From: an uncultured archaeon | GTDB taxonomy: Archaea; Halobacteriota; Methanosarcinia; Methanosarcinales; Methanoperedenaceae | Reading direction: 5' to 3' | Assembly: GCA_902386205.1 (NCBI GenBank) | Contig: CABMIH010000039.1 | Span: 1-50,201 of the forward strand | Length of the DNA: 50,201 nt | Shown here: positions 1 to 50,201 of the stretch, in pieces | Layout: every line of letters begins with the position of its first letter | Position numbering within the stretch: the stretch's first letter is position 1 | Made by a program: the position numbers and the translations under genes | Notes under the pieces: model-generated | Databases searched by the model: none | Told to the model about the DNA's origin: nothing | The model's input: the letters and a program-made list of their open reading frames with translations, nothing else

Positions 1-84
1 CAAATGACTGAGCAGGATATGATTAATGTGCTTGCCAATGCCGGATATATTATTAAAAAGAGGGATGTCAGGGGGTGCATATAG
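1..84 (+). CDS. C-terminal fragment of an unidentified protein
   Basis: An open frame enters from the left edge and stops at TAG 82-84, giving the last 27 residues (ending in KKRDVRGCI). The pattern of an acidic helix, then NAGY, then KKRD is reminiscent of the extreme C-termini of radical-SAM enzymes of the CofH/MqnC group, which end in an AG-x-x-P-x-QRD pattern. The fragment is too short for a firm call. A TATA-like element follows 40 bases later, so the next transcript starts independently. Confidence 0.45.
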   Translation, partial: QMTEQDMINVLANAGYIIKKRDVRGCI

Positions 85-123
85 CCCCCACGTTTTACGG
101 GTGATATGAGTTTTTCATAGGAA

Positions 124-385
124 AATTTATAAATGCCATTAATGTCATATAAATAAAATGGAGAGTAAACCGGGTAATCATTATCTAAACCTGCGTGGTA
201 ATCTCGTAAGTTTAGAATGATATAGAAATACCAAACACAGGTAATGCTGTGCGCGGAATAACTATGGAATTAGTTCCTGCCCGGGCTTGTATCCTTTCCA
301 AGCGCTCAGAGCTTTGTGATTTTCATGCCATGCACAAAAGTTCACTTAATCCATGTACAATTTAATATTTAAGGAGGTTAGATGT
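124..385 (+). promoter_or_regulatory. Promoter and long structured leader upstream of the small membrane protein
   Basis: An A/T-rich box (TTTATAAAT, about 126-134) looks like an archaeal TATA box and would place transcription start near 155-160. This leaves about 225 bases of leader before the start at 386, unusual where most starts are nearly leaderless. The leader can form a long stem: ATCATT plus CTAAAC (177-190) pairs with GTTTAG plus AATGAT (210-221), followed by a GC-rich self-complementary GCCCGGGC near 281-288. It could be a regulatory leader or a separate small RNA. I match it to no known riboswitch. Confidence 0.3.
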
Positions 386-538
386 ATGGATCTGTTCTGG
401 ACAATCGTTGTGATTCTGGTAATCCTCTGGCTATTGGGATTTTCGCTCAATTTATTTGGTGGCTTAATCCATATATTGCTGGTCGCTGCTATCATCGTGA
501 TACTGGTCAGAATCATCCAGGGAAGAAGGCCCTTGTAG
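386..538 (+). CDS. Lmo0937-like small membrane protein
   Basis: A 50-residue protein. The start at 386 is chosen because AAGGAGG (371-377) lies 8 bases upstream; an in-frame ATG at 353 lies before this ribosome site and is unlikely. The protein is almost entirely two hydrophobic helices (about 2-25 and 27-43) with a short basic tail (GRRPL). Size, the MDLFWTI start and the two-helix layout match the lmo0937 family, often found in stress-related settings in bacteria. Function is unknown. It is probably an integral cytoplasmic-membrane protein. Confidence 0.75.
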   Translation: MDLFWTIVVILVILWLLGFSLNLFGGLIHILLVAAIIVILVRIIQGRRPL

Positions 539-785
539 CCATTCCGGTTAGAGAAGGGAAGCCAAAATATTACTTTATGGATGGAATATTTTTATAATAT
601 GAGCAAGTTTCAGAACATCCACATATAGACATTTTTTTTATCCTGCAATTAGGAATATTTACATATCTTTTTTGCCCTACTCCAATTTCAGTAATATCGT
701 CCTTTGAATATCCAAAATCAGTACAATCTTCTTTTAAAATCATTTTTTTCCTCTTATGAAGTAATCCTTTCGAGAGGGTATATAG

Positions 786-1073
786 TTATCTTAAATAGAT
801 ATTTAATAAAATAATTTTGAGTTTCCCGTACAAGAGCCCTCCAATGATCATAACCGCTGCCAATGCGTAGAAAAGACCTCCAATATAATGGTACTGGAAC
901 ACAGGTTTTGTCGTAATCGTTTCTCCTTCCTGGGTGATGGTTTCCTCTATATAACTCGTGGGGATGCCGATTACAGCAGCGTAGAGCCCAAGGAGGGCTA
1001 TCGCAGCAGACAGCACAATTGCAGATGCGGTAGCTCTCTGTTTCAATATCTTAGCCATATGCACTGTGAACAC
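786..1073 (-). CDS. Two-helix membrane protein, hypothetical
   Basis: A 95-residue protein with two predicted membrane helices (about 17-37 and 65-85) joined by a polar, Glu/Thr-rich segment that would lie outside (around EETITQEGETITT). The C-terminus is basic. I do not recognise the family. An overlapping plus-strand frame (888-1232) lacks membrane or domain character and is probably a shadow. The gene stands alone between the small membrane protein and tyrS, transcribed away from tyrS. Confidence 0.55.
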   Translation of the reverse strand: MFTVHMAKILKQRATASAIVLSAAIALLGLYAAVIGIPTSYIEETITQEGETITTKPVFQYHYIGGLFYALAAVMIIGGLLYGKLKIILLNIYLR

Positions 1074-1236
1074 CCCTGCAATATATCCCGGCGATCTTCC
1101 TCAAGCGACCCATACCATTTTGCTTTTATTATTGCACGATACTGGTTGTCGAACTTGATCGACATCCCTTTTCCACGCTATCACTGTGTCTATTTCTTTA
1201 TAATGCTTTGCATTATTATCTGGCGCAGGTAAAATT

Positions 1237-1255
1237 AACATATATCGCAGGTTAT
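1237..1255. promoter_or_regulatory. Inverted repeat with TATA-like core upstream of tyrS
   Basis: ACATATA and TATATGT form 7-base inverted arms with an 8-base spacer about 55-75 bases before the TyrRS start. The left arm can serve as a TATA box, so a regulator bound here would cover the promoter. Palindromy is seen directly; the promoter role is inferred. Confidence 0.3.
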
Positions 1256-1310
1256 ATGTGTATGCGGAGTCTTAGAGAACCGCTGATTTTGAGATTATGG
1301 AGTATTAATT

Positions 1311-2270
1311 ATGGACAGTTTATCGCTAATCACAAGGAACACCGAAGAAATAGTCACAAAAGATGAGCTTGAAGCACTTATCAATTCAAGTAAAAAGCCC
1401 TCGGCCTATGTGGGATATGAGCCCAGCGGGAAGATTCACATGGGCCACGTTTTGACCGTGAACAAGCTCCTTGACCTCCAGGCAGCAGGTTTTAAGATAA
1501 CCGTACTGCTTGCCGATATCCATGCTTACCTCAATGAAAAAGGGACAATGGATGAAGTGAGGAAAATCGCAGATTACAACAAGAGATGCTTTATCGCCCT
1601 TGGCCTTGATGAAAATAAGACCGATTTCGTTCTCGGCTCATCATACCAGCTCAAACCCGAATACATGCTTGATGTCCTGAAACTTGCCCGCAGTACCACA
1701 CTGAACCGGGCGCGGCGCAGCATGGACGAAGTGAGCAGGGATGCAGAGAACCCCAAGGTGTCCCAGATGATATATCCCCTCATGCAGGCACTGGATATTG
1801 CACATCTTGGCGTGGACGTTGCAGTAGGCGGCATCGACCAGCGAAAGATCCACATGCTTGCGCGGGAAGGCTTGCCAGAGCTTGGCTACAGGGCGCCTGT
1901 ATGCATCCATACCCCCATCCTCCTTGGGCTTGACGGCAAGAAGATGTCATCGAGCAAGGGCAATTATATTTCAGTGGACGATACGGCCGAGGATATCAAA
2001 AAGAAAATGAAAGGCGCTTTCTGTACAGAAGGTGAGGTCAAAGATAATCCTGTATTGAGCCTGTTTAAGTTCCATATCATGCCGCGCTATCCCGAAATAG
2101 TGGTAAAGCGCCCTGAAAAATACGGGGGGGACCTGCATTATGAAAGTTACGAGAAGCTTGAGTCCGATTTTGCAGCAAAGGTGTTGCATCCTATGGACCT
2201 GAAGGTAGCAGCAGCCGGGTATATGAACGAGATACTTGAGCCCGTGAGGAATTTGATGAAGGTGGAATAA
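1311..2270 (+). CDS. tyrS: Tyrosyl-tRNA synthetase (archaeal type)
   Basis: A 319-residue class I aminoacyl-tRNA synthetase that attaches tyrosine to tRNA-Tyr. The HIGH signature appears as HMGH (residues 43-46) and the KMSKS loop as KMSSSK (211-216). The Rossmann-fold active-site stretch VGYEPSGKIHMGH is typical of TyrRS. The protein has the compact archaeal/eukaryotic length and lacks the bacterial C-terminal S4-like domain. It ends directly at the TTG start of the Dabb-domain gene, so the two are probably co-transcribed. Confidence 0.97.
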   Translation: MDSLSLITRNTEEIVTKDELEALINSSKKPSAYVGYEPSGKIHMGHVLTVNKLLDLQAAGFKITVLLADIHAYLNEKGTMDEVRKIADYNKRCFIALGLDENKTDFVLGSSYQLKPEYMLDVLKLARSTTLNRARRSMDEVSRDAENPKVSQMIYPLMQALDIAHLGVDVAVGGIDQRKIHMLAREGLPELGYRAPVCIHTPILLGLDGKKMSSSKGNYISVDDTAEDIKKKMKGAFCTEGEVKDNPVLSLFKFHIMPRYPEIVVKRPEKYGGDLHYESYEKLESDFAAKVLHPMDLKVAAAGYMNEILEPVRNLMKVE

Positions 2271-2561
2271 TTGATCACGCATATAGTTCTTTTCAAATTG
2301 AAAGATAGAAGTCCGGAGAATATTGAAAAAGCAAGGAATGTCCTGTTTGGCATGAAAGGTAAGGTCCCGCAATTGCGTCACCTGGAGGTCGGGGTTGATG
2401 TGCTCCATACCGAGCGTTCGTATGACATCGCCCTTGTGACGAAATTCGATTCCCTTGAGGGGCTTGCAGCATACCAATCCCATCCTGTCCATGTCGAAGT
2501 GGCAAAATTCATAATGTCTGCGAAAGAATCTGCGATAGCTGTGGATTACGAATCAGAATAG
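2271..2561 (+). CDS. Dabb (stress-responsive alpha-beta barrel) protein
   Basis: A 96-residue protein starting with TTG immediately after the tyrS stop codon. It shows the Dabb pattern: an N-terminal beta strand ITHIVLFKLKD, a helix, a central strand ending in EVGVDV, the Y-DIALVTKFDS strand, and the H-P-x-H motif (YQSHPVHVEV) near the C-terminus. Dabb proteins are dimeric ferredoxin-like folds with varied, often unknown roles. Coupling to tyrS is positional only. It ends 1 base before the stop of the convergent tsr3 gene. Confidence 0.85.
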   Translation: MITHIVLFKLKDRSPENIEKARNVLFGMKGKVPQLRHLEVGVDVLHTERSYDIALVTKFDSLEGLAAYQSHPVHVEVAKFIMSAKESAIAVDYESE

Positions 2562-2562
2562 A

Positions 2563-3066
2563 TCAGCCCAGGTAGTCCTTCTGGATATTTACGACCTCAG
2601 TGCTGTTTTTTGCTTTTGAGTACCTCTCCAGCGGTTCCCGGTTCAGGTCAAGAAAAGTCTTTCCCCATTTGAACTTGTCAAGGATAAGTTCAGCCTGTTC
2701 TTTTTCGCCGAGTATATAGAGTGCAGCAGCGAAAGCTTCAACAGTGCAAAGCTTGAAAGGCTTCCCGTAATTCACAGGATTTGCTGCAAGCAGGAATGGC
2801 AGGGCGCGGTGCAAAAGGCGCAGTTTTAGCAGCATCGGGAATACACGTTCCACTTCCTCCCATGAGCAGTCAAGTACGGCAACACCCCGGCTTGCATTGT
2901 CAGCAGGTGAAAGTGCCTGCTCTGCGAATGGATCAAGAAGTATGGCCCCGGAGGGAAGCTTTCTTGGTGCATCATGCAATAAGGCAAGTCTGAACCTGGC
3001 AAGCTTTTTCCCGGAGCACTTCCTGGGATCGCACTGGTTTGCATGATACAGATGGAGCGTGATCAT
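2563..3066 (-). CDS. tsr3: Tsr3-type rRNA aminocarboxypropyltransferase
   Basis: A 167-residue protein of the DUF367/Tsr3 family. These transfer the 3-amino-3-carboxypropyl group from S-adenosylmethionine to a hypermodified uridine of small-subunit rRNA. Recognisable blocks are the N-terminal [15 protein letters not shown], the VLDCSWEEV block, and the [27 protein letters not shown] region that binds SAM. Length is usual for the archaeal form. It is convergent with the Dabb gene, with tails 1 base apart. Confidence 0.92.
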
Positions 3067-3169
3067 GCACTAATTAACATTACGGGCCAATATCAGGTTT
3101 TGGGTTGTTGATCGAAGAGCCCGCAAAAACCACAATCGTTATTAAAACAAAAATCCATAAATTGGCCAT

Positions 3170-3856
3170 ATGGCAAAAAAGAAGCAGAAACAACCGGAAA
3201 AAAAATCAAGCCCGACCTTTGCATATGCGCTATTAACGCTGCTTGTTATCGCTGCCCTGGTTGTTTTCATATCATTGAATAAGGCACCTGAAAAACCCAT
3301 TGAGAAACTTCCGTCTGCGGGTGAGTTCGTGAAACTTGACAAGCCGACGACTTATGAGGCGGGCAAAGTGAAAATAATTGAAATACTCAAATTCGATTGT
3401 CCTCATTGTTATGATCTTCACAAAAATATGCCCCAGATCCTGAAAAAATATGGTGATAATGTAACTATCACTTATGTTCCGATAGTATGGCCCAAACAAT
3501 CAACGAAGAGCATAGAAGCATATATCATAGCAGAGGAAATGGGAAAAGGTGAGGAAATGCAGGATGCCTTATTTGAATCACAGGCATTATATCAGGCAAG
3601 ATCCCAGAATGGAATGGATATAATGGAGAGCGTCCCGGCCATTGAGATTGTTGCTGCAAGGATCGGCCTTGGTGCTGATTTCAATTCCAAACTTGAGAGC
3701 GGTTATGCAAGAAATGCTGCACTTGAGAATCTCAAGATCATGCGTGATTATAATGTGGAGGTAGTTGGAACACCTCTGGTCATAATGAATGGAAATCTGA
3801 AGGTCAATCACACTGTTTCAAACCTGGACATGGTAATCGGTTCGTTACTCAGTTGA
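3170..3856 (+). CDS. Membrane-anchored DsbA-like thioredoxin-fold protein
   Basis: A 228-residue protein with a lysine-rich N-terminus, one membrane anchor or signal helix (about 16-36) and a thioredoxin-fold domain. The redox motif CPHC is at residues 77-80 in the strand EILKFDCPHCYDLH, and a cis-proline is likely in VVGTPLVIMNG near the C-terminus. This is the architecture of extracytoplasmic DsbA-family thiol-disulfide oxidoreductases; substrates cannot be read from sequence. The stop codon lies within a 20-base motif that also occurs after smc and the S9 peptidase. Confidence 0.9.
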   Translation: MAKKKQKQPEKKSSPTFAYALLTLLVIAALVVFISLNKAPEKPIEKLPSAGEFVKLDKPTTYEAGKVKIIEILKFDCPHCYDLHKNMPQILKKYGDNVTITYVPIVWPKQSTKSIEAYIIAEEMGKGEEMQDALFESQALYQARSQNGMDIMESVPAIEIVAARIGLGADFNSKLESGYARNAALENLKIMRDYNVEVVGTPLVIMNGNLKVNHTVSNLDMVIGSLLS

Positions 3857-3873
3857 GCCTAAAGTAAACTTGA
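3854..3873 (+). repeat. Dispersed 20-base 3'-end motif, copy 1
   Basis: The motif TGAGCCTAAARYAAACTTGA begins with the TGA stop of the DsbA-like gene. Related copies occur at 18559-18578 and 28960-28979, all on the coding strand and all at or within 2 bases after a stop codon. Copy 1 has GT at the variable positions. Confidence 0.6.
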
Positions 3874-3906
3874 TTAGATAGCTTAAAAATTATAAAGGTA
3901 TCAAAA

Positions 3907-4614
3907 ATGAGACAGGACTATTTTGAAAATTATGTGGAACATGCCTTTGGCGACCATAAACAAGCTGATTTCAAAATCAATCAAATAATGCATAATTATA
4001 CACGGTTCTTCCCGGATGATCTGGATTCTAATATCCTGGATATAGGCATTGGCCGTGGGGAAATGCTGACGGTTTTTAATAATTTAGGATACCGGAACTA
4101 TCTTGGTGTCGATATATCTCCATCTACTGTTTCATTCTGTAAAAATATTGGATTGAATTGTATTCAGATACAAAATACGGAAAACTATCTCAGCGACCGT
4201 CATGGGCAATTTGACCTGATCACATTATGCGATGTATTAGAACACATAGAAAAAAATAAGGTCATCGAATTTGTAAAATCAATCAATATAGCTTTAAAAA
4301 ATGATGGAATAATTATTATCCAGATTCCAAATATGCAATCACCAGACCCTGCCCTTCACAGGTACAATGATATGACTCATGAGATTGGTTTCACAGAACA
4401 TTCTTTAAATCAACTTCTAATGCTGGCAGGGTTTTCTGATATAAAATTCTATCCATATGAAATTATTATTGGCTGGAGTTTAAAAAATATTATTCGATCA
4501 TTTGTGAGAAGTGTGTATCTGGATATTGTTCGGATAAGGAGATTGATTAATGGCGATCTTAACCCGAAGATTTTGAGCCCGGTTTTTTTTGCTGTAGCAA
4601 AAAAAAATGAATGA
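3907..4614 (+). CDS. Class I SAM-dependent methyltransferase
   Basis: A 235-residue protein with a Rossmann methyltransferase core. Motif I is DIGIGRGEMLTVF (about 45-57), followed by the acidic residue after the second strand (GVDIS) and the motif ITLCDVLEHIE typical of UbiE/SpsF-like enzymes. The C-terminal third has hydrophobic and amphipathic segments that may contact the membrane. The acceptor is unknown, but the position at the head of a glycosyltransferase cluster suggests a sugar or lipid-linked glycan. It ends 2 bases before the stop of the convergent GT2 gene. Confidence 0.88.
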   Translation: MRQDYFENYVEHAFGDHKQADFKINQIMHNYTRFFPDDLDSNILDIGIGRGEMLTVFNNLGYRNYLGVDISPSTVSFCKNIGLNCIQIQNTENYLSDRHGQFDLITLCDVLEHIEKNKVIEFVKSINIALKNDGIIIIQIPNMQSPDPALHRYNDMTHEIGFTEHSLNQLLMLAGFSDIKFYPYEIIIGWSLKNIIRSFVRSVYLDIVRIRRLINGDLNPKILSPVFFAVAKKNE

Positions 4615-4616
4615 AT

Positions 4617-5582
4617 TTATGAATTTCTACCTGCATTATTTTTTTTATAGAAACCTGAAATCATACCTTTTGTAAAAAAAAATGCATTAAAAAGAGAATA
4701 CCAAACCAAAAATACATACTGGTCAAAGTTATTCCACTTATATTTAAGAAATCGTACAAGTATTTGCGCGGTGAAAAGGATAAGTAATATAATGGCAAAT
4801 CCTGGTGAAATTACTAAGGTTATTATTATAAAAAATGGAAATAGAGCAATCAAAAAGTTATAAAAAACATATGAAATCTGGCTCACAAATTCTTTTTTAC
4901 TCATAGGATATACTGCCTTTAAATATCTAATTATAGTTCTCCCGTACCATTCATTTTGTTTTTTCAATTCGGTTTTTGTGTGTGGATAATGTCTTCCTAT
5001 AGTCCCTGAGCATGGAATATGTCCATAAAATCTAATATCTCCAAATAAACGGAAATTGAATTCACGATCTTCTCCAAAACCCAATGTCGGATTGAATCGT
5101 ATATTTTTTATTAGTTTTTTTCTGTACAGAATAATTCCATCCATCTTCATGGTTTTTGAGATATATTCTTCTAATTTTGTATCAATTATAGGTTTAAAAT
5201 AAATACTAATAAAATCCCGTTCACCAATTTCATTAATTGCAGTACTAATTGTGGAACTGTTAATAAAGCAGGTATCAGAATCTATAAAGAAAATGAACTC
5301 GCCCGCGGTATTATCAAGACCTATATTTCGGGCATTTGCAGGAATTGCAATAGTCCCGAAATCCCTTTCTTTGAATAAATTTATTGAAAAGGATTCATCG
5401 TTCAGGTCATCCCTGGCAGTATTTATTATATTTATAGTATCATCCGTACTGCCACCATCAACGATAATCAATTCGACCGGCCTATAATCCTGCCTATGCA
5501 GACTCAGAATAAAATTAAGTATAGTCTCCTCTTCATTCAAAACAGGAACAATACAAGATACAAGATCTTTTTTTTTTTGCAT
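4617..5582 (-). CDS. Family 2 glycosyltransferase with C-terminal membrane segments
   Basis: A 321-residue GT-A fold protein. The nucleotide-sugar part opens with SCIVPVLNEEETI and continues through LIIVDGGSTDDT to the DxD-type metal site FFIDSDT. Two to three hydrophobic helices follow (about 228-300). It probably transfers a sugar from a nucleotide donor to a lipid-linked acceptor at the cytoplasmic face. It faces opposite to the rest of the glycan cluster, and the mobile element at 5701-6192 lies just upstream of its start, so its promoter region may have been altered by the insertion. Confidence 0.9.
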   Translation of the reverse strand: MQKKKDLVSCIVPVLNEEETILNFILSLHRQDYRPVELIIVDGGSTDDTINIINTARDDLNDESFSINLFKERDFGTIAIPANARNIGLDNTAGEFIFFIDSDTCFINSSTISTAINEIGERDFISIYFKPIIDTKLEEYISKTMKMDGIILYRKKLIKNIRFNPTLGFGEDREFNFRLFGDIRFYGHIPCSGTIGRHYPHTKTELKKQNEWYGRTIIRYLKAVYPMSKKEFVSQISYVFYNFLIALFPFFIIITLVISPGFAIILLILFTAQILVRFLKYKWNNFDQYVFLVWYSLFNAFFFTKGMISGFYKKNNAGRNS

Positions 5583-5763
5583 AGTTTATGTATCCCCCGG
5601 GAAGGGATTTCTATTGAGATTTCTCTTGCATCTAACGTATTGATTAAGTATAAATATGTCGTAAATCGAGATAAAAATAACTGTATAACTATCAGTAGTT
5701 GGTGGTTACCAATTGATAGGGATCGCCATTTAAACTTAACTGTTTTTTGCACTTGCAGTGAAC

Positions 5764-5782
5764 TATTGTAATAGTTACAATA
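5764..5782. promoter_or_regulatory. Operator palindrome, copy 1
   Basis: Perfect 8-base arms TATTGTAA and TTACAATA around the spacer TAG. It lies about 80 bases before the small gene of the element, upstream of its TATA-like box. Confidence 0.6.
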
Positions 5783-5808
5783 CATGCAGGTAAAATTGTG
5801 TTAGAAAA

Positions 5809-5836
5809 TTTTATAATATTGTAACTTGTTACAATA
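5809..5836 (+). promoter_or_regulatory. TATA-like box overlapped by operator copy 2
   Basis: TTTTATAATA (5809-5818) is placed about 25 bases before the ATG at 5843, fitting a leaderless archaeal promoter. The palindrome with arms TATTGTAAC and GTTACAATA (5817-5836, spacer TT) starts inside the box and fills the gap to the start codon, a placement expected for repression. Confidence 0.6.
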
Positions 5837-5842
5837 GCAACT

Positions 5843-6115
5843 ATGGGAAGGGAGTTCGTTCGAGAAATCAAGGGCAACAAATACAAATATCTCGTGTATT
5901 GGGACAAAACGGAAAAGAAGCAAAAACAAAAGTACTTAGGAAGAGTTGATATTGAAAAATCAATGATTCTGAAGGTGCCTAATGAAAAAGAAGTTGCAGA
6001 GGCCATAATAAAGATTGGAGGAGGTTTAATAGAGCGGAAACAATTGGAAAAATGGATTAAAAGATTGAAGATTAAAGAGAATATGGATATGCTGAGAACT
6101 CTGTTTGTTGAATAA
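5843..6115 (+). CDS. Small basic protein carried by the 492-bp element
   Basis: A 90-residue, strongly basic protein. The N-terminal half (FVREIKGNKYKYLVYWD, then QKYLGRVD) resembles the beta-hairpin module that opens many IS4/IS1634-type transposases, where a KG-x-x-Y-Y-YLV strand is followed by K-YLG. The C-terminal half is helical and basic (KQLEKWIKRLKIKE). There is no DDE or HUH catalytic signature. I suggest a DNA-binding protein that recognises the palindromes around it and perhaps the TIRs, which share the GTTAC/GTAAC core. It may derive from a transposase N-terminus. Confidence 0.65.
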   Translation: MGREFVREIKGNKYKYLVYWDKTEKKQKQKYLGRVDIEKSMILKVPNEKEVAEAIIKIGGGLIERKQLEKWIKRLKIKENMDMLRTLFVE

Positions 6116-6125
6116 CGATTTTACC

Positions 6126-6145
6126 TATTGTAACTTGTTACAATA
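6126..6145. promoter_or_regulatory. Operator palindrome, copy 3
   Basis: Identical over 20 bases to copy 2 (arms TATTGTAAC and GTTACAATA, spacer TT). It lies 10 bases after the stop codon of the small gene, inside the right end of the element. Confidence 0.6.
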
Positions 6146-6254
6146 GTAATGAAAAAGTTACCAATGGTTTTGGGTAGGCGTTGGTAACCACCTAGTTCAC
6201 TCCAACGATAAAACGATGGTTAAATAAATAAAGAAACAGAAATAGTTTAAGTTC

Positions 6255-7364
6255 ATGAAATTACTATACGATCATTCGATATTCAGGCTCCAGCGTTATG
6301 GCGGTATCTCCAGGTATTTTTATGAATTGATTACGAGGCTTGCGGCAAAAGAAGATGTAAGTATCGACCTTTTTGAAGGTTTCCATGTCAATAAATACGG
6401 ATTATCGGATCATAAAAACAATTTTAATACATACAGGGGTTTTAATGTTCCTGAAATAAAGTACGCAGGTTATACTTTTGAAATTATCAATAAGCTCTGG
6501 TTCAATCATGTATATTCAAAATCTGATTTTGATGTTTATCATCCCACTTATTACAGGAAAGATCTGCATAAATTCAAAAAAAAGCCTGTTGTCCTGACTG
6601 TCCATGATATGATACATGAACTGTACAGCAGCCAGTTCTGGAACAGCAAATGGGTCATTGAATCCAAAAGGGTATCAATTGATGCTGCTGATGTCATCAT
6701 ATGTGTTTCCGGGAATACAAAAAAAGACCTTATCAGGATGTACGATGTTCCGGAGAACAAGATCAAGGTGGTTTACCATGCTTCCTCAATGCAATTATCA
6801 AACTTACCGCCAGCAGGTGAAACCGGAACCGGGGGCAACATTAAACCTTATATTTTATACGTGGGAGACCGGAAAAATTATAAGAATTTTTCACTCTTGC
6901 TGGAGGTTTACATAGATAATTTTTCAAATAAGTTCGACCTTATCTGTTTTGGAGGAGGTGGGTTCGATAAGAATGAATTAAGAATTATCAGGAAGTCCGA
7001 TCTGTCAAAGAATGTCATCCATTTGAACGGGCAGGATAACCTGCTTGCATCATTATATAAATATGCCTTTTGTTTTGTGTTCCCTTCCCTGTACGAAGGA
7101 TTCGGTATCCCGTTGCTTGAGGCCATGTCGATGGGATGCCCGGTCATTGCCAGTAATACAAGCTCGATCCCCGAAGTCGCAGGCGGGGCTGCATTATTGT
7201 TCAATCCTGTCTCAAAAGACAGCCTGGTCGATGCAATTGATATTTTAGAGAAAAACGAAACGAAGCGGAAGGAACTCATCAGACTTGGATTTGAACGTGA
7301 GAAAAAATTCACCTGGGATAAAGCGGTAAATGAAACACTGGATATATATAGAAGCATCTTATAA
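6255..7364 (+). CDS. Family 4 (GT-B) glycosyltransferase
   Basis: A 369-residue retaining glycosyltransferase. N-terminal acceptor-side features are RYGGISRYFYELI and VLTVHDMIHELY. The C-terminal donor-binding domain shows ILYVGDRKNYKNF and the EX7E region in PSLYEGFGIPLLEAMSMGCP. Length is normal for GT4. It is the first gene of a plus-strand run with two nucleotide-sugar enzymes, so it probably uses GDP-mannose or a derived GDP-sugar to build a surface glycan on the cytoplasmic side. Confidence 0.93.
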   Translation: MKLLYDHSIFRLQRYGGISRYFYELITRLAAKEDVSIDLFEGFHVNKYGLSDHKNNFNTYRGFNVPEIKYAGYTFEIINKLWFNHVYSKSDFDVYHPTYYRKDLHKFKKKPVVLTVHDMIHELYSSQFWNSKWVIESKRVSIDAADVIICVSGNTKKDLIRMYDVPENKIKVVYHASSMQLSNLPPAGETGTGGNIKPYILYVGDRKNYKNFSLLLEVYIDNFSNKFDLICFGGGGFDKNELRIIRKSDLSKNVIHLNGQDNLLASLYKYAFCFVFPSLYEGFGIPLLEAMSMGCPVIASNTSSIPEVAGGAALLFNPVSKDSLVDAIDILEKNETKRKELIRLGFEREKKFTWDKAVNETLDIYRSIL

Positions 7365-7379
7365 ATAAGACAGAAACCA

Positions 7380-8348
7380 ATGACAGTTTTTCTTATAACA
7401 GGAGCGAACGGGTTCTTAGGCAGGCATCTCGTAAATGTTCTGGAGCCCGGGAAAAATAGGGTATATGGCGTTTCGCGCAGGATTCCAGGCGATCTTGCGT
7501 CAGGACATCCAGATATTATATATGAGCAATGCAACCTTATCGACCAGGCATCGGTTTTTGCAGTATTGAAAAAGACCCGACCGGATTGCATATTCCACCT
7601 GGCAGCAGAAAGTTCTGTTGCCGCAAGCTGGAAGAGCCCGATCAATATATTGAATAACAACATAATTTCGCAGGTAAACATTTTTGAGACAATCCGCGAG
7701 CTTGAATTATCCACCCGCGTAGTTGTTGCATGTTCTTCAGAAGAATACGGTCTGGTCAGGGAATCCGATACGCCGGTAAATGAAAAATGCTGCTTTAATC
7801 CCCTCAGCACTTACGCTGTCAGCAAAGTCACCCAGGATATGCTTGCATATCAATACTATAAAAGCTATACTATGGATATCGTAAGAGTGCGTTCTTTTAA
7901 TTTAACAGGTCCGGGCCAGTCCCCGGGCTATGCTTTAAGTTCATTTGCAAAACAAATAGCAGATATTGAAAAGGGCATATCTGAAAATACCATCCTTGTC
8001 GGGAACCTCAATGCAAAACGGGATTTTACGGATGTGAGGGATGCGGCCAGGGCATACTTCAATATAGCATCGAAAGCAAGGGCCGGAGAAGTGTACAATC
8101 TGTGCTCAGGAAAAGCCTACAGCTTAAAGGAGTTGCTTGACTTCCTGGTTTCACTTTCAACAGTTGAAATAAAAGTGGAGGTCGACGCTTCAAGGTTTCG
8201 GCCATCTGACCTGCCGGTTATGCTGGGGGATAATACAAAAATAAGAACCGGGATCAACTGGACACCTGAAATAGATATACATGATACTTTGAAGGATTTA
8301 CTTGATCATTGGAGAACATACAATCGAAACCAGGATACGATGACATGA
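7380..8348 (+). CDS. NAD(P)-dependent nucleotide-sugar dehydratase/reductase (GMD/RMD-like)
   Basis: A 322-residue extended short-chain dehydrogenase. The dinucleotide motif is TGANGFLGRHL at the N-terminus; the catalytic site shows CSSEEYG (Ser/Glu) and YAVSK (Tyr-x-x-x-Lys). It fits the GDP-mannose 4,6-dehydratase / GDP-4-keto-6-deoxymannose reductase branch. Because the next gene is a GDP-L-fucose synthase, which needs GDP-4-keto-6-deoxy-D-mannose, the dehydratase role is attractive. The N-terminal motif is closer to the reductase type, so the exact reaction is open. It overlaps the next gene by ATGA. Confidence 0.8.
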   Translation: MTVFLITGANGFLGRHLVNVLEPGKNRVYGVSRRIPGDLASGHPDIIYEQCNLIDQASVFAVLKKTRPDCIFHLAAESSVAASWKSPINILNNNIISQVNIFETIRELELSTRVVVACSSEEYGLVRESDTPVNEKCCFNPLSTYAVSKVTQDMLAYQYYKSYTMDIVRVRSFNLTGPGQSPGYALSSFAKQIADIEKGISENTILVGNLNAKRDFTDVRDAARAYFNIASKARAGEVYNLCSGKAYSLKELLDFLVSLSTVEIKVEVDASRFRPSDLPVMLGDNTKIRTGINWTPEIDIHDTLKDLLDHWRTYNRNQDTMT

Positions 8349-9283
8349 ACAAAAATTCCCGAATATTCATTGCGGGCCACAGGGGTATGGCAGGCTCGGC
8401 CATAAAACGAAAACTGGAATCCAGGGGCTATACAAACCTGGTGTATCGCACGCGCGGCGAACTCGACCTGACAAACCAGCAGGCGGTCAATGAGTTCTTC
8501 AGATCGCAAAGGCCAGAATACGTATTCCTTGCCGCTGCTAAAGTAGGAGGCATCATGGCAAACAGCACGTACCCCGCGGAATTCATATATGAAAATCTCA
8601 TGATAGAGGCAAATGTTATCCATGCCGCATACGTCAACGGAGTAAAAAAACTGCTCTTTCTTGGCTCATCGTGCATCTATCCAAGACTTGCGCCTCAACC
8701 GCTTAAAGAAGAATACCTCCTGACCGGGGAACTGGAAGTGACAAATGAAGCTTATGCGATAGCCAAGATAGCGGGGATAAGGATGTGCAAGCATTATAAC
8801 CAGCAGTATGAGACAAATTTCATATCAGTGATGCCGACAAACCTGTACGGTCCGAATGACAATTATGACCTTAAGACATCCCATGTTATGGCGGCTTTGA
8901 TCCGTAAATTCCATGAAGCTAAAAAAAATAACGAGCCTGAAGTTACGGTATGGGGAACCGGGAACCCAAGGCGCGAGTTTTTGCATGTGGATGATATGGC
9001 CGATGCCTGCATATTCTTGATGGAAAAATATACTTTTTCAGATATCGGTGAATTTGTCAATATAGGGATAGGCGAGGATCTCACGATAAGGGAATTGGCC
9101 GACCTGATAAAGGACATCGTTGGTTATGATGGGAAGATAGTATATGATCATTCAAAACCTGACGGAACACCGCAAAAACTGCTGGATGTGACAAAACTGC
9201 ACAGGCTTGGATGGAAAGCGGGCATCCAGTTGAAGGATGGGATAGAAATGGTGTACAGGGAATACATCCATAAAATATATTGA
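8345..9283 (+). CDS. fcl: GDP-L-fucose synthase
   Basis: A 312-residue enzyme that epimerises and reduces GDP-4-keto-6-deoxy-D-mannose to GDP-L-fucose with NADPH. Family marks are IFIAGHRGMAGSAI at the N-terminus, VGGIMANSTYPAEFIYENL, the catalytic SSCIYP, YAIAKIAG (Tyr-x-x-x-Lys), and MPTNLYGPNDNYD. The start at 8345 is chosen because it forms the usual ATGA overlap with the preceding gene; a longer in-frame version from 8309 would add 12 residues lacking family character. Confidence 0.93.
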   Translation: MNKNSRIFIAGHRGMAGSAIKRKLESRGYTNLVYRTRGELDLTNQQAVNEFFRSQRPEYVFLAAAKVGGIMANSTYPAEFIYENLMIEANVIHAAYVNGVKKLLFLGSSCIYPRLAPQPLKEEYLLTGELEVTNEAYAIAKIAGIRMCKHYNQQYETNFISVMPTNLYGPNDNYDLKTSHVMAALIRKFHEAKKNNEPEVTVWGTGNPRREFLHVDDMADACIFLMEKYTFSDIGEFVNIGIGEDLTIRELADLIKDIVGYDGKIVYDHSKPDGTPQKLLDVTKLHRLGWKAGIQLKDGIEMVYREYIHKIY

Positions 9284-9297
9284 AGGAAGGTGGTCTT

Positions 9298-11040
9298 TTG
9301 AACCCAAAAAACCTGAAAAAAAAGAAGGAACAGGATAAAACCAAGAAGAGTGAGCCGAACTGGATAGATCGCTATAAAATTGATATTTTCATACCTCTCA
9401 TTATTGCACTTTCCCTGATCAATTCCCTGCGGGCTGCCGCTTCCAGGTATTATATTATTTCATATGCTGATGACATAGGATGGGTTTATTGGGCCAGCGA
9501 GCACATAAGCCAGCCGTTAACGTTACTGTCCCAGGGATGGGGTAATGGTTACAGGCCGGTGATAAATATTTTATACGGGATCGGCTATGCCCTGTGGGGT
9601 GCAAATGAGGCTTATTATTATTTATTGAACGGGATATTTTTTGCAGGGTCAATGGTATTTTTATATTGCATAATCAAGCTGATATCCGACAGGCTGTCAG
9701 CGATCATAGCGGTTTTACTATATTTGTTCCTGGATTCAAGTTTCATTCTTGTATGGAAAATGAACTACATAACATCAATAGCCGAGATGTTTTTCATTAC
9801 TGCAAGTTTATATTATTCCATACATTACTTTGAAAAATCCGACAAAAAAAGCCTGGTCCCTGCTGCCCTGTTCGCTATTTTTGCATTCTTTTCGAAAGAA
9901 CAAAGTATTATAATAATCCCATTAGTGAATATAACCTATATCTTATATAAATGGAAAGGCCCTGCGATCGGGAAAAAAGCCAAAATCCTGGCTATTATGG
10001 TGAACCTTGTTCCGATACTGGTTTTTTATATTGCGATCACTTTTCTCTCACCCGATGTTGCCATATCAAAGTCAACTTCTCTTATTGAACTGGCTAAAAC
10101 CCGTTTAAGCTATTATATCGAACAGGAACTTACATGGCAGTTCAAGAATCAGTATCTTATTTTCCTGGGATGTATTGGCGCTTTCTTTTTCCATCAATTC
10201 AAACAGGAAAAATTTGGCGGTATCCGGGTCAGCCTTATAAAAAATGCCGCATCGGTAGTTCTCATCCTGGCCGTATTTATTTCATCCCAATACGGGAATC
10301 TGGATTTTATATCGGCATTATTGATATTATTACTGGCATTAAGTTTTATCATCGGGGATACTGGCCAGCGGGTGGGGCTTGCATGGTTCGCCGCAGGATT
10401 TGCCCCGCTTCTTTTCGTATCCCTGGGACCTGTGCAGCCCACTTACCTTGCCGAACCGAACATGGGAATGGTCATGTTCATAGGTATTACAGTCTCTAAA
10501 TATGTAAGGTATATTTTCTCATCAGGATATCGTAATCCTGAACAGAAATCTGATGACAGTGCCCTTTTGCATGTCCTGGGCGTATTAAATGTAATAATTG
10601 TAATACTTATATTACTGGCACAGTTGCCTGCTGTGTCTTCTGAAATTGAGAACACAAATAATTATCATAAAATGATGTCAGACATTGAAACAAGTTTCAA
10701 GGAATCTATTGAATATCTTAAAGCGAATGTTCCTGAAAACGGCGTAATATATTACATCCCCCAGGAACAGCATGATAAATTCGGCGGCCAGATAAATTCC
10801 GACTCGTTGCATTCACTGCTTTGCCTGAAGGGTCGTTGCGACATACAAATAAAATCATTGTCGTCTCTTAATATTGAAGAGACGAGACAAAAAAATGAGT
10901 ACATCGCTTTAATCAGCAACCTGGATATGTACATATTTTCCAACGAGTATAAGCCATTGCTCAGGAATGACCTGTATAAATCACAAAAACAAATAAAAAA
11001 TGGTGAAAACCAGGCGCTTATACTGGGGCTTAGAAATTAA
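9298..11040 (+). CDS. Polytopic GT-C-like membrane glycosyltransferase
   Basis: A protein of about 580 residues starting with TTG at 9298, preceded by GGAAGGTGG. It has a basic N-terminus, about 10-12 membrane helices to residue 445 and a soluble C-terminal domain. The first outward loop carries an Asp-Asp pair (SYADDIGWVYWAS) followed by YRPVINILYGIGYALWG, the pattern of GT-C enzymes that use polyprenyl-phosphate sugars outside the cell. Its place in the glycan cluster next to a dolichol-phosphate sugar synthase-like gene fits this. The family itself is not recognised with certainty. Confidence 0.72.
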   Translation: MNPKNLKKKKEQDKTKKSEPNWIDRYKIDIFIPLIIALSLINSLRAAASRYYIISYADDIGWVYWASEHISQPLTLLSQGWGNGYRPVINILYGIGYALWGANEAYYYLLNGIFFAGSMVFLYCIIKLISDRLSAIIAVLLYLFLDSSFILVWKMNYITSIAEMFFITASLYYSIHYFEKSDKKSLVPAALFAIFAFFSKEQSIIIIPLVNITYILYKWKGPAIGKKAKILAIMVNLVPILVFYIAITFLSPDVAISKSTSLIELAKTRLSYYIEQELTWQFKNQYLIFLGCIGAFFFHQFKQEKFGGIRVSLIKNAASVVLILAVFISSQYGNLDFISALLILLLALSFIIGDTGQRVGLAWFAAGFAPLLFVSLGPVQPTYLAEPNMGMVMFIGITVSKYVRYIFSSGYRNPEQKSDDSALLHVLGVLNVIIVILILLAQLPAVSSEIENTNNYHKMMSDIETSFKESIEYLKANVPENGVIYYIPQEQHDKFGGQINSDSLHSLLCLKGRCDIQIKSLSSLNIEETRQKNEYIALISNLDMYIFSNEYKPLLRNDLYKSQKQIKNGENQALILGLRN

Positions 11041-11043
11041 CAT

Positions 11044-11751
11044 TTAGCCCCATAATCTCACTTTCAACAAAGAAAAGATCATCTTTGGGCCATTAAATAA
11101 ACTAAAACTCGATCCTTCAGAATGTTTCCAGGTGATCGGATATTCCACCACGTTATATCCTTTCGTTTTCAATTTCCATAGTAGTTCAACATCAAACTCG
11201 AATTCTTTTGTCTTCAGGTCATTTAAAACATCACTGATCGCTTCTTTCCTGAAAAATTTTGCACCACATTGCGTGTCTTCAAATCCCAGGTTGAAAATGA
11301 TATTCACAAGAATATTAAAAGCTTTGCTTGAAATCCTTCTCATCAGGGATTGTTTTATGAGAACCCTTGACTGCTTCAATCTTCTTGAGGCAATCACGCC
11401 ATCTGCACCAGAAAGTGCGTCAACCATCTTTCCCACATCACCGGGATCAATGGATTCATCAGAATCAACAAATCCGATTTTATTGCCCCTGGCGATTTTC
11501 ATGCCTTCAATAATGCCTTTTCCTTTTCCCAGCCTTTCATTGAACTCCAATAGTTTTATTTGCGGGTATTTATTCATAAATTCTTTGACGATCGAAGCTG
11601 TATTGTCAGTACCATCGCAAACCACGATAAGTTCAAAACCTGGAAAAAAATCCAGGTATCTGGTCATAACATTCTTAATCCTGTTCTCTTCATTATATGC
11701 CGGGATCACAAGAGAAACATTGCCTGGTTTTTCATTATCTTTTTTTAACAT
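11044..11751 (-). CDS. Family 2 glycosyltransferase, polyprenyl-phosphate sugar synthase-like
   Basis: A 235-residue GT-A protein without membrane helices. It opens with SLVIPAYNEENRI and shows LIVVCDGTDNT, the metal site FVDSDESIDP, and the GAKFFRKEAI plus FDVELLWKLKTKGY segments typical of dolichol-phosphate mannose/glucose synthases. It would make the lipid-linked sugar donor used by the convergent GT-C-like protein, whose stop lies 3 bases away. The opposite strand is also largely open here but lacks protein character. Confidence 0.9.
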   Translation of the reverse strand: MLKKDNEKPGNVSLVIPAYNEENRIKNVMTRYLDFFPGFELIVVCDGTDNTASIVKEFMNKYPQIKLLEFNERLGKGKGIIEGMKIARGNKIGFVDSDESIDPGDVGKMVDALSGADGVIASRRLKQSRVLIKQSLMRRISSKAFNILVNIIFNLGFEDTQCGAKFFRKEAISDVLNDLKTKEFEFDVELLWKLKTKGYNVVEYPITWKHSEGSSFSLFNGPKMIFSLLKVRLWG

Positions 11752-11956
11752 GATGACCTTCGTAGAGCTTTAAAATCCTATCCTTATTATATGGTTTGAT
11801 TTGAAAAATTCTCTTCTATTTAATTCTTAGGTCGATATTGTTTAGTACTGATTTAATCTTTTTGATACATAAAAGGGAATCCAAACAATCTTGAATGCCA
11901 TTCAAAGGAAATATTAATTAATCAATATACAAGTTATCTCTCATCGCGGTGTTATT

Positions 11957-12547
11957 ATGAACCACAAAAAGTTGCCGGCAGGTGTAATACTATCCCTCAT
12001 CACTGGAATCCTGTTAGTCTTACTTGCCCCTGAAGATAAGGTGTTAGGCCCGGTGTTGAAATTAATATACCTTCACGGGGCCCTGGTAAATACAGGTCTT
12101 TTTTTGTTTTCCGTTCTGGGATTATTGAGCCTTATATCGCTTTTCAGGAACAGTCCGGGCTTTTCCCTTCTCTTTGCTATCGAAAAAACAGCTATTATTT
12201 TCTGGGTAGCGGCTACCGTAACAGGTAATATAACATCATGGCTTGCCTGGGGCGGGATATTTTGGGGTGAACCCCGGCTTCAGGCTATGATTATTATTTC
12301 CCTGATATCTATAAGCATTTATTTAATTTCCTCTGCCTCAGAAAATCCCAGAACGATATCTTTTCTTGGAATAGGGCTTGCTCTGTCAGTGTGGATTCTG
12401 ATAGTACGGGCGGGAAGAATTATGCATCCGGATAACCCGTTTGGCGTTTCTGAATCCTCGATCAGGATATTTTTCGTTGTAATTACACTGGTATTTGTAA
12501 TGACTTCGATCCTGGCCGTCCGCTGGCAATATCTGGAAAAGGGTTAA
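11957..12547 (+). CDS. CcmC/CcsA-like six-helix membrane protein
   Basis: A 196-residue protein that is almost all membrane helices (about six). Two blocks recall CcmC heme-handling proteins of cytochrome c maturation: LKLIYLHGALVNTGLFLF matches the IYxH helix, and the loop before helix four (WLAWGGIFWGEPRLQAMII) matches the tryptophan-rich WWxWDPRL motif, although the WxWD core is reduced to FWGEPRL. Function in cytochrome c assembly is therefore plausible but weakened. It stands alone with GGTG 8 bases before the ATG. Confidence 0.5.
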   Translation: MNHKKLPAGVILSLITGILLVLLAPEDKVLGPVLKLIYLHGALVNTGLFLFSVLGLLSLISLFRNSPGFSLLFAIEKTAIIFWVAATVTGNITSWLAWGGIFWGEPRLQAMIIISLISISIYLISSASENPRTISFLGIGLALSVWILIVRAGRIMHPDNPFGVSESSIRIFFVVITLVFVMTSILAVRWQYLEKG

Positions 12548-12583
12548 AAATAAAAAAAATTAAAATATAAATTTATTATTGTT

Positions 12584-12847
12584 TTATCGTTTTCTGCCTT
12601 TCTTTGTTTTTGTAGCTTTTCTTGCCCTGAAAACCTTTTTTATTGCCTTCTTAGCTACTTTCCTGACAGATTTCTTTACAACTTTCTTAATCTTTGAAAC
12701 TTTTTTCTGTTTGATCGCTTTTTTTACCCTGGCTTTCTTTGGTTTCGCCCTGACGGGTCTGGGTTTTGTTGTGCTTGCCAATATTTTATGTCTCTCTTCC
12801 CACCACGAGGATACTGCTCGAGTGGTGGTTCTTGTTTTAGTTGCCAT
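12584..12847 (-). CDS. Lysine-rich histone H1-like protein
   Basis: An 87-residue protein with about one third Lys/Arg. After a short N-terminal part containing SSWWEERHKILAS it is a run of KPKKA, KKAIK, KKVVKKSVRK and ARKATKTKKGRKR repeats, like the C-terminal tails of eukaryotic H1 or bacterial HC1/AlgP proteins. It probably binds nucleic acid non-specifically. TTTGAGG lies 9-15 bases before the ATG and a TATA-like run (about 12878-12893, minus strand) lies at the expected distance. The gene is divergent from aspS; the opposite frame is a Phe-rich mirror and not real. Confidence 0.75.
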   Translation of the reverse strand: MATKTRTTTRAVSSWWEERHKILASTTKPRPVRAKPKKARVKKAIKQKKVSKIKKVVKKSVRKVAKKAIKKVFRARKATKTKKGRKR

Positions 12848-12896
12848 TAATATTCCTCAAACTTATTATGATTGAGATGATTTATATATATATCGG

Positions 12897-12914
12897 TTCA
12901 AAATATATTTTGAA
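12897..12914. promoter_or_regulatory. 18-base perfect palindrome between H1-like gene and aspS
   Basis: TTCAAAATA followed directly by TATTTTGAA is a perfect palindrome in the divergent promoter region, next to a TATATATATA run. It may be a regulator site serving one or both genes. Confidence 0.4.
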
Positions 12915-12973
12915 AACGTCCGGCAAAACCCAAACAATAGATTAATAACAGAATTACCCAATTAAGAGCGAAG

Positions 12974-14278
12974 ATGCCTATGATCAGAACTCACTACTCA
13001 ACACAGATAACGCCTGATATGAACGGCCACAGCGTCACGATATGCGGCTGGGCGCATGAGATACGCGACCTCGGAGGAATCACGTTCCTTGTTGTAAGGG
13101 ACAGGGAAGGGCTTGTCCAGGTAACGCTTTTTAAGAAGACGATCGATAAGAACGTACTTGAGACCGTTCGCAACTTATCGCGGGAATCGGTAGTGGCGGT
13201 CACAGGGAACGTAAAGAAAGAAGCAAAAGCGCCCAATGGCTATGAGCTTGTCCCGACTGCGGTTACGGTGCTTGGGAAAGCAGATTCGCCGCTGCCGATG
13301 GATACTACGGGCAAAGTGGACGCTGATCTTGATACAAGGCTTGATGTAAGGTTCATGGACCTTCGCCGCCCGTACACCCAGTCCATATTCAGGATAAGGC
13401 ATCTTATACTGAAAAGCATCAGGCGATTCCTTGACAGGGAAGGTTTTGTCGAGATCACGACGCCAAAGGTGGTCGCAACTGCCACGGAAGGGGGAACTGC
13501 CCTTTTCCCGATAACGTATTTTGAACGCGAGGCATTCCTTAACCAGAGCCCGCAGTTATTCAAGCAGCTTATGATGTCGGGCGGGCTTGACCGCGTTTTT
13601 GAGATAGGGCCAATATTCAGGGCAGAGGAACACGATACACGAAAGCATCTCAACGAAGCGACCTCTATCGATATTGAAGCGAGCTTTCTTGATAACGAGG
13701 ACGTCATGGTAATACTTGAGAACCTTGTCAGCCATGTTTACCAGAGCGTGGCAGATGAAGGCGCGAACAATTTAAAGTCGCTCGGTGTTGAACTTAATAT
13801 CCCAAAAACCCCATTCAAGCGCATCACTTATGACGAGGCTATCGGCATAGCGCGCGAAAATGGCGAGCAGATCGAATGGGGGGACGACCTCACAACAGAA
13901 TCTGAGCATTCTATCGGGAAGACCATAGGAGAGCATTATTTCATAACCGACTGGCCCACAAAGATAAAGCCCTTTTATGCAATGCCTTATGAGAACAAAC
14001 CCGAACTTTGCCGCGCCTTTGACATGATGCATCCGCGCATGGAGCTTTCATCAGGTGCGCAGCGCGTCCATTCCTACGAGTTGCTGCGCAGCAGGATAAC
14101 AGAACAGGGTTTGAACGCAGATGGGTTTGAGTTCTATCTTAAGGCTTTCAGGTATGGCATGCCCCCGCATGCAGGCTGGGGCCTTGGGGCTGAGCGCCTG
14201 CTTATGACAATGCTGGGAATTGAGAATATACGTGAAGTTGTACTGTTCCCGAGGGACAGGAAACGGCTGTCCCCATAA
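12974..14278 (+). CDS. aspS: Aspartyl-tRNA synthetase (archaeal type)
   Basis: A 434-residue class II synthetase. The N-terminal OB-fold (about 10-105) binds the anticodon. The catalytic domain shows motif 2 as [15 protein letters not shown] and motif 3 as [15 protein letters not shown] with VVLFPRD close behind. It has the archaeal length and lacks the bacterial GAD insertion. Archaeal enzymes of this type may charge both tRNA-Asp and tRNA-Asn; that cannot be judged here. The only alternative start is a few residues downstream (M-P-M). Confidence 0.97.
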
Positions 14279-14373
14279 ATTATTTAACTTAATAAGGTAT
14301 GTCTATTGTGCAAAATGTCAAGACTTACCAAAAACTATTTGACTATTTTTGCCGTTTATAAGAGGGATAAGAG

Positions 14374-15042
14374 ATGAGTACTGAAAGGGACATCATAATT
14401 GAGAGGCTTGAGCAAAAACTGACTGCAAGGGACAAGGAATTTGCACAAATGCAAGAATCGCTGCGGGAAGCGATTGTCAAGGAAATGGAGAAGCACTTTG
14501 CAGACAAGATCAAGCTTCGCGAGTCCACTCTCGATGAGATCAAGATGAAATTCACTGAAAAAGTCAATGAGATAATAGAGATGAACAAATCCCTCAGGGA
14601 CTCCATACTTGAGCAGCGAAAGTCGGAAACCGTGATACATGAAACTGGAAAACGGATGGAAAAGATCGAAAAAAGGCTCATAGAACTCAATAGTGCATAC
14701 GATGGTGTAATGAAGGAACTACTTGACCAGAAATCCATACTTCAGGAACTTCGGCCCAAAAAGATAGTGAAAGAGGAACCAAGGGTCAAACAGGAAATTA
14801 AGCCAAGGGAAGAAACCAAACCCCCCGAGAAACCAAAGCCAAAGGGGGAATACATAATTGCCGAGAACTACGTGCCCCAGGAGAGGAAGAAAAGACAGGT
14901 CGTCATAGAAGCCGAGGAGGAAAAACCCGCTGTGGCTGAAGATAAACCTGTGGAAAAAGAACAAAAAAGAAGTTCACTGGTCAAGAGGAGCGAAAGGCTG
15001 AAGGAAGGGGTGGAAATATTTGAAACCCCGAAGAAGAGGTAG
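14374..15042 (+). CDS. Coiled-coil protein encoded directly upstream of smc
   Basis: A 222-residue, highly charged protein. Residues 1-125 form a long coiled coil (ERLEQKLTARDKEF and following heptads); residues 130-222 are a Lys/Glu/Pro-rich disordered tail with several KPPEKPKPK-like segments and a basic end. The stop lies 4 bases before the GTG start of smc, so the two are almost certainly co-transcribed. ScpA/ScpB-like kleisins are not visible in this protein. It may be an SMC accessory factor, but no family is recognised. Confidence 0.75.
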   Translation: MSTERDIIIERLEQKLTARDKEFAQMQESLREAIVKEMEKHFADKIKLRESTLDEIKMKFTEKVNEIIEMNKSLRDSILEQRKSETVIHETGKRMEKIEKRLIELNSAYDGVMKELLDQKSILQELRPKKIVKEEPRVKQEIKPREETKPPEKPKPKGEYIIAENYVPQERKKRQVVIEAEEEKPAVAEDKPVEKEQKRSSLVKRSERLKEGVEIFETPKKR

Positions 15043-15046
15043 ATAA

Positions 15047-18000
15047 GTGCATATCAAAGAGATAGAACTTCAAAACTTCAAATCCTTCGGGAAAAAAGTA
15101 AAAATTCCTTTCTTTGATGATTTCACTACTATATCTGGCCCAAACGGAAGCGGTAAATCCAACATTATCGACGGTATTCTTTTTGCTCTCGGCCTTTCGA
15201 ATTCAAGGGTACTGAGAGCCGAAAAACTTACAGACCTCATTTTTAATGCCAGCAACGGCAGGAAGGATTTTGCCCAGGTTACGATACGCTTTGACAATAA
15301 GGATCGCGAAATGCCCGTGGATTCAGATGATGTCGTAATTACACGAAAAGTAAGACAGACGGAATCAGGATATTATAGTTACTATTATTTTAACGACACC
15401 CCGGTGAGCCTTGCAGACATCCATAATCACCTGTCGCGCGCCAAGATAACTCCTGAAGGATATAATGTCGTGATGCAGGGCGACGTAACCCGCATCATTG
15501 AAATGACGGTTACAGAAAGGCGAAAGATAATCGATGAGATTGCAGGTGTGGCGGAGTTCGATGACAAGAAAGAGCAGGCATTGAACGAATTGGAGATAGT
15601 CCGCGAGAGGATAGAAAGGGTCGATATCATCCTTGCCGAGGTGGATGACCAGTTGCGGAAGCTCCAGCAGGAAAGAGACCAGGCGCTGAAATACCAGTCA
15701 CTGCGGGACGAGAAGCGAAAATATGAAGGATATGTCCTGCTTGCAAGGCTTAAGGATGCAAGGAACGAACTTGATAAAATAACGCATGAGCAGGAGGACA
15801 AGGAGACAAGGAAAGAAGATCTTGCAAAGCAGGTGGATGAGCGCAAAAAAGAACTGCGTGAGATAGAGGATAAACTCCTGGAATTGAATTCGACGATAGC
15901 ACAGAAAGGTGAAAGCGAACAGATAGCCCTGAAGAAAGAGATAGAATCCATCAAGGGCGAGATATCCCGCTGCGCCAGCACCATCGAGCTTGCCGAGAAT
16001 GAGATCAACGATATCGAATCCCAGAGAAGAAAAGCCTTCCTTGAAATAGATGCGGCCCAGGGAAAAGTGAAAGAATATACCGATAAACTGAATGAAGAAA
16101 CGATCAGGAAAGATACACTTTCCAATGAGATCAACAATAAGAACACGCAGCTCCTTGTAATAAAAAGCAGGATCGCGGAAGTCGATGCCAAATTCGTTGA
16201 AACCCGCGATAAGCTTGCACAGGCAAAGGAAGCCCTTGAGGCCGGAAAGAACGAAAAGAACGAGCTTATGCGCGAGGAAGACCGCCTGCTTGATGCGATC
16301 CGGAGGAAGTCCTCCGAGGCGCGGGATATGGAGCTTGAGATACAGGATTCCACGTCAAAGATACAGTCGGCGGATTTTGATGCAGGCAATGTTAAAAACC
16401 AGATTCAAGAGACCACGGCAAAAAGGCAGGAACTGGTAAAGGATGTGGTCGATCTTGAGAAAAACAGGGTGCAGATAAAGAATGTCATAACTGACCTTGA
16501 GAACCAGTTGCGGACGTTCCAGCAGGAATATGCAAAATCCGAGGCGCGCATCAAGGCAGCGGCGGAAATGAGCTATAGCGAACCTGTTGATGCAGTTCTA
16601 CGTGCAAAGAAAAACAAGGAGCTTCCGGGCATATACGGAACAATAGCTGAACTTGGGAAAGTTGATAAGAAATACTCTGTTGCCCTTGAGATTGCAGCAG
16701 GAGCCAGGATGCAGTCCGTGGTCGTGGATACGGATGAGGATGCTGCAAGGGCGATCAGTTACCTGAAAGAGCGGCGTCTTGGCAGGGTGACGTTTTTGCC
16801 TCTTAACAAGATGGAATCCATGTCAACCCTTCAAAAAACTGAAAAACAGGGGGTTATAGATCACGCTATCAATCTCATAAATTATGATAAAAAGTTCAAT
16901 TCCGTGTTCTGGTACGTCTTCAGGGACACGCTCGTTACTGAAAATATGACGATCGCACGGCGGCTCATGGGAGGAAGACGGCTTGTTACGCTGGATGGTG
17001 AATTGATAGAGAAAGCAGGCGCAATGACGGGGGGTACCATCAGGTCAAAACTCTCATTCGCAAGCGCAGAAGAGGAAAACCTTAAAAGAACCGCAGAGCA
17101 GATCTCAGAATATGAAGGAAGGCGAAAATCGGCAGTATCCAAATTCGAGAAGCTCGAACAGCATCTTGATGAAATAAAAGCCGAATCGAGGAACTTTGAC
17201 AATGAGATAACAAAGCTTGAAATGCAGATGACCGAGATAAAAGGTCGCGGCACAAGACTTGTTGAAATTATAGAGGCGCGGAAAAACCAGATAAAGGAAA
17301 TAGAAGAAACCCGTGCGGGGATAAAAAAGCAGATGGATGGCATAGAAGAGCAAAAACGCGAAAAAGATGCAGCAATAAATACTCTTCTTGGTGATATAGG
17401 TAAAATAGAGGAACTTCTAAAGGGGTCGGAAGTGCCTGAACTCAGCAACAAAGCCTCAGCGGTGGAGGAAGAGATAGACCGCCTCGAAGGAAGGCTCAGG
17501 GATATCGAGGCAGGGATTAATGCCGTCACCCTTGACAGGAAATACGCACAGGCAAAAATTGATGAGACAAAAGAGCGGCTTTCGGAACTTGACACAAAGA
17601 AAGAAGGGCACCGTGAAAGGATAAAGGACCTGCACGGGCGGATAAAGACCCTTGAATCAGACCTTGGCGCCAGGAACATAAGGGAAAAAGAGATAGGAGG
17701 AGAACTTCTGGAACTCCAGAATAAGCGAAAACTTGTCCAGAAGGATGAAGTCCTGCTCAAGGAAAAGCTTGAGGAGGTACAGAGGCTGCTATCTGAAATT
17801 GAAAGGAATATCCTTGCCCTCAATTCCACAAAGGATGCGCTCACAGAGCAGATAATCAATCTTGATAACGAGATAGCCGGGCGCGGGCTGAACAGGGATG
17901 AAGATATCCCGTCTTCGGAATCCATAGCTTCAAGGATCGCAGCGCTTGCGCGCGCAATGGAGAAACTTGAACCTGTCAATATGAGGGCCATCGATGAATA

Positions 18001-18556
18001 TAATGAGGTGGAAAAAAGGCAAAAAGACCTGAAATCACGGCGCGATACACTGTTCCATGAAAGAGAAGAGATAATTATCAGGATCAAGAAATATGAAGAA
18101 CTGAAAAAAGAGGCGTTCATGAACACCTTCAACGGAGTGAATGAACAGTTCAAACGGGTATTTGCCGAGCTATCAGACGGAAGCGGAGAGCTTTTCCTTG
18201 AAAAACCCGACGACCCGTTCTCAGGCGGGATGACGATACGGGCACAGCCCTCAGAAAAGACCCTGCAGCGGCTTGAGGCCATGTCTGGCGGCGAGAAAAG
18301 CCTGACCGCGCTGTCACTTCTTTTCGCTATCCAGCAGTACAGGCCCGCACCGTTCTATGCTTTTGATGAGATAGATATGTTCCTTGATGGCGTGAACGCC
18401 GAGAGAGTGGCAAAACGAATACAGCAGTCAGCGGGCAGGGCGCAGTTCATCGTGGTGTCGCTGCGAAAGCCCATGATAGAGGCGGCGAAGAGAACAGTGG
18501 GCGTGGCGATGCAGGAGAACAATATCTCAAGCATTACGGGGATAAAGCTGAATTGA
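15047..18556 (+). CDS. smc: Chromosome segregation ATPase SMC
   Basis: A 1169-residue SMC protein that dimerises to hold DNA during chromosome folding and segregation. Walker A is GPNGSGKSN (31-39). Two long coiled coils flank a hinge near residues 510-660, with the glycine-rich MTGGTIRSK at its end. The C-terminal head has the ABC signature LEAMSGGEKSLTALSLLFA and Walker B FYAFDEIDMFLDG. The start is GTG at 15047, where HIKEIELQNFKSFG begins the canonical N-terminus. The 20-base 3'-end motif begins 2 bases after its stop. Confidence 0.97.
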   Translation: MHIKEIELQNFKSFGKKVKIPFFDDFTTISGPNGSGKSNIIDGILFALGLSNSRVLRAEKLTDLIFNASNGRKDFAQVTIRFDNKDREMPVDSDDVVITRKVRQTESGYYSYYYFNDTPVSLADIHNHLSRAKITPEGYNVVMQGDVTRIIEMTVTERRKIIDEIAGVAEFDDKKEQALNELEIVRERIERVDIILAEVDDQLRKLQQERDQALKYQSLRDEKRKYEGYVLLARLKDARNELDKITHEQEDKETRKEDLAKQVDERKKELREIEDKLLELNSTIAQKGESEQIALKKEIESIKGEISRCASTIELAENEINDIESQRRKAFLEIDAAQGKVKEYTDKLNEETIRKDTLSNEINNKNTQLLVIKSRIAEVDAKFVETRDKLAQAKEALEAGKNEKNELMREEDRLLDAIRRKSSEARDMELEIQDSTSKIQSADFDAGNVKNQIQETTAKRQELVKDVVDLEKNRVQIKNVITDLENQLRTFQQEYAKSEARIKAAAEMSYSEPVDAVLRAKKNKELPGIYGTIAELGKVDKKYSVALEIAAGARMQSVVVDTDEDAARAISYLKERRLGRVTFLPLNKMESMSTLQKTEKQGVIDHAINLINYDKKFNSVFWYVFRDTLVTENMTIARRLMGGRRLVTLDGELIEKAGAMTGGTIRSKLSFASAEEENLKRTAEQISEYEGRRKSAVSKFEKLEQHLDEIKAESRNFDNEITKLEMQMTEIKGRGTRLVEIIEARKNQIKEIEETRAGIKKQMDGIEEQKREKDAAINTLLGDIGKIEELLKGSEVPELSNKASAVEEEIDRLEGRLRDIEAGINAVTLDRKYAQAKIDETKERLSELDTKKEGHRERIKDLHGRIKTLESDLGARNIREKEIGGELLELQNKRKLVQKDEVLLKEKLEEVQRLLSEIERNILALNSTKDALTEQIINLDNEIAGRGLNRDEDIPSSESIASRIAALARAMEKLEPVNMRAIDEYNEVEKRQKDLKSRRDTLFHEREEIIIRIKKYEELKKEAFMNTFNGVNEQFKRVFAELSDGSGELFLEKPDDPFSGGMTIRAQPSEKTLQRLEAMSGGEKSLTALSLLFAIQQYRPAPFYAFDEIDMFLDGVNAERVAKRIQQSAGRAQFIVVSLRKPMIEAAKRTVGVAMQENNISSITGIKLN

Positions 18557-18558
18557 TC

Positions 18559-18578
18559 TGAGCCTAAAGCAAACTTGA
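18559..18578 (+). repeat. Dispersed 20-base 3'-end motif, copy 2
   Basis: The same motif as at 3854, with GC at the variable positions, starting 2 bases after the smc stop and ending 12 bases before the next gene. Confidence 0.6.
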
Positions 18579-18590
18579 ATAGATGATGCC

Positions 18591-19121
18591 ATGAAACTGA
18601 TCGTATTATCAGATACCCATCTTAAACCTGGGCAATCTCTTTTTTCGCGCCTCTCAAAAGACCTTATTTCCATCATCAAAAACTCGAACCTGATCCTCCA
18701 TGCAGGCGATTTCGATTCGCTTCAATGCTATAATGAACTTCAGAGTTTAGGCAAGCTGATAGCCGTACACGGGGATACCGATTGCAATGAACTGATAACG
18801 CTCCTCCCTGAGCGGGAAGTGACAGAAGTTGGAGGCGTAAAAATCGGTATCATCCACAAAGGACAGCTCACTTCGGAGCATACCGATGGTCTTCGCTACC
18901 TTGCAAAAGAGATGGATGTGGATGTTCTCATATTCGGGCATTTCCATCACCCGATAGTTGAAAAGACCGAAGTCCTGCTGCTTTCACCTGGAAGCGCAAC
19001 CGTGCCCGGCATAGCAGAACCAAGCGCGATGGAGCTTGAAATAGTTGATACAAATATTAGGGGAAAAATCATAAGATGCACAGGGAACGCCTGTAGTTAT
19101 TTTGAATACGAAAAAGGGTGA
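18591..19121 (+). CDS. YfcE/MJ0936-type metallophosphoesterase
   Basis: A 176-residue calcineurin-like phosphodiesterase. The dimetal-site motifs are all present: LSDTHLK (Asp-x-His), LHAGDFDS (Gly-Asp), VHGDTDCNE (Gly-Asp-x-Asp in place of Gly-Asn-x-Asp), IIHKGQ and FGHFHHPIVE (Gly-His-x-His). Length matches the MJ0936 family, which hydrolyses phosphodiesters such as cyclic nucleotides in vitro. The physiological substrate is unknown. It follows smc by 34 bases and is probably read through. Confidence 0.92.
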   Translation: MKLIVLSDTHLKPGQSLFSRLSKDLISIIKNSNLILHAGDFDSLQCYNELQSLGKLIAVHGDTDCNELITLLPEREVTEVGGVKIGIIHKGQLTSEHTDGLRYLAKEMDVDVLIFGHFHHPIVEKTEVLLLSPGSATVPGIAEPSAMELEIVDTNIRGKIIRCTGNACSYFEYEKG

Positions 19122-19175
19122 GTTTTTTGCAGGCCTGATCATAAGATACTTCCCGTTACTCCCTTCACAAGAATC

Positions 19176-21014
19176 CTATTTCGCGCTTATAACTTCGTGT
19201 ATGGTTCTCAGCAATATCTCGGCAGTGTAAGGTTTGGATAAAAAGGCATTTATATGAGCGTCTTTGACTTTTGCAAGCTTATCTTTCTCGATCAATCCGC
19301 TCACTGCAATGACCTTTACTCCGGGGTCAATTTTACGCAGTACCCTGATACACGCCGGTCCGTCCATATTGGGCATCGCCATGTCCATAAGAACAGCTTT
19401 GATATCCTTTCTTTTTTGCGAATACAATGCTACTGCTTCTATACCATCTTCTGCTGCAATCACATTGTACAGGTTAGATTTCAATGTTGCAGTAGTTATA
19501 TCCCGGATCGAGGCCTCATCGTCAACCACAAGAATCAATTCTCCATGCCCGCGTACTGGTTCCGACGGTTGCTCATCCGCTTTTTCCGTGTCAGCTCTGG
19601 CCGAAGGCAGATATACCTTAAACGCTGTCCCCTTCCCGACTTTGCTGTCCACATTTATGAACCCTCCGTGGCTTTTCACAATTGCAAGAGCTGTTGAGAG
19701 GCCAAGTCCTGTGCCTTTACCAAACTCCTTTGTCGTGAAGAACGGGTCATAAATCCTGTCGAGTATTTCAGGAGAAATACCGACTCCGGTATCCGAGACC
19801 GCAATTGTAACGTAAGAACCTACTTTTGCCTCATTGTGCATCCTTGCATAATTTTCATCAAGGAAAAAATTCGAAGCTGTGATATTTAGAATACCGCCAT
19901 CAGGCATTGCATCGCGCGCGTTCACGCACAGGTTCATTAGAACCTGATGCATTTGTGTGACATCTCCCGAAATAGTAGAAAGGTCCTTCTGTACATCGGT
20001 TCGGATTTCGATATTTCTCGGGAATGTCTCTTTTAAGATCTTCTCGATTTCAGATATCTGGTTCATGATCTGAAGAGGTTTGTGCTCACCCTCGACTCCC
20101 CGTGAGAACGATAGGACCTGCTTTATCAAATCAGCGCCCCGCTGTGAATTTTTTTCCAAGATATCAAGAACTTTCTGGCTTGACTCATCTTTGAATTTTT
20201 CTTTTAGCATTTGCAGCGACAGCATTATCGGCGTCAGTATATTGTTGAGGTCATGTGCAATACCTCCTGCAAGTGTGCCTATACTCTCCATTCGCTGTTT
20301 ACGTAATAACTGTGCTTCAAGTCTCTTTTTCTCTGTGATATCACGAATGATACCTGTGAAAAAAGTTCCGTCTTCAGTTTTCCAGCCGGCTATGGAAATC
20401 TCAATCGGAAATTCGGTGCCATCTTTCCTCAACCCATAAGATTCGAATGTTTTCCCTTCATTCCTGGGTTCGCCTGTTGACCTGATTCGCCCCAATTCCA
20501 TTGAGTGAACATCTCCATATTGTTCAGGCATCAGGATGATTAACGGTTTGCCCATCACTTCTTCTACAGCATAGCCAAAGATAATTTGTGCGCGTTTGTT
20601 CCATGAACTAATGTTTCCGTTGCCATCGCTTGAAATGATCGCGTCGTTAGCAGCTTCCACCACAGAGCGGAATTTCATCTCTGACTGTTCCAGCGTCCTG
20701 TTCAGGTTCTGCAGCTTAACGATAGACTCCTGAAACCCGCGAAATGTCATCTCAAAGGGCGCTACGCTTTCAGCGAAGAATTGCGCAGCTTTTTTCATGG
20801 TTCTTTCCTTCTCTTGCGTGCGCAGCAAGACACTGACAAGAGCCCGCTCGTGGACCGCTGCTATATCCAGGATGCCCCGCCCGTCGGCTATAGCCCTGCG
20901 CCCGAGTTCATAAGCGCGCTCTAAAGCTCTTTCTCCCCCCTCTGCAAGATAATCCTCAAGTGCTAAAACATATTGTTTTTCTAATTCTTTTAAAGTGTCA
21001 TTCTTTATTTGCAT
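19176..21014 (-). CDS. Hybrid PAS sensor histidine kinase with receiver domain, last gene of the stressosome operon
   Basis: A 612-residue soluble protein. Residues 1-100 form a helical domain resembling the N-terminal region of RsbU-type phosphatases, which docks the RsbT switch kinase. A PAS domain (about 112-228) follows, then HisKA with phospho-accepting His254 (AGGIAHDLNNIL), HATPase_c (about 300-475, with DTGVGISP and GKGTGLGLST) and a receiver domain (about 490-610; VVDDEAS, phospho-acceptor Asp in VLMDMAMPNMDG). It overlaps RsbX by 10 bases. The RsbU-like N-terminus on a kinase suggests that RsbT controls this kinase directly. Confidence 0.88.
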   Translation of the reverse strand: MQIKNDTLKELEKQYVLALEDYLAEGGERALERAYELGRRAIADGRGILDIAAVHERALVSVLLRTQEKERTMKKAAQFFAESVAPFEMTFRGFQESIVKLQNLNRTLEQSEMKFRSVVEAANDAIISSDGNGNISSWNKRAQIIFGYAVEEVMGKPLIILMPEQYGDVHSMELGRIRSTGEPRNEGKTFESYGLRKDGTEFPIEISIAGWKTEDGTFFTGIIRDITEKKRLEAQLLRKQRMESIGTLAGGIAHDLNNILTPIMLSLQMLKEKFKDESSQKVLDILEKNSQRGADLIKQVLSFSRGVEGEHKPLQIMNQISEIEKILKETFPRNIEIRTDVQKDLSTISGDVTQMHQVLMNLCVNARDAMPDGGILNITASNFFLDENYARMHNEAKVGSYVTIAVSDTGVGISPEILDRIYDPFFTTKEFGKGTGLGLSTALAIVKSHGGFINVDSKVGKGTAFKVYLPSARADTEKADEQPSEPVRGHGELILVVDDEASIRDITTATLKSNLYNVIAAEDGIEAVALYSQKRKDIKAVLMDMAMPNMDGPACIRVLRKIDPGVKVIAVSGLIEKDKLAKVKDAHINAFLSKPYTAEILLRTIHEVISAK

Positions 21015-21619
21015 GTATATCGCACGACCAGCACCAATGCATCATCCGTTCCCCGTGAGAATCCCGCCATTATACTATCTGCAATTTGCTGCGGCTTACC
21101 GCCCGGTTTCAGTCCATCCTCAAAGCCGCTGCGAATGCCGTCTGTGGCAAAAACCAGTGTATCACCCTGCGTCACAGGGATTGTGGATTCCCTTAGCGTC
21201 GGGAGTTGGTAACCTAACACTCCACCTTGAAGCAGCACCCTCTCATGCGAAGGGATCCGCTTTTCATCCGCTCGCAGCAGCACGCATTCGATATTTCCTA
21301 TACCCAGCCAGGACAGCGTATTATCAGGCAGGTTAAACTTTGCAATGCTCATCACTACTCCGCGTGTCCCTTTCAATGCATCATGGCAGTGTTTTACAAG
21401 CAGGACAATCGATTCATGAACATAGGTATCAAGAGCCGCAATGGCGATCCCGGAAGCTCTGGCCGCTTCATAGCCGTGTCCCAACCCGTCAACCACAGCC
21501 ACAAGAACACCGTTATGGAAGGGCCTTACGATATAATCGTCACCTGAAACGGACTCTCCCGGAAATGGCATCGTGGCAAGACCCAATTCAATTGAACGTA
21601 ATGGTTCCTCATCGCACAT
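21005..21619 (-). CDS. rsbX: RsbX-like PP2C/SpoIIE phosphatase
   Basis: A 204-residue PP2C-fold phosphatase. VSGDDYIV and VAVVDGLGHGYEAA are the metal-binding motifs; LVFATDGIRSGFE is the late aspartate strand. In bacterial stressosomes RsbX removes phosphate from RsbR and RsbS and resets the complex. It overlaps RsbT by 11 bases and the kinase by 10, so the proteins are translationally coupled. Confidence 0.87.
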   Translation of the reverse strand: MCDEEPLRSIELGLATMPFPGESVSGDDYIVRPFHNGVLVAVVDGLGHGYEAARASGIAIAALDTYVHESIVLLVKHCHDALKGTRGVVMSIAKFNLPDNTLSWLGIGNIECVLLRADEKRIPSHERVLLQGGVLGYQLPTLRESTIPVTQGDTLVFATDGIRSGFEDGLKPGGKPQQIADSIMAGFSRGTDDALVLVVRYTCK

Positions 21620-22022
21620 TCTTTTGCACCCACTTCTTCATAGTCACTTTCGTCCCTTTTCCGACTTCGGAGACGATCTCAAACTCGTCCATCAATCTCT
21701 TAGCCCCAGGCAAACCCAGCCCCAGGCTTTTCCCTGTCGAATATCCATCCTGCATGGCCAGATTGATATCTGGAATACCCGGTCCGCTATCCTGGGCAAC
21801 CACAACGATGCCGCGTTTATCTCCTTGCTGAACGATACCCACACAGAGTTCACCTCGCCTGGCATATTCCACGATATTGCGTACCACTTCGGAGATGGCA
21901 GTGGCAATGAGGGTCAGTTCGGTTGATGAGAAGCCCAACTGTTGCGCCTTATCCCGCCCCTTCTGGCGGGCGGTAACGATGTCGATTTCTGAATTGATCT
22001 GTACGCACACTCTATCAGCCAA
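21609..22022 (-). CDS. rsbT: RsbT-like switch serine kinase
   Basis: A 137-residue GHKL-type kinase. The N box is EVVRNIVEYA, the G1 box DSGPGIPDI, and the G2 region STGKSLGLGLPGAKRLMDEF. In known stressosomes RsbT is held by RsbR/RsbS, phosphorylates them upon stress, then leaves to activate an RsbU-type partner. The start overlaps the end of rsbS by 8 bases. Confidence 0.92.
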   Translation of the reverse strand: MADRVCVQINSEIDIVTARQKGRDKAQQLGFSSTELTLIATAISEVVRNIVEYARRGELCVGIVQQGDKRGIVVVAQDSGPGIPDINLAMQDGYSTGKSLGLGLPGAKRLMDEFEIVSEVGKGTKVTMKKWVQKNVR

Positions 22023-22386
22023 GCCCGTTATCTCCTTTTATTTTATGGTCCAAGAGTGAAAGCCCTTCTTCCAGGTCAAGCGCGGTCGTTACACCTTCCA
22101 GCCTCAAACCCAGTTGCACCATCGAGAACGCAACTTCAGGCTGTATCCCGACTATGACCGTTTCTGCCCCGCGAAGCATGATCATGTGCGCCATTGAGCG
22201 CAGGGTGCGGGTCGCGAACGAGTCCATTACATCAAGCACCGTGACATCCACGATGACCCCCCGTGAGCGGAACTCGCTCACCCGTCTTACTAGATCGTCA
22301 CGTAATTTCAGCAAATCGGCATCGCTAAGTTCTGACTGGATGGAAGCGATGAGGTAATCACCCTGTTTGAGTATTGGGACCAGCAT
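22015..22386 (-). CDS. rsbS: RsbS-like STAS antagonist
   Basis: A 123-residue single STAS domain. VDVTVLDVMDSFATR carries the serine (Ser56) that aligns with the RsbT-phosphorylated serine of RsbS. Together with RsbR it would form the stressosome shell. The gene lies 3 bases downstream of rsbR and overlaps rsbT. Confidence 0.92.
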   Translation of the reverse strand: MLVPILKQGDYLIASIQSELSDADLLKLRDDLVRRVSEFRSRGVIVDVTVLDVMDSFATRTLRSMAHMIMLRGAETVIVGIQPEVAFSMVQLGLRLEGVTTALDLEEGLSLLDHKIKGDNGLG

Positions 22387-22389
22387 TGT

Positions 22390-23295
22390 TCATTGCACCT
22401 TTTTTTCTTGATGATTAGAGCCGCTTGCCGGATCTATCCTGATCGCCCTGTAGCCTAATAACTGGTCCGCTTCTTCAATACCGCCTTGCAGGTCGCCCAC
22501 TGTATTCATCTTGCTCAGGTCAACACCAAGGGTTACGAGTGTCTGGGCTATTTCTGGTGATATGCCTGTAACAATGACAGTTGCACCCATGAGACGCGAT
22601 GCATCCACGGTCTGTACCAGATGATTGGCGACTTTGGAATCAACGGCAGGGACACCTGTTATGTCAATAACTACAACTTTGGCACGATTGGTGCGGATAG
22701 TGCGCAAAAGTTGTTCGGTCAGCTGGCGGGCACGATGTGTATCAATCACTCCAATTATCGGAAGGATGAGCATCTGATCGCGAACTTGCAGCACAGGAGT
22801 TGAAAGCTCGCGGATTGCCTCCTGCTGCTGACGGACAATTTTTTCCCGCTCTTCGACGAACGCGAGTGCAACGATGGAGAGGATCTTGTTGGCAACTGGT
22901 TCGTATATATCTAATGCTGCTAACAACCGCTCCATGTCCTGCTGGTACCACTCAAACAGGCTGCGCCCGTACACATCGCGCAGCGTGAGTATGCCGCCGA
23001 TTATCTGTTCGGTCGTCATCCCGCGCAGTACCCCGCGCTCTGCCATGCGCGTGGCATAAGTCTGGGCGCCTTCATACTCTCCGGTTTCCAGACAGACGAT
23101 GCAGGTATCGTAGATAGTGATCGACTCATTTTCGATATCTTCCCTGGTCAGACCTGCAAGCAAGCCTTTTGTTGTCATCTGCTCTACCCATTGCTGCCGA
23201 AGCAGCTCCCGCTTTTCACGGAAATGCTCCACCAATTCCTGCCGCAATGCAGTGTCGGCTTCATTGGATGGTTGGTTTGTTCCTTTTTTTTTCAT
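22390..23295 (-). CDS. rsbR: RsbR-like stressosome sensor
   Basis: A 301-residue protein: an N-terminal all-helical sensor domain (about 15-160, RsbR_N/globin-like in character but without an assigned ligand) and a C-terminal STAS domain (about 165-285). The phosphorylatable positions resemble RsbR: Ser/Thr in ELSTPVLQ (165-166) and Thr213 in VVVIDITGVPAVDSK. It is the first gene of the operon. About 145 bases separate it from the divergent small gene at 23440. Confidence 0.92.
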   Translation of the reverse strand: MKKKGTNQPSNEADTALRQELVEHFREKRELLRQQWVEQMTTKGLLAGLTREDIENESITIYDTCIVCLETGEYEGAQTYATRMAERGVLRGMTTEQIIGGILTLRDVYGRSLFEWYQQDMERLLAALDIYEPVANKILSIVALAFVEEREKIVRQQQEAIRELSTPVLQVRDQMLILPIIGVIDTHRARQLTEQLLRTIRTNRAKVVVIDITGVPAVDSKVANHLVQTVDASRLMGATVIVTGISPEIAQTLVTLGVDLSKMNTVGDLQGGIEEADQLLGYRAIRIDPASGSNHQEKKVQ

Positions 23296-23439
23296 AACTC
23301 TCCCTTTTTCTAAATTGCCTTCCCCTCGTCTATGGAGTTACTTCTTATATTAACTTGATGGGTATATTATATTCCATATTGTGCATAATTTTTCATACAT
23401 CCTCTTACTATATTATTCATATTAAGGAGTGATTGAAAG

Positions 23440-23706
23440 ATGTCGGAATGGGATATGTCGGAATGGGAAAAGCCGTATATAGATAAATATAAAATATTCG
23501 TGATAGACCCTGGAAGGATTGTAGCGATAATGCCTTTGAGCGCTGGCGAGGACCCATGCGGGGCAATTAATGCCGGCATAAAAGAAGTTGCAAAAAATCA
23601 TGATATCAAGAGCATAACCACTGTTCAGCAAAGGATTTACGATGGAGGTTCCCATGCCACTGAAGTAGTTCTCATCATTGAACCAAAGCTGGCGGGTCAA
23701 AAATGA
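23440..23706 (+). CDS. Small hypothetical protein
   Basis: An 88-residue soluble protein preceded by AAGGAGTG. The first ten residues are an in-frame repeat (MSEWD then MSEWE) made by a 15-base tandem DNA duplication at 23440-23469, so translation could also begin at the second ATG. The rest alternates strands and helices (KIFVIDPGRIVAIMPLSAG, then EVVLIIEPKL). I do not recognise the family. It is divergent from the stressosome operon and convergent with the metallopeptidase. Confidence 0.65.
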   Translation: MSEWDMSEWEKPYIDKYKIFVIDPGRIVAIMPLSAGEDPCGAINAGIKEVAKNHDIKSITTVQQRIYDGGSHATEVVLIIEPKLAGQK

Positions 23707-23717
23707 AATGCATTCAA

Positions 23718-25277
23718 TTAGAAAAAGCCTCTCTTTATGAAAGCGCCCCTTATTTTTTCTTCATCTTTCCCTTTGTAGAGATGCTTGTTGGCCGTAATGA
23801 TGGCCTCAGCCCCATCGACGAACTTTGAGAGTGGATTGAGAAAAAAATTACTCTGGAGTACAAGTCTTATTGAACGATCTCTTGATTTAATCCTGTTATC
23901 TTTTTCTTTCGAGTTCCCACCTAAAGCAAGATACATATCCCATAAAGCCGCAGACCAGATCTCTGCATCGGAGTCGCAATTCCCCACTCCCCGGAAATCC
24001 TCAGGATAATATTTCTGGTTATCTACTCTCCGGACACAGTGAAGTACATTGCCTATGCCGCTCCAGTCGCCCATGCATTCACGATTGAATCCATCGCCCT
24101 CTTCTGAGAAATAACATACTGCAAGGAAATCCCCGAATCCCTGCTCCATCGCGCACCCTTCATCCGTCATACCTAAAAAGGGTGTCTGGGTTTCCATTAT
24201 AGCATGACCATATTCATGAATGATAATATCAGCATCCTCTGCGTCCGGTATTCCGATTGAACCGTACGTGATCGTGCTGGTGTCGGGATCAAAATACGAG
24301 CCGATCCCTTCAGCCCATGCATTCACTTTTACCTGTTTATTGCAGATGTTCTTAAATCCGAGTTCCTGGATGAATCTCTGGAATGAATCGATGTGGTAAT
24401 ATGCCATGACCTCGCAGAACCTGCTGTCCCCGCGTTTGTAATAGAACAAAAGGGATGTTTCGTACGCCCTGCTTGGTGTATCACATGTATCGACATATTC
24501 GCCTCTTAAAAAACCCGAGCCGTCAAGACCTCTTAGAACCACCGTAGTGTAACCTTCTTCCGGGATGTCTGAATCGGGGGCAGGGCTCTGGTCTTTGAGA
24601 GCTATTACGGGATTGGGGATGAAAACACTGCCTTTTCCGGTGGTTTTCCTTCTAAAAACGTTGATCTTGTTAATTATCTTCCCGTCTTCAACATTTACAT
24701 AGGCATGGTGGCCTTCAGACGGGCCCTTTAATGATATGCGGACCTCCCATGCAAGATAAAATTCGTCGTCTTTGGGGTACACTACAAGTTCAGCAGAACT
24801 GTCCCTTGCCAGCCTTGTTTCCGCATTGAAAAGTGAATTTACGATTTCCACGGCCTTCTCTTTTGGAATCCCGCGCCCCAGGATGCTTTTTGTATCCAGC
24901 GGTATTACGGGATGGTAATTGTTCTTGACCATAATGATCCTGGATTCTTCATTCAGGTGGACCGATGTAAATGCATACATGACTGGTACATCTTCGTGGT
25001 ATTGCTGATATTTTATATGAGATGTATCAATGCCATAAACCTTATTTGCGAACTTCAAATCTGACAGGTCTTTCCTGATCCCGAAGAGAGCACTATATTC
25101 CATCAGGAAATGACGCACCGACTCATCAATATCTTTTATTATAGGGATAGTGATAAGCCCGTCTATCAGGGACACTAAACCTTTGAGGTTCCAGAGTATT
25201 TTGACATCCTTATCCAGAATTTTTAATTTTTCTGCAAGTTCCTTTTGTTCTCCCGTAGGTTCAGGCATAACTCCCAT
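23718..25277 (-). CDS. Thermolysin/fungalysin-like zinc metallopeptidase
   Basis: A 519-residue protein. The N-terminal half resembles the FTP and PepSY propeptide modules of M4/M36 peptidases (VYGIDTSHIKYQQYHEDVPVM). The catalytic motif is HEYGH in DIIIHEYGHAI, with a downstream glutamate in AMEQGFGDFLA as third zinc ligand, typical of gluzincins. Unlike most relatives there is no signal peptide, so it may be cytoplasmic or exported by another route. It stands alone, divergent from the gene at 25410. Confidence 0.85.
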   Translation of the reverse strand: MGVMPEPTGEQKELAEKLKILDKDVKILWNLKGLVSLIDGLITIPIIKDIDESVRHFLMEYSALFGIRKDLSDLKFANKVYGIDTSHIKYQQYHEDVPVMYAFTSVHLNEESRIIMVKNNYHPVIPLDTKSILGRGIPKEKAVEIVNSLFNAETRLARDSSAELVVYPKDDEFYLAWEVRISLKGPSEGHHAYVNVEDGKIINKINVFRRKTTGKGSVFIPNPVIALKDQSPAPDSDIPEEGYTTVVLRGLDGSGFLRGEYVDTCDTPSRAYETSLLFYYKRGDSRFCEVMAYYHIDSFQRFIQELGFKNICNKQVKVNAWAEGIGSYFDPDTSTITYGSIGIPDAEDADIIIHEYGHAIMETQTPFLGMTDEGCAMEQGFGDFLAVCYFSEEGDGFNRECMGDWSGIGNVLHCVRRVDNQKYYPEDFRGVGNCDSDAEIWSAALWDMYLALGGNSKEKDNRIKSRDRSIRLVLQSNFFLNPLSKFVDGAEAIITANKHLYKGKDEEKIRGAFIKRGFF

Positions 25278-25409
25278 ATGATATTCAGTAAAAGGAACTT
25301 AAATACTTTCCTGAGGAGGGAATCATAACTATTAAATAAGATTAACGCAATAGGATTTTTGGGGTAATGATCGGAGTTTATATGTTTATTATAATTGCGA
25401 GGAATAAAA

Positions 25410-26021
25410 ATGCCTAAGGTCTGCGTAGATCTGAGCGACAAGGAGTATGAAATTCTCACAGAACTGAAAAATGTGGACGGGGTAGACGGTGAGAAACTAA
25501 GAAGCCTGTTCAGGTATTATCTGTATACCATACCTGCATTAAAATCATCGTACTATGCCTTGAAAAGGGTGGAGAACAAGAAAGAAATTGAAGAGATCCT
25601 TGAAGATGTGAAGGCAGCATATAAAAATACAGAATATCCGGTAGAGGGCTGGGGAGAAGAGAAAACAAAAAAATTGATCGATGAACTTGTTGAACTCAAC
25701 GTTCTTACAAAAGCAGATGAAACACGATCAATCCCAAAAGGAAAATTCAGAGGTCTCTTCAAAAAGCTGCTCCATGATATTGCAACTGAGAATAAGGATA
25801 TGGATGAATACGTTGCAGGATATTTTGCTATAATCCAGTTGCTTATGGAGTTCGGAGTAGGAACATTGGATAAGGAAAAAATAAGAGATGCGACCATGTT
25901 GATCAATGACGGCTGGTTGTTCGTATATCCCAAAGTGATGAAAGAAGCAAGGGAATTTAAGAGAACCAAAAAACTGAGCATGAAATTGAAACATGCTGAT
26001 AAAGAAATTATTGAAAGATAA
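25410..26021 (+). CDS. Hypothetical helical protein upstream of htrA-like gene
   Basis: A protein of about 203 residues. ATG at 25410 is preferred over a TTG 15 bases earlier because GAGG lies 7-8 bases before it. It opens with VCVDLSDKEYEILTELK, which could be a small ribbon-helix or helix-turn-helix start; the rest is helical and charged with no membrane segment. I do not recognise the family. It ends about 20 bases before the protease gene start and may be part of the same transcript. Confidence 0.65.
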   Translation: MPKVCVDLSDKEYEILTELKNVDGVDGEKLRSLFRYYLYTIPALKSSYYALKRVENKKEIEEILEDVKAAYKNTEYPVEGWGEEKTKKLIDELVELNVLTKADETRSIPKGKFRGLFKKLLHDIATENKDMDEYVAGYFAIIQLLMEFGVGTLDKEKIRDATMLINDGWLFVYPKVMKEAREFKRTKKLSMKLKHADKEIIER

Positions 26022-26044
26022 ATTTATTGTACGGGGTGATAAGT

Positions 26045-27004
26045 GTGAAAAATTTTGACGAAATGGTCACAGAAGCAGTAGAAAAAGTGATACCAAGTGT
26101 TGTGAATATCAGCGAAGTAAAGTTGATAAGGGATGCATACCTGCACGTTCATCCGGTTCCGGGGGTGGGTTCAGGATTTGTAATCCGTGAAGACGGTTAT
26201 ATACTGACCAATGCCCACGTAGTGCTCGGCTCCCATGAAACAAAAGTGATGCTGGAAAATGGCAAAATATTTTCCGGGGAGATAAGGGGCATAGATACAA
26301 TGATGGATCTTGCAGTTATCAGGATCGAGGCCGGCGGCCTGCATGTCCCTGAAATGGCAAAAAACAACAATCTCAAGATAGGCCAGATGGCGATTGCCAT
26401 CGGAAGCCCCCTCGGTCTGGTGGGAGGCCCGACCGTTACCGCAGGAGTTGTCAGCGCACTGGAAAGGTCTATCCAGACCGAGGTAACATTCATGGAAGGG
26501 CTGATACAGACCGATGCTGCCATCAACCCCGGAAACAGCGGTGGCCCCCTCATAAACAGCGAAGGTATAGTGATAGGGATCAACAGCGCCATCATACCCT
26601 TTGCCCAGGGCATCGGGTTTGCTATCCCGATAGAGCCCGCCATGTGGATAGCCGAACAATTGATGGAACGCGGGGAAGTCGTAAGGCCCTGGATCAGCAT
26701 CAATGCAGTAGATGTCAATCCCAAACTGGTGGCGTACTATAACCTTCCCGTTAATAAGGGAGTGGTCATCACCAAGGTGGTTCCGGGAAGTGAAGCCGAC
26801 AGGTCAGGCATTGGTGTCGGGGATATAATAATACAGATAGATGATACAAAGATCAATAATGTGAAAGATCTTATCAAAGCGATCACCAAACATGATGTGG
26901 GTGATGTAGTTACCGTGGGATTATGCAGGGGACAGAAAAAAGTCAAGCTAGATACAAAGATTGAGAAAGCACCATCTGTAACAATACCGCCACAGCCTGC
27001 ATGA
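26045..27004 (+). CDS. HtrA/Deg-type serine protease
   Basis: A trypsin-like protease with a C-terminal PDZ domain, about 319 residues. GTG at 26045 is chosen because GGGGTGAT precedes it by about 5 bases. The catalytic triad is His in LTNAHVV, Asp in MMDLAVIRI and Ser in NPGNSGGPL; the PDZ domain (about 225-305) starts at GVVITKVVPGSEADRSGI. No signal peptide is visible, so a cytoplasmic quality-control role is likely. It overlaps the next peptidase gene by ATGA. Confidence 0.92.
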   Translation: MKNFDEMVTEAVEKVIPSVVNISEVKLIRDAYLHVHPVPGVGSGFVIREDGYILTNAHVVLGSHETKVMLENGKIFSGEIRGIDTMMDLAVIRIEAGGLHVPEMAKNNNLKIGQMAIAIGSPLGLVGGPTVTAGVVSALERSIQTEVTFMEGLIQTDAAINPGNSGGPLINSEGIVIGINSAIIPFAQGIGFAIPIEPAMWIAEQLMERGEVVRPWISINAVDVNPKLVAYYNLPVNKGVVITKVVPGSEADRSGIGVGDIIIQIDDTKINNVKDLIKAITKHDVGDVVTVGLCRGQKKVKLDTKIEKAPSVTIPPQPA

Positions 27005-28962
27005 ACTCAAAGAATGAAACACTGATCCCGCGTAAGGTGCTTTTCGGAAATCCGGAGAGGGCATCACCCAGGATAAGTCCTGATGGGAAAAAAATAAGCT
27101 ATCTCGCCCCGCTTGACGGTGTGCTCAATGTTTGGGTCGGATCCGCGGATGATCCGAAATCGGCCAAACCTGTAACTAAGGATACAGGCCGCGGTATCCA
27201 TATTTATTTCTGGGCATACACAAACAAACATATTCTCTATCTTCAGGATGCGAAAGGCGATGAGAACTGGCGTGTTTACAGTGTTGACGTGGGCACAGGC
27301 CAGGAAAAGGACCTTACGCCGCTTGAGGGCGTGAATGCGCAGGTACAGGACGTCAGTTTTAAGTTCCCGGATGAGATTCTCATCGGGCTCAATGATAGAA
27401 ATCCGCAGTTCCACGATATTTATAAGGTAAATATCGTTACAGGAGAGAAAACGCTCCTTGAGAAGAATGACGGGTTCATGGAGTTCGTCACGGATGATGA
27501 CTATAAAATCCGCTTTGCCATGCGTTTTACTCACCGTGGGGAAAATGAGATCCTAAAGCCGGCCAATAACGGCAGTTGGGAGCTTTTCGCGAAAATCGCA
27601 ATGGAGGACACGCTAACCACATTTCCCCTGGGGTTTGACAAGACGGGCAGGATTTTATACATGGTGGACAGTCGCAGCCGTGACACGGGGGCTTTAGCTG
27701 CGGTCGACCTTGGAACAGGCGACCGGATCTTGATGGCCCAGGATGCGCGGGCAGATTTTGACGACGCATTGATCCATCCTACGGAGAAGAATATACAGGC
27801 CGCGATTTTCACCTACGAGCGAAAACAGTGGCAGGTCCTGGATAAGTCCATCGAAAAAGATCTGGCATATCTTGGAAATGTTTCCCCGGGTGACATGGAA
27901 GTGGCCAGCCGCACCCTGGATGATAAACACTGGCTCGTTGGGTATGTAATAGACAACGGCCCTGTGCGTTTCTATCGCTATGACCGTGAAAAAAAAGAAG
28001 CTCTTTTCCTGTTCACAAATCGTAAAGACCTGGAAGGTCTTCCCCTGGCCAGGATGTATCCCGTAATAATCAAGGCTCGCGACGGGCTTCCTATGGTCAG
28101 TTATCTGACATTACCTCCGGGGACAGATATTCATGACAGTGCCCGCCCTGAAAAATCCCTGCCAATGGTGTTATACGTACATGGCGGACCGTGGGCAAGG
28201 GATGAATGGGGCTACGACCCGCACCATCAATGGCTTGCTAACCGCGGGTATGCAGTCCTTTCTGTCAACTTCCGCGGGTCCACGGGGTTTGGCAAGAAGT
28301 TCCTGAATGCGGGCAATATGGAATGGGCAGGGAAAATGCATGATGATATCATCGATGCTACCAGGTGGGCTGTAAAAGAAGGTATAGCAGACCCGGAACG
28401 CATTGCCATTATGGGTGGAAGTTATGGCGGGTATGCTACACTTGTGGGAATGACCATGACACCTGATCAGTTTGCCTGTGGTGTGGACATCGTGGGTCCT
28501 TCTAACCTTGTAACTCTGCTGAACACGATCCCGCCATACTGGACCCCGGGAATCGAGTTATTTAAGAAACGCGTGGGCGACCACACGAAAGAGGAGGGAC
28601 GGGCTTTCCTCATCAAACGTTCGCCCCTGAGTTATGCTGACAGGATAAAAAGGCCGCTTTTGATCGGCCAGGGAGCCAATGACCCGCGTGTCAAACAGAA
28701 TGAATCGGACCAGATAGTCCGGGCCATGCAGGAGAAAAACATCCCTGTTACATACGTACTATATCCCGATGAGGGGCACGGTTTTGTCCGGCCCGAGAAC
28801 CAGATGTCCTTCAATGCCGTGACCGAGGCATTCCTTTCCGACTGTCTTGGAGGTCGATACGAGCCCATAGGAGACGATTTCAAGGGCTCAAGCATCACTA
28901 TCCCTGTCGGAAAAGAGCATATACCGGGGCTTAAGAAGGCCCCGGTAAGACCTGAGAAATGA
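27001..28962 (+). CDS. S9 family prolyl oligopeptidase / acylaminoacyl peptidase
   Basis: A 653-residue protein with an N-terminal beta-propeller (about 1-370, repeats such as ASPRISPDGKKISYLAP) and a C-terminal alpha/beta-hydrolase domain. The nucleophile is Ser in GGSYGGYAT; Asp follows in GANDPRVKQNES and His in DEGHGFVRP. It would cleave short peptides, possibly those made by the HtrA-like protease whose gene it overlaps by ATGA. Its TGA stop is the first codon of the dispersed 20-base motif. Confidence 0.94.
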   Translation: MNSKNETLIPRKVLFGNPERASPRISPDGKKISYLAPLDGVLNVWVGSADDPKSAKPVTKDTGRGIHIYFWAYTNKHILYLQDAKGDENWRVYSVDVGTGQEKDLTPLEGVNAQVQDVSFKFPDEILIGLNDRNPQFHDIYKVNIVTGEKTLLEKNDGFMEFVTDDDYKIRFAMRFTHRGENEILKPANNGSWELFAKIAMEDTLTTFPLGFDKTGRILYMVDSRSRDTGALAAVDLGTGDRILMAQDARADFDDALIHPTEKNIQAAIFTYERKQWQVLDKSIEKDLAYLGNVSPGDMEVASRTLDDKHWLVGYVIDNGPVRFYRYDREKKEALFLFTNRKDLEGLPLARMYPVIIKARDGLPMVSYLTLPPGTDIHDSARPEKSLPMVLYVHGGPWARDEWGYDPHHQWLANRGYAVLSVNFRGSTGFGKKFLNAGNMEWAGKMHDDIIDATRWAVKEGIADPERIAIMGGSYGGYATLVGMTMTPDQFACGVDIVGPSNLVTLLNTIPPYWTPGIELFKKRVGDHTKEEGRAFLIKRSPLSYADRIKRPLLIGQGANDPRVKQNESDQIVRAMQEKNIPVTYVLYPDEGHGFVRPENQMSFNAVTEAFLSDCLGGRYEPIGDDFKGSSITIPVGKEHIPGLKKAPVRPEK

Positions 28963-28979
28963 GCCTAAAATAAACTTGA
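28960..28979 (+). repeat. Dispersed 20-base 3'-end motif, copy 3
   Basis: The same motif as at 3854 and 18559, with AT at the variable positions, starting with the stop codon of the S9 peptidase gene. Confidence 0.6.
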
Positions 28980-29005
28980 AATCAACAACGAACTGGGGCG
29001 ACCTG

Positions 29006-29047
29006 ATACGAACTCCGGTCGTCGTGAGTTCGCTGTGAGTTCGCTGC
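29006..29047. repeat. Hairpin plus 11-base tandem repeat
   Basis: CGAACTC and GAGTTCG form 7-base arms within 29009-29033, followed directly by a second copy of TGAGTTCGCTG. No T-run follows the hairpin, so it is not a clear terminator. It lies between the convergent S9 peptidase and YqjE-like genes. Confidence 0.4.
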
Positions 29048-29105
29048 TAATTTCTCCATCACATCCTGGCGCGCAAAATGGCACATCGGGTTTGCGGAGC
29101 ATCTT

Positions 29106-29402
29106 CTATCTCTTATACGCAAGTGCGCCGGCCAGTACCGCAATTATGCCTACCAGCACAAATCCGAATCCCCGCATTGCGAATATCGTGTCAATGGTTG
29201 ATGCTATTCCCCACAGGATAAGGAAAAAACCGATGCCTGCGAGTGCAATCGAAACCCCGATGGTGAATAATTTCTTCCTGGATTTCTCTATGCCTTCGGC
29301 TATTTCATTGCCAAGCCCGCTATGTTTCTGTACGTCGCCAAAACCCTGGAGTAGGGAATTTGAAAGGCCGTGGAGAAAATCCACTATGTCCTGTTTCTGC
29401 AC
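29106..29402 (-). CDS. YqjE-like two-helix membrane protein
   Basis: A 98-residue protein starting with GTG that overlaps the stop of the upstream gene (TAGTG). Two membrane helices (about 48-68 and 76-95) follow an amphipathic N-terminal helix. With the DUF883-like neighbour it reproduces the YqjD-YqjE gene pair of bacteria, whose proteins sit in the inner membrane and are linked to stationary phase. The assignment rests on pattern and gene order. Confidence 0.65.
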   Translation of the reverse strand: MQKQDIVDFLHGLSNSLLQGFGDVQKHSGLGNEIAEGIEKSRKKLFTIGVSIALAGIGFFLILWGIASTIDTIFAMRGFGFVLVGIIAVLAGALAYKR

Positions 29403-29593
29403 TAATTTTTTCCCTTCGCCATCAGGTAACCCACGATCAATCCCCCGGCAAATGCTCCTGCCACATAAGCAAGAGGATTTTCTCTTATTTTCCCTTCAGT
29501 ATATTCTTTTTTTTCATTAACTGCTTTACTCAGTTCATCGACTTTAGCAGTTAATGTTTCCAACATTTTTGAAGTGTCTATTTCTTCGGTCAT
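29402..29593 (-). CDS. DUF883 (ElaB/YqjD)-like protein
   Basis: A 63-residue protein with an N-terminal coiled coil (about 8-32), then ENPLAYVAGAFAGGLIVGYLMAKGKN, a glycine-zipper membrane helix preceded by the EN-P motif that marks DUF883 proteins. Known relatives tether ribosomes to the membrane in stationary phase. GTATATATAC about 40 bases upstream is a likely TATA box. It is translationally coupled to the YqjE-like gene. Confidence 0.75.
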   Translation of the reverse strand: MTEEIDTSKMLETLTAKVDELSKAVNEKKEYTEGKIRENPLAYVAGAFAGGLIVGYLMAKGKN

Positions 29594-29739
29594 AACATTT
29601 ACTCCCGCACATATTTTTGTTTGTTACTGTATATATACTTCACCCAGCTCAATCAAATTTTGATATTTCTCACATCACTAAAATACTTTATCTTACCTCC
29701 CAAAAACTATAATTAACAATCCTGCATGTTTAAGATGCC

Positions 29740-30717
29740 ATGGACCTGCATAAAATCGCAAAGGAAATCCGGGAATTCGAGGGGGTGACACGGAAGAAAC
29801 CCATTGCAGACCTTATTAATATATTCGAGAGCGTGCGCTGTGAATACGTCAATTCGGTCGTTGATTTCGGGGATGATGCCGCGGTCATTGATATCGGGGG
29901 GGACGACTATGTCCTGTTCGCCGCTGACGGCATCTGGGGGCGGCTTATAAAGGCAAGCTCATGGTGGGCAGGTTACAGTTCGGTGCTCGTTAACGTCAAT
30001 GATATAGCGGCAATGGGAGGAAGACCCGTTGCAATGGTCAATGTGCTTTCATCCGATGATAAAAATACATGCAGGGATATCCTCCAGGGTATCAGGGACG
30101 GAATAGCCAAGTTCGGGGTCCCCATGGTAGGAGGACATCTGCATCCCGATACTCCATATACCTCGCTTTCAGTTGCTATTATCGGGACAGTAAAAAGGGG
30201 CTGCGAGATAAGGAGCAGTACAGCGGCGGCTGGTGATGCAATAATAGCAGCTTATGACATGGATGGAAAAGTGGGACCGAACTCACCATACAGTTTTGAT
30301 TCAACAACGATGAAAGAGCCGGAAGAGATAAGGGCAAAATACAGGGTCATGCAGGAAATCGGGGAAAAAAGGCTTGTCACGGCGGGCAAGGATATCAGCA
30401 ACCCGGGTGTGATCGGAACGCTTGGAATGCTTCTTGAAACAAGCGGGAAAGGAGCAAGGGTTGATCTTGCAATGATACCTGCGCCTGGTAATATTGATTT
30501 CATCCAGTGGCTCAAGATACATCCAGCAACAGGATTCATAGTGACTTGCCCTCCGGGGAACGACTCCGAAGTTACCCGTCTTTTTGAGAAGGCGGGCTAT
30601 ACGGCTTCTAATATCGGTATCATAGAAGATACGTCACGGCTTGACATATGCTTTGAAAACGTATGCGAGACCGTTTTTGATTTCAAGAAAGACGTTGTCA
30701 CGGGAATAACGCAATAA
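29740..30717 (+). CDS. Methanogenesis marker protein 2 (AIR synthase-like)
   Basis: A 325-residue member of the PurM/AIR-synthase superfamily with the two halves of the fold. Characteristic blocks are VDFGDDAAVIDIGGDDYVLFAADGIWG, VNVNDIAAMGGRPVAMVNVL and MVGGHLHPDTPYTSL. This subgroup is restricted to methanogens and related methane oxidisers, which helps to place the organism. The reaction is unknown; AIR-synthase relatives usually activate a substrate with ATP. It stands alone and is convergent with the hydrolase gene. Confidence 0.9.
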   Translation: MDLHKIAKEIREFEGVTRKKPIADLINIFESVRCEYVNSVVDFGDDAAVIDIGGDDYVLFAADGIWGRLIKASSWWAGYSSVLVNVNDIAAMGGRPVAMVNVLSSDDKNTCRDILQGIRDGIAKFGVPMVGGHLHPDTPYTSLSVAIIGTVKRGCEIRSSTAAAGDAIIAAYDMDGKVGPNSPYSFDSTTMKEPEEIRAKYRVMQEIGEKRLVTAGKDISNPGVIGTLGMLLETSGKGARVDLAMIPAPGNIDFIQWLKIHPATGFIVTCPPGNDSEVTRLFEKAGYTASNIGIIEDTSRLDICFENVCETVFDFKKDVVTGITQ

Positions 30718-30719
30718 AT

Positions 30720-31658
30720 TCACCGGAACATAAGCCCCAATTCTTCCTCAAGAGGCGCTTTCATATCTTCGCTGAACCCGTGATCCCCGGTTTTTACAAG
30801 ATAGAACTTTTTTGGCTCCTTTGCCTTCTTGAAAGTATTTTCTGCAAATTCAATTTTAATAATGCTGTCATTGACCGAATGAAGCATCACGAATTTGCGT
30901 GGCGGGATCAATCCGAGATAGGTCTCAGGATCGATCGAGCGGTAAAACCTGATAAGGGTTTCATCCTTTATATTGACGATCTGGGACTCTGTGTTGTAAC
31001 CACTTGTACTGATGCCGATAACACCTTTAATATCAGGGTCAAGCGCCGCTGCAATAATGGCAAAACGCCCGCCATTACTTTCACCAAGGATAGCGATTTT
31101 TTGCGCATCGATCCTTTCATCCTGCTTTAAAACATCAACAGCACGCAGGGCATCGAAAACCATCTTGTGCTCTATCGGTTCATTGCCTTTTATGAACAAA
31201 CCGTAATCATATTCAGGATCCACACCACCCCGGTTGCGTTGCTCGATGCCAAAGCTTGCGTATCCCATGTTGGAAAACATCCCGGCCAGCCCCTGCGTTC
31301 CCTCTTTCGTTACGGTGGCGCCGGGGAGGATCACGACAGCAGGCACTTTTTTCCCGGTAGATGGAATTCGAAGAAGCCCTTCTACAGTATAATCCTTGCT
31401 TGCAAAGGAAATCGTTTCGATAGTGTAGTTGCTTCCGGCTTCTGTTTTCAGTACCGTGACATCGACCCGCCCCCTGTTTTCAGGATAAGAGAGGATACCG
31501 TCTTTGCTCACGCTCCACTCCTGGCTTTCTTTAGGGATGAAGGAATAAATAAATAAAAGAAAGAGTATGGCAACGATTACTACAAGAATGATCTTTTGAT
31601 TCTTAGCAGGTTTCCTACCTATTTTTTTTGAACATATTTTCGGTTGTTTCTTTTTCAT
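30720..31658 (-). CDS. Membrane-anchored alpha/beta hydrolase
   Basis: A 312-residue protein. A basic N-terminus and one membrane helix (about 24-43) anchor an alpha/beta-hydrolase domain to the outer face. The oxyanion strand is VVILPGATVTKEG, the nucleophile Ser is in GESNGGRFA (G-x-S-x-G), Asp is likely in HSVNDSI and His in KTGDHGFSED. It resembles dienelactone-hydrolase or acetyl-esterase type proteins. The substrate is unknown. Confidence 0.85.
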   Translation of the reverse strand: MKKKQPKICSKKIGRKPAKNQKIILVVIVAILFLLFIYSFIPKESQEWSVSKDGILSYPENRGRVDVTVLKTEAGSNYTIETISFASKDYTVEGLLRIPSTGKKVPAVVILPGATVTKEGTQGLAGMFSNMGYASFGIEQRNRGGVDPEYDYGLFIKGNEPIEHKMVFDALRAVDVLKQDERIDAQKIAILGESNGGRFAIIAAALDPDIKGVIGISTSGYNTESQIVNIKDETLIRFYRSIDPETYLGLIPPRKFVMLHSVNDSIIKIEFAENTFKKAKEPKKFYLVKTGDHGFSEDMKAPLEEELGLMFR

Positions 31659-31805
31659 TTATTCTCTTGCCCATCGGGTTACCGATTACGAGAATTCAGA
31701 TATAGGGATTCGTTATTTTTTTGATCGATAGACATTTCGGTATTTGTTGGCCCATGGAATCGGATATAGCCAGTTGGACAATAGTATCTTTCAAATATAT
31801 AGCAA

Positions 31806-32000
31806 TTATTCTTTTTCAGTGAGCACGTCCACCCGCTGGTGAAGCTCAGCAACACTTTCTGCAAGGGTTTTGACAATCTGAGCGCATCTATCTGCAAAAT
31901 TCGCCGCCATTGTAATGTCAATATTATCTTTTGTATCTGCAATATCATTCATCAACCGCTCCGCCATTTCTACGATTTCTTCAGGTGTATATACAACCAT
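31806..32000 (-). CDS. Small helical protein, hypothetical
   Basis: A 64-residue acidic protein that is helical throughout, ending in a coiled coil (about 40-62, SVAELHQRVDVLTEKE). GGAAGGGAG lies 9-17 bases before the ATG. No family is recognised; such proteins often act as dimers or adaptors. It is in the same orientation as the hydrolase gene downstream and the deformylase-like gene upstream, with gaps of about 90-150 bases. Confidence 0.55.
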   Translation of the reverse strand: MVVYTPEEIVEMAERLMNDIADTKDNIDITMAANFADRCAQIVKTLAESVAELHQRVDVLTEKE

Positions 32001-32091
32001 TTTAACACTCTCCCTTCCTTAATAAGTTGTATATCCTCACCTTCTCTTTAATATTTTGGTATGCAGGAAATTCCTTTGCGGCAGTCTATCT

Positions 32092-32613
32092 TCAGACAAA
32101 CTTGAACTCCCACAAACTTCCCCCTTTGATCTCTTTCTGCTTCAGGTGTTCCATCTCATGGGCTATATCATATGACATTGAGCCATCAAAGGCAAGTTCT
32201 TTTTCTTGAAGTTCTTCAGTCTTGATTTTCTTTTCAAAAGGGTTGACAGTTGCCTTTATAACGCGGTCGCTTACAACTTTGATCCTGTACGGCCGCCTGA
32301 CAAGTATTCTTATTTCTTCATCCCCGCATTTTTCAAGCCTGTGCACTATTCCCTCCTCGCCTTTAATAACAGGATTTATGAAGAGGTATATCTCCTCAAG
32401 CGAATATCCGGATTTGTTCTTGTTATCGTACACAGTTGTTCTATCCATCACAGCTATCGTTTTGATATTTTCCGAAGAATAGCTCCAGTCGCCTCCTGTT
32501 CTCAATGAGAGCAAGAGCGGAAGGAATGCATCTGAAGGTATGTCAAAACCTGATATCAGCCCTTTTTCGGCGTTTGTGAAGGTTATTATTTCCTTGAGTT
32601 CTTTAATGTCCAT
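32092..32613 (-). CDS. Peptide-deformylase-like metalloprotein, divergent
   Basis: A 173-residue protein that follows the deformylase plan. An IKTIAVMDRT strand is followed by EIYLFINPVI (compare V-x-INP), a motif EKCGDEEIRILVRRPYRIKVV where Cys96 takes the place of the cysteine of the E-G-C-L-S motif, and AHEMEHLKQ (152-156) in the place of HExDH. The first deformylase motif (G-x-G-x-A-A-x-Q) is absent. Archaea start proteins with unformylated methionine, so another hydrolase or binding role is more likely. Metal ligands appear to be kept. Confidence 0.7.
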   Translation of the reverse strand: MDIKELKEIITFTNAEKGLISGFDIPSDAFLPLLLSLRTGGDWSYSSENIKTIAVMDRTTVYDNKNKSGYSLEEIYLFINPVIKGEEGIVHRLEKCGDEEIRILVRRPYRIKVVSDRVIKATVNPFEKKIKTEELQEKELAFDGSMSYDIAHEMEHLKQKEIKGGSLWEFKFV

Positions 32614-32660
32614 TTATATTATCTTAGTCTGTTTGGTTACATATATTCCTCCTTACATCC

Positions 32661-32684
32661 GCCTGTAAAGGATTACTTACAGGC
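32661..32684. repeat. Hairpin with 8-base arms
   Basis: GCCTGTAA (32661-32668) and TTACAGGC (32677-32684) form a perfect inverted repeat, about 50 bases upstream of the deformylase-like gene on its own strand. It may be a regulator site or a transcript hairpin. Confidence 0.4.
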
Positions 32685-32772
32685 TTCATTGATACCTTCG
32701 GCTCAGCCAGAAACGTTATTGGCTAACCCAAAAGGCTATTTTATAGAGTACTTAGGATATTTATATAAATAC

Positions 32773-32791
32773 CGTAGGCTACGCTTAGCGT
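32773..32791. promoter_or_regulatory. Two interlocked palindromes between TATA-like boxes
   Basis: CGTAG-G-CTACG and ACGCT-T-AGCGT are two palindromes sharing the central ACG. They lie between TTTATATAAAT (about 32759) and TTATATAAATA (about 32804). With single-base centres they look more like protein binding sites than RNA hairpins. Confidence 0.35.
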
Positions 32792-32830
32792 TTATACCTT
32801 GTATTATATAAATATAAAAGACCTAAAATA

Positions 32831-32965
32831 CGGTCATACATACTGAAAGTTAAATCTGAAGCGTTCTGACGGTTAAAGAAAGCTTAAGGCAAATTTATAG
32901 GTAAAAGTAAAGAACGCCTTTCCTGCGTAATTGTCAGCGGTTCTGAAAGGCTTTTAAAAGTTACA
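32831..32965 (+). ncRNA. Candidate non-coding RNA, copy A
   Basis: The first 25 bases match those at 33717-33741 at 21 positions, all four differences being transitions. The resemblance continues with AAGCGTTCTGA (copy B AAGCCTTCTGA) near offset 30 and TTCTGAAAGG (copy B TTCTGAAAAGG) at offset 110 (B 109). GCCTTTC (32916) can pair with GAAAGGC (32945). A TATA-like box lies about 25 bases before the segment. There is no sensible reading frame. Strand is taken from the TATA box and is uncertain. Confidence 0.35.
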
Positions 32966-33005
32966 TTTACGTATTTTTAGGGCACTTTGTTTAGAAAATA
33001 GAGAG

Positions 33006-33323
33006 TTATGTTAATTGGGGTTTAACATACTCTTCAACTTTACTTTCAATCACTTCTATTAAGTCCAAAAAGTCTTTTGTCATATCTGTTGGCTCGACCT
33101 TTCCAGTGCCTTTCCATCTTTTTACCAAGCCGACCTTTTCCAATTCATTTACTCGTGTATTCGCTGGCATTTTAGTAAGGTCTAATTCCTTCATTACTTT
33201 TTTCAAGTCAGTTGGAAGCATTTTCAAGATTTTGAAATTAGTTTTATCTGCTCCAATATTGAACATATTAAGAGTGAAATTTTCAACTATTTCTTTAATT
33301 TTTTCATTTGTAATATCATTCAT
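33006..33323 (-). CDS. Winged-helix transcription regulator
   Basis: A 105-residue protein (ATG at 33323; a TTG three codons earlier is an alternative). The central region LPTDLKKVMKELDLTKMPANTRVNELEKVGLVKRWKGTGKVEPTDMTKDFLDLI reads as a winged helix: recognition helix PANTRVNELEKVGL followed by a wing KRWKGTGKVEPT. It is the last gene of an AT-rich minus-strand unit whose promoter carries an operator palindrome at 33601-33618, so self-regulation is likely. Confidence 0.7.
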   Translation of the reverse strand: MNDITNEKIKEIVENFTLNMFNIGADKTNFKILKMLPTDLKKVMKELDLTKMPANTRVNELEKVGLVKRWKGTGKVEPTDMTKDFLDLIEVIESKVEEYVKPQLT

Positions 33324-33328
33324 TTGAA

Positions 33329-33472
33329 TCAACTATTCTTCTTTCGGGATTTTCGTTTTTTTGGTTTTTTAGTGTCATTTCGATTTTTTATCCAGTTTTT
33401 AATTTCCTCCAAAACTAATGGTGTAGCTCCAATAGCTATTCCAGATATTATTTTTTCTATATCTAAATTCAT
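33329..33472 (-). CDS. Small basic protein upstream of the winged-helix gene
   Basis: A 47-residue frame starting MNLDIEKIISGIAIGATPLVLEEIK and ending in a very basic tail (KKPKKRKSRKKNS). The hydrophobic stretch could be a short membrane helix. It ends just before the winged-helix gene. The same DNA is overlapped by another 47-codon frame (33399-33542); this one has the more protein-like composition but only a weak ribosome site. Confidence 0.45.
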   Translation of the reverse strand: MNLDIEKIISGIAIGATPLVLEEIKNWIKNRNDTKKPKKRKSRKKNS

Positions 33473-33542
33473 GTTTTAATCGCCTTTTAATTTCTTCATT
33501 TTCTCTTTCACCGAAGCTCTCAGTCATCATATTCTTGGACAT
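33399..33542 (-). CDS. Overlapping small ORF with promoter and ribosome site
   Basis: A 47-residue frame with GAGGGTGTGAT about 4-14 bases before its ATG and a TATA-like ATTTAAATATT at 33590-33600. The first half (MSKNMMTESFGERENEEIKRR) looks protein-like; the second half overlaps the next frame and looks like a shadow. It may be a leader peptide that couples translation to the downstream frame, or the upstream half of a frameshifted gene. Confidence 0.35.
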   Translation of the reverse strand: MSKNMMTESFGERENEEIKRRLKHEFRYRKNNIWNSYWSYTISFGGN

Positions 33543-33589
33543 TATATCACACCCTCAGATTTCTGTTCAATACTCACATATTTCAGGAT

Positions 33590-33641
33590 AATATTTAAAT
33601 GTATCGTGAATACGATACTATTACTACAATATTTAAATGTA
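33590..33641 (-). promoter_or_regulatory. Promoter with operator palindrome between two TATA-like repeats
   Basis: AATATTTAAATGTA occurs twice (33590-33603 and 33628-33641). Between them GTATCGT and ACGATAC form 7-base inverted arms with the spacer GAAT (33601-33618). The copy near 33590 is at the right distance to drive the minus-strand unit starting at 33542. The palindrome is a good candidate site for the winged-helix protein. Confidence 0.5.
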
Positions 33642-33716
33642 AATATTCATCCAATAAGAATAAGAGAAAAAAAAATTAATCCTTCCTCCTACATTTTGGA
33701 CATACCACATTGTTTG

Positions 33717-33850
33717 CGGTCACGCACACCGAAAGTTAAATAAAAGCCTTCTGATAAGAAAGAACCCTAAAAAGCTATTAAACCCTATAAGCTTTAAGAA
33801 AAAGCCTCATAACTTATCCTTGGGCTTCTGAAAAGGTTTAATAGTTTTAA
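33717..33850 (+). ncRNA. Candidate non-coding RNA, copy B
   Basis: Related to the segment at 32831 (see there). AAGCC (33802) can pair with GGGCTT (33822) just before the shared TTCTGAAAAGG. It lies in the 415-base gene-free stretch between the winged-helix unit and aIF5A. No clear TATA box is seen just before it. Confidence 0.3.
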
Positions 33851-33913
33851 TAAGAATAGTAAGTGCTATAGTTCATGAAATATAGTTTTAAAAATAAATA
33901 TATACTTTTGGAA

Positions 33914-33949
33914 AGATTTATAATATAAGAAGCTGTTTGTGAGGCAGGA
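33914..33949 (+). promoter_or_regulatory. Promoter and ribosome site of aIF5A
   Basis: ATTTATAATA (33915-33924) is a likely TATA box and GCAGGAG (33943-33949) a ribosome site 8 bases before the ATG. Another TATA-like run (AAATATATAC) lies about 20 bases further upstream. Confidence 0.5.
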
Positions 33950-33957
33950 GAATTGCA

Positions 33958-34344
33958 ATGAAGGAACAAGTTGAAGTACGCTCATTAAAAGAAGGAAAGT
34001 ATGTCCTCATAGATGAGGAACCCTGTGTTATCAAGAGCATGACACACTCAAAAACAGGAAAACACGGCTCAGCAAAATCCAGGATCGATGCCATAGGCAT
34101 ATTTGACGGCACAAAGCGGTCGATCATAGCACCTGTGACCGACAAAATATATGTTCCAATAGTAGAAAGGAAAACAGGACAGGTCATATCGGTTTCCGGT
34201 GAGGTTGCCCAGGTGATGGATATGGCGGATTATTCCACGCTGGAACTCAAGATACCCCAGGACCTCAAAGATAAAATCGCAGCAGGGAAAGAGATCTCCT
34301 ATCTTATATCGATGGGAAAAATGAAGATAGATATACGTACATAG
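33958..34344 (+). CDS. eif5A: Translation factor aIF5A
   Basis: A 128-residue protein with an N-terminal SH3-like domain and a C-terminal OB-fold. The loop SKTGKHGSAKSR holds Lys35 (TGKHG), the residue modified to hypusine or deoxyhypusine. It promotes peptide-bond formation at difficult sequences. The agmatinase gene follows after 4 bases; agmatinase makes putrescine for the polyamines from which the modification is built, so the pairing is functional. Confidence 0.96.
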   Translation: MKEQVEVRSLKEGKYVLIDEEPCVIKSMTHSKTGKHGSAKSRIDAIGIFDGTKRSIIAPVTDKIYVPIVERKTGQVISVSGEVAQVMDMADYSTLELKIPQDLKDKIAAGKEISYLISMGKMKIDIRT

Positions 34345-34348
34345 AAAA

Positions 34349-35209
34349 ATGCCCGGGCCTTTTTTTGCTGATGCAAATTCAGGTTATGAAAATGCTCAGT
34401 ATGTAATATGCGGTGTGCCTTTTGATGGCACCTCATGTTTCAGGAGGGGAAGTAACCTTGCGCCCAGGGAGATGAGGGCTAATTCCTATAATTTTGAGGC
34501 ATACAGCAGCTTTTATGACATTGACCTCTCTGAAGTAAATATACATGACGCCGGAGACCTGGAAGTCGCACAGGACATCGATTCAACACTTGATCTGATT
34601 TCAGTCCATGCAAATAAGTTCGTAACTGACGGGAAAATCCCTGTAATGCTCGGCGGGGAACATTCCCTGACCCTTCCTTTTGCCAGAGCATGCAAAAACA
34701 AATACGACGATCTCGGATTTGTAGTCCTTGATGCGCACATGGATATGCGGCAGGAATACGAAGGTGAAATAAACAGCCACGCCTGCATATCAAGGCATAT
34801 TTATGAAGAAGTAACCCAAAAATATGCCTCCATTGGCATAAGGAGCGGGGCGCGCGAGGAATATGAATATGTCAGGGAAAAACGCATTAAAGTGTTCTCT
34901 GCAGATGACGTTTTTTCAATGGGTATCGAGAAGGTCATCGGGGAGATCCGGGAGGATATTAGCGGTCCGGTCTACCTGTCCATCGATATGGATGCCGTTG
35001 ACCCGGCATACGCCCCGGCACTGGGCACTCCCGAGCCATACGGGTTAACTCCGCGTGATGTAAGGACTGTGATTTCCTGCCTTGCCCCGAAAATCGTAGG
35101 TTTTGACCTTGTTGAGATCGCGCCAGCTTATGATTCGGGGGGAACGGCACTGCTGGGAGCTAGATTTGTCCGCGATTTTATCGCAGCCAGCGCAAGAGCA
35201 AGATCATAG
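34349..35209 (+). CDS. speB: Agmatinase (arginase family)
   Basis: A 286-residue ureohydrolase that splits agmatine into putrescine and urea at a dimanganese centre. Metal-binding motifs are GGEHS (about 108-112), DAHMDMR (about 130-136) and SIDMDAVDP (about 211-219). FRRGSNLAPREMR at the N-terminus is typical of agmatinases. It lies 4 bases behind aIF5A and its last 6 bases overlap the end of the convergent glutamate dehydrogenase gene. Confidence 0.94.
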   Translation: MPGPFFADANSGYENAQYVICGVPFDGTSCFRRGSNLAPREMRANSYNFEAYSSFYDIDLSEVNIHDAGDLEVAQDIDSTLDLISVHANKFVTDGKIPVMLGGEHSLTLPFARACKNKYDDLGFVVLDAHMDMRQEYEGEINSHACISRHIYEEVTQKYASIGIRSGAREEYEYVREKRIKVFSADDVFSMGIEKVIGEIREDISGPVYLSIDMDAVDPAYAPALGTPEPYGLTPRDVRTVISCLAPKIVGFDLVEIAPAYDSGGTALLGARFVRDFIAASARARS

Positions 35210-36478
35210 GTTCCCTCGAAGTTTTTCTGCATGTAATATCCTTTTCAGTGCAAGTGAATATGCAGACCTTCTCATCCTGCACTTCTGGTCCTGGCACAGC
35301 GCGTGTACGTCATTGAAAGCTGTTATCATGATTTTTTTGAGTTTTTCAAGAACCTTTTCTTCCTCCCAGTAATCGCTATTGAGGTTCTGGCTCCATTCGA
35401 AATAGCTCACGACCACACCCCCGGCATTGGCGAGGACATCAGGTATCAGCATTATACTTTTATCGAAAAATATGTCATCCGCTTCTCTTGTCGTAGGGGC
35501 ATTGGCAAGTTCCAGGACTAATTTTGCTTTTACATCATGTGCATTTTCTTTGTTAAGCTGGTCCGACAATGCAGCAGGGATCAGTATATCACATTCGCAT
35601 GTAAGCAACTCTGCGTTGGTGATATTTCTGCTGCCCGGAAAATCAACCACGCTTCCGGTCTCATCCTTATGTTTGATCACAGCCGGGATGTAAAGACCGT
35701 CATCTTTTATTATGCCGCCTTTTGAGTCACTTACCGCAATGACATTATATTCTTTTTCATGAAGGATGCGGGCAGCGTTTTCTCCTACATTTCCAAATCC
35801 CTGCACAGCAATTTTGACCTCGGATTTTTTCATCCCTGTCTTTTTCATGGCTTCTTCAAGTACATAGATCCCTCCAAGGGATGTTGAATAACTCCTCGCC
35901 CTGCTGCCCCCGAGTTCAATGGGTTTGCCCGTCACGACCGCAGGAATATGTTCTCCTTTTATTCGCTCAAATTCGTCAAGTATCCAGACCATGATTTTTT
36001 CATCAGTATAAACATCGGGTGCGGGAATATCCTTAAAAGGCCCGATATATTCTTCTATGGCGCGGATGTAACCTCTTGTAATCCTTTCAAGCTCATTCCT
36101 GCTGATCTCCTTCGGGTTTACCACAACACCGCCTTTTGACCCGCCGAAAGGTATGTTCACAACAGCACATTTAAGCGTCATCAAAAAAGAAAGGTCCCTG
36201 ACATCGTCCAGGGTCAATTCAGGGTGGAACCTGATCCCACCTTTAGCCGGGCCGCGGGCATCGTTATATTGTATCCTGTACCCGACGTACATTTTTATCT
36301 TCCCTGAATCCATCCTTACAGGGAAATGAACCGTGAAAGAACGTTTCGGCGTATCCAATAAATCGAACTCTTCAGTTGTGAGTCCAAGGTCTGTATAGAT
36401 GTCCCCGAGCTCACTCATAGCCAGTTTACAGAGATTTCTATCGTCGGCGTGCAGTCTTTCGTGATTTTTAATTTCCAC
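35204..36478 (-). CDS. gdhA: Glutamate dehydrogenase
   Basis: A 424-residue Glu/Leu/Phe/Val dehydrogenase that interconverts glutamate and 2-oxoglutarate plus ammonia. The catalytic lysine block is LKCAVVNIPFGGSKGGV, with GPAKGGIRFHP before it; the nucleotide-binding motif is VQGFGNVGENAA; the late block is DVLANAGGVVVSYFEW. The start is GTG, preceded by GAGGAG at about 8 bases. Length is typical of the hexameric archaeal enzyme. Confidence 0.95.
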   Translation of the reverse strand: MEIKNHERLHADDRNLCKLAMSELGDIYTDLGLTTEEFDLLDTPKRSFTVHFPVRMDSGKIKMYVGYRIQYNDARGPAKGGIRFHPELTLDDVRDLSFLMTLKCAVVNIPFGGSKGGVVVNPKEISRNELERITRGYIRAIEEYIGPFKDIPAPDVYTDEKIMVWILDEFERIKGEHIPAVVTGKPIELGGSRARSYSTSLGGIYVLEEAMKKTGMKKSEVKIAVQGFGNVGENAARILHEKEYNVIAVSDSKGGIIKDDGLYIPAVIKHKDETGSVVDFPGSRNITNAELLTCECDILIPAALSDQLNKENAHDVKAKLVLELANAPTTREADDIFFDKSIMLIPDVLANAGGVVVSYFEWSQNLNSDYWEEEKVLEKLKKIMITAFNDVHALCQDQKCRMRRSAYSLALKRILHAEKLRGNL

Positions 36479-36656
36479 AATTTCAACTCCTCAATATTCA
36501 TTATGTTATCAGGCATTTTAATAAGTTTCTCACCTTTTGTAGTACCGAGGTTATAATTGAATGTTCGCCCATTTCTGGATGATATAACAAAATAAAATTA
36601 TTTATTGCCCTGCATTTTGGATGGTATTGGAATTAAGAAGTTTGTTCAAACCAAAA

Positions 36657-36715
36657 AACTATATATACTTTTATTTTCTAATAAAAACGATTGTAGATTT
36701 TAATTAAGAGGTGAA
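36657..36715 (+). promoter_or_regulatory. Histone promoter and ribosome site
   Basis: ACTATATATAC (about 36658-36668) is a strong TATA-like box, giving a leader of about 30 bases that ends with AGAGGTGA, 6-7 bases before the ATG. Confidence 0.6.
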
Positions 36716-36720
36716 AATAA

Positions 36721-36954
36721 ATGACACAACAGGTACCGCCTGTGCTTCCACTGGCACCGGTTGAGAGAATTATCAGAAAGGCAGGGGCTGAAAGGGTCGC
36801 CGAAGATGCGGGAGTTGAGCTTGCAAAAGTCCTTGAGGATTACGGGCTTGAAGTATCAAGAGAGGCCATGAACCTGGCAAAACACGCAGGCAGGACAACG
36901 GTCAAGGAAGAGGACATAAGGCTTGCGGTTTCGAGGATAAAGAAGTTCGGTTGA
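36721..36954 (+). CDS. Archaeal histone
   Basis: A 77-residue single histone fold (helix LAPVERIIRKAG, long central helix VAEDAGVELAKVLEDYGLEVSREAM, C-terminal RTTVKEEDIRLAVSRI). It forms dimers and larger polymers that wrap DNA. It has a short extra N-terminal segment (MTQQVPPV), making it a little longer than the common 66-69 residue forms. Together with the H1-like protein at 12.6 kb it suggests a chromatin with two kinds of basic protein. Confidence 0.96.
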   Translation: MTQQVPPVLPLAPVERIIRKAGAERVAEDAGVELAKVLEDYGLEVSREAMNLAKHAGRTTVKEEDIRLAVSRIKKFG

Positions 36955-37106
36955 TCCTCACTATAAATCTATTTTTTTTATTACCTGTCGGGTTCTGTCA
37001 AGTCTTAGGTTGATTGCGACACCTGTCAAAAGTCGGTTGATAATATACAGGTTTCAGAAACAACTGATAACTTTTTATATTTTAACTACATTTTAACAGT
37101 TTAAAA

Positions 37107-37358
37107 ATGGGATTAGAAAATATATTCTTAAAGTTATTAGAAGGAGCACCCCCTTTAGATTATATACTCGTTATTATGCTTGGTTACTTTTTGATTAAGG
37201 AGTTAAATGCTTTTAATCAAATGAAAAACAAAGTACATAAATACGAAAGCGACATTATTATTCTCAAAAGAGATATTAACGAATTGAAAAAACAATTGGA
37301 GAAACTTGGTGATGAACACAGAAGTTATACAACGAGAAAGGGGGGAAAACATTCTTAA
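37107..37358 (+). CDS. Small membrane protein with coiled coil
   Basis: An 83-residue protein: one membrane helix (about 14-32, LDYILVIMLGYFLIK) and a coiled coil (about 36-70). A TATA-like run (TTTTTATATTTTAA) lies about 25-35 bases before the ATG, so the transcript would be nearly leaderless. It overlaps the next membrane-protein gene by 47 bases. AT-rich; probably part of an acquired block. Confidence 0.55.
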   Translation: MGLENIFLKLLEGAPPLDYILVIMLGYFLIKELNAFNQMKNKVHKYESDIIILKRDINELKKQLEKLGDEHRSYTTRKGGKHS

Positions 37359-37689
37359 GCTACCATCGATAGGGGGGGTTTTAAACAATATCCGTTATTT
37401 GCTGAGTGCCAGCTTGCTCGCATTTAGCATTTTAGGTGCAATCTCACTAATTAATTTAAACAATCTAACTACAAACTCGGCGTTTTTACTAATTTTTTTG
37501 TTATTATGTGGTTGGTTTTTGGCGATCACGCCTATTAACAGCATCTTATTACCCTTTAAAGAACAACTCGCTAAGAAGACGTTTGAATTAAAAATAATCC
37601 TACATATTTTTTTGACAGTATTATGGTTAGTCGGGTGGTTTATGGGATTTGTTGTTTTATACGCAGTAGGATATGCAATTTTGAAATAA
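37312..37689 (+). CDS. Polytopic membrane protein, hypothetical
   Basis: A 125-residue protein with three membrane helices (about 28-47, 55-77 and 95-120) after a charged N-terminus. ATG at 37312 is preferred to the TTG two codons earlier; GGTG lies immediately before. It overlaps the preceding gene by 47 bases in another frame, so the two are probably coupled and the proteins may form a complex. No family is recognised. Confidence 0.5.
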   Translation: MNTEVIQRERGENILKLPSIGGVLNNIRYLLSASLLAFSILGAISLINLNNLTTNSAFLLIFLLLCGWFLAITPINSILLPFKEQLAKKTFELKIILHIFLTVLWLVGWFMGFVVLYAVGYAILK

Positions 37690-37719
37690 TGTTTCTCTGA
37701 ATCAACCAACCAAAGAATT

Positions 37720-38856
37720 TTAAATATTATTCTTTTGGCAGGCATTCTGAATCAACGTAATCCACTTGTTCTCTCCCTCTACCTTAATTCCGCAAGCTTC
37801 GGCAGGAGTTTTGCCGTTAAGCCCTTCATGAGTGCGTATGTAGTTATGATAGATTTGATAGCCTTTAAGGATGGGCGTATCTTTCTTCTTCAATCCCCTC
37901 ATTACTTTTTCCCTATCTCTTATCTCTCCGTTAATCCTCTCCATTTTATTGTTGTTCATATCCCCGTCCAGCTTTATAGCATTGATATGTTTCGAGCGTG
38001 GGGCGGAATTTTGGTAAAATTCCCTGTTAAATGCATCATGGTACGCTCTTAGTCCATCGGTTATAAGCACGTTAGGCCGTTTGCCTATGATTTCCTTACC
38101 TTCTTTAAACAATCCCTGAGCATCGTGTTTAAATTTCGTATCTGCAACCTCTTGAGCTATCCAATACCTTGTTTCATCATCCATCAAAGCGAAAAGGTAT
38201 TTCATATTACCGCTGAATTTTACGAAAACCTCATCGGCTCTCCACATATCGCCGACTTTGGGTTGTAGCTTGTCGGTATATTGCTTCATGAGGTTAGTGT
38301 ATTTCTCAATCCAGTTAAGGACTGTCTGATGTGATACTTGAACCCCTATGAATTTGAGGGATTTCTGTGTATTCCTGAGTGACTCCCCGCTAAAATAAAG
38401 TTGCATAGCTGTTGTTACTGCTTGTGGGTTATGCTTCATCCTCTCAAAACCTATGTTTATGCTGAACGTCTTATGGCAATCCTCACATGCAAACCGCTGA
38501 ATATCCCCGCTTTTGTTATGCCTTATGCCGAATTTAGTAACATTCCTTGAATGGCAGAAAGGGCAATCTGAAATTACTACAGGGGCAATTACAACACTCT
38601 TCTTAACTTCTTGTCTAATCTTAAAACTGATTTCAACCGCATAGATATGTTTACACTTCACCCCTCTTGATTCGTGGTCAGGGCAATTGCATCTCCATCC
38701 TATCTCAGTGTGCTTGATGATATAGAATTTATCTATTGATTGTGATTTTACTCTGTAAGTGTTGTCATCAATTCTCTTTATCTGGCCGTCTTTCTCTGCT
38801 ATTGCTTTTCCCCGGTCTTCTCTTGTTCCGATGACTTGGATATTATTGTTAAGCAT
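37720..38856 (-). CDS. DDE transposase with N-terminal SWIM zinc finger (IS6/IS240-like)
   Basis: A 378-residue transposase. ATG at 38856 is chosen because AAGGAG precedes it. Order: SWIM finger (CNCPDHESRGVKCKH), zinc ribbon (CPFC and CEDC), helix-turn-helix (SHQTVLNWIEKY), then the DDE core with Asp in WRADEVFVKF, Asp in ITDGLRAYHDAF and Glu in MERINGEIRDREKVMRGL. The core fits the IS6/IS240 type; the added SWIM finger is typical of archaeal versions. The frame is intact. I found no convincing terminal inverted repeats, so element borders are undefined. Confidence 0.9.
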   Translation of the reverse strand: MLNNNIQVIGTREDRGKAIAEKDGQIKRIDDNTYRVKSQSIDKFYIIKHTEIGWRCNCPDHESRGVKCKHIYAVEISFKIRQEVKKSVVIAPVVISDCPFCHSRNVTKFGIRHNKSGDIQRFACEDCHKTFSINIGFERMKHNPQAVTTAMQLYFSGESLRNTQKSLKFIGVQVSHQTVLNWIEKYTNLMKQYTDKLQPKVGDMWRADEVFVKFSGNMKYLFALMDDETRYWIAQEVADTKFKHDAQGLFKEGKEIIGKRPNVLITDGLRAYHDAFNREFYQNSAPRSKHINAIKLDGDMNNNKMERINGEIRDREKVMRGLKKKDTPILKGYQIYHNYIRTHEGLNGKTPAEACGIKVEGENKWITLIQNACQKNNI

Positions 38857-38876
38857 AATAATCAACTCCTTTAACT

Positions 38877-38894
38877 TGTGGTGATTTCACCACA
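38877..38894. promoter_or_regulatory. Operator palindrome between transposase and AbrB-like gene
   Basis: TGTGGTGA and TCACCACA form perfect 8-base arms with the spacer TT. A half-site TTTGTGGTGA recurs about 45 bases downstream, close to the start of the AbrB-like gene. It could regulate both divergent genes. Confidence 0.5.
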
Positions 38895-38945
38895 TACACC
38901 CTTATAACCGCAAGATATATAAGGTTTGTGGTGAATATGGTGATT

Positions 38946-39089
38946 ATGGCAAAACCATTTATTGTACAGATAAAAGACGAGAAGCAAAGACGGATTGTTA
39001 TAGATAAAGACGTTTGGGATGATGAAAAATTACAAAAAGATGATTATATCGAAGTTGTGATTAAAAAAATAAAATTGAGCCAAATTTAA
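38946..39089 (+). CDS. Small AbrB-like protein
   Basis: A 47-residue protein, MAKPFIVQIKDEKQRRIVID then KDVWDDEKLQKDDYIEVVIKK, that reads as a swapped-hairpin AbrB/SpoVT fold: a basic RRIVI strand, a short helix and a final IEVVI strand. GGTGAT lies immediately upstream of the ATG. Such proteins bind DNA as dimers and often serve as antitoxins or element regulators. The palindrome 50-70 bases upstream is a likely target. Confidence 0.55.
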   Translation: MAKPFIVQIKDEKQRRIVIDKDVWDDEKLQKDDYIEVVIKKIKLSQI

Positions 39090-39111
39090 TGGTTTCAAGA
39101 TGAGTGATAAT

Positions 39112-39552
39112 ATGGTAAAATATAAATCAATATTGTTGTTTGTTTTGGTGATTGGTATAGTCGTTGTTTCGGGTTGTACCGATCCACTGCAACCACCACC
39201 CGATAAACCATTAATAGAATCCATTCAAGTTCAAAACAATTTTATTCACCAGAACTCAAATGAAAAAACCACAATTGGATATATAATTAAAAATCCCCTT
39301 CAAATTACGTTCAATGGAAAGGTTGAGATTCAGTACGGTAAACCGAATTGTTTGACCACGTATTCAAATCTGGAGGAATTTAGTATTCAAAGCAAAAAAT
39401 CTCTGCCGTTTACAGTAGATATAAGTGCTTATGGAAGCGACCAAAAATGTATAGGGACACAATTAGTTACTTTAAATCTTAAGGATGCGAAAGCTGCTGA
39501 TGGAGGTATATTAGATTCCAAATCAGTCCAGATAAACATCGCTCAGAGGTAA
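39112..39552 (+). CDS. Secreted lipoprotein, hypothetical
   Basis: A 146-residue protein with a basic start (MVKYK), a hydrophobic signal segment and a lipobox-like VVSGCTD, so the mature protein would be lipid-anchored at Cys22 outside the membrane. ATG at 39112 is preferred over 39100 because GAGTGAT lies just before it. The mature part is beta-rich, with an Ig-like pattern (NEKTTIGYIIKNPLQITFNGKVEIQ). It precedes a second extracytoplasmic protein by 7 bases. Confidence 0.65.
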   Translation: MVKYKSILLFVLVIGIVVVSGCTDPLQPPPDKPLIESIQVQNNFIHQNSNEKTTIGYIIKNPLQITFNGKVEIQYGKPNCLTTYSNLEEFSIQSKKSLPFTVDISAYGSDQKCIGTQLVTLNLKDAKAADGGILDSKSVQINIAQR

Positions 39553-39559
39553 TGAGTGG

Positions 39560-40186
39560 ATGGGACACCGTGGTTTCTGGAAAAGGAAGAACTTAAGAAG
39601 GTATAAACATGGCAACTCTATTAGTGGGCAAGTGGAAAGTCAGAGTTTGTGGGAAAGGCTTAAAATAAAATATCCTAAGATATATGTTTTTGTTAACATT
39701 ATGATTTGGGTTTTGCCCATTGGTGCTTATAGTATTCGCCCTTATGCTGATTATTTTATTAATCCCGAACCACGATTAGAATACAATCTTGCAGGCGACG
39801 CATCGATTTTGGGTCATATTTCACCGTATCGTTTATGGATTGAAGATGAAACTAAAACCTTGATACCGGGGCAAAAATCTATAATTGATATTCAAGTCCA
39901 AAATAGATACGATCAGCCATTATTAACGGATTATGACTTTACTAAAATCGATGATATAATTATAAACACAAGTTATAACCGGCAATCAGGAGATAACCCA
40001 ATTGCCATTAATTCTCATGAGTGGAATCATTTTTATTTAGACGTTTATGTAAATGAGTCTGCAAAAGAAGGTAACTACACTTTTTGTTTTACCGTCAAGG
40101 AAGCTATTAAAAATAGAGAGATGAATTATCAGACAGAATGTTCTACATTCAACATTTCTCTGAAACCAATAAATATACAACAATAA
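39560..40186 (+). CDS. Single-pass membrane protein with extracytoplasmic beta domain
   Basis: A 208-residue protein: a basic cytoplasmic segment (1-40), one membrane helix (about 42-60) and an external beta-rich domain with several N-x-S/T sequons (NTSYN, NESA, NYTF). Its CARDB/Ig-like pattern resembles the preceding lipoprotein. No family is recognised. The pair is probably one transcript and looks like an acquired surface module. Confidence 0.6.
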   Translation: MGHRGFWKRKNLRRYKHGNSISGQVESQSLWERLKIKYPKIYVFVNIMIWVLPIGAYSIRPYADYFINPEPRLEYNLAGDASILGHISPYRLWIEDETKTLIPGQKSIIDIQVQNRYDQPLLTDYDFTKIDDIIINTSYNRQSGDNPIAINSHEWNHFYLDVYVNESAKEGNYTFCFTVKEAIKNREMNYQTECSTFNISLKPINIQQ

Positions 40187-40506
40187 TTAAGAAGAGTGAA
40201 GCTATCGGTTCTGTTCTAAATAACCACCCTGTAAGAGATGCACAAATAATTATTGAAGTCAGCCTATTCTTAAACGGGAACTCCAAGGCTGAACATACCA
40301 GATTATTAACTCTTTTATTAAAATGAGACAAATGTTGAACCAATCTCGGATTTATCAAATAAGTTCACCCCCTATCCAGCAACCGATTTTTCACAGCCAA
40401 TCCTATCAACCTACAACTTGAAAGAACCACCTGTCGTAATTCTTATATAGAACCTCAAACATTGTTTTGCGAAAATCAAATCCTGCTGGTTATATAATTC
40501 CATATG
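40187..40506. other. Gene-poor stretch before the thermosome
   Basis: A frame to 40326 continues past the preceding gene in another phase (SEAIGSVLNNHPVRD, then IIIEVSLFLNGNSKAEH). It may be a decayed coding piece, but no start, ribosome site or family supports it. Nothing else is recognised before the thermosome promoter. Confidence 0.3.
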
Positions 40507-40549
40507 TTTTATATAATTTATCGGGAATCAAAATATTTATAAAAGGAGG
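40507..40549 (+). promoter_or_regulatory. Thermosome promoter and ribosome site
   Basis: TTTTATATAA (40507-40516) is a TATA-like box about 40 bases before the ATG; AGGAGG (40544-40549) is a strong ribosome site 6 bases before it, fitting high expression. Confidence 0.6.
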
Positions 40550-40555
40550 ATAATC

Positions 40556-42217
40556 ATGGCAGCACAACTTGGCGGACAGCCAATCATAATTTTGAGGGAA
40601 GGCACAGAGAGAACACGCGGGAAAGAAGCCCGCACTAATAATATTATGGCGGCAAAAGCGGTCGCTGCTGCTGTCAGGACCACGCTCGGGCCAAAAGGCA
40701 TGGACAAGATGCTGGTAGGGGGAGGCGGTGACATCACTATCACAAACGATGGTGTCACGATACTCAGGGAGATGGACATTGAACACCCGGCTGCAAAAAT
40801 GCTTGTCGAGGTAGCAAAGACCCAGGATGACGAAGTCGGGGACGGTACGACCACAGCCGCAGTGCTTACCGGGGAATTGCTTGAACGGGCTGAGGAACTG
40901 CTGGAGCAGGATGTGCACGCCACAATAATCGGAAGCGGGTACAGGATGGCTGCTGAAAAAGCTATCGAGCTCCTGAAGGACATCACCCACGAAATCAGTG
41001 AGAACGATGAGGAAGCACTTCTTAATATAGCAAGGACGGCCATGACCGGCAAAGGTGCCGAAGGCTCAAAGGAAAAACTTGCTGCAATCACGGTTTCAGC
41101 GATAAGGTCCATAGTGGATGAAGAAGATGGCAAGAAGGTTGTTGACATAGATAATATTAAGATCGAGAAAAAAGTCGGACATAGCGTGGATGACTGCGAG
41201 TTAATAAAAGGGATTGTCATTGATAAGAATAAAGCGCACCATAACATGCCCAATAAAGTAGAGGATGCCAGGATCGCGCTCATCACACGGCCTATTGAGT
41301 TCAGCAAACTGGAACTTGAAGCCGAGATCAAGATATCAACTCCCGGTGAACTTGCGCAATACCTCGACAAGGAAGAGCAGATAGTGCAGGGCATAGTAAA
41401 TGGGATCGCGGCAAGCGGGGCGAACGTAGTTCTTTGCTCGCTTGGTATCGATGATATTGCCCAGCATTTCCTGGCAAAGGAAAACATCCTTGCAGTTGAA
41501 CGTGTGGAGAAAAAAGACATCGACAAGCTGGCAAGGGCCACAGGGGCAAATCTCATCACAAGCGTAGATGATTTCAGTGCGTCAGACATTGGGTCAGCAG
41601 GGCTTGTAGAGCTGCGCGGGCACGGAGAGGAGAAGATGCTTTACATCACAGAATGCAGCAACCCCAGAGCAGTATCGATATTAATTCGGGGCGGGACAGA
41701 GCATGTTGTTGACAGCACGGAGCGCGCTCTTGAAGATGCCTTAAGGGCGGTCGGCACAGCGATAGAAGATGGAAAACTGGTGGCAGGGGCCGGATCGCCT
41801 GAGACCGAACTTGCATTGCGGTTAAAGGAATATGCTTCCACTCTAAGAGGCAGGGAACAGCTTGCAGTGACAAAGTTTGCGGAGGCGCTTGAAGTCATTC
41901 CACGGACACTTGCGGAGAATGCGGGTCTTGACCCGATCGATATGATGGCAGAACTGCGCAATCAGCATGAGAGCGGGAATAAGGACGGCGGGCTGAATGT
42001 GTTTACGGGGCAGGTCGAGAATATGTGGGAAAAAGGGGTCATTGAACCCCTGAGAATAAAGACGCAGGCCATAAGCTCAGCCACCGAGGCCGCAATAATG
42101 ATATTGAGAATAGACGATGTGCTTGCAGCCACAGGCGGTTCCCCTGAAGCATGCGGAGCCGGCGGCACTCCATGCGGTGGCGGAATGGGAGGCATGCCGC
42201 CTGGCATGATGATGTAG
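40556..42217 (+). CDS. Thermosome subunit (group II chaperonin)
   Basis: A 553-residue chaperonin subunit that forms a double ring and folds proteins with ATP. Features are the N-terminal [10 protein letters not shown]-like [24 protein letters not shown], the catalytic [10 protein letters not shown], late [13 protein letters not shown], and a Gly/Met-rich tail ([12 protein letters not shown]). Length and motifs are complete. The gene is monocistronic. Long opposite-strand frames over it are mirror artefacts. Confidence 0.98.
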
Positions 42218-42332
42218 GAATACTTTCATCCTGCTTGCCATTTGTATTAATACCGCAAAGACGTTCATCGGATCGGATTGAAATGCCATGTACAGGCTTC
42301 AATCCACATCCCCTCTTTTTTTGAAGTTTCAT

Positions 42333-42479
42333 ATGCAGAAATCTATCATCATTATCGGGGCAGGGATGGGTGGGCTGGTATCCGGCATTTTCGGGCAATT
42401 GAACGGCTATCGGAAATATTTGAGATGCATACCGTTCCAGGCGGCCAAGCTGGAATAGAAAAGGATACACTTTTGACAT
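42333..42479 (+). pseudogene. Remnant of a phytoene-desaturase-like FAD oxidoreductase
   Basis: Three fragments in different frames line up with the N-terminus of a CrtI-like NAD(P)/FAD oxidoreductase. SIIIIGAGMGGLVSGIFGQL is the GxGxxG dinucleotide-binding motif; after a frameshift comes EIFEMHTVPGGQA (acidic residue after strand two, then PGG); after another comes WNRKGYTFD. The rest of the gene, normally about 500 residues, is missing. It has been cut off by or next to the DUF72 gene promoter. Confidence 0.75.
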
Positions 42480-42512
42480 AAGTTTTAATCAGTTGGGATA
42501 TAATTAACTCTT

Positions 42513-43685
42513 ATGGGCGCTATTCGACTCGGCTGTTCAGGATGGGACTACAGGGACTGGGCAGATGTGTTCTATAAGGATAAAGATGAGTCAAAGCTCA
42601 GGGCATATTCAAGGATTTTCAACACTGCCGAGATCAACTCCACATTTTACAGCTATCCCCAGCCCGGCATTGTGTTTGGGTGGGCAAGGTATACGCCACA
42701 GGATTTTAGATTTACAGTGAAACTTAACCGCCTGATAACGCATGAAAAAATGCTTGAAATTTCAAAAGGTGTGGAGGATGATCTGAAAAGATTCTGCGAA
42801 CTCATGAAACCGCTTCAGGAAACTGGAAAAATTGCCTGCATCCTGGTCCAGCTCCCGCCAGGGATGAAGTTCAGGAAGGACAGGATAAAGGATTTCCTGA
42901 AAATATTGCCTTCAGATCTGCATTTTGCACTTGAATACAGGAACGAGACCTGGCTGACCGATGAAGCGCGCAGCCTGCTGGCAGATTACAATGTTGCAAC
43001 TGTGATTGTGGATGAACCGTTGCTTCCTTCTGAAATCAGGCTGACCTCGGATATTGCCTATGTGCGCTGGCACGGGAGAGGCGAAAAAATGTGGTATAAC
43101 TATCGTTATTCAAAAGAGGAGCTTGTGGTATGGATACCGAAACTGAAGGAGATGTCGCAGAATGCAGACGTCTATGGCTACTTCAATAACCACTACCACG
43201 GCTATGCGCCTGAGAACTGCATAGATGTGCTGGATATGCTGGGGATGGCCACGCCAGAGCAGAAAGAGGCGAGGCTGCGTATATCCGGTTATCGGAAAGG
43301 CAGGGTAGCAACAAAAGTTGTTCCAAAGACTCTCAGCGATTTTTTTGAGCAGGAAAAAGAAGATATAACAACTTTGCTCTCAGGATATATCGATACTTCA
43401 AGGTTGGAGAAGGCAAGGGAAATAAAAGATATTGAGATAATCGATTTGGGTGCAGATAAGATAGTAGCGGATGTACGGGGTTATTCGGTTTACATCGATC
43501 TGGAAAAAAGGTTTATTCTGCACGACTGTGGTGACTGGAAAAGAACTGCGCGAGAGAAGCGGTTCTGCAAGCATATCGGCGCGCTTATGCTTGCACTGCC
43601 TGAGGATGCGGCAAGAGGTGTGCTTGAGGGCATCAAAAGGCAGCAGTGGGAGTTCGGCCAGTATACAGGGAGAGGGGATGTTTGA
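42513..43685 (+). CDS. DUF72 (YecE) protein fused to a SWIM zinc finger domain
   Basis: A 390-residue fusion. Residues 1-245 form the DUF72 TIM-barrel-like domain: LGCSGWDYRDWADVFY, then AEINSTFYSYPQ, FALEYRNETWL and AYVRWHGRG. DUF72 proteins have an unknown, probably nucleic-acid related role. Residues about 280-375 form a second domain ending in a SWIM-type finger (CGDWKRTAREKRFCKH). SWIM fingers bind DNA or proteins, so the fusion supports a nucleic-acid function. Confidence 0.85.
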   Translation: MGAIRLGCSGWDYRDWADVFYKDKDESKLRAYSRIFNTAEINSTFYSYPQPGIVFGWARYTPQDFRFTVKLNRLITHEKMLEISKGVEDDLKRFCELMKPLQETGKIACILVQLPPGMKFRKDRIKDFLKILPSDLHFALEYRNETWLTDEARSLLADYNVATVIVDEPLLPSEIRLTSDIAYVRWHGRGEKMWYNYRYSKEELVVWIPKLKEMSQNADVYGYFNNHYHGYAPENCIDVLDMLGMATPEQKEARLRISGYRKGRVATKVVPKTLSDFFEQEKEDITTLLSGYIDTSRLEKAREIKDIEIIDLGADKIVADVRGYSVYIDLEKRFILHDCGDWKRTAREKRFCKHIGALMLALPEDAARGVLEGIKRQQWEFGQYTGRGDV

Positions 43686-43689
43686 TAAA

Positions 43690-43977
43690 ATATGCTATCT
43701 TTCGGAATAACAGAAAGCGTCCGCGCATCAATATCTCCAAGCTGGGCGGCGCATATTATTTCAAGCACTTTTTCGATGACCCCAGAGCTGTTCAGGGGGC
43801 TTGAAACGTTCTATGAGAACGCGGTACAATTCGGTAGAGAGCTACCCACTCCCGGATAAGATCGTGCTTGTTATGAAGGATATGGCGTGGGTGGAGCAGG
43901 CAGTGGCGATGGGGGCGGCGGTGAGGGGCGGGAATCCCTTGCATGCCAACCATCCTGCATTTGTCGAGGGATGGTAA
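43690..43977 (+). pseudogene. Broken copy 1 of an unidentified gene
   Basis: Pieces in several frames match the copy at 45235-45639: KRPRINISKLGGAYYFKHFF, a frameshift, PELFRGLETFYENA, then a deletion of roughly 50 codons and VESYPLPDKIVLVMKDMAW, followed by EQAVAMGAAVRGGNPLHANH up to the stop. An internal stop (GAATAA) lies near the beginning. Its end touches the HEPN gene. The family is not recognised; the two copies look about 80 percent alike by eye in the shared parts. Confidence 0.7.
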
Positions 43978-43978
43978 G

Positions 43979-44404
43979 TTATGAAATCAATTTTTTAGAC
44001 ACTTCATATATTCTGCTGGCTGAGTCCCTCAATTCAATTGCAGAATCTTCACTATATACACTTCCGTAATCCGCCCCTTCCCGGACTTTCATCGCATAGC
44101 TAAAATCCTGCAAGAGTTGTTTATCCAGTGTTCCTGTATCAACAAAAAGAGATTCGATCGCATATTTTATGCAGGTGTGGCTTTTTTCTCTATAACCTTT
44201 GCTGAATATAAGGGCTCTCAATGAATGGAACATGGAATAATAAGCCTGGATTATTGCCCATTTGAAATTGTTCTCTTTTAGGGATCTTTCGCATGAGTCA
44301 AGATCCTTCTTTGCTTCATCCATCTCTTTTGATATCAGATCAGGCGCTATTTCGATCTTTACTATCTTCCCTTTTTCGAGACAGTGCTCAAACTGATATC
44401 TCAT
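43979..44404 (-). CDS. HEPN-domain toxin of an MNT-HEPN pair
   Basis: A 141-residue all-helical protein. QAYYSMFHSLRALIFSKGYREKSHTC carries the HEPN core, with Arg and His of the catalytic R-x-n-H motif in YREKSH and the conserved Y-SMFH before it. HEPN toxins are RNases; in HepT-MntA pairs they are silenced by AMP addition from the partner. The GTG/ATG start abuts the stop of the nucleotidyltransferase gene, with one base shared. Confidence 0.88.
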   Translation of the reverse strand: MRYQFEHCLEKGKIVKIEIAPDLISKEMDEAKKDLDSCERSLKENNFKWAIIQAYYSMFHSLRALIFSKGYREKSHTCIKYAIESLFVDTGTLDKQLLQDFSYAMKVREGADYGSVYSEDSAIELRDSASRIYEVSKKLIS

Positions 44405-44937
44405 TATACTTCATGGATTACTTTCCCCATGTTAATCCTTTCGTAGAGTGGTTTATCTCTTACCTCAAGGTTCCTGAACTCAGAAGCGTCCAGGATGATG
44501 GGAGAAATCTTCCTCTCTCCCTGATAACTGTCATGAAGCATGCCAACTCCTCTTTTATTATCGGTTTCGATGAAAATATCAATATCGCTATCGATTGTAT
44601 CCTCCCCTGCGGCACAGCTTCCAAACAGGATGATCCTTGAATAGATCCCTTTTAAGCTCAGGATGAACGGATCTATTTCTAGAAGGGTGAGAAGTATCTT
44701 GAACTCCCTGAGCAGGAAATTTTGCATGTTCGCCCTGTATATTACCAGCCTCCCCCTGTGCTCTTTTGAAACGAGTCCGGCTTCTTCGAGTGTTCTCAGG
44801 CTCTGGCTCACTGATCCCAGACTTAACCTGAGATTTCTTGAGATCTCACGTACATAATAGCCATCCCGGTATCTTCGACCAAGGTAGCGGATTATTTGTA
44901 TCGAGGGCATTGAAAAGATGTTCATTATTTTGAACAT
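44404..44937 (-). CDS. MNT-type nucleotidyltransferase antitoxin with winged-helix domain
   Basis: About 177 residues. An N-terminal winged helix (SMPSIQIIRYLGRRYRDGYYVREISRNLRLSLGSVSQ and on) is followed by a minimal nucleotidyltransferase domain: FGSCAAGEDTIDSDIDIFIE holds the G-S and D-x-D catalytic motifs. The start is set at 44937 because a TATA-like TATTTAA on the minus strand (44961-44967) would start transcription near 44940; an in-frame ATG at 44985 lies upstream of that box, and 44925 is another option. The protein would neutralise the HEPN toxin and repress the operon. Confidence 0.85.
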   Translation of the reverse strand: MFKIMNIFSMPSIQIIRYLGRRYRDGYYVREISRNLRLSLGSVSQSLRTLEEAGLVSKEHRGRLVIYRANMQNFLLREFKILLTLLEIDPFILSLKGIYSRIILFGSCAAGEDTIDSDIDIFIETDNKRGVGMLHDSYQGERKISPIILDASEFRNLEVRDKPLYERINMGKVIHEV

Positions 44938-44967
44938 ATGTTCATATGTATGAACAAAGGTATTTAA
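44931..44967 (-). promoter_or_regulatory. TATA box and TGTTCA-type operators of the MNT-HEPN operon
   Basis: TGTTCATA and TATGAACA form a perfect inverted repeat with spacer TG (44939-44956), and TGAACATATGTTCA (44931-44944) is a second, overlapping palindrome. They lie between the TATA-like box (44961-44967) and the chosen start, as expected for autoregulation by the winged-helix part of the antitoxin. Confidence 0.6.
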
Positions 44968-45015
44968 GATTTGCGGGAGCATCATCTCGATGGAAAAAAA
45001 TTAATCATATAAATT

Positions 45016-45227
45016 AATAACCCACATTCCGCACTTGGACTGAATAATTTAAATATTTTTCAGCATAGCGGTTTTTTATATATTCTGATATTAATCTTTT
45101 ATATGTAATCGCTAAAACGGCTTGATTTTAGCAATAATTAGAGAAGAATAATAACTGCTGCATATTAAAAATCAACATGGGGAAAAATCCTAATTAATCA
45201 AAGTTGATGTGCGGAATGTGGGTAATA
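45016..45227. mobile_element. 204-bp MITE-like element with 15-bp terminal inverted repeats
   Basis: ACCCACATTCCGCAC (45020-45034) and GTGCGGAATGTGGGT (45209-45223) are perfect inverted repeats. The tetramer AATA stands on both outer sides (45016-45019 and 45224-45227), a possible target duplication, though weak evidence in such AT-rich DNA. The interior is AT-rich and non-coding. It lies between the MNT promoter and broken gene copy 2. Confidence 0.55.
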
Positions 45228-45234
45228 ACTATAA

Positions 45235-45639
45235 ACCTTTACTCATGCCTATCTTGGTACCGCGGAAAAGCGCCCGCACTTTAACATCTTCAAGCTTGGC
45301 GGCGCGTATTATTTCAAGCAGTTCTTTGATGATCCAGAGCTGTTCAGGGAGCTTGAGCCATATTTTGAGAAGGCGCGGTACGGATTCCGAATGGCGACCG
45401 CTGGCGAAAGGAACAAGGTGATGAAACTCCTCGATAAGAAGGGCTATGATCCTACTCTGATCGAAGACCCTGCACCTTTCGCCGTGGAGATAAGCAGGTA
45501 TCAGAAGTACAGTGAGCTGCTCAAGAATTCAGTGGAGAGCTATCTCCTGCGGGATGAGATCGTGCTGGTGATGAAGGATTTGGCATGGATGAGCAGGGGG
45601 TGGCGATGGGGGCGGCGTGAGGGTAAGATAAATAAGTAA
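45235..45639 (+). pseudogene. Broken copy 2 of an unidentified gene
   Basis: An open frame without a start codon begins after TAA 45232 and reads HAYLGTAEKRPHFNIFKLG, then YYFKQFFDDPELFRELE, MATAGERNKVMKLLDKKGYD and SYLLRDEIVLVMKDLAW. It then departs from copy 1 by a frameshift (copy 1 continues EQAVAMGAA). The N-terminal part is missing and the repeat element at 45016-45227 lies right before it. An ATG at 45391 could give an 82-residue product but is internal to the homology. The family is not recognised. Confidence 0.65.
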
Positions 45640-45649
45640 CACCTGACTC

Positions 45650-46450
45650 TCATTTTCCCATATCATCTATTTTTAAAAATACATTCTCATAATGATATCT
45701 CAAGAACATTTTATCTGGCAAAAATTTTTTAGGCATAAGTATGGAATGATTTTCATAAGGTAGGAAAAACTTCTCAATAGCCTCATCGTTTTTATAATCT
45801 ATTATTGCACTTGACAATTTGATCTTATAATCCTCAGTTATTGTTATCAATCCCCTATCAAACGCCTTGTCATGAAGTAAATTAAGACAAAGCCCATTAT
45901 GTGGATTTAAACGATTTCTTTCATCTTTTGACCATGGTACGATATGACTTGCTATCAACAATTCTGGTATTGAAATGCCAGTTATACAGCATTTATTATC
46001 ATATGAAGCAAGAATAGCAGATCTAAAAAAATTTTGATTGACCCTTGCTTTTATAGTTGCCTCTCTTTCTTTTCCTTCGTTGGGTATGTTATCTAGATTT
46101 ATATTGGCAGAAATCTCAATCGGCTCATCCTTAAATCTTGCAAGTAAGAGCTCACTTTCGAAAGCCAGGGCTTCCCAATTGCCATGAAATTCATTCCAGA
46201 TTTTCTCCTCGCTCTTACTTCCATGACTCATTCCTGCAATATTTCTTTTTTGAAGTTCGGGATCAAAGCGGGCAAAATTTACCAATTTGAGTGCAACTGC
46301 AGAAGGAGTCCTCCCTATAATCTTGGCCAAGTTAATTATTTCAGGATTTTTAGATGTGATTTTACCGAAAGGTGTTTTGCAATATAAATTGAATGCAACA
46401 ATTAATTCATCTTGAGTCCAATTGTCTTTTGCCATCTTAGTTCTTCCCAT
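45650..46450 (-). CDS. HNH endonuclease
   Basis: A 266-residue protein. The N-terminal part (about 8-80) is a helical domain with SAVALKLVNFARFDP, seen in standalone HNH nucleases of restriction-like systems. The C-terminal part holds the HNH fold: CCITGISIPELLIASHIVPW (Cys pair and catalytic His), then RLNPHNGLCLNLLHDKAFD (Asn and His). No methylase gene accompanies it, so it may be a solitary defence nuclease. ATG at 46435 is an alternative start. Confidence 0.87.
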   Translation of the reverse strand: MGRTKMAKDNWTQDELIVAFNLYCKTPFGKITSKNPEIINLAKIIGRTPSAVALKLVNFARFDPELQKRNIAGMSHGSKSEEKIWNEFHGNWEALAFESELLLARFKDEPIEISANINLDNIPNEGKEREATIKARVNQNFFRSAILASYDNKCCITGISIPELLIASHIVPWSKDERNRLNPHNGLCLNLLHDKAFDRGLITITEDYKIKLSSAIIDYKNDEAIEKFFLPYENHSILMPKKFLPDKMFLRYHYENVFLKIDDMGK

Positions 46451-46560
46451 GTACTATTTTCAGATATCTTATGATAACTTTGTCAAAGATATAACTTAGT
46501 AGGGCATTCAATATATCCACCATTTTTTACCAAAACAATCCAGCTGCTCTGCCAGGAAAA

Positions 46561-46790
46561 CAGGCGAGCCGATTAGATATCCCTCGCCGCGCCCCAACCC
46601 TAAGTGGCACGTCTTCAAAACCGCAAGAAAAAAAGCCCATCCTATCAATGGTGGCGGATATGAGGAGTTCCCTGCGCTTGATCATGCCCTGAAATGGCTC
46701 AAGACTGCGGCGGAGGAAAGTATTTTGTCAAACTCCTCAGCCTGGGGAAATGCAGGCCCGGCTGCTGCGAGGGCGAGGATAAATAGTCCG
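46561..46790 (+). pseudogene. Decayed coding remnant of an unidentified gene
   Basis: Frame-interrupted text reads GEPIRYPSPRPNPKWHVFK, then TARKKAHPINGGGYEEFPAL and HALKWLKTAAEES, and in another frame GGGKYFVKLLSLGKCRPG. No start or full frame remains. The RY-x-x-P-N-x-KW-x-x-FK part resembles a short remnant at 48193-48264, so both may come from one gene family. The rest of the 46451-46927 stretch holds only the promoter of the next gene. Confidence 0.4.
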
Positions 46791-46836
46791 AACAAGGTGA
46801 TGAAGTGGCATAATTCAATCATTTCAGTAATTCTGT

Positions 46837-46900
46837 TATCACTGATATCTTTAAATCGATATCATAAATCAATGATATATATCACTGATACATTTAAATA
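46837..46900 (+). promoter_or_regulatory. Repeat-rich promoter of the nuclease-wHTH gene
   Basis: TATCACTGATA occurs twice (46837-46847 and 46880-46890), with further GATATC and TGATAT elements between. TTTAAATA (46893-46900) is a TATA-like box 28 bases before the ATG at 46928, giving a leaderless transcript. The repeats are candidate operators for the winged helix in the encoded protein. Confidence 0.55.
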
Positions 46901-46927
46901 GTTATCACCATATACAGATAACTAAAC

Positions 46928-47938
46928 ATGGTCATATCAGACAATAATCCGGAACTGTTTGAGATCTTGCGCGCAAAATTGAACCTGAGCGATAGCGCCG
47001 TGGTCAAAGAAGAGCCTGTCCTCAAAAATGCACCGACCAATCTCAGAGTGGATATGGTAATCGAGGATGGCAATAACAAATATCTTGTGGAAGTAAAATC
47101 CAGAGCAAGTATCGATACGATCGCAAATCTGGTTCTGCTGAGAGAACTTTTCAGAAATGAGAATCAGGACATATCCGGTATCCTTTTCGTCATTGCAGCA
47201 AAAGTATTTACTCCTGACGTAGAAAAGATCGCAAACCAGACCGGTATAATATTAGTTACCGTCCCTCGAAATATTGAGCATCCGGCGCAGAAATATGATC
47301 ATTCCCAGGGAAAGATCAAAGTCACTTCAGAAAAATCATGGAAGGTAATTACCCGGCTCCTGGCAGAGAAAACAACATCCATCCGGCAATTATCCATACA
47401 GGAGAAAGTCTCTTATGGCTGGGCACATACTACTATTCAGAGTCTTTTAAGCCAGGGAGTTGTTACCAGGAAGGAAAATTATGTCAGCATTTCGGATACC
47501 AATAAACTGCTAAATGGTGTCGCATGGGAGAGACCTTTTGAGAATTTATTTGCAGATGAGATAAATATTGAATATCAGGATGCTTTTAAGGCAGCTTCGG
47601 AACTATCCCACATATTAAAAAACAACGGGGTTAAGTTCGCTTTTACGAGTTATACTGCTGCAGGATTATACACAGGTTATGCCATCAGGCATGATGCAGT
47701 ATATCTGTATCTTGAACAAGATGAGATCGATTTCTTCAAGAACACATTCAGAGAGGCCGAGAAACAGGGTATCAAAGCACGAATATATGTGCCAGATAGA
47801 GATGTTTTCGGGGATGCAAGAGAAAAAGAAGGGATACTGATCGTTTCTCCATCCCAGGCGCTGCTGGATTTGGCAGGGTTAGGGTACAGCGGACGGGATA
47901 TTACAAAAGCCATGGTAGAGAAATATGCCTCCCTATGA
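46928..47938 (+). CDS. PD-(D/E)xK nuclease-like, winged-helix and AbiEi-like fusion protein
   Basis: A 336-residue protein in three parts. Residues 1-120 look like a PD-(D/E)xK fold: Asp42 in LRVDMVIEDG, Glu55 and Lys57 in YLVEVKS. Residues about 135-200 form a winged helix (TSIRQLSIQEKVSYGWAHTT). Residues about 210-336 resemble the C-terminal part of AbiEi-type antitoxins (SYTAAGLYTGY, VYLYLEQDEIDFF, PSQALLDLAGLGYSGRDI). It overlaps the next small gene by 14 bases. A regulator, antitoxin or defence nuclease are all possible. Confidence 0.7.
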   Translation: MVISDNNPELFEILRAKLNLSDSAVVKEEPVLKNAPTNLRVDMVIEDGNNKYLVEVKSRASIDTIANLVLLRELFRNENQDISGILFVIAAKVFTPDVEKIANQTGIILVTVPRNIEHPAQKYDHSQGKIKVTSEKSWKVITRLLAEKTTSIRQLSIQEKVSYGWAHTTIQSLLSQGVVTRKENYVSISDTNKLLNGVAWERPFENLFADEINIEYQDAFKAASELSHILKNNGVKFAFTSYTAAGLYTGYAIRHDAVYLYLEQDEIDFFKNTFREAEKQGIKARIYVPDRDVFGDAREKEGILIVSPSQALLDLAGLGYSGRDITKAMVEKYASL

Positions 47939-48191
47939 TCCAGATCCACAGATAATTGAAAAGTCCCTTCATGAACTTGATTATGCTGATGTTATTGCGC
48001 TCCTTGATCCGATACCTGGCGGAACAGAACTTGACTTTAATTTTCTCGGAGAAAAACTTAACGATTTCGATTTTCTAAGGGAATGTCTGCGGAAAATTCC
48101 CGAAACACATGATGCAATCGTAAAATATAGCAGAATGGATCAACAAAAAGTCAGAGAGACAATTGAACGATTATTAAAATTAACTGAATAG
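47925..48191 (+). CDS. Small acidic partner of the nuclease-wHTH protein
   Basis: An 88-residue acidic, helical protein (HELDYADVIALLDPIPGGTE, then LNDFDFLRECLRKIPETHDA). It starts 14 bases inside the preceding gene, so the two are translationally coupled. No family is recognised. The size and coupling fit a toxin-antitoxin-like or regulator-partner unit; AbiEii-type nucleotidyltransferase motifs are not visible. Confidence 0.6.
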   Translation: MPPYDPDPQIIEKSLHELDYADVIALLDPIPGGTELDFNFLGEKLNDFDFLRECLRKIPETHDAIVKYSRMDQQKVRETIERLLKLTE

Positions 48192-48192
48192 G

Positions 48193-48264
48193 CGACCTCT
48201 CAGATACCTCTACCCCAACCAGAAGTGAGACATCTTCAAAATGAGCCTTCTTGCCAGCGAATGA
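48193..48264 (+). pseudogene. Short remnant resembling the 46.6-kb fragment
   Basis: The frame reads RPLRYLYPNQK, then TGA where the 46.6-kb copy has TGG, then DIFKMSLLASE and a stop. The pattern RY-x-x-PN-x-K(W)-x-x-FK is shared. It looks like the C-terminal end of a lost gene. Confidence 0.35.
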
Positions 48265-48332
48265 TTTTCCATCCCCTTTTTTCGCATTATCAGCGAAAGG
48301 ATTATACTACTACCGTGTAATAATCCATAATC

Positions 48333-48941
48333 ATGCTTACAAAACAAGAAGGCGAGCTGGCGGTACGCCTTGCAAGGAAGGCCATAGAAGAATGCCTCAG
48401 GAATGGAAAAAAGATAGATCCTGATGACCTGCCCAAAGTATTTCATGAAAAGCGCGGCGTTTTTGTTACACTGAACAAAATAAAGAATAGCAAAGAGCTT
48501 CGGGGCTGCATAGGACGGCCTTATCCCATGACACCTCTGGGTGAGGCGATAATTGCATCGGCAATAAATGCTGCAAGGGATGATCCCCGATTTTTACCCG
48601 TGAAACCGGAAGAGATAGACGACCTGGTCATCGAGGTTACAGTGCTCACGGTCCCGAAGATCATTAAAGCAAAGCCCAAAGACCTGCCGGAAAAGATCGT
48701 GATCGGAAGGGATGGCCTGATAGTAGCGGCAGATATGTGCCAGGGTCTCCTGCTCCCCCAGGTGGCTGTGGAACATGGTTTTGACTGCACTGAATTCCTG
48801 TGCCAGACATGCATGAAGGCCGGGCTCATGCCTGATGCATGGCTTAATGGCGCGAAGGTATATTCATATCAGGGCCAGATATTTGAGGAAACTGAACCTG
48901 GAGGGGAAGTCAGGGAAAAAATATTATCCCATGAATGTTGA
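48333..48941 (+). CDS. AMMECR1-domain protein
   Basis: A 202-residue AMMECR1 protein. The core motif [10 protein letters not shown] (usually LRGCIG) is present, with [13 protein letters not shown] before and the late blocks [18 protein letters not shown] and [12 protein letters not shown]. The family is conserved from archaea to humans and lies near radical-SAM AmmeMemoRadiSam genes in many genomes; its molecular role is unsettled. A GGATTAT-centred imperfect inverted repeat lies just before the start (48299-48326). Confidence 0.93.
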
Positions 48942-48965
48942 TTGGTTTATTTAAATCAAAAAAGA

Positions 48966-49499
48966 ATGTTAAATTATCGCAAGAACGTTTTAAAGAATAA
49001 ACATCAGGAGACCTTGAGAAGTCCTATCATTCCAGCAAAAAAAATCAAAATACTCACATTGGACATGGTACTGGAGATTAACGAGAAAATTAAACTGCGT
49101 GCTGTAAGAGATTCCAGAATAGAGTATAGAGGAAGTGAGGATTATCCTGTCAAGGCACAAAAGCTCAAAAAATTGATTGATAGCGTTCCAAGTCGAGATG
49201 TCCTGGAAATTGCAGCCTACTACTTGAAGAATATAATTCTGCTCCAAGCTTTTCCAGACGCTAATCACAGGACGGCACTGACTGCCACTAAGATATTTCT
49301 TGAAATGAATAGCTATGAGTTCAGCTATACTCCAGATGAAGCATACAGGTTCCAAACTGATTGTTACAATAAAAGAATGCAGATATACAAGACCTATGAA
49401 GAAATGCCCACAAGCGTTCTAAAAGAAGAGGATAACACCCTATTTTCGCTATGCTTGGAATTTATAAAAAATCATCTCAGCCTCACCAGCACTTCGTAA
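48966..49499 (+). CDS. Doc-like Fic-domain protein
   Basis: A 177-residue protein. The Fic core appears as LQAFPDANHRTALTATKIF, where the usual HPFxDGN(K/R)RTA is changed: the leading His is Gln and Gly is Ala, while F-x-D-x-N-x-R-T-A is kept. The leading histidine is normally catalytic in Fic AMP- or phospho-transfer, so activity may be lost or changed. ATG at 48966 is chosen; TTG at 48942, right after AMMECR1, is an alternative. No Phd-type antitoxin lies upstream. Confidence 0.75.
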   Translation: MLNYRKNVLKNKHQETLRSPIIPAKKIKILTLDMVLEINEKIKLRAVRDSRIEYRGSEDYPVKAQKLKKLIDSVPSRDVLEIAAYYLKNIILLQAFPDANHRTALTATKIFLEMNSYEFSYTPDEAYRFQTDCYNKRMQIYKTYEEMPTSVLKEEDNTLFSLCLEFIKNHLSLTSTS

Positions 49500-49668
49500 T
49501 CACTATCGAGAGCACGGTCAATCAATTTTGATACAGCTTCTCGCTCAGAATCCTTTGGCTTTATTAATACGTAGTGATTTGGCTGTTTAGTTCGCTGCAT
49601 AAGGTCTATTACGACATTATTATTTAAAATCTTTTCTCAAGCCTTGGAATTTCAACAATCGCCATCAT
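49472..49668 (-). pseudogene. Frameshifted small gene opposite the end of the Fic gene
   Basis: A frame of 42 codons from ATG 49600 reads HYVLIKPKDSEREAVSKLID and ends EVLVRLR, overlapping the 3' end of the Fic gene. Upstream, MMAIVEIPRLEK (from 49668) lies in another frame and joins after a one-base shift with KILNNNVVIDL. It may be a decayed antitoxin-like gene. No family is recognised. Between 49669 and 49856 I see nothing further. Confidence 0.35.
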
Positions 49669-49856
49669 TAGGCACTATGCACCATTTGAAAGATAGGTAG
49701 AAAGACCTTAGCCACCTGTAGAACATCGTTTATACACAATCCTGGAGGGTCTTTTCTTCGAAATTTAAAAAAAATTGTTACGACGTAGCAGCTACTTTAA
49801 TAGGTTTTGTCATCCAAGTTGATAGCTGTTATTTTTTAACATATGGCAGGAAACTA

Positions 49857-50126
49857 ATGAACGTCACTCTTAAAGAGATACTGGGTATTTACATTGAAAT
49901 CTTATCCTTTTTTGAGTGTTCGAAATGTGGAAAATGTTGTCGCATGAACCCTCCTACCCTTTACCCAGACGAGGTTCAATATTTTAGTGAGAATGTAATT
50001 ATCAAGCACGACGGTAGAGTTAGCTTAAGAAAGCCATGTCCTTTTTTCATAGATAATACCTGTAAGATACATGACTGGAGTGAACCCCAAAAAGTGTACA
50101 ACCAGTTAAGAAACTATCCTACTTAA
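49857..50126 (+). pseudogene. YkgJ-like cysteine-cluster protein, truncated by an IS element
   Basis: The frame opens with a CxxCxxCC cluster (CSKCGKCC, residues 21-28) followed by MNPPTLYPDEVQYF, KPCPFFIDNTCKIHD and then departs from the family pattern, which would continue with P-x-x-CR-x-(Y/F)P. The last dozen residues to the stop at 50126 appear to come from the IS end that begins near 50095 (TGTACAACC). Intact relatives bind zinc or an iron-sulfur cluster. Confidence 0.65.
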
Positions 50127-50201
50127 AACCTCCTCTGACTTTTCAAATTCTTCAGGAGTGACATATCCGATAGATGAATGAACCCGTTTCTTATTATATA
50201 C
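50095..50201 (-). mobile_element. Left end of an IS3-family insertion sequence (partial)
   Basis: The element runs off the right edge. Its presumed end TGTACAACC (50095) has the TG terminus of IS3 elements. The transposase frame within it (minus strand) supports the assignment. Confidence 0.6.
50106..50201 (-). CDS. IS3-family transposase, C-terminal fragment
   Basis: The last 31 residues of an integrase-core transposase, reading VYNKKRVHSSIGYVTPEEFE and on to the stop at 50106. The N-x-(K/R)R-x-H-S-x-(L/I)GY-x-(T/S)P-x-E-(F/Y) pattern marks the end of IS3 OrfB proteins. The catalytic part lies outside the window. Confidence 0.85.
   Translation of the reverse strand, partial: VYNKKRVHSSIGYVTPEEFEKSEEVLSRIVS

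Follow-up and report, generated by a model that had tools for sequence, protein, structure and literature searches.

We describe a 492-bp mobile element of an uncultured archaeon (Methanoperedenaceae) whose ends are shared with full-length ISs; it is flanked by 5-bp target duplications and carries a conserved gene, ORF90, in place of a transposase. Comparison with its relatives shows that the element belongs to the non-autonomous mobile insertion cassettes (MICs). ORF90 would most likely repress its own gene and act in trans on the parent ISs, a reading to which we assign a probability of about 0.5. The relatives of ORF90 belong to Candidatus Methanoperedens, which is also the genus of the genome analysed; these archaea are anaerobic methane oxidisers with genomes rich in ISs.

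Structure and mobility of the element

In the window (the whole stretch of 50,201 nucleotides of DNA that was analysed) the element spans positions 5701-6192, ends included, and sits between two divergently transcribed genes, glycosyltransferases by eye. Read directly, it is bounded by perfect 12-bp terminal inverted repeats (TIRs), GGTGGTTACCAA on the left (5701-5712, plus strand; also aligned with full-length ISs) and TTGGTAACCACC on the right (6181-6192, minus strand), and flanked by two copies of the target site duplication (TSD) TAGTT (5696-5700 and 6193-6197). The arrangement is unique in the window: no other pair of perfect 12-bp inverted repeats at most 1 kb apart has matching direct repeats of 5 bp at its flanks, and the same pattern appeared in 0 of 20 first-order Markov randomisations of the window. 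All this agrees with the original prediction of 12-base perfect inverted repeats, 5-base TAGTT direct repeats and one intact 90-codon gene; the 492 bases that it placed between the repeats are, however, the length of the element with the repeats, and only 468 bp lie inside them. The right end also contains a subterminal inverted repeat, GTTACCAA...TTGGTAAC (6157-6188, plus strand), which as RNA would form a hairpin of -14.2 kcal/mol.

Other Methanoperedens genomes contain, at unrelated sites, at least four further copies with the same ends (called type A here; 492-494 bp), and the 5-bp duplication differs from copy to copy: AAAAT (L011), AATAA (L013), ATTTG (L014) and TTTGT (L015), as compared to TAGTT in the window. 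Clean empty sites, with joined flanks and a single copy of the target, were found for the L015 copy (G009:C35) at G009:C177 (91%) and G005:C101 (93%). The mobility that had been predicted is thus confirmed by copies with the same ends in other flanks and by empty sites for one of them. In G008, the locus that corresponds by orthology to the window insertion is devoid of the element; as it is also shorter by 32 bp, it was rejected as a clean empty site for the window copy.

A full-length IS with the same 12-base ends had been proposed as the means to find the transposase, and three such ISs with perfect GGTGGTTACCAA ends were identified (L031, L033 and L072, with TSDs TATTT, ATTTT and ATAAC). 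They encode a DDE transposase of ~411 aa, and their left ends match the first ~85 bp of the element. Both share a TATA-like box, ATTTAAAC in the element (5728-5735, plus strand), which from the left-end alignment is a putative outer promoter. The transposase has a DDE_Tnp_1 domain; its nearest curated IS family is IS1182, whose cut-off of 270 bits it does not reach (34 bits), and it is left unclassified. In the window's own genome we saw only a truncated type A transposase (256 aa, G000:C43); since the assembly is 95% complete and broken at repeats, it may lack an intact helper. In L072 and further type A ISs there is also a strong RNA hairpin ~110-160 bp from the left end (-23.9 kcal/mol, z -6), directly preceding the TTG start of the transposase, which probably protects against outside transcription.

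ORF90 and its origin

ORF90 (5843-6115, plus strand) encodes a DNA-binding-type protein of 90 aa plus stop and is preceded by a predicted archaeal TATA box, TTTATAAT (5810-5817, plus strand), assigned from its spacing to the ATG. The reading frame is open in seven of nine full-length copies, with a protein identity to the window copy of 68-84%; L013 and L015 contain a stop codon, and several other copies are broken. Pairwise dN/dS values range from 0.05 to 0.40, with a ratio of means of ~0.17, and ORF90 is under purifying selection.

Searches of Pfam and NCBIfam assigned ORF90 to no family. Its weak single matches (E 1e-4 to 1e-2 among those readable) are N-termini of IS1634-type transposases and, twice, Fic-like proteins (by eye). 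Comparison by hhalign of a profile of eight transposase N-termini with the ORF90 profile gave a probability of 97.3% and E 2e-11 over residues 6-79, clearest over residues 6-45, and two Methanoperedens transposases are closest to ORF90, at 35-36% identity. In the IS1634-type transposases the module aligned to residues 6-45 is the beta-rich N-terminus; unlike them, ORF90 lacks a catalytic domain and has a different C-terminal half. The profile comparison therefore supports the earlier suggestion that ORF90 is the freed N-terminal module of an IS4/IS1634-type transposase, specifically of the IS1634 type. What did not hold was the notion of a parent element reduced by simple internal deletion: the module is absent from the parent transposases of both types (see below for type B), so that ORF90 was rejected as an internal-deletion product and the gene and the ends differ in origin.

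AlphaFold modelled ORF90 with a pLDDT of 58 from the single sequence and a mean of 66 with 15 sequences. The model consists of a three-stranded sheet of fair confidence (residues 1-30, at 80-88) followed by uncertain helices, and Foldseek returned no PDB match below E 1; given this weak model and the lack of a match, we claim no fold. A sequence search of the PDB gave prefoldin alone (E 0.99), rejected as a chance match. Separately, Fic-like proteins of related archaea (L173, L175) have the small N-terminal module of ORF90, which suggests that it may be a general nucleic-acid-binding module.

A second set of ends

ORF90 and its palindromes are also found between unrelated ends (type B), with the TIR CCCACATTCCGCAC and 6-bp duplications. 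There are five such copies (L010, L012, L016, L017 and L023), the best preserved being L016 and L023 (478 bp, TSDs TATTAC and CTATAT). The corresponding full IS, L148, is 1692 bp long with the TSD CTATAA, and encodes a transposase with a DUF4277 N-terminus that falls in the IS1634 family (E 4.5e-117; 392 bits against a curated cut-off of 100), to which duplications of 5-6 bp fit. No palindromes were found in this type B parent IS. Judging from these sequences, ORF90 and its palindromes are common to two non-autonomous families mobilised by different transposases. A single switch of ends is compatible with the tree, which is poorly resolved.

Gene-less 202-bp MITEs with type B ends occur as well. 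One lies in the window at 45021-45222 (45015-45228 with its TSDs), with the TIR CCCACATTCCGCAC and the TSD TAATAA; it has copies in G000:C53 and G007:C129, and its autonomous relative is the IS1634 element L148. The type B copy L016 (G007:C203, 1457-1934) separates a cas1-like gene from the coding sequence of cas2 (Pfam Cas2, E 1.4e-14), whose start it apparently severs.

Palindromes and the proposed regulation

Three palindromes of the form TTGTAAC-N1-2-GTTACAA, with at most one change each, surround ORF90. P1 (TTGTAATAGTTACAA, 5766-5780) has a counterpart in one parent-IS sublineage, where the palindrome occupies the corresponding position in the leader of the transposase gene. P2 (TTGTAACTTGTTACAA, 5819-5834) lies between the TATA box and the start codon of ORF90, a usual position for an archaeal repressor site, and is the predicted operator. 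P3 (TTGTAACTTGTTACAA, 6128-6143), identical to P2, lies 3′ of the stop codon. The exact N2 form, TTGTAACNNGTTACAA, occurs at 12 places in the 31 genomes of the genus, 11 of them in ORF90 elements, their remnants or derivatives and one (G022:C26) elsewhere. In several copies P2 is altered on both sides at once (TTGTAATAAATTACAA), as expected of a dimer site. ORF90 and the palindromes are linked by co-occurrence only; ORF90 is likely to bind them as a small dimeric protein.

In the leaders of the full-length ISs, P1 is present in G000, G008, G009, G017 and G021, weak in G030, and absent from G001, G002, G003, G004, G028 and the second G008 copy. It forms an extra segment of ~40 bp between otherwise aligned leader sequences, and in ISs without it the outer TATA-like box reads TTATAAAT. 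ORF90 or a remnant of it is found in five of six genomes with P1-bearing ISs and in one of five others, a difference that is not significant (Fisher p ~0.08, calculated by hand) and is confounded by kinship. The IS1634-type ISs in which the module occurs were searched for the palindromes and have none.

The original prediction offered two roles for ORF90, steering of a transposase or repression of the parent; both are plausible given operator-like palindromes that are also found in the parent leader. We prefer repression in view of the position of P2 in the promoter, of the one or two ORF90 copies in each carrier genome and of the presence of P1 in the transposase leader. ORF90 would be a stand-alone copy of the IS1634-type transposase N-terminal module whose dimer binds the palindromes and, at P2, represses its own gene. 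Less certainly, at P1 in the leaders of one sublineage of full ISs it may lower transposase expression in trans, and the cassette may then be a mobile regulator, in trans, of its own helper elements. The transposase would be provided in trans by the full IS for type A and by the IS1634 element for type B; since the type B parent is devoid of palindromes, trans-regulation of it would lack a target. Also to be set against this reading, the 202-bp MITEs and the 40-bp elements described below are without palindromes, which are thus not required for transposition.

The palindromes also mark the end points of deletions. In two gene-less 182-bp elements (L067, and L089 with its own duplication AATAT) the P2-to-P3 segment is missing, and in a 129-bp one (L071) the P1-to-P3 segment. 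As the deletions run from palindrome to palindrome, the palindromes serve as recombination points and the cassette is a source of MITEs. We also observed 40-bp near-palindromes (L004, 1497-1536, in G000:C57; L110, 1352-1391), which are built from the right end only, have both TIRs and show no clear duplication.

Alternative explanations

ORF90 could instead be a positive helper of transposition that binds the palindromes near the ends and pairs the ends or recruits the transposase, giving an edge in mobility over plain MITEs. Type A and type B copies alike have palindromes close to each end (P1 ~65 bp from the left, P3 ~50 bp from the right), the module derives from transposases, the half-site GTTAC recurs inside the type A TIR (GGTTACCAA), and the same gene comes with two kinds of ends. 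We nevertheless consider this role unlikely: P2 is in the promoter and not at an end, the type B TIR is without GTTAC, and the low copy number is not the expansion expected of a mobility booster. Moreover, plain end-only MITEs (202 bp, type B) moved too.

It is less probable that ORF90 is a domesticated host or plasmid regulator, a passenger serving the host with the elements as mere vehicles, although the strong purifying selection would suit such a role and MIC passenger genes are already known. The distribution of the gene argues against it. Strong relatives are confined to this genus (the search covered 238 genomes from the class and 393 from the phylum), with none in other genera at E<=1e-5 and none in viral contigs, plasmids or phages. 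In the 31 genus genomes no copy was seen outside these elements or their remnants, ORF90 is present in only ~9 of them, at differing sites, and exact operators are nearly confined to the elements. A broken type A ORF90 element in a contig labelled Bacteroidales (L166, JADGPT010000084.1) was rejected as a sign of spread to that group, because the genes of the contig look archaeal; the contig is probably misbinned.

We give somewhat less credit still to the palindromes being RNA hairpins, either attenuators or a shield against outside transcription, with an unrelated function for ORF90. P2 can fold as a 9-bp stem (-6.8 kcal/mol, z -2.1), and such hairpins are frequent in IS leaders; yet the stem is A+T-rich and weak, P2 is mostly upstream of the likely transcription start in a leaderless archaeal gene, and a two-fold symmetric site of 15-16 bp is typical of a dimer operator. 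That ORF90 is a dead fragment of a deleted transposase, as its shortness and the broken copies might suggest, is very improbable in view of a low dN/dS across strongly diverged copies, most of them open among those of full length, and of parent transposases that lack the module, so that it is no remnant of their deletion.

Discussion

As a repressor, ORF90 would resemble the known transposase-derived inhibitors of transposition, Tn5 Inh, IS1 InsA and P-element KP, in which the DNA-binding part of a transposase is expressed without the catalytic part. Those inhibitors, however, come from the transposase of their own element, whereas here an IS1634-type module lies between the ends of another IS.

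In its overall plan, the element resembles MIC231 of Bacillus cereus, a mobile insertion cassette as presented in the papers that cite its description (Chen et al. 1999, cited in PMC2266710 and PMC6542083): IS ends surround a gene other than a transposase, and a transposase acting in trans can mobilise the whole, a step that is predicted here. It has the ends of a full IS, 5-bp TSDs at five sites, and ORF90 alone, which has no transposase match in Pfam or NCBIfam. In contrast to MIC231, it is archaeal and very small, its cargo is a transposase-derived DNA-binding-type module with its own operator-like palindromes, and that cargo occurs between two unrelated sets of ends. Being short, non-autonomous and IS-derived, with TIRs and TSDs, it is also similar to MITEs (reviewed in PMC10969869), in which ORFs have previously been noted, and its gene-less relatives of 129-202 bp are ordinary MITEs. 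Unlike a MITE, which has no functional coding capacity, it carries a selected gene (dN/dS ~0.17) and gives rise to gene-less forms by recombination between palindromes; unlike an autonomous IS, it has no transposase of its own. Our literature searches found no description of such elements in Methanoperedens, which is not proof of absence, and to our knowledge a cassette with a freed transposase module, its own operator-like sites and two unrelated types of ends is undescribed.

It is possible, and we suggest it tentatively, that ORF90, as a freed DNA-binding domain of a transposase, forms with its palindromes a selfish regulatory module that moves between unrelated types of ends and is itself the unit under selection. 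Such a module would have placed its operator in the transposase leader of full ISs and would thus be a parasite in control of its own helper across IS families.

Non-autonomous elements are usually regarded as passive. Here, an element of less than 500 bp keeps a selected gene that resembles a transposon regulator, and the same gene is carried by two transposase systems. The system makes it possible to test directly if miniature elements can keep in check the transposases on which their movement depends.
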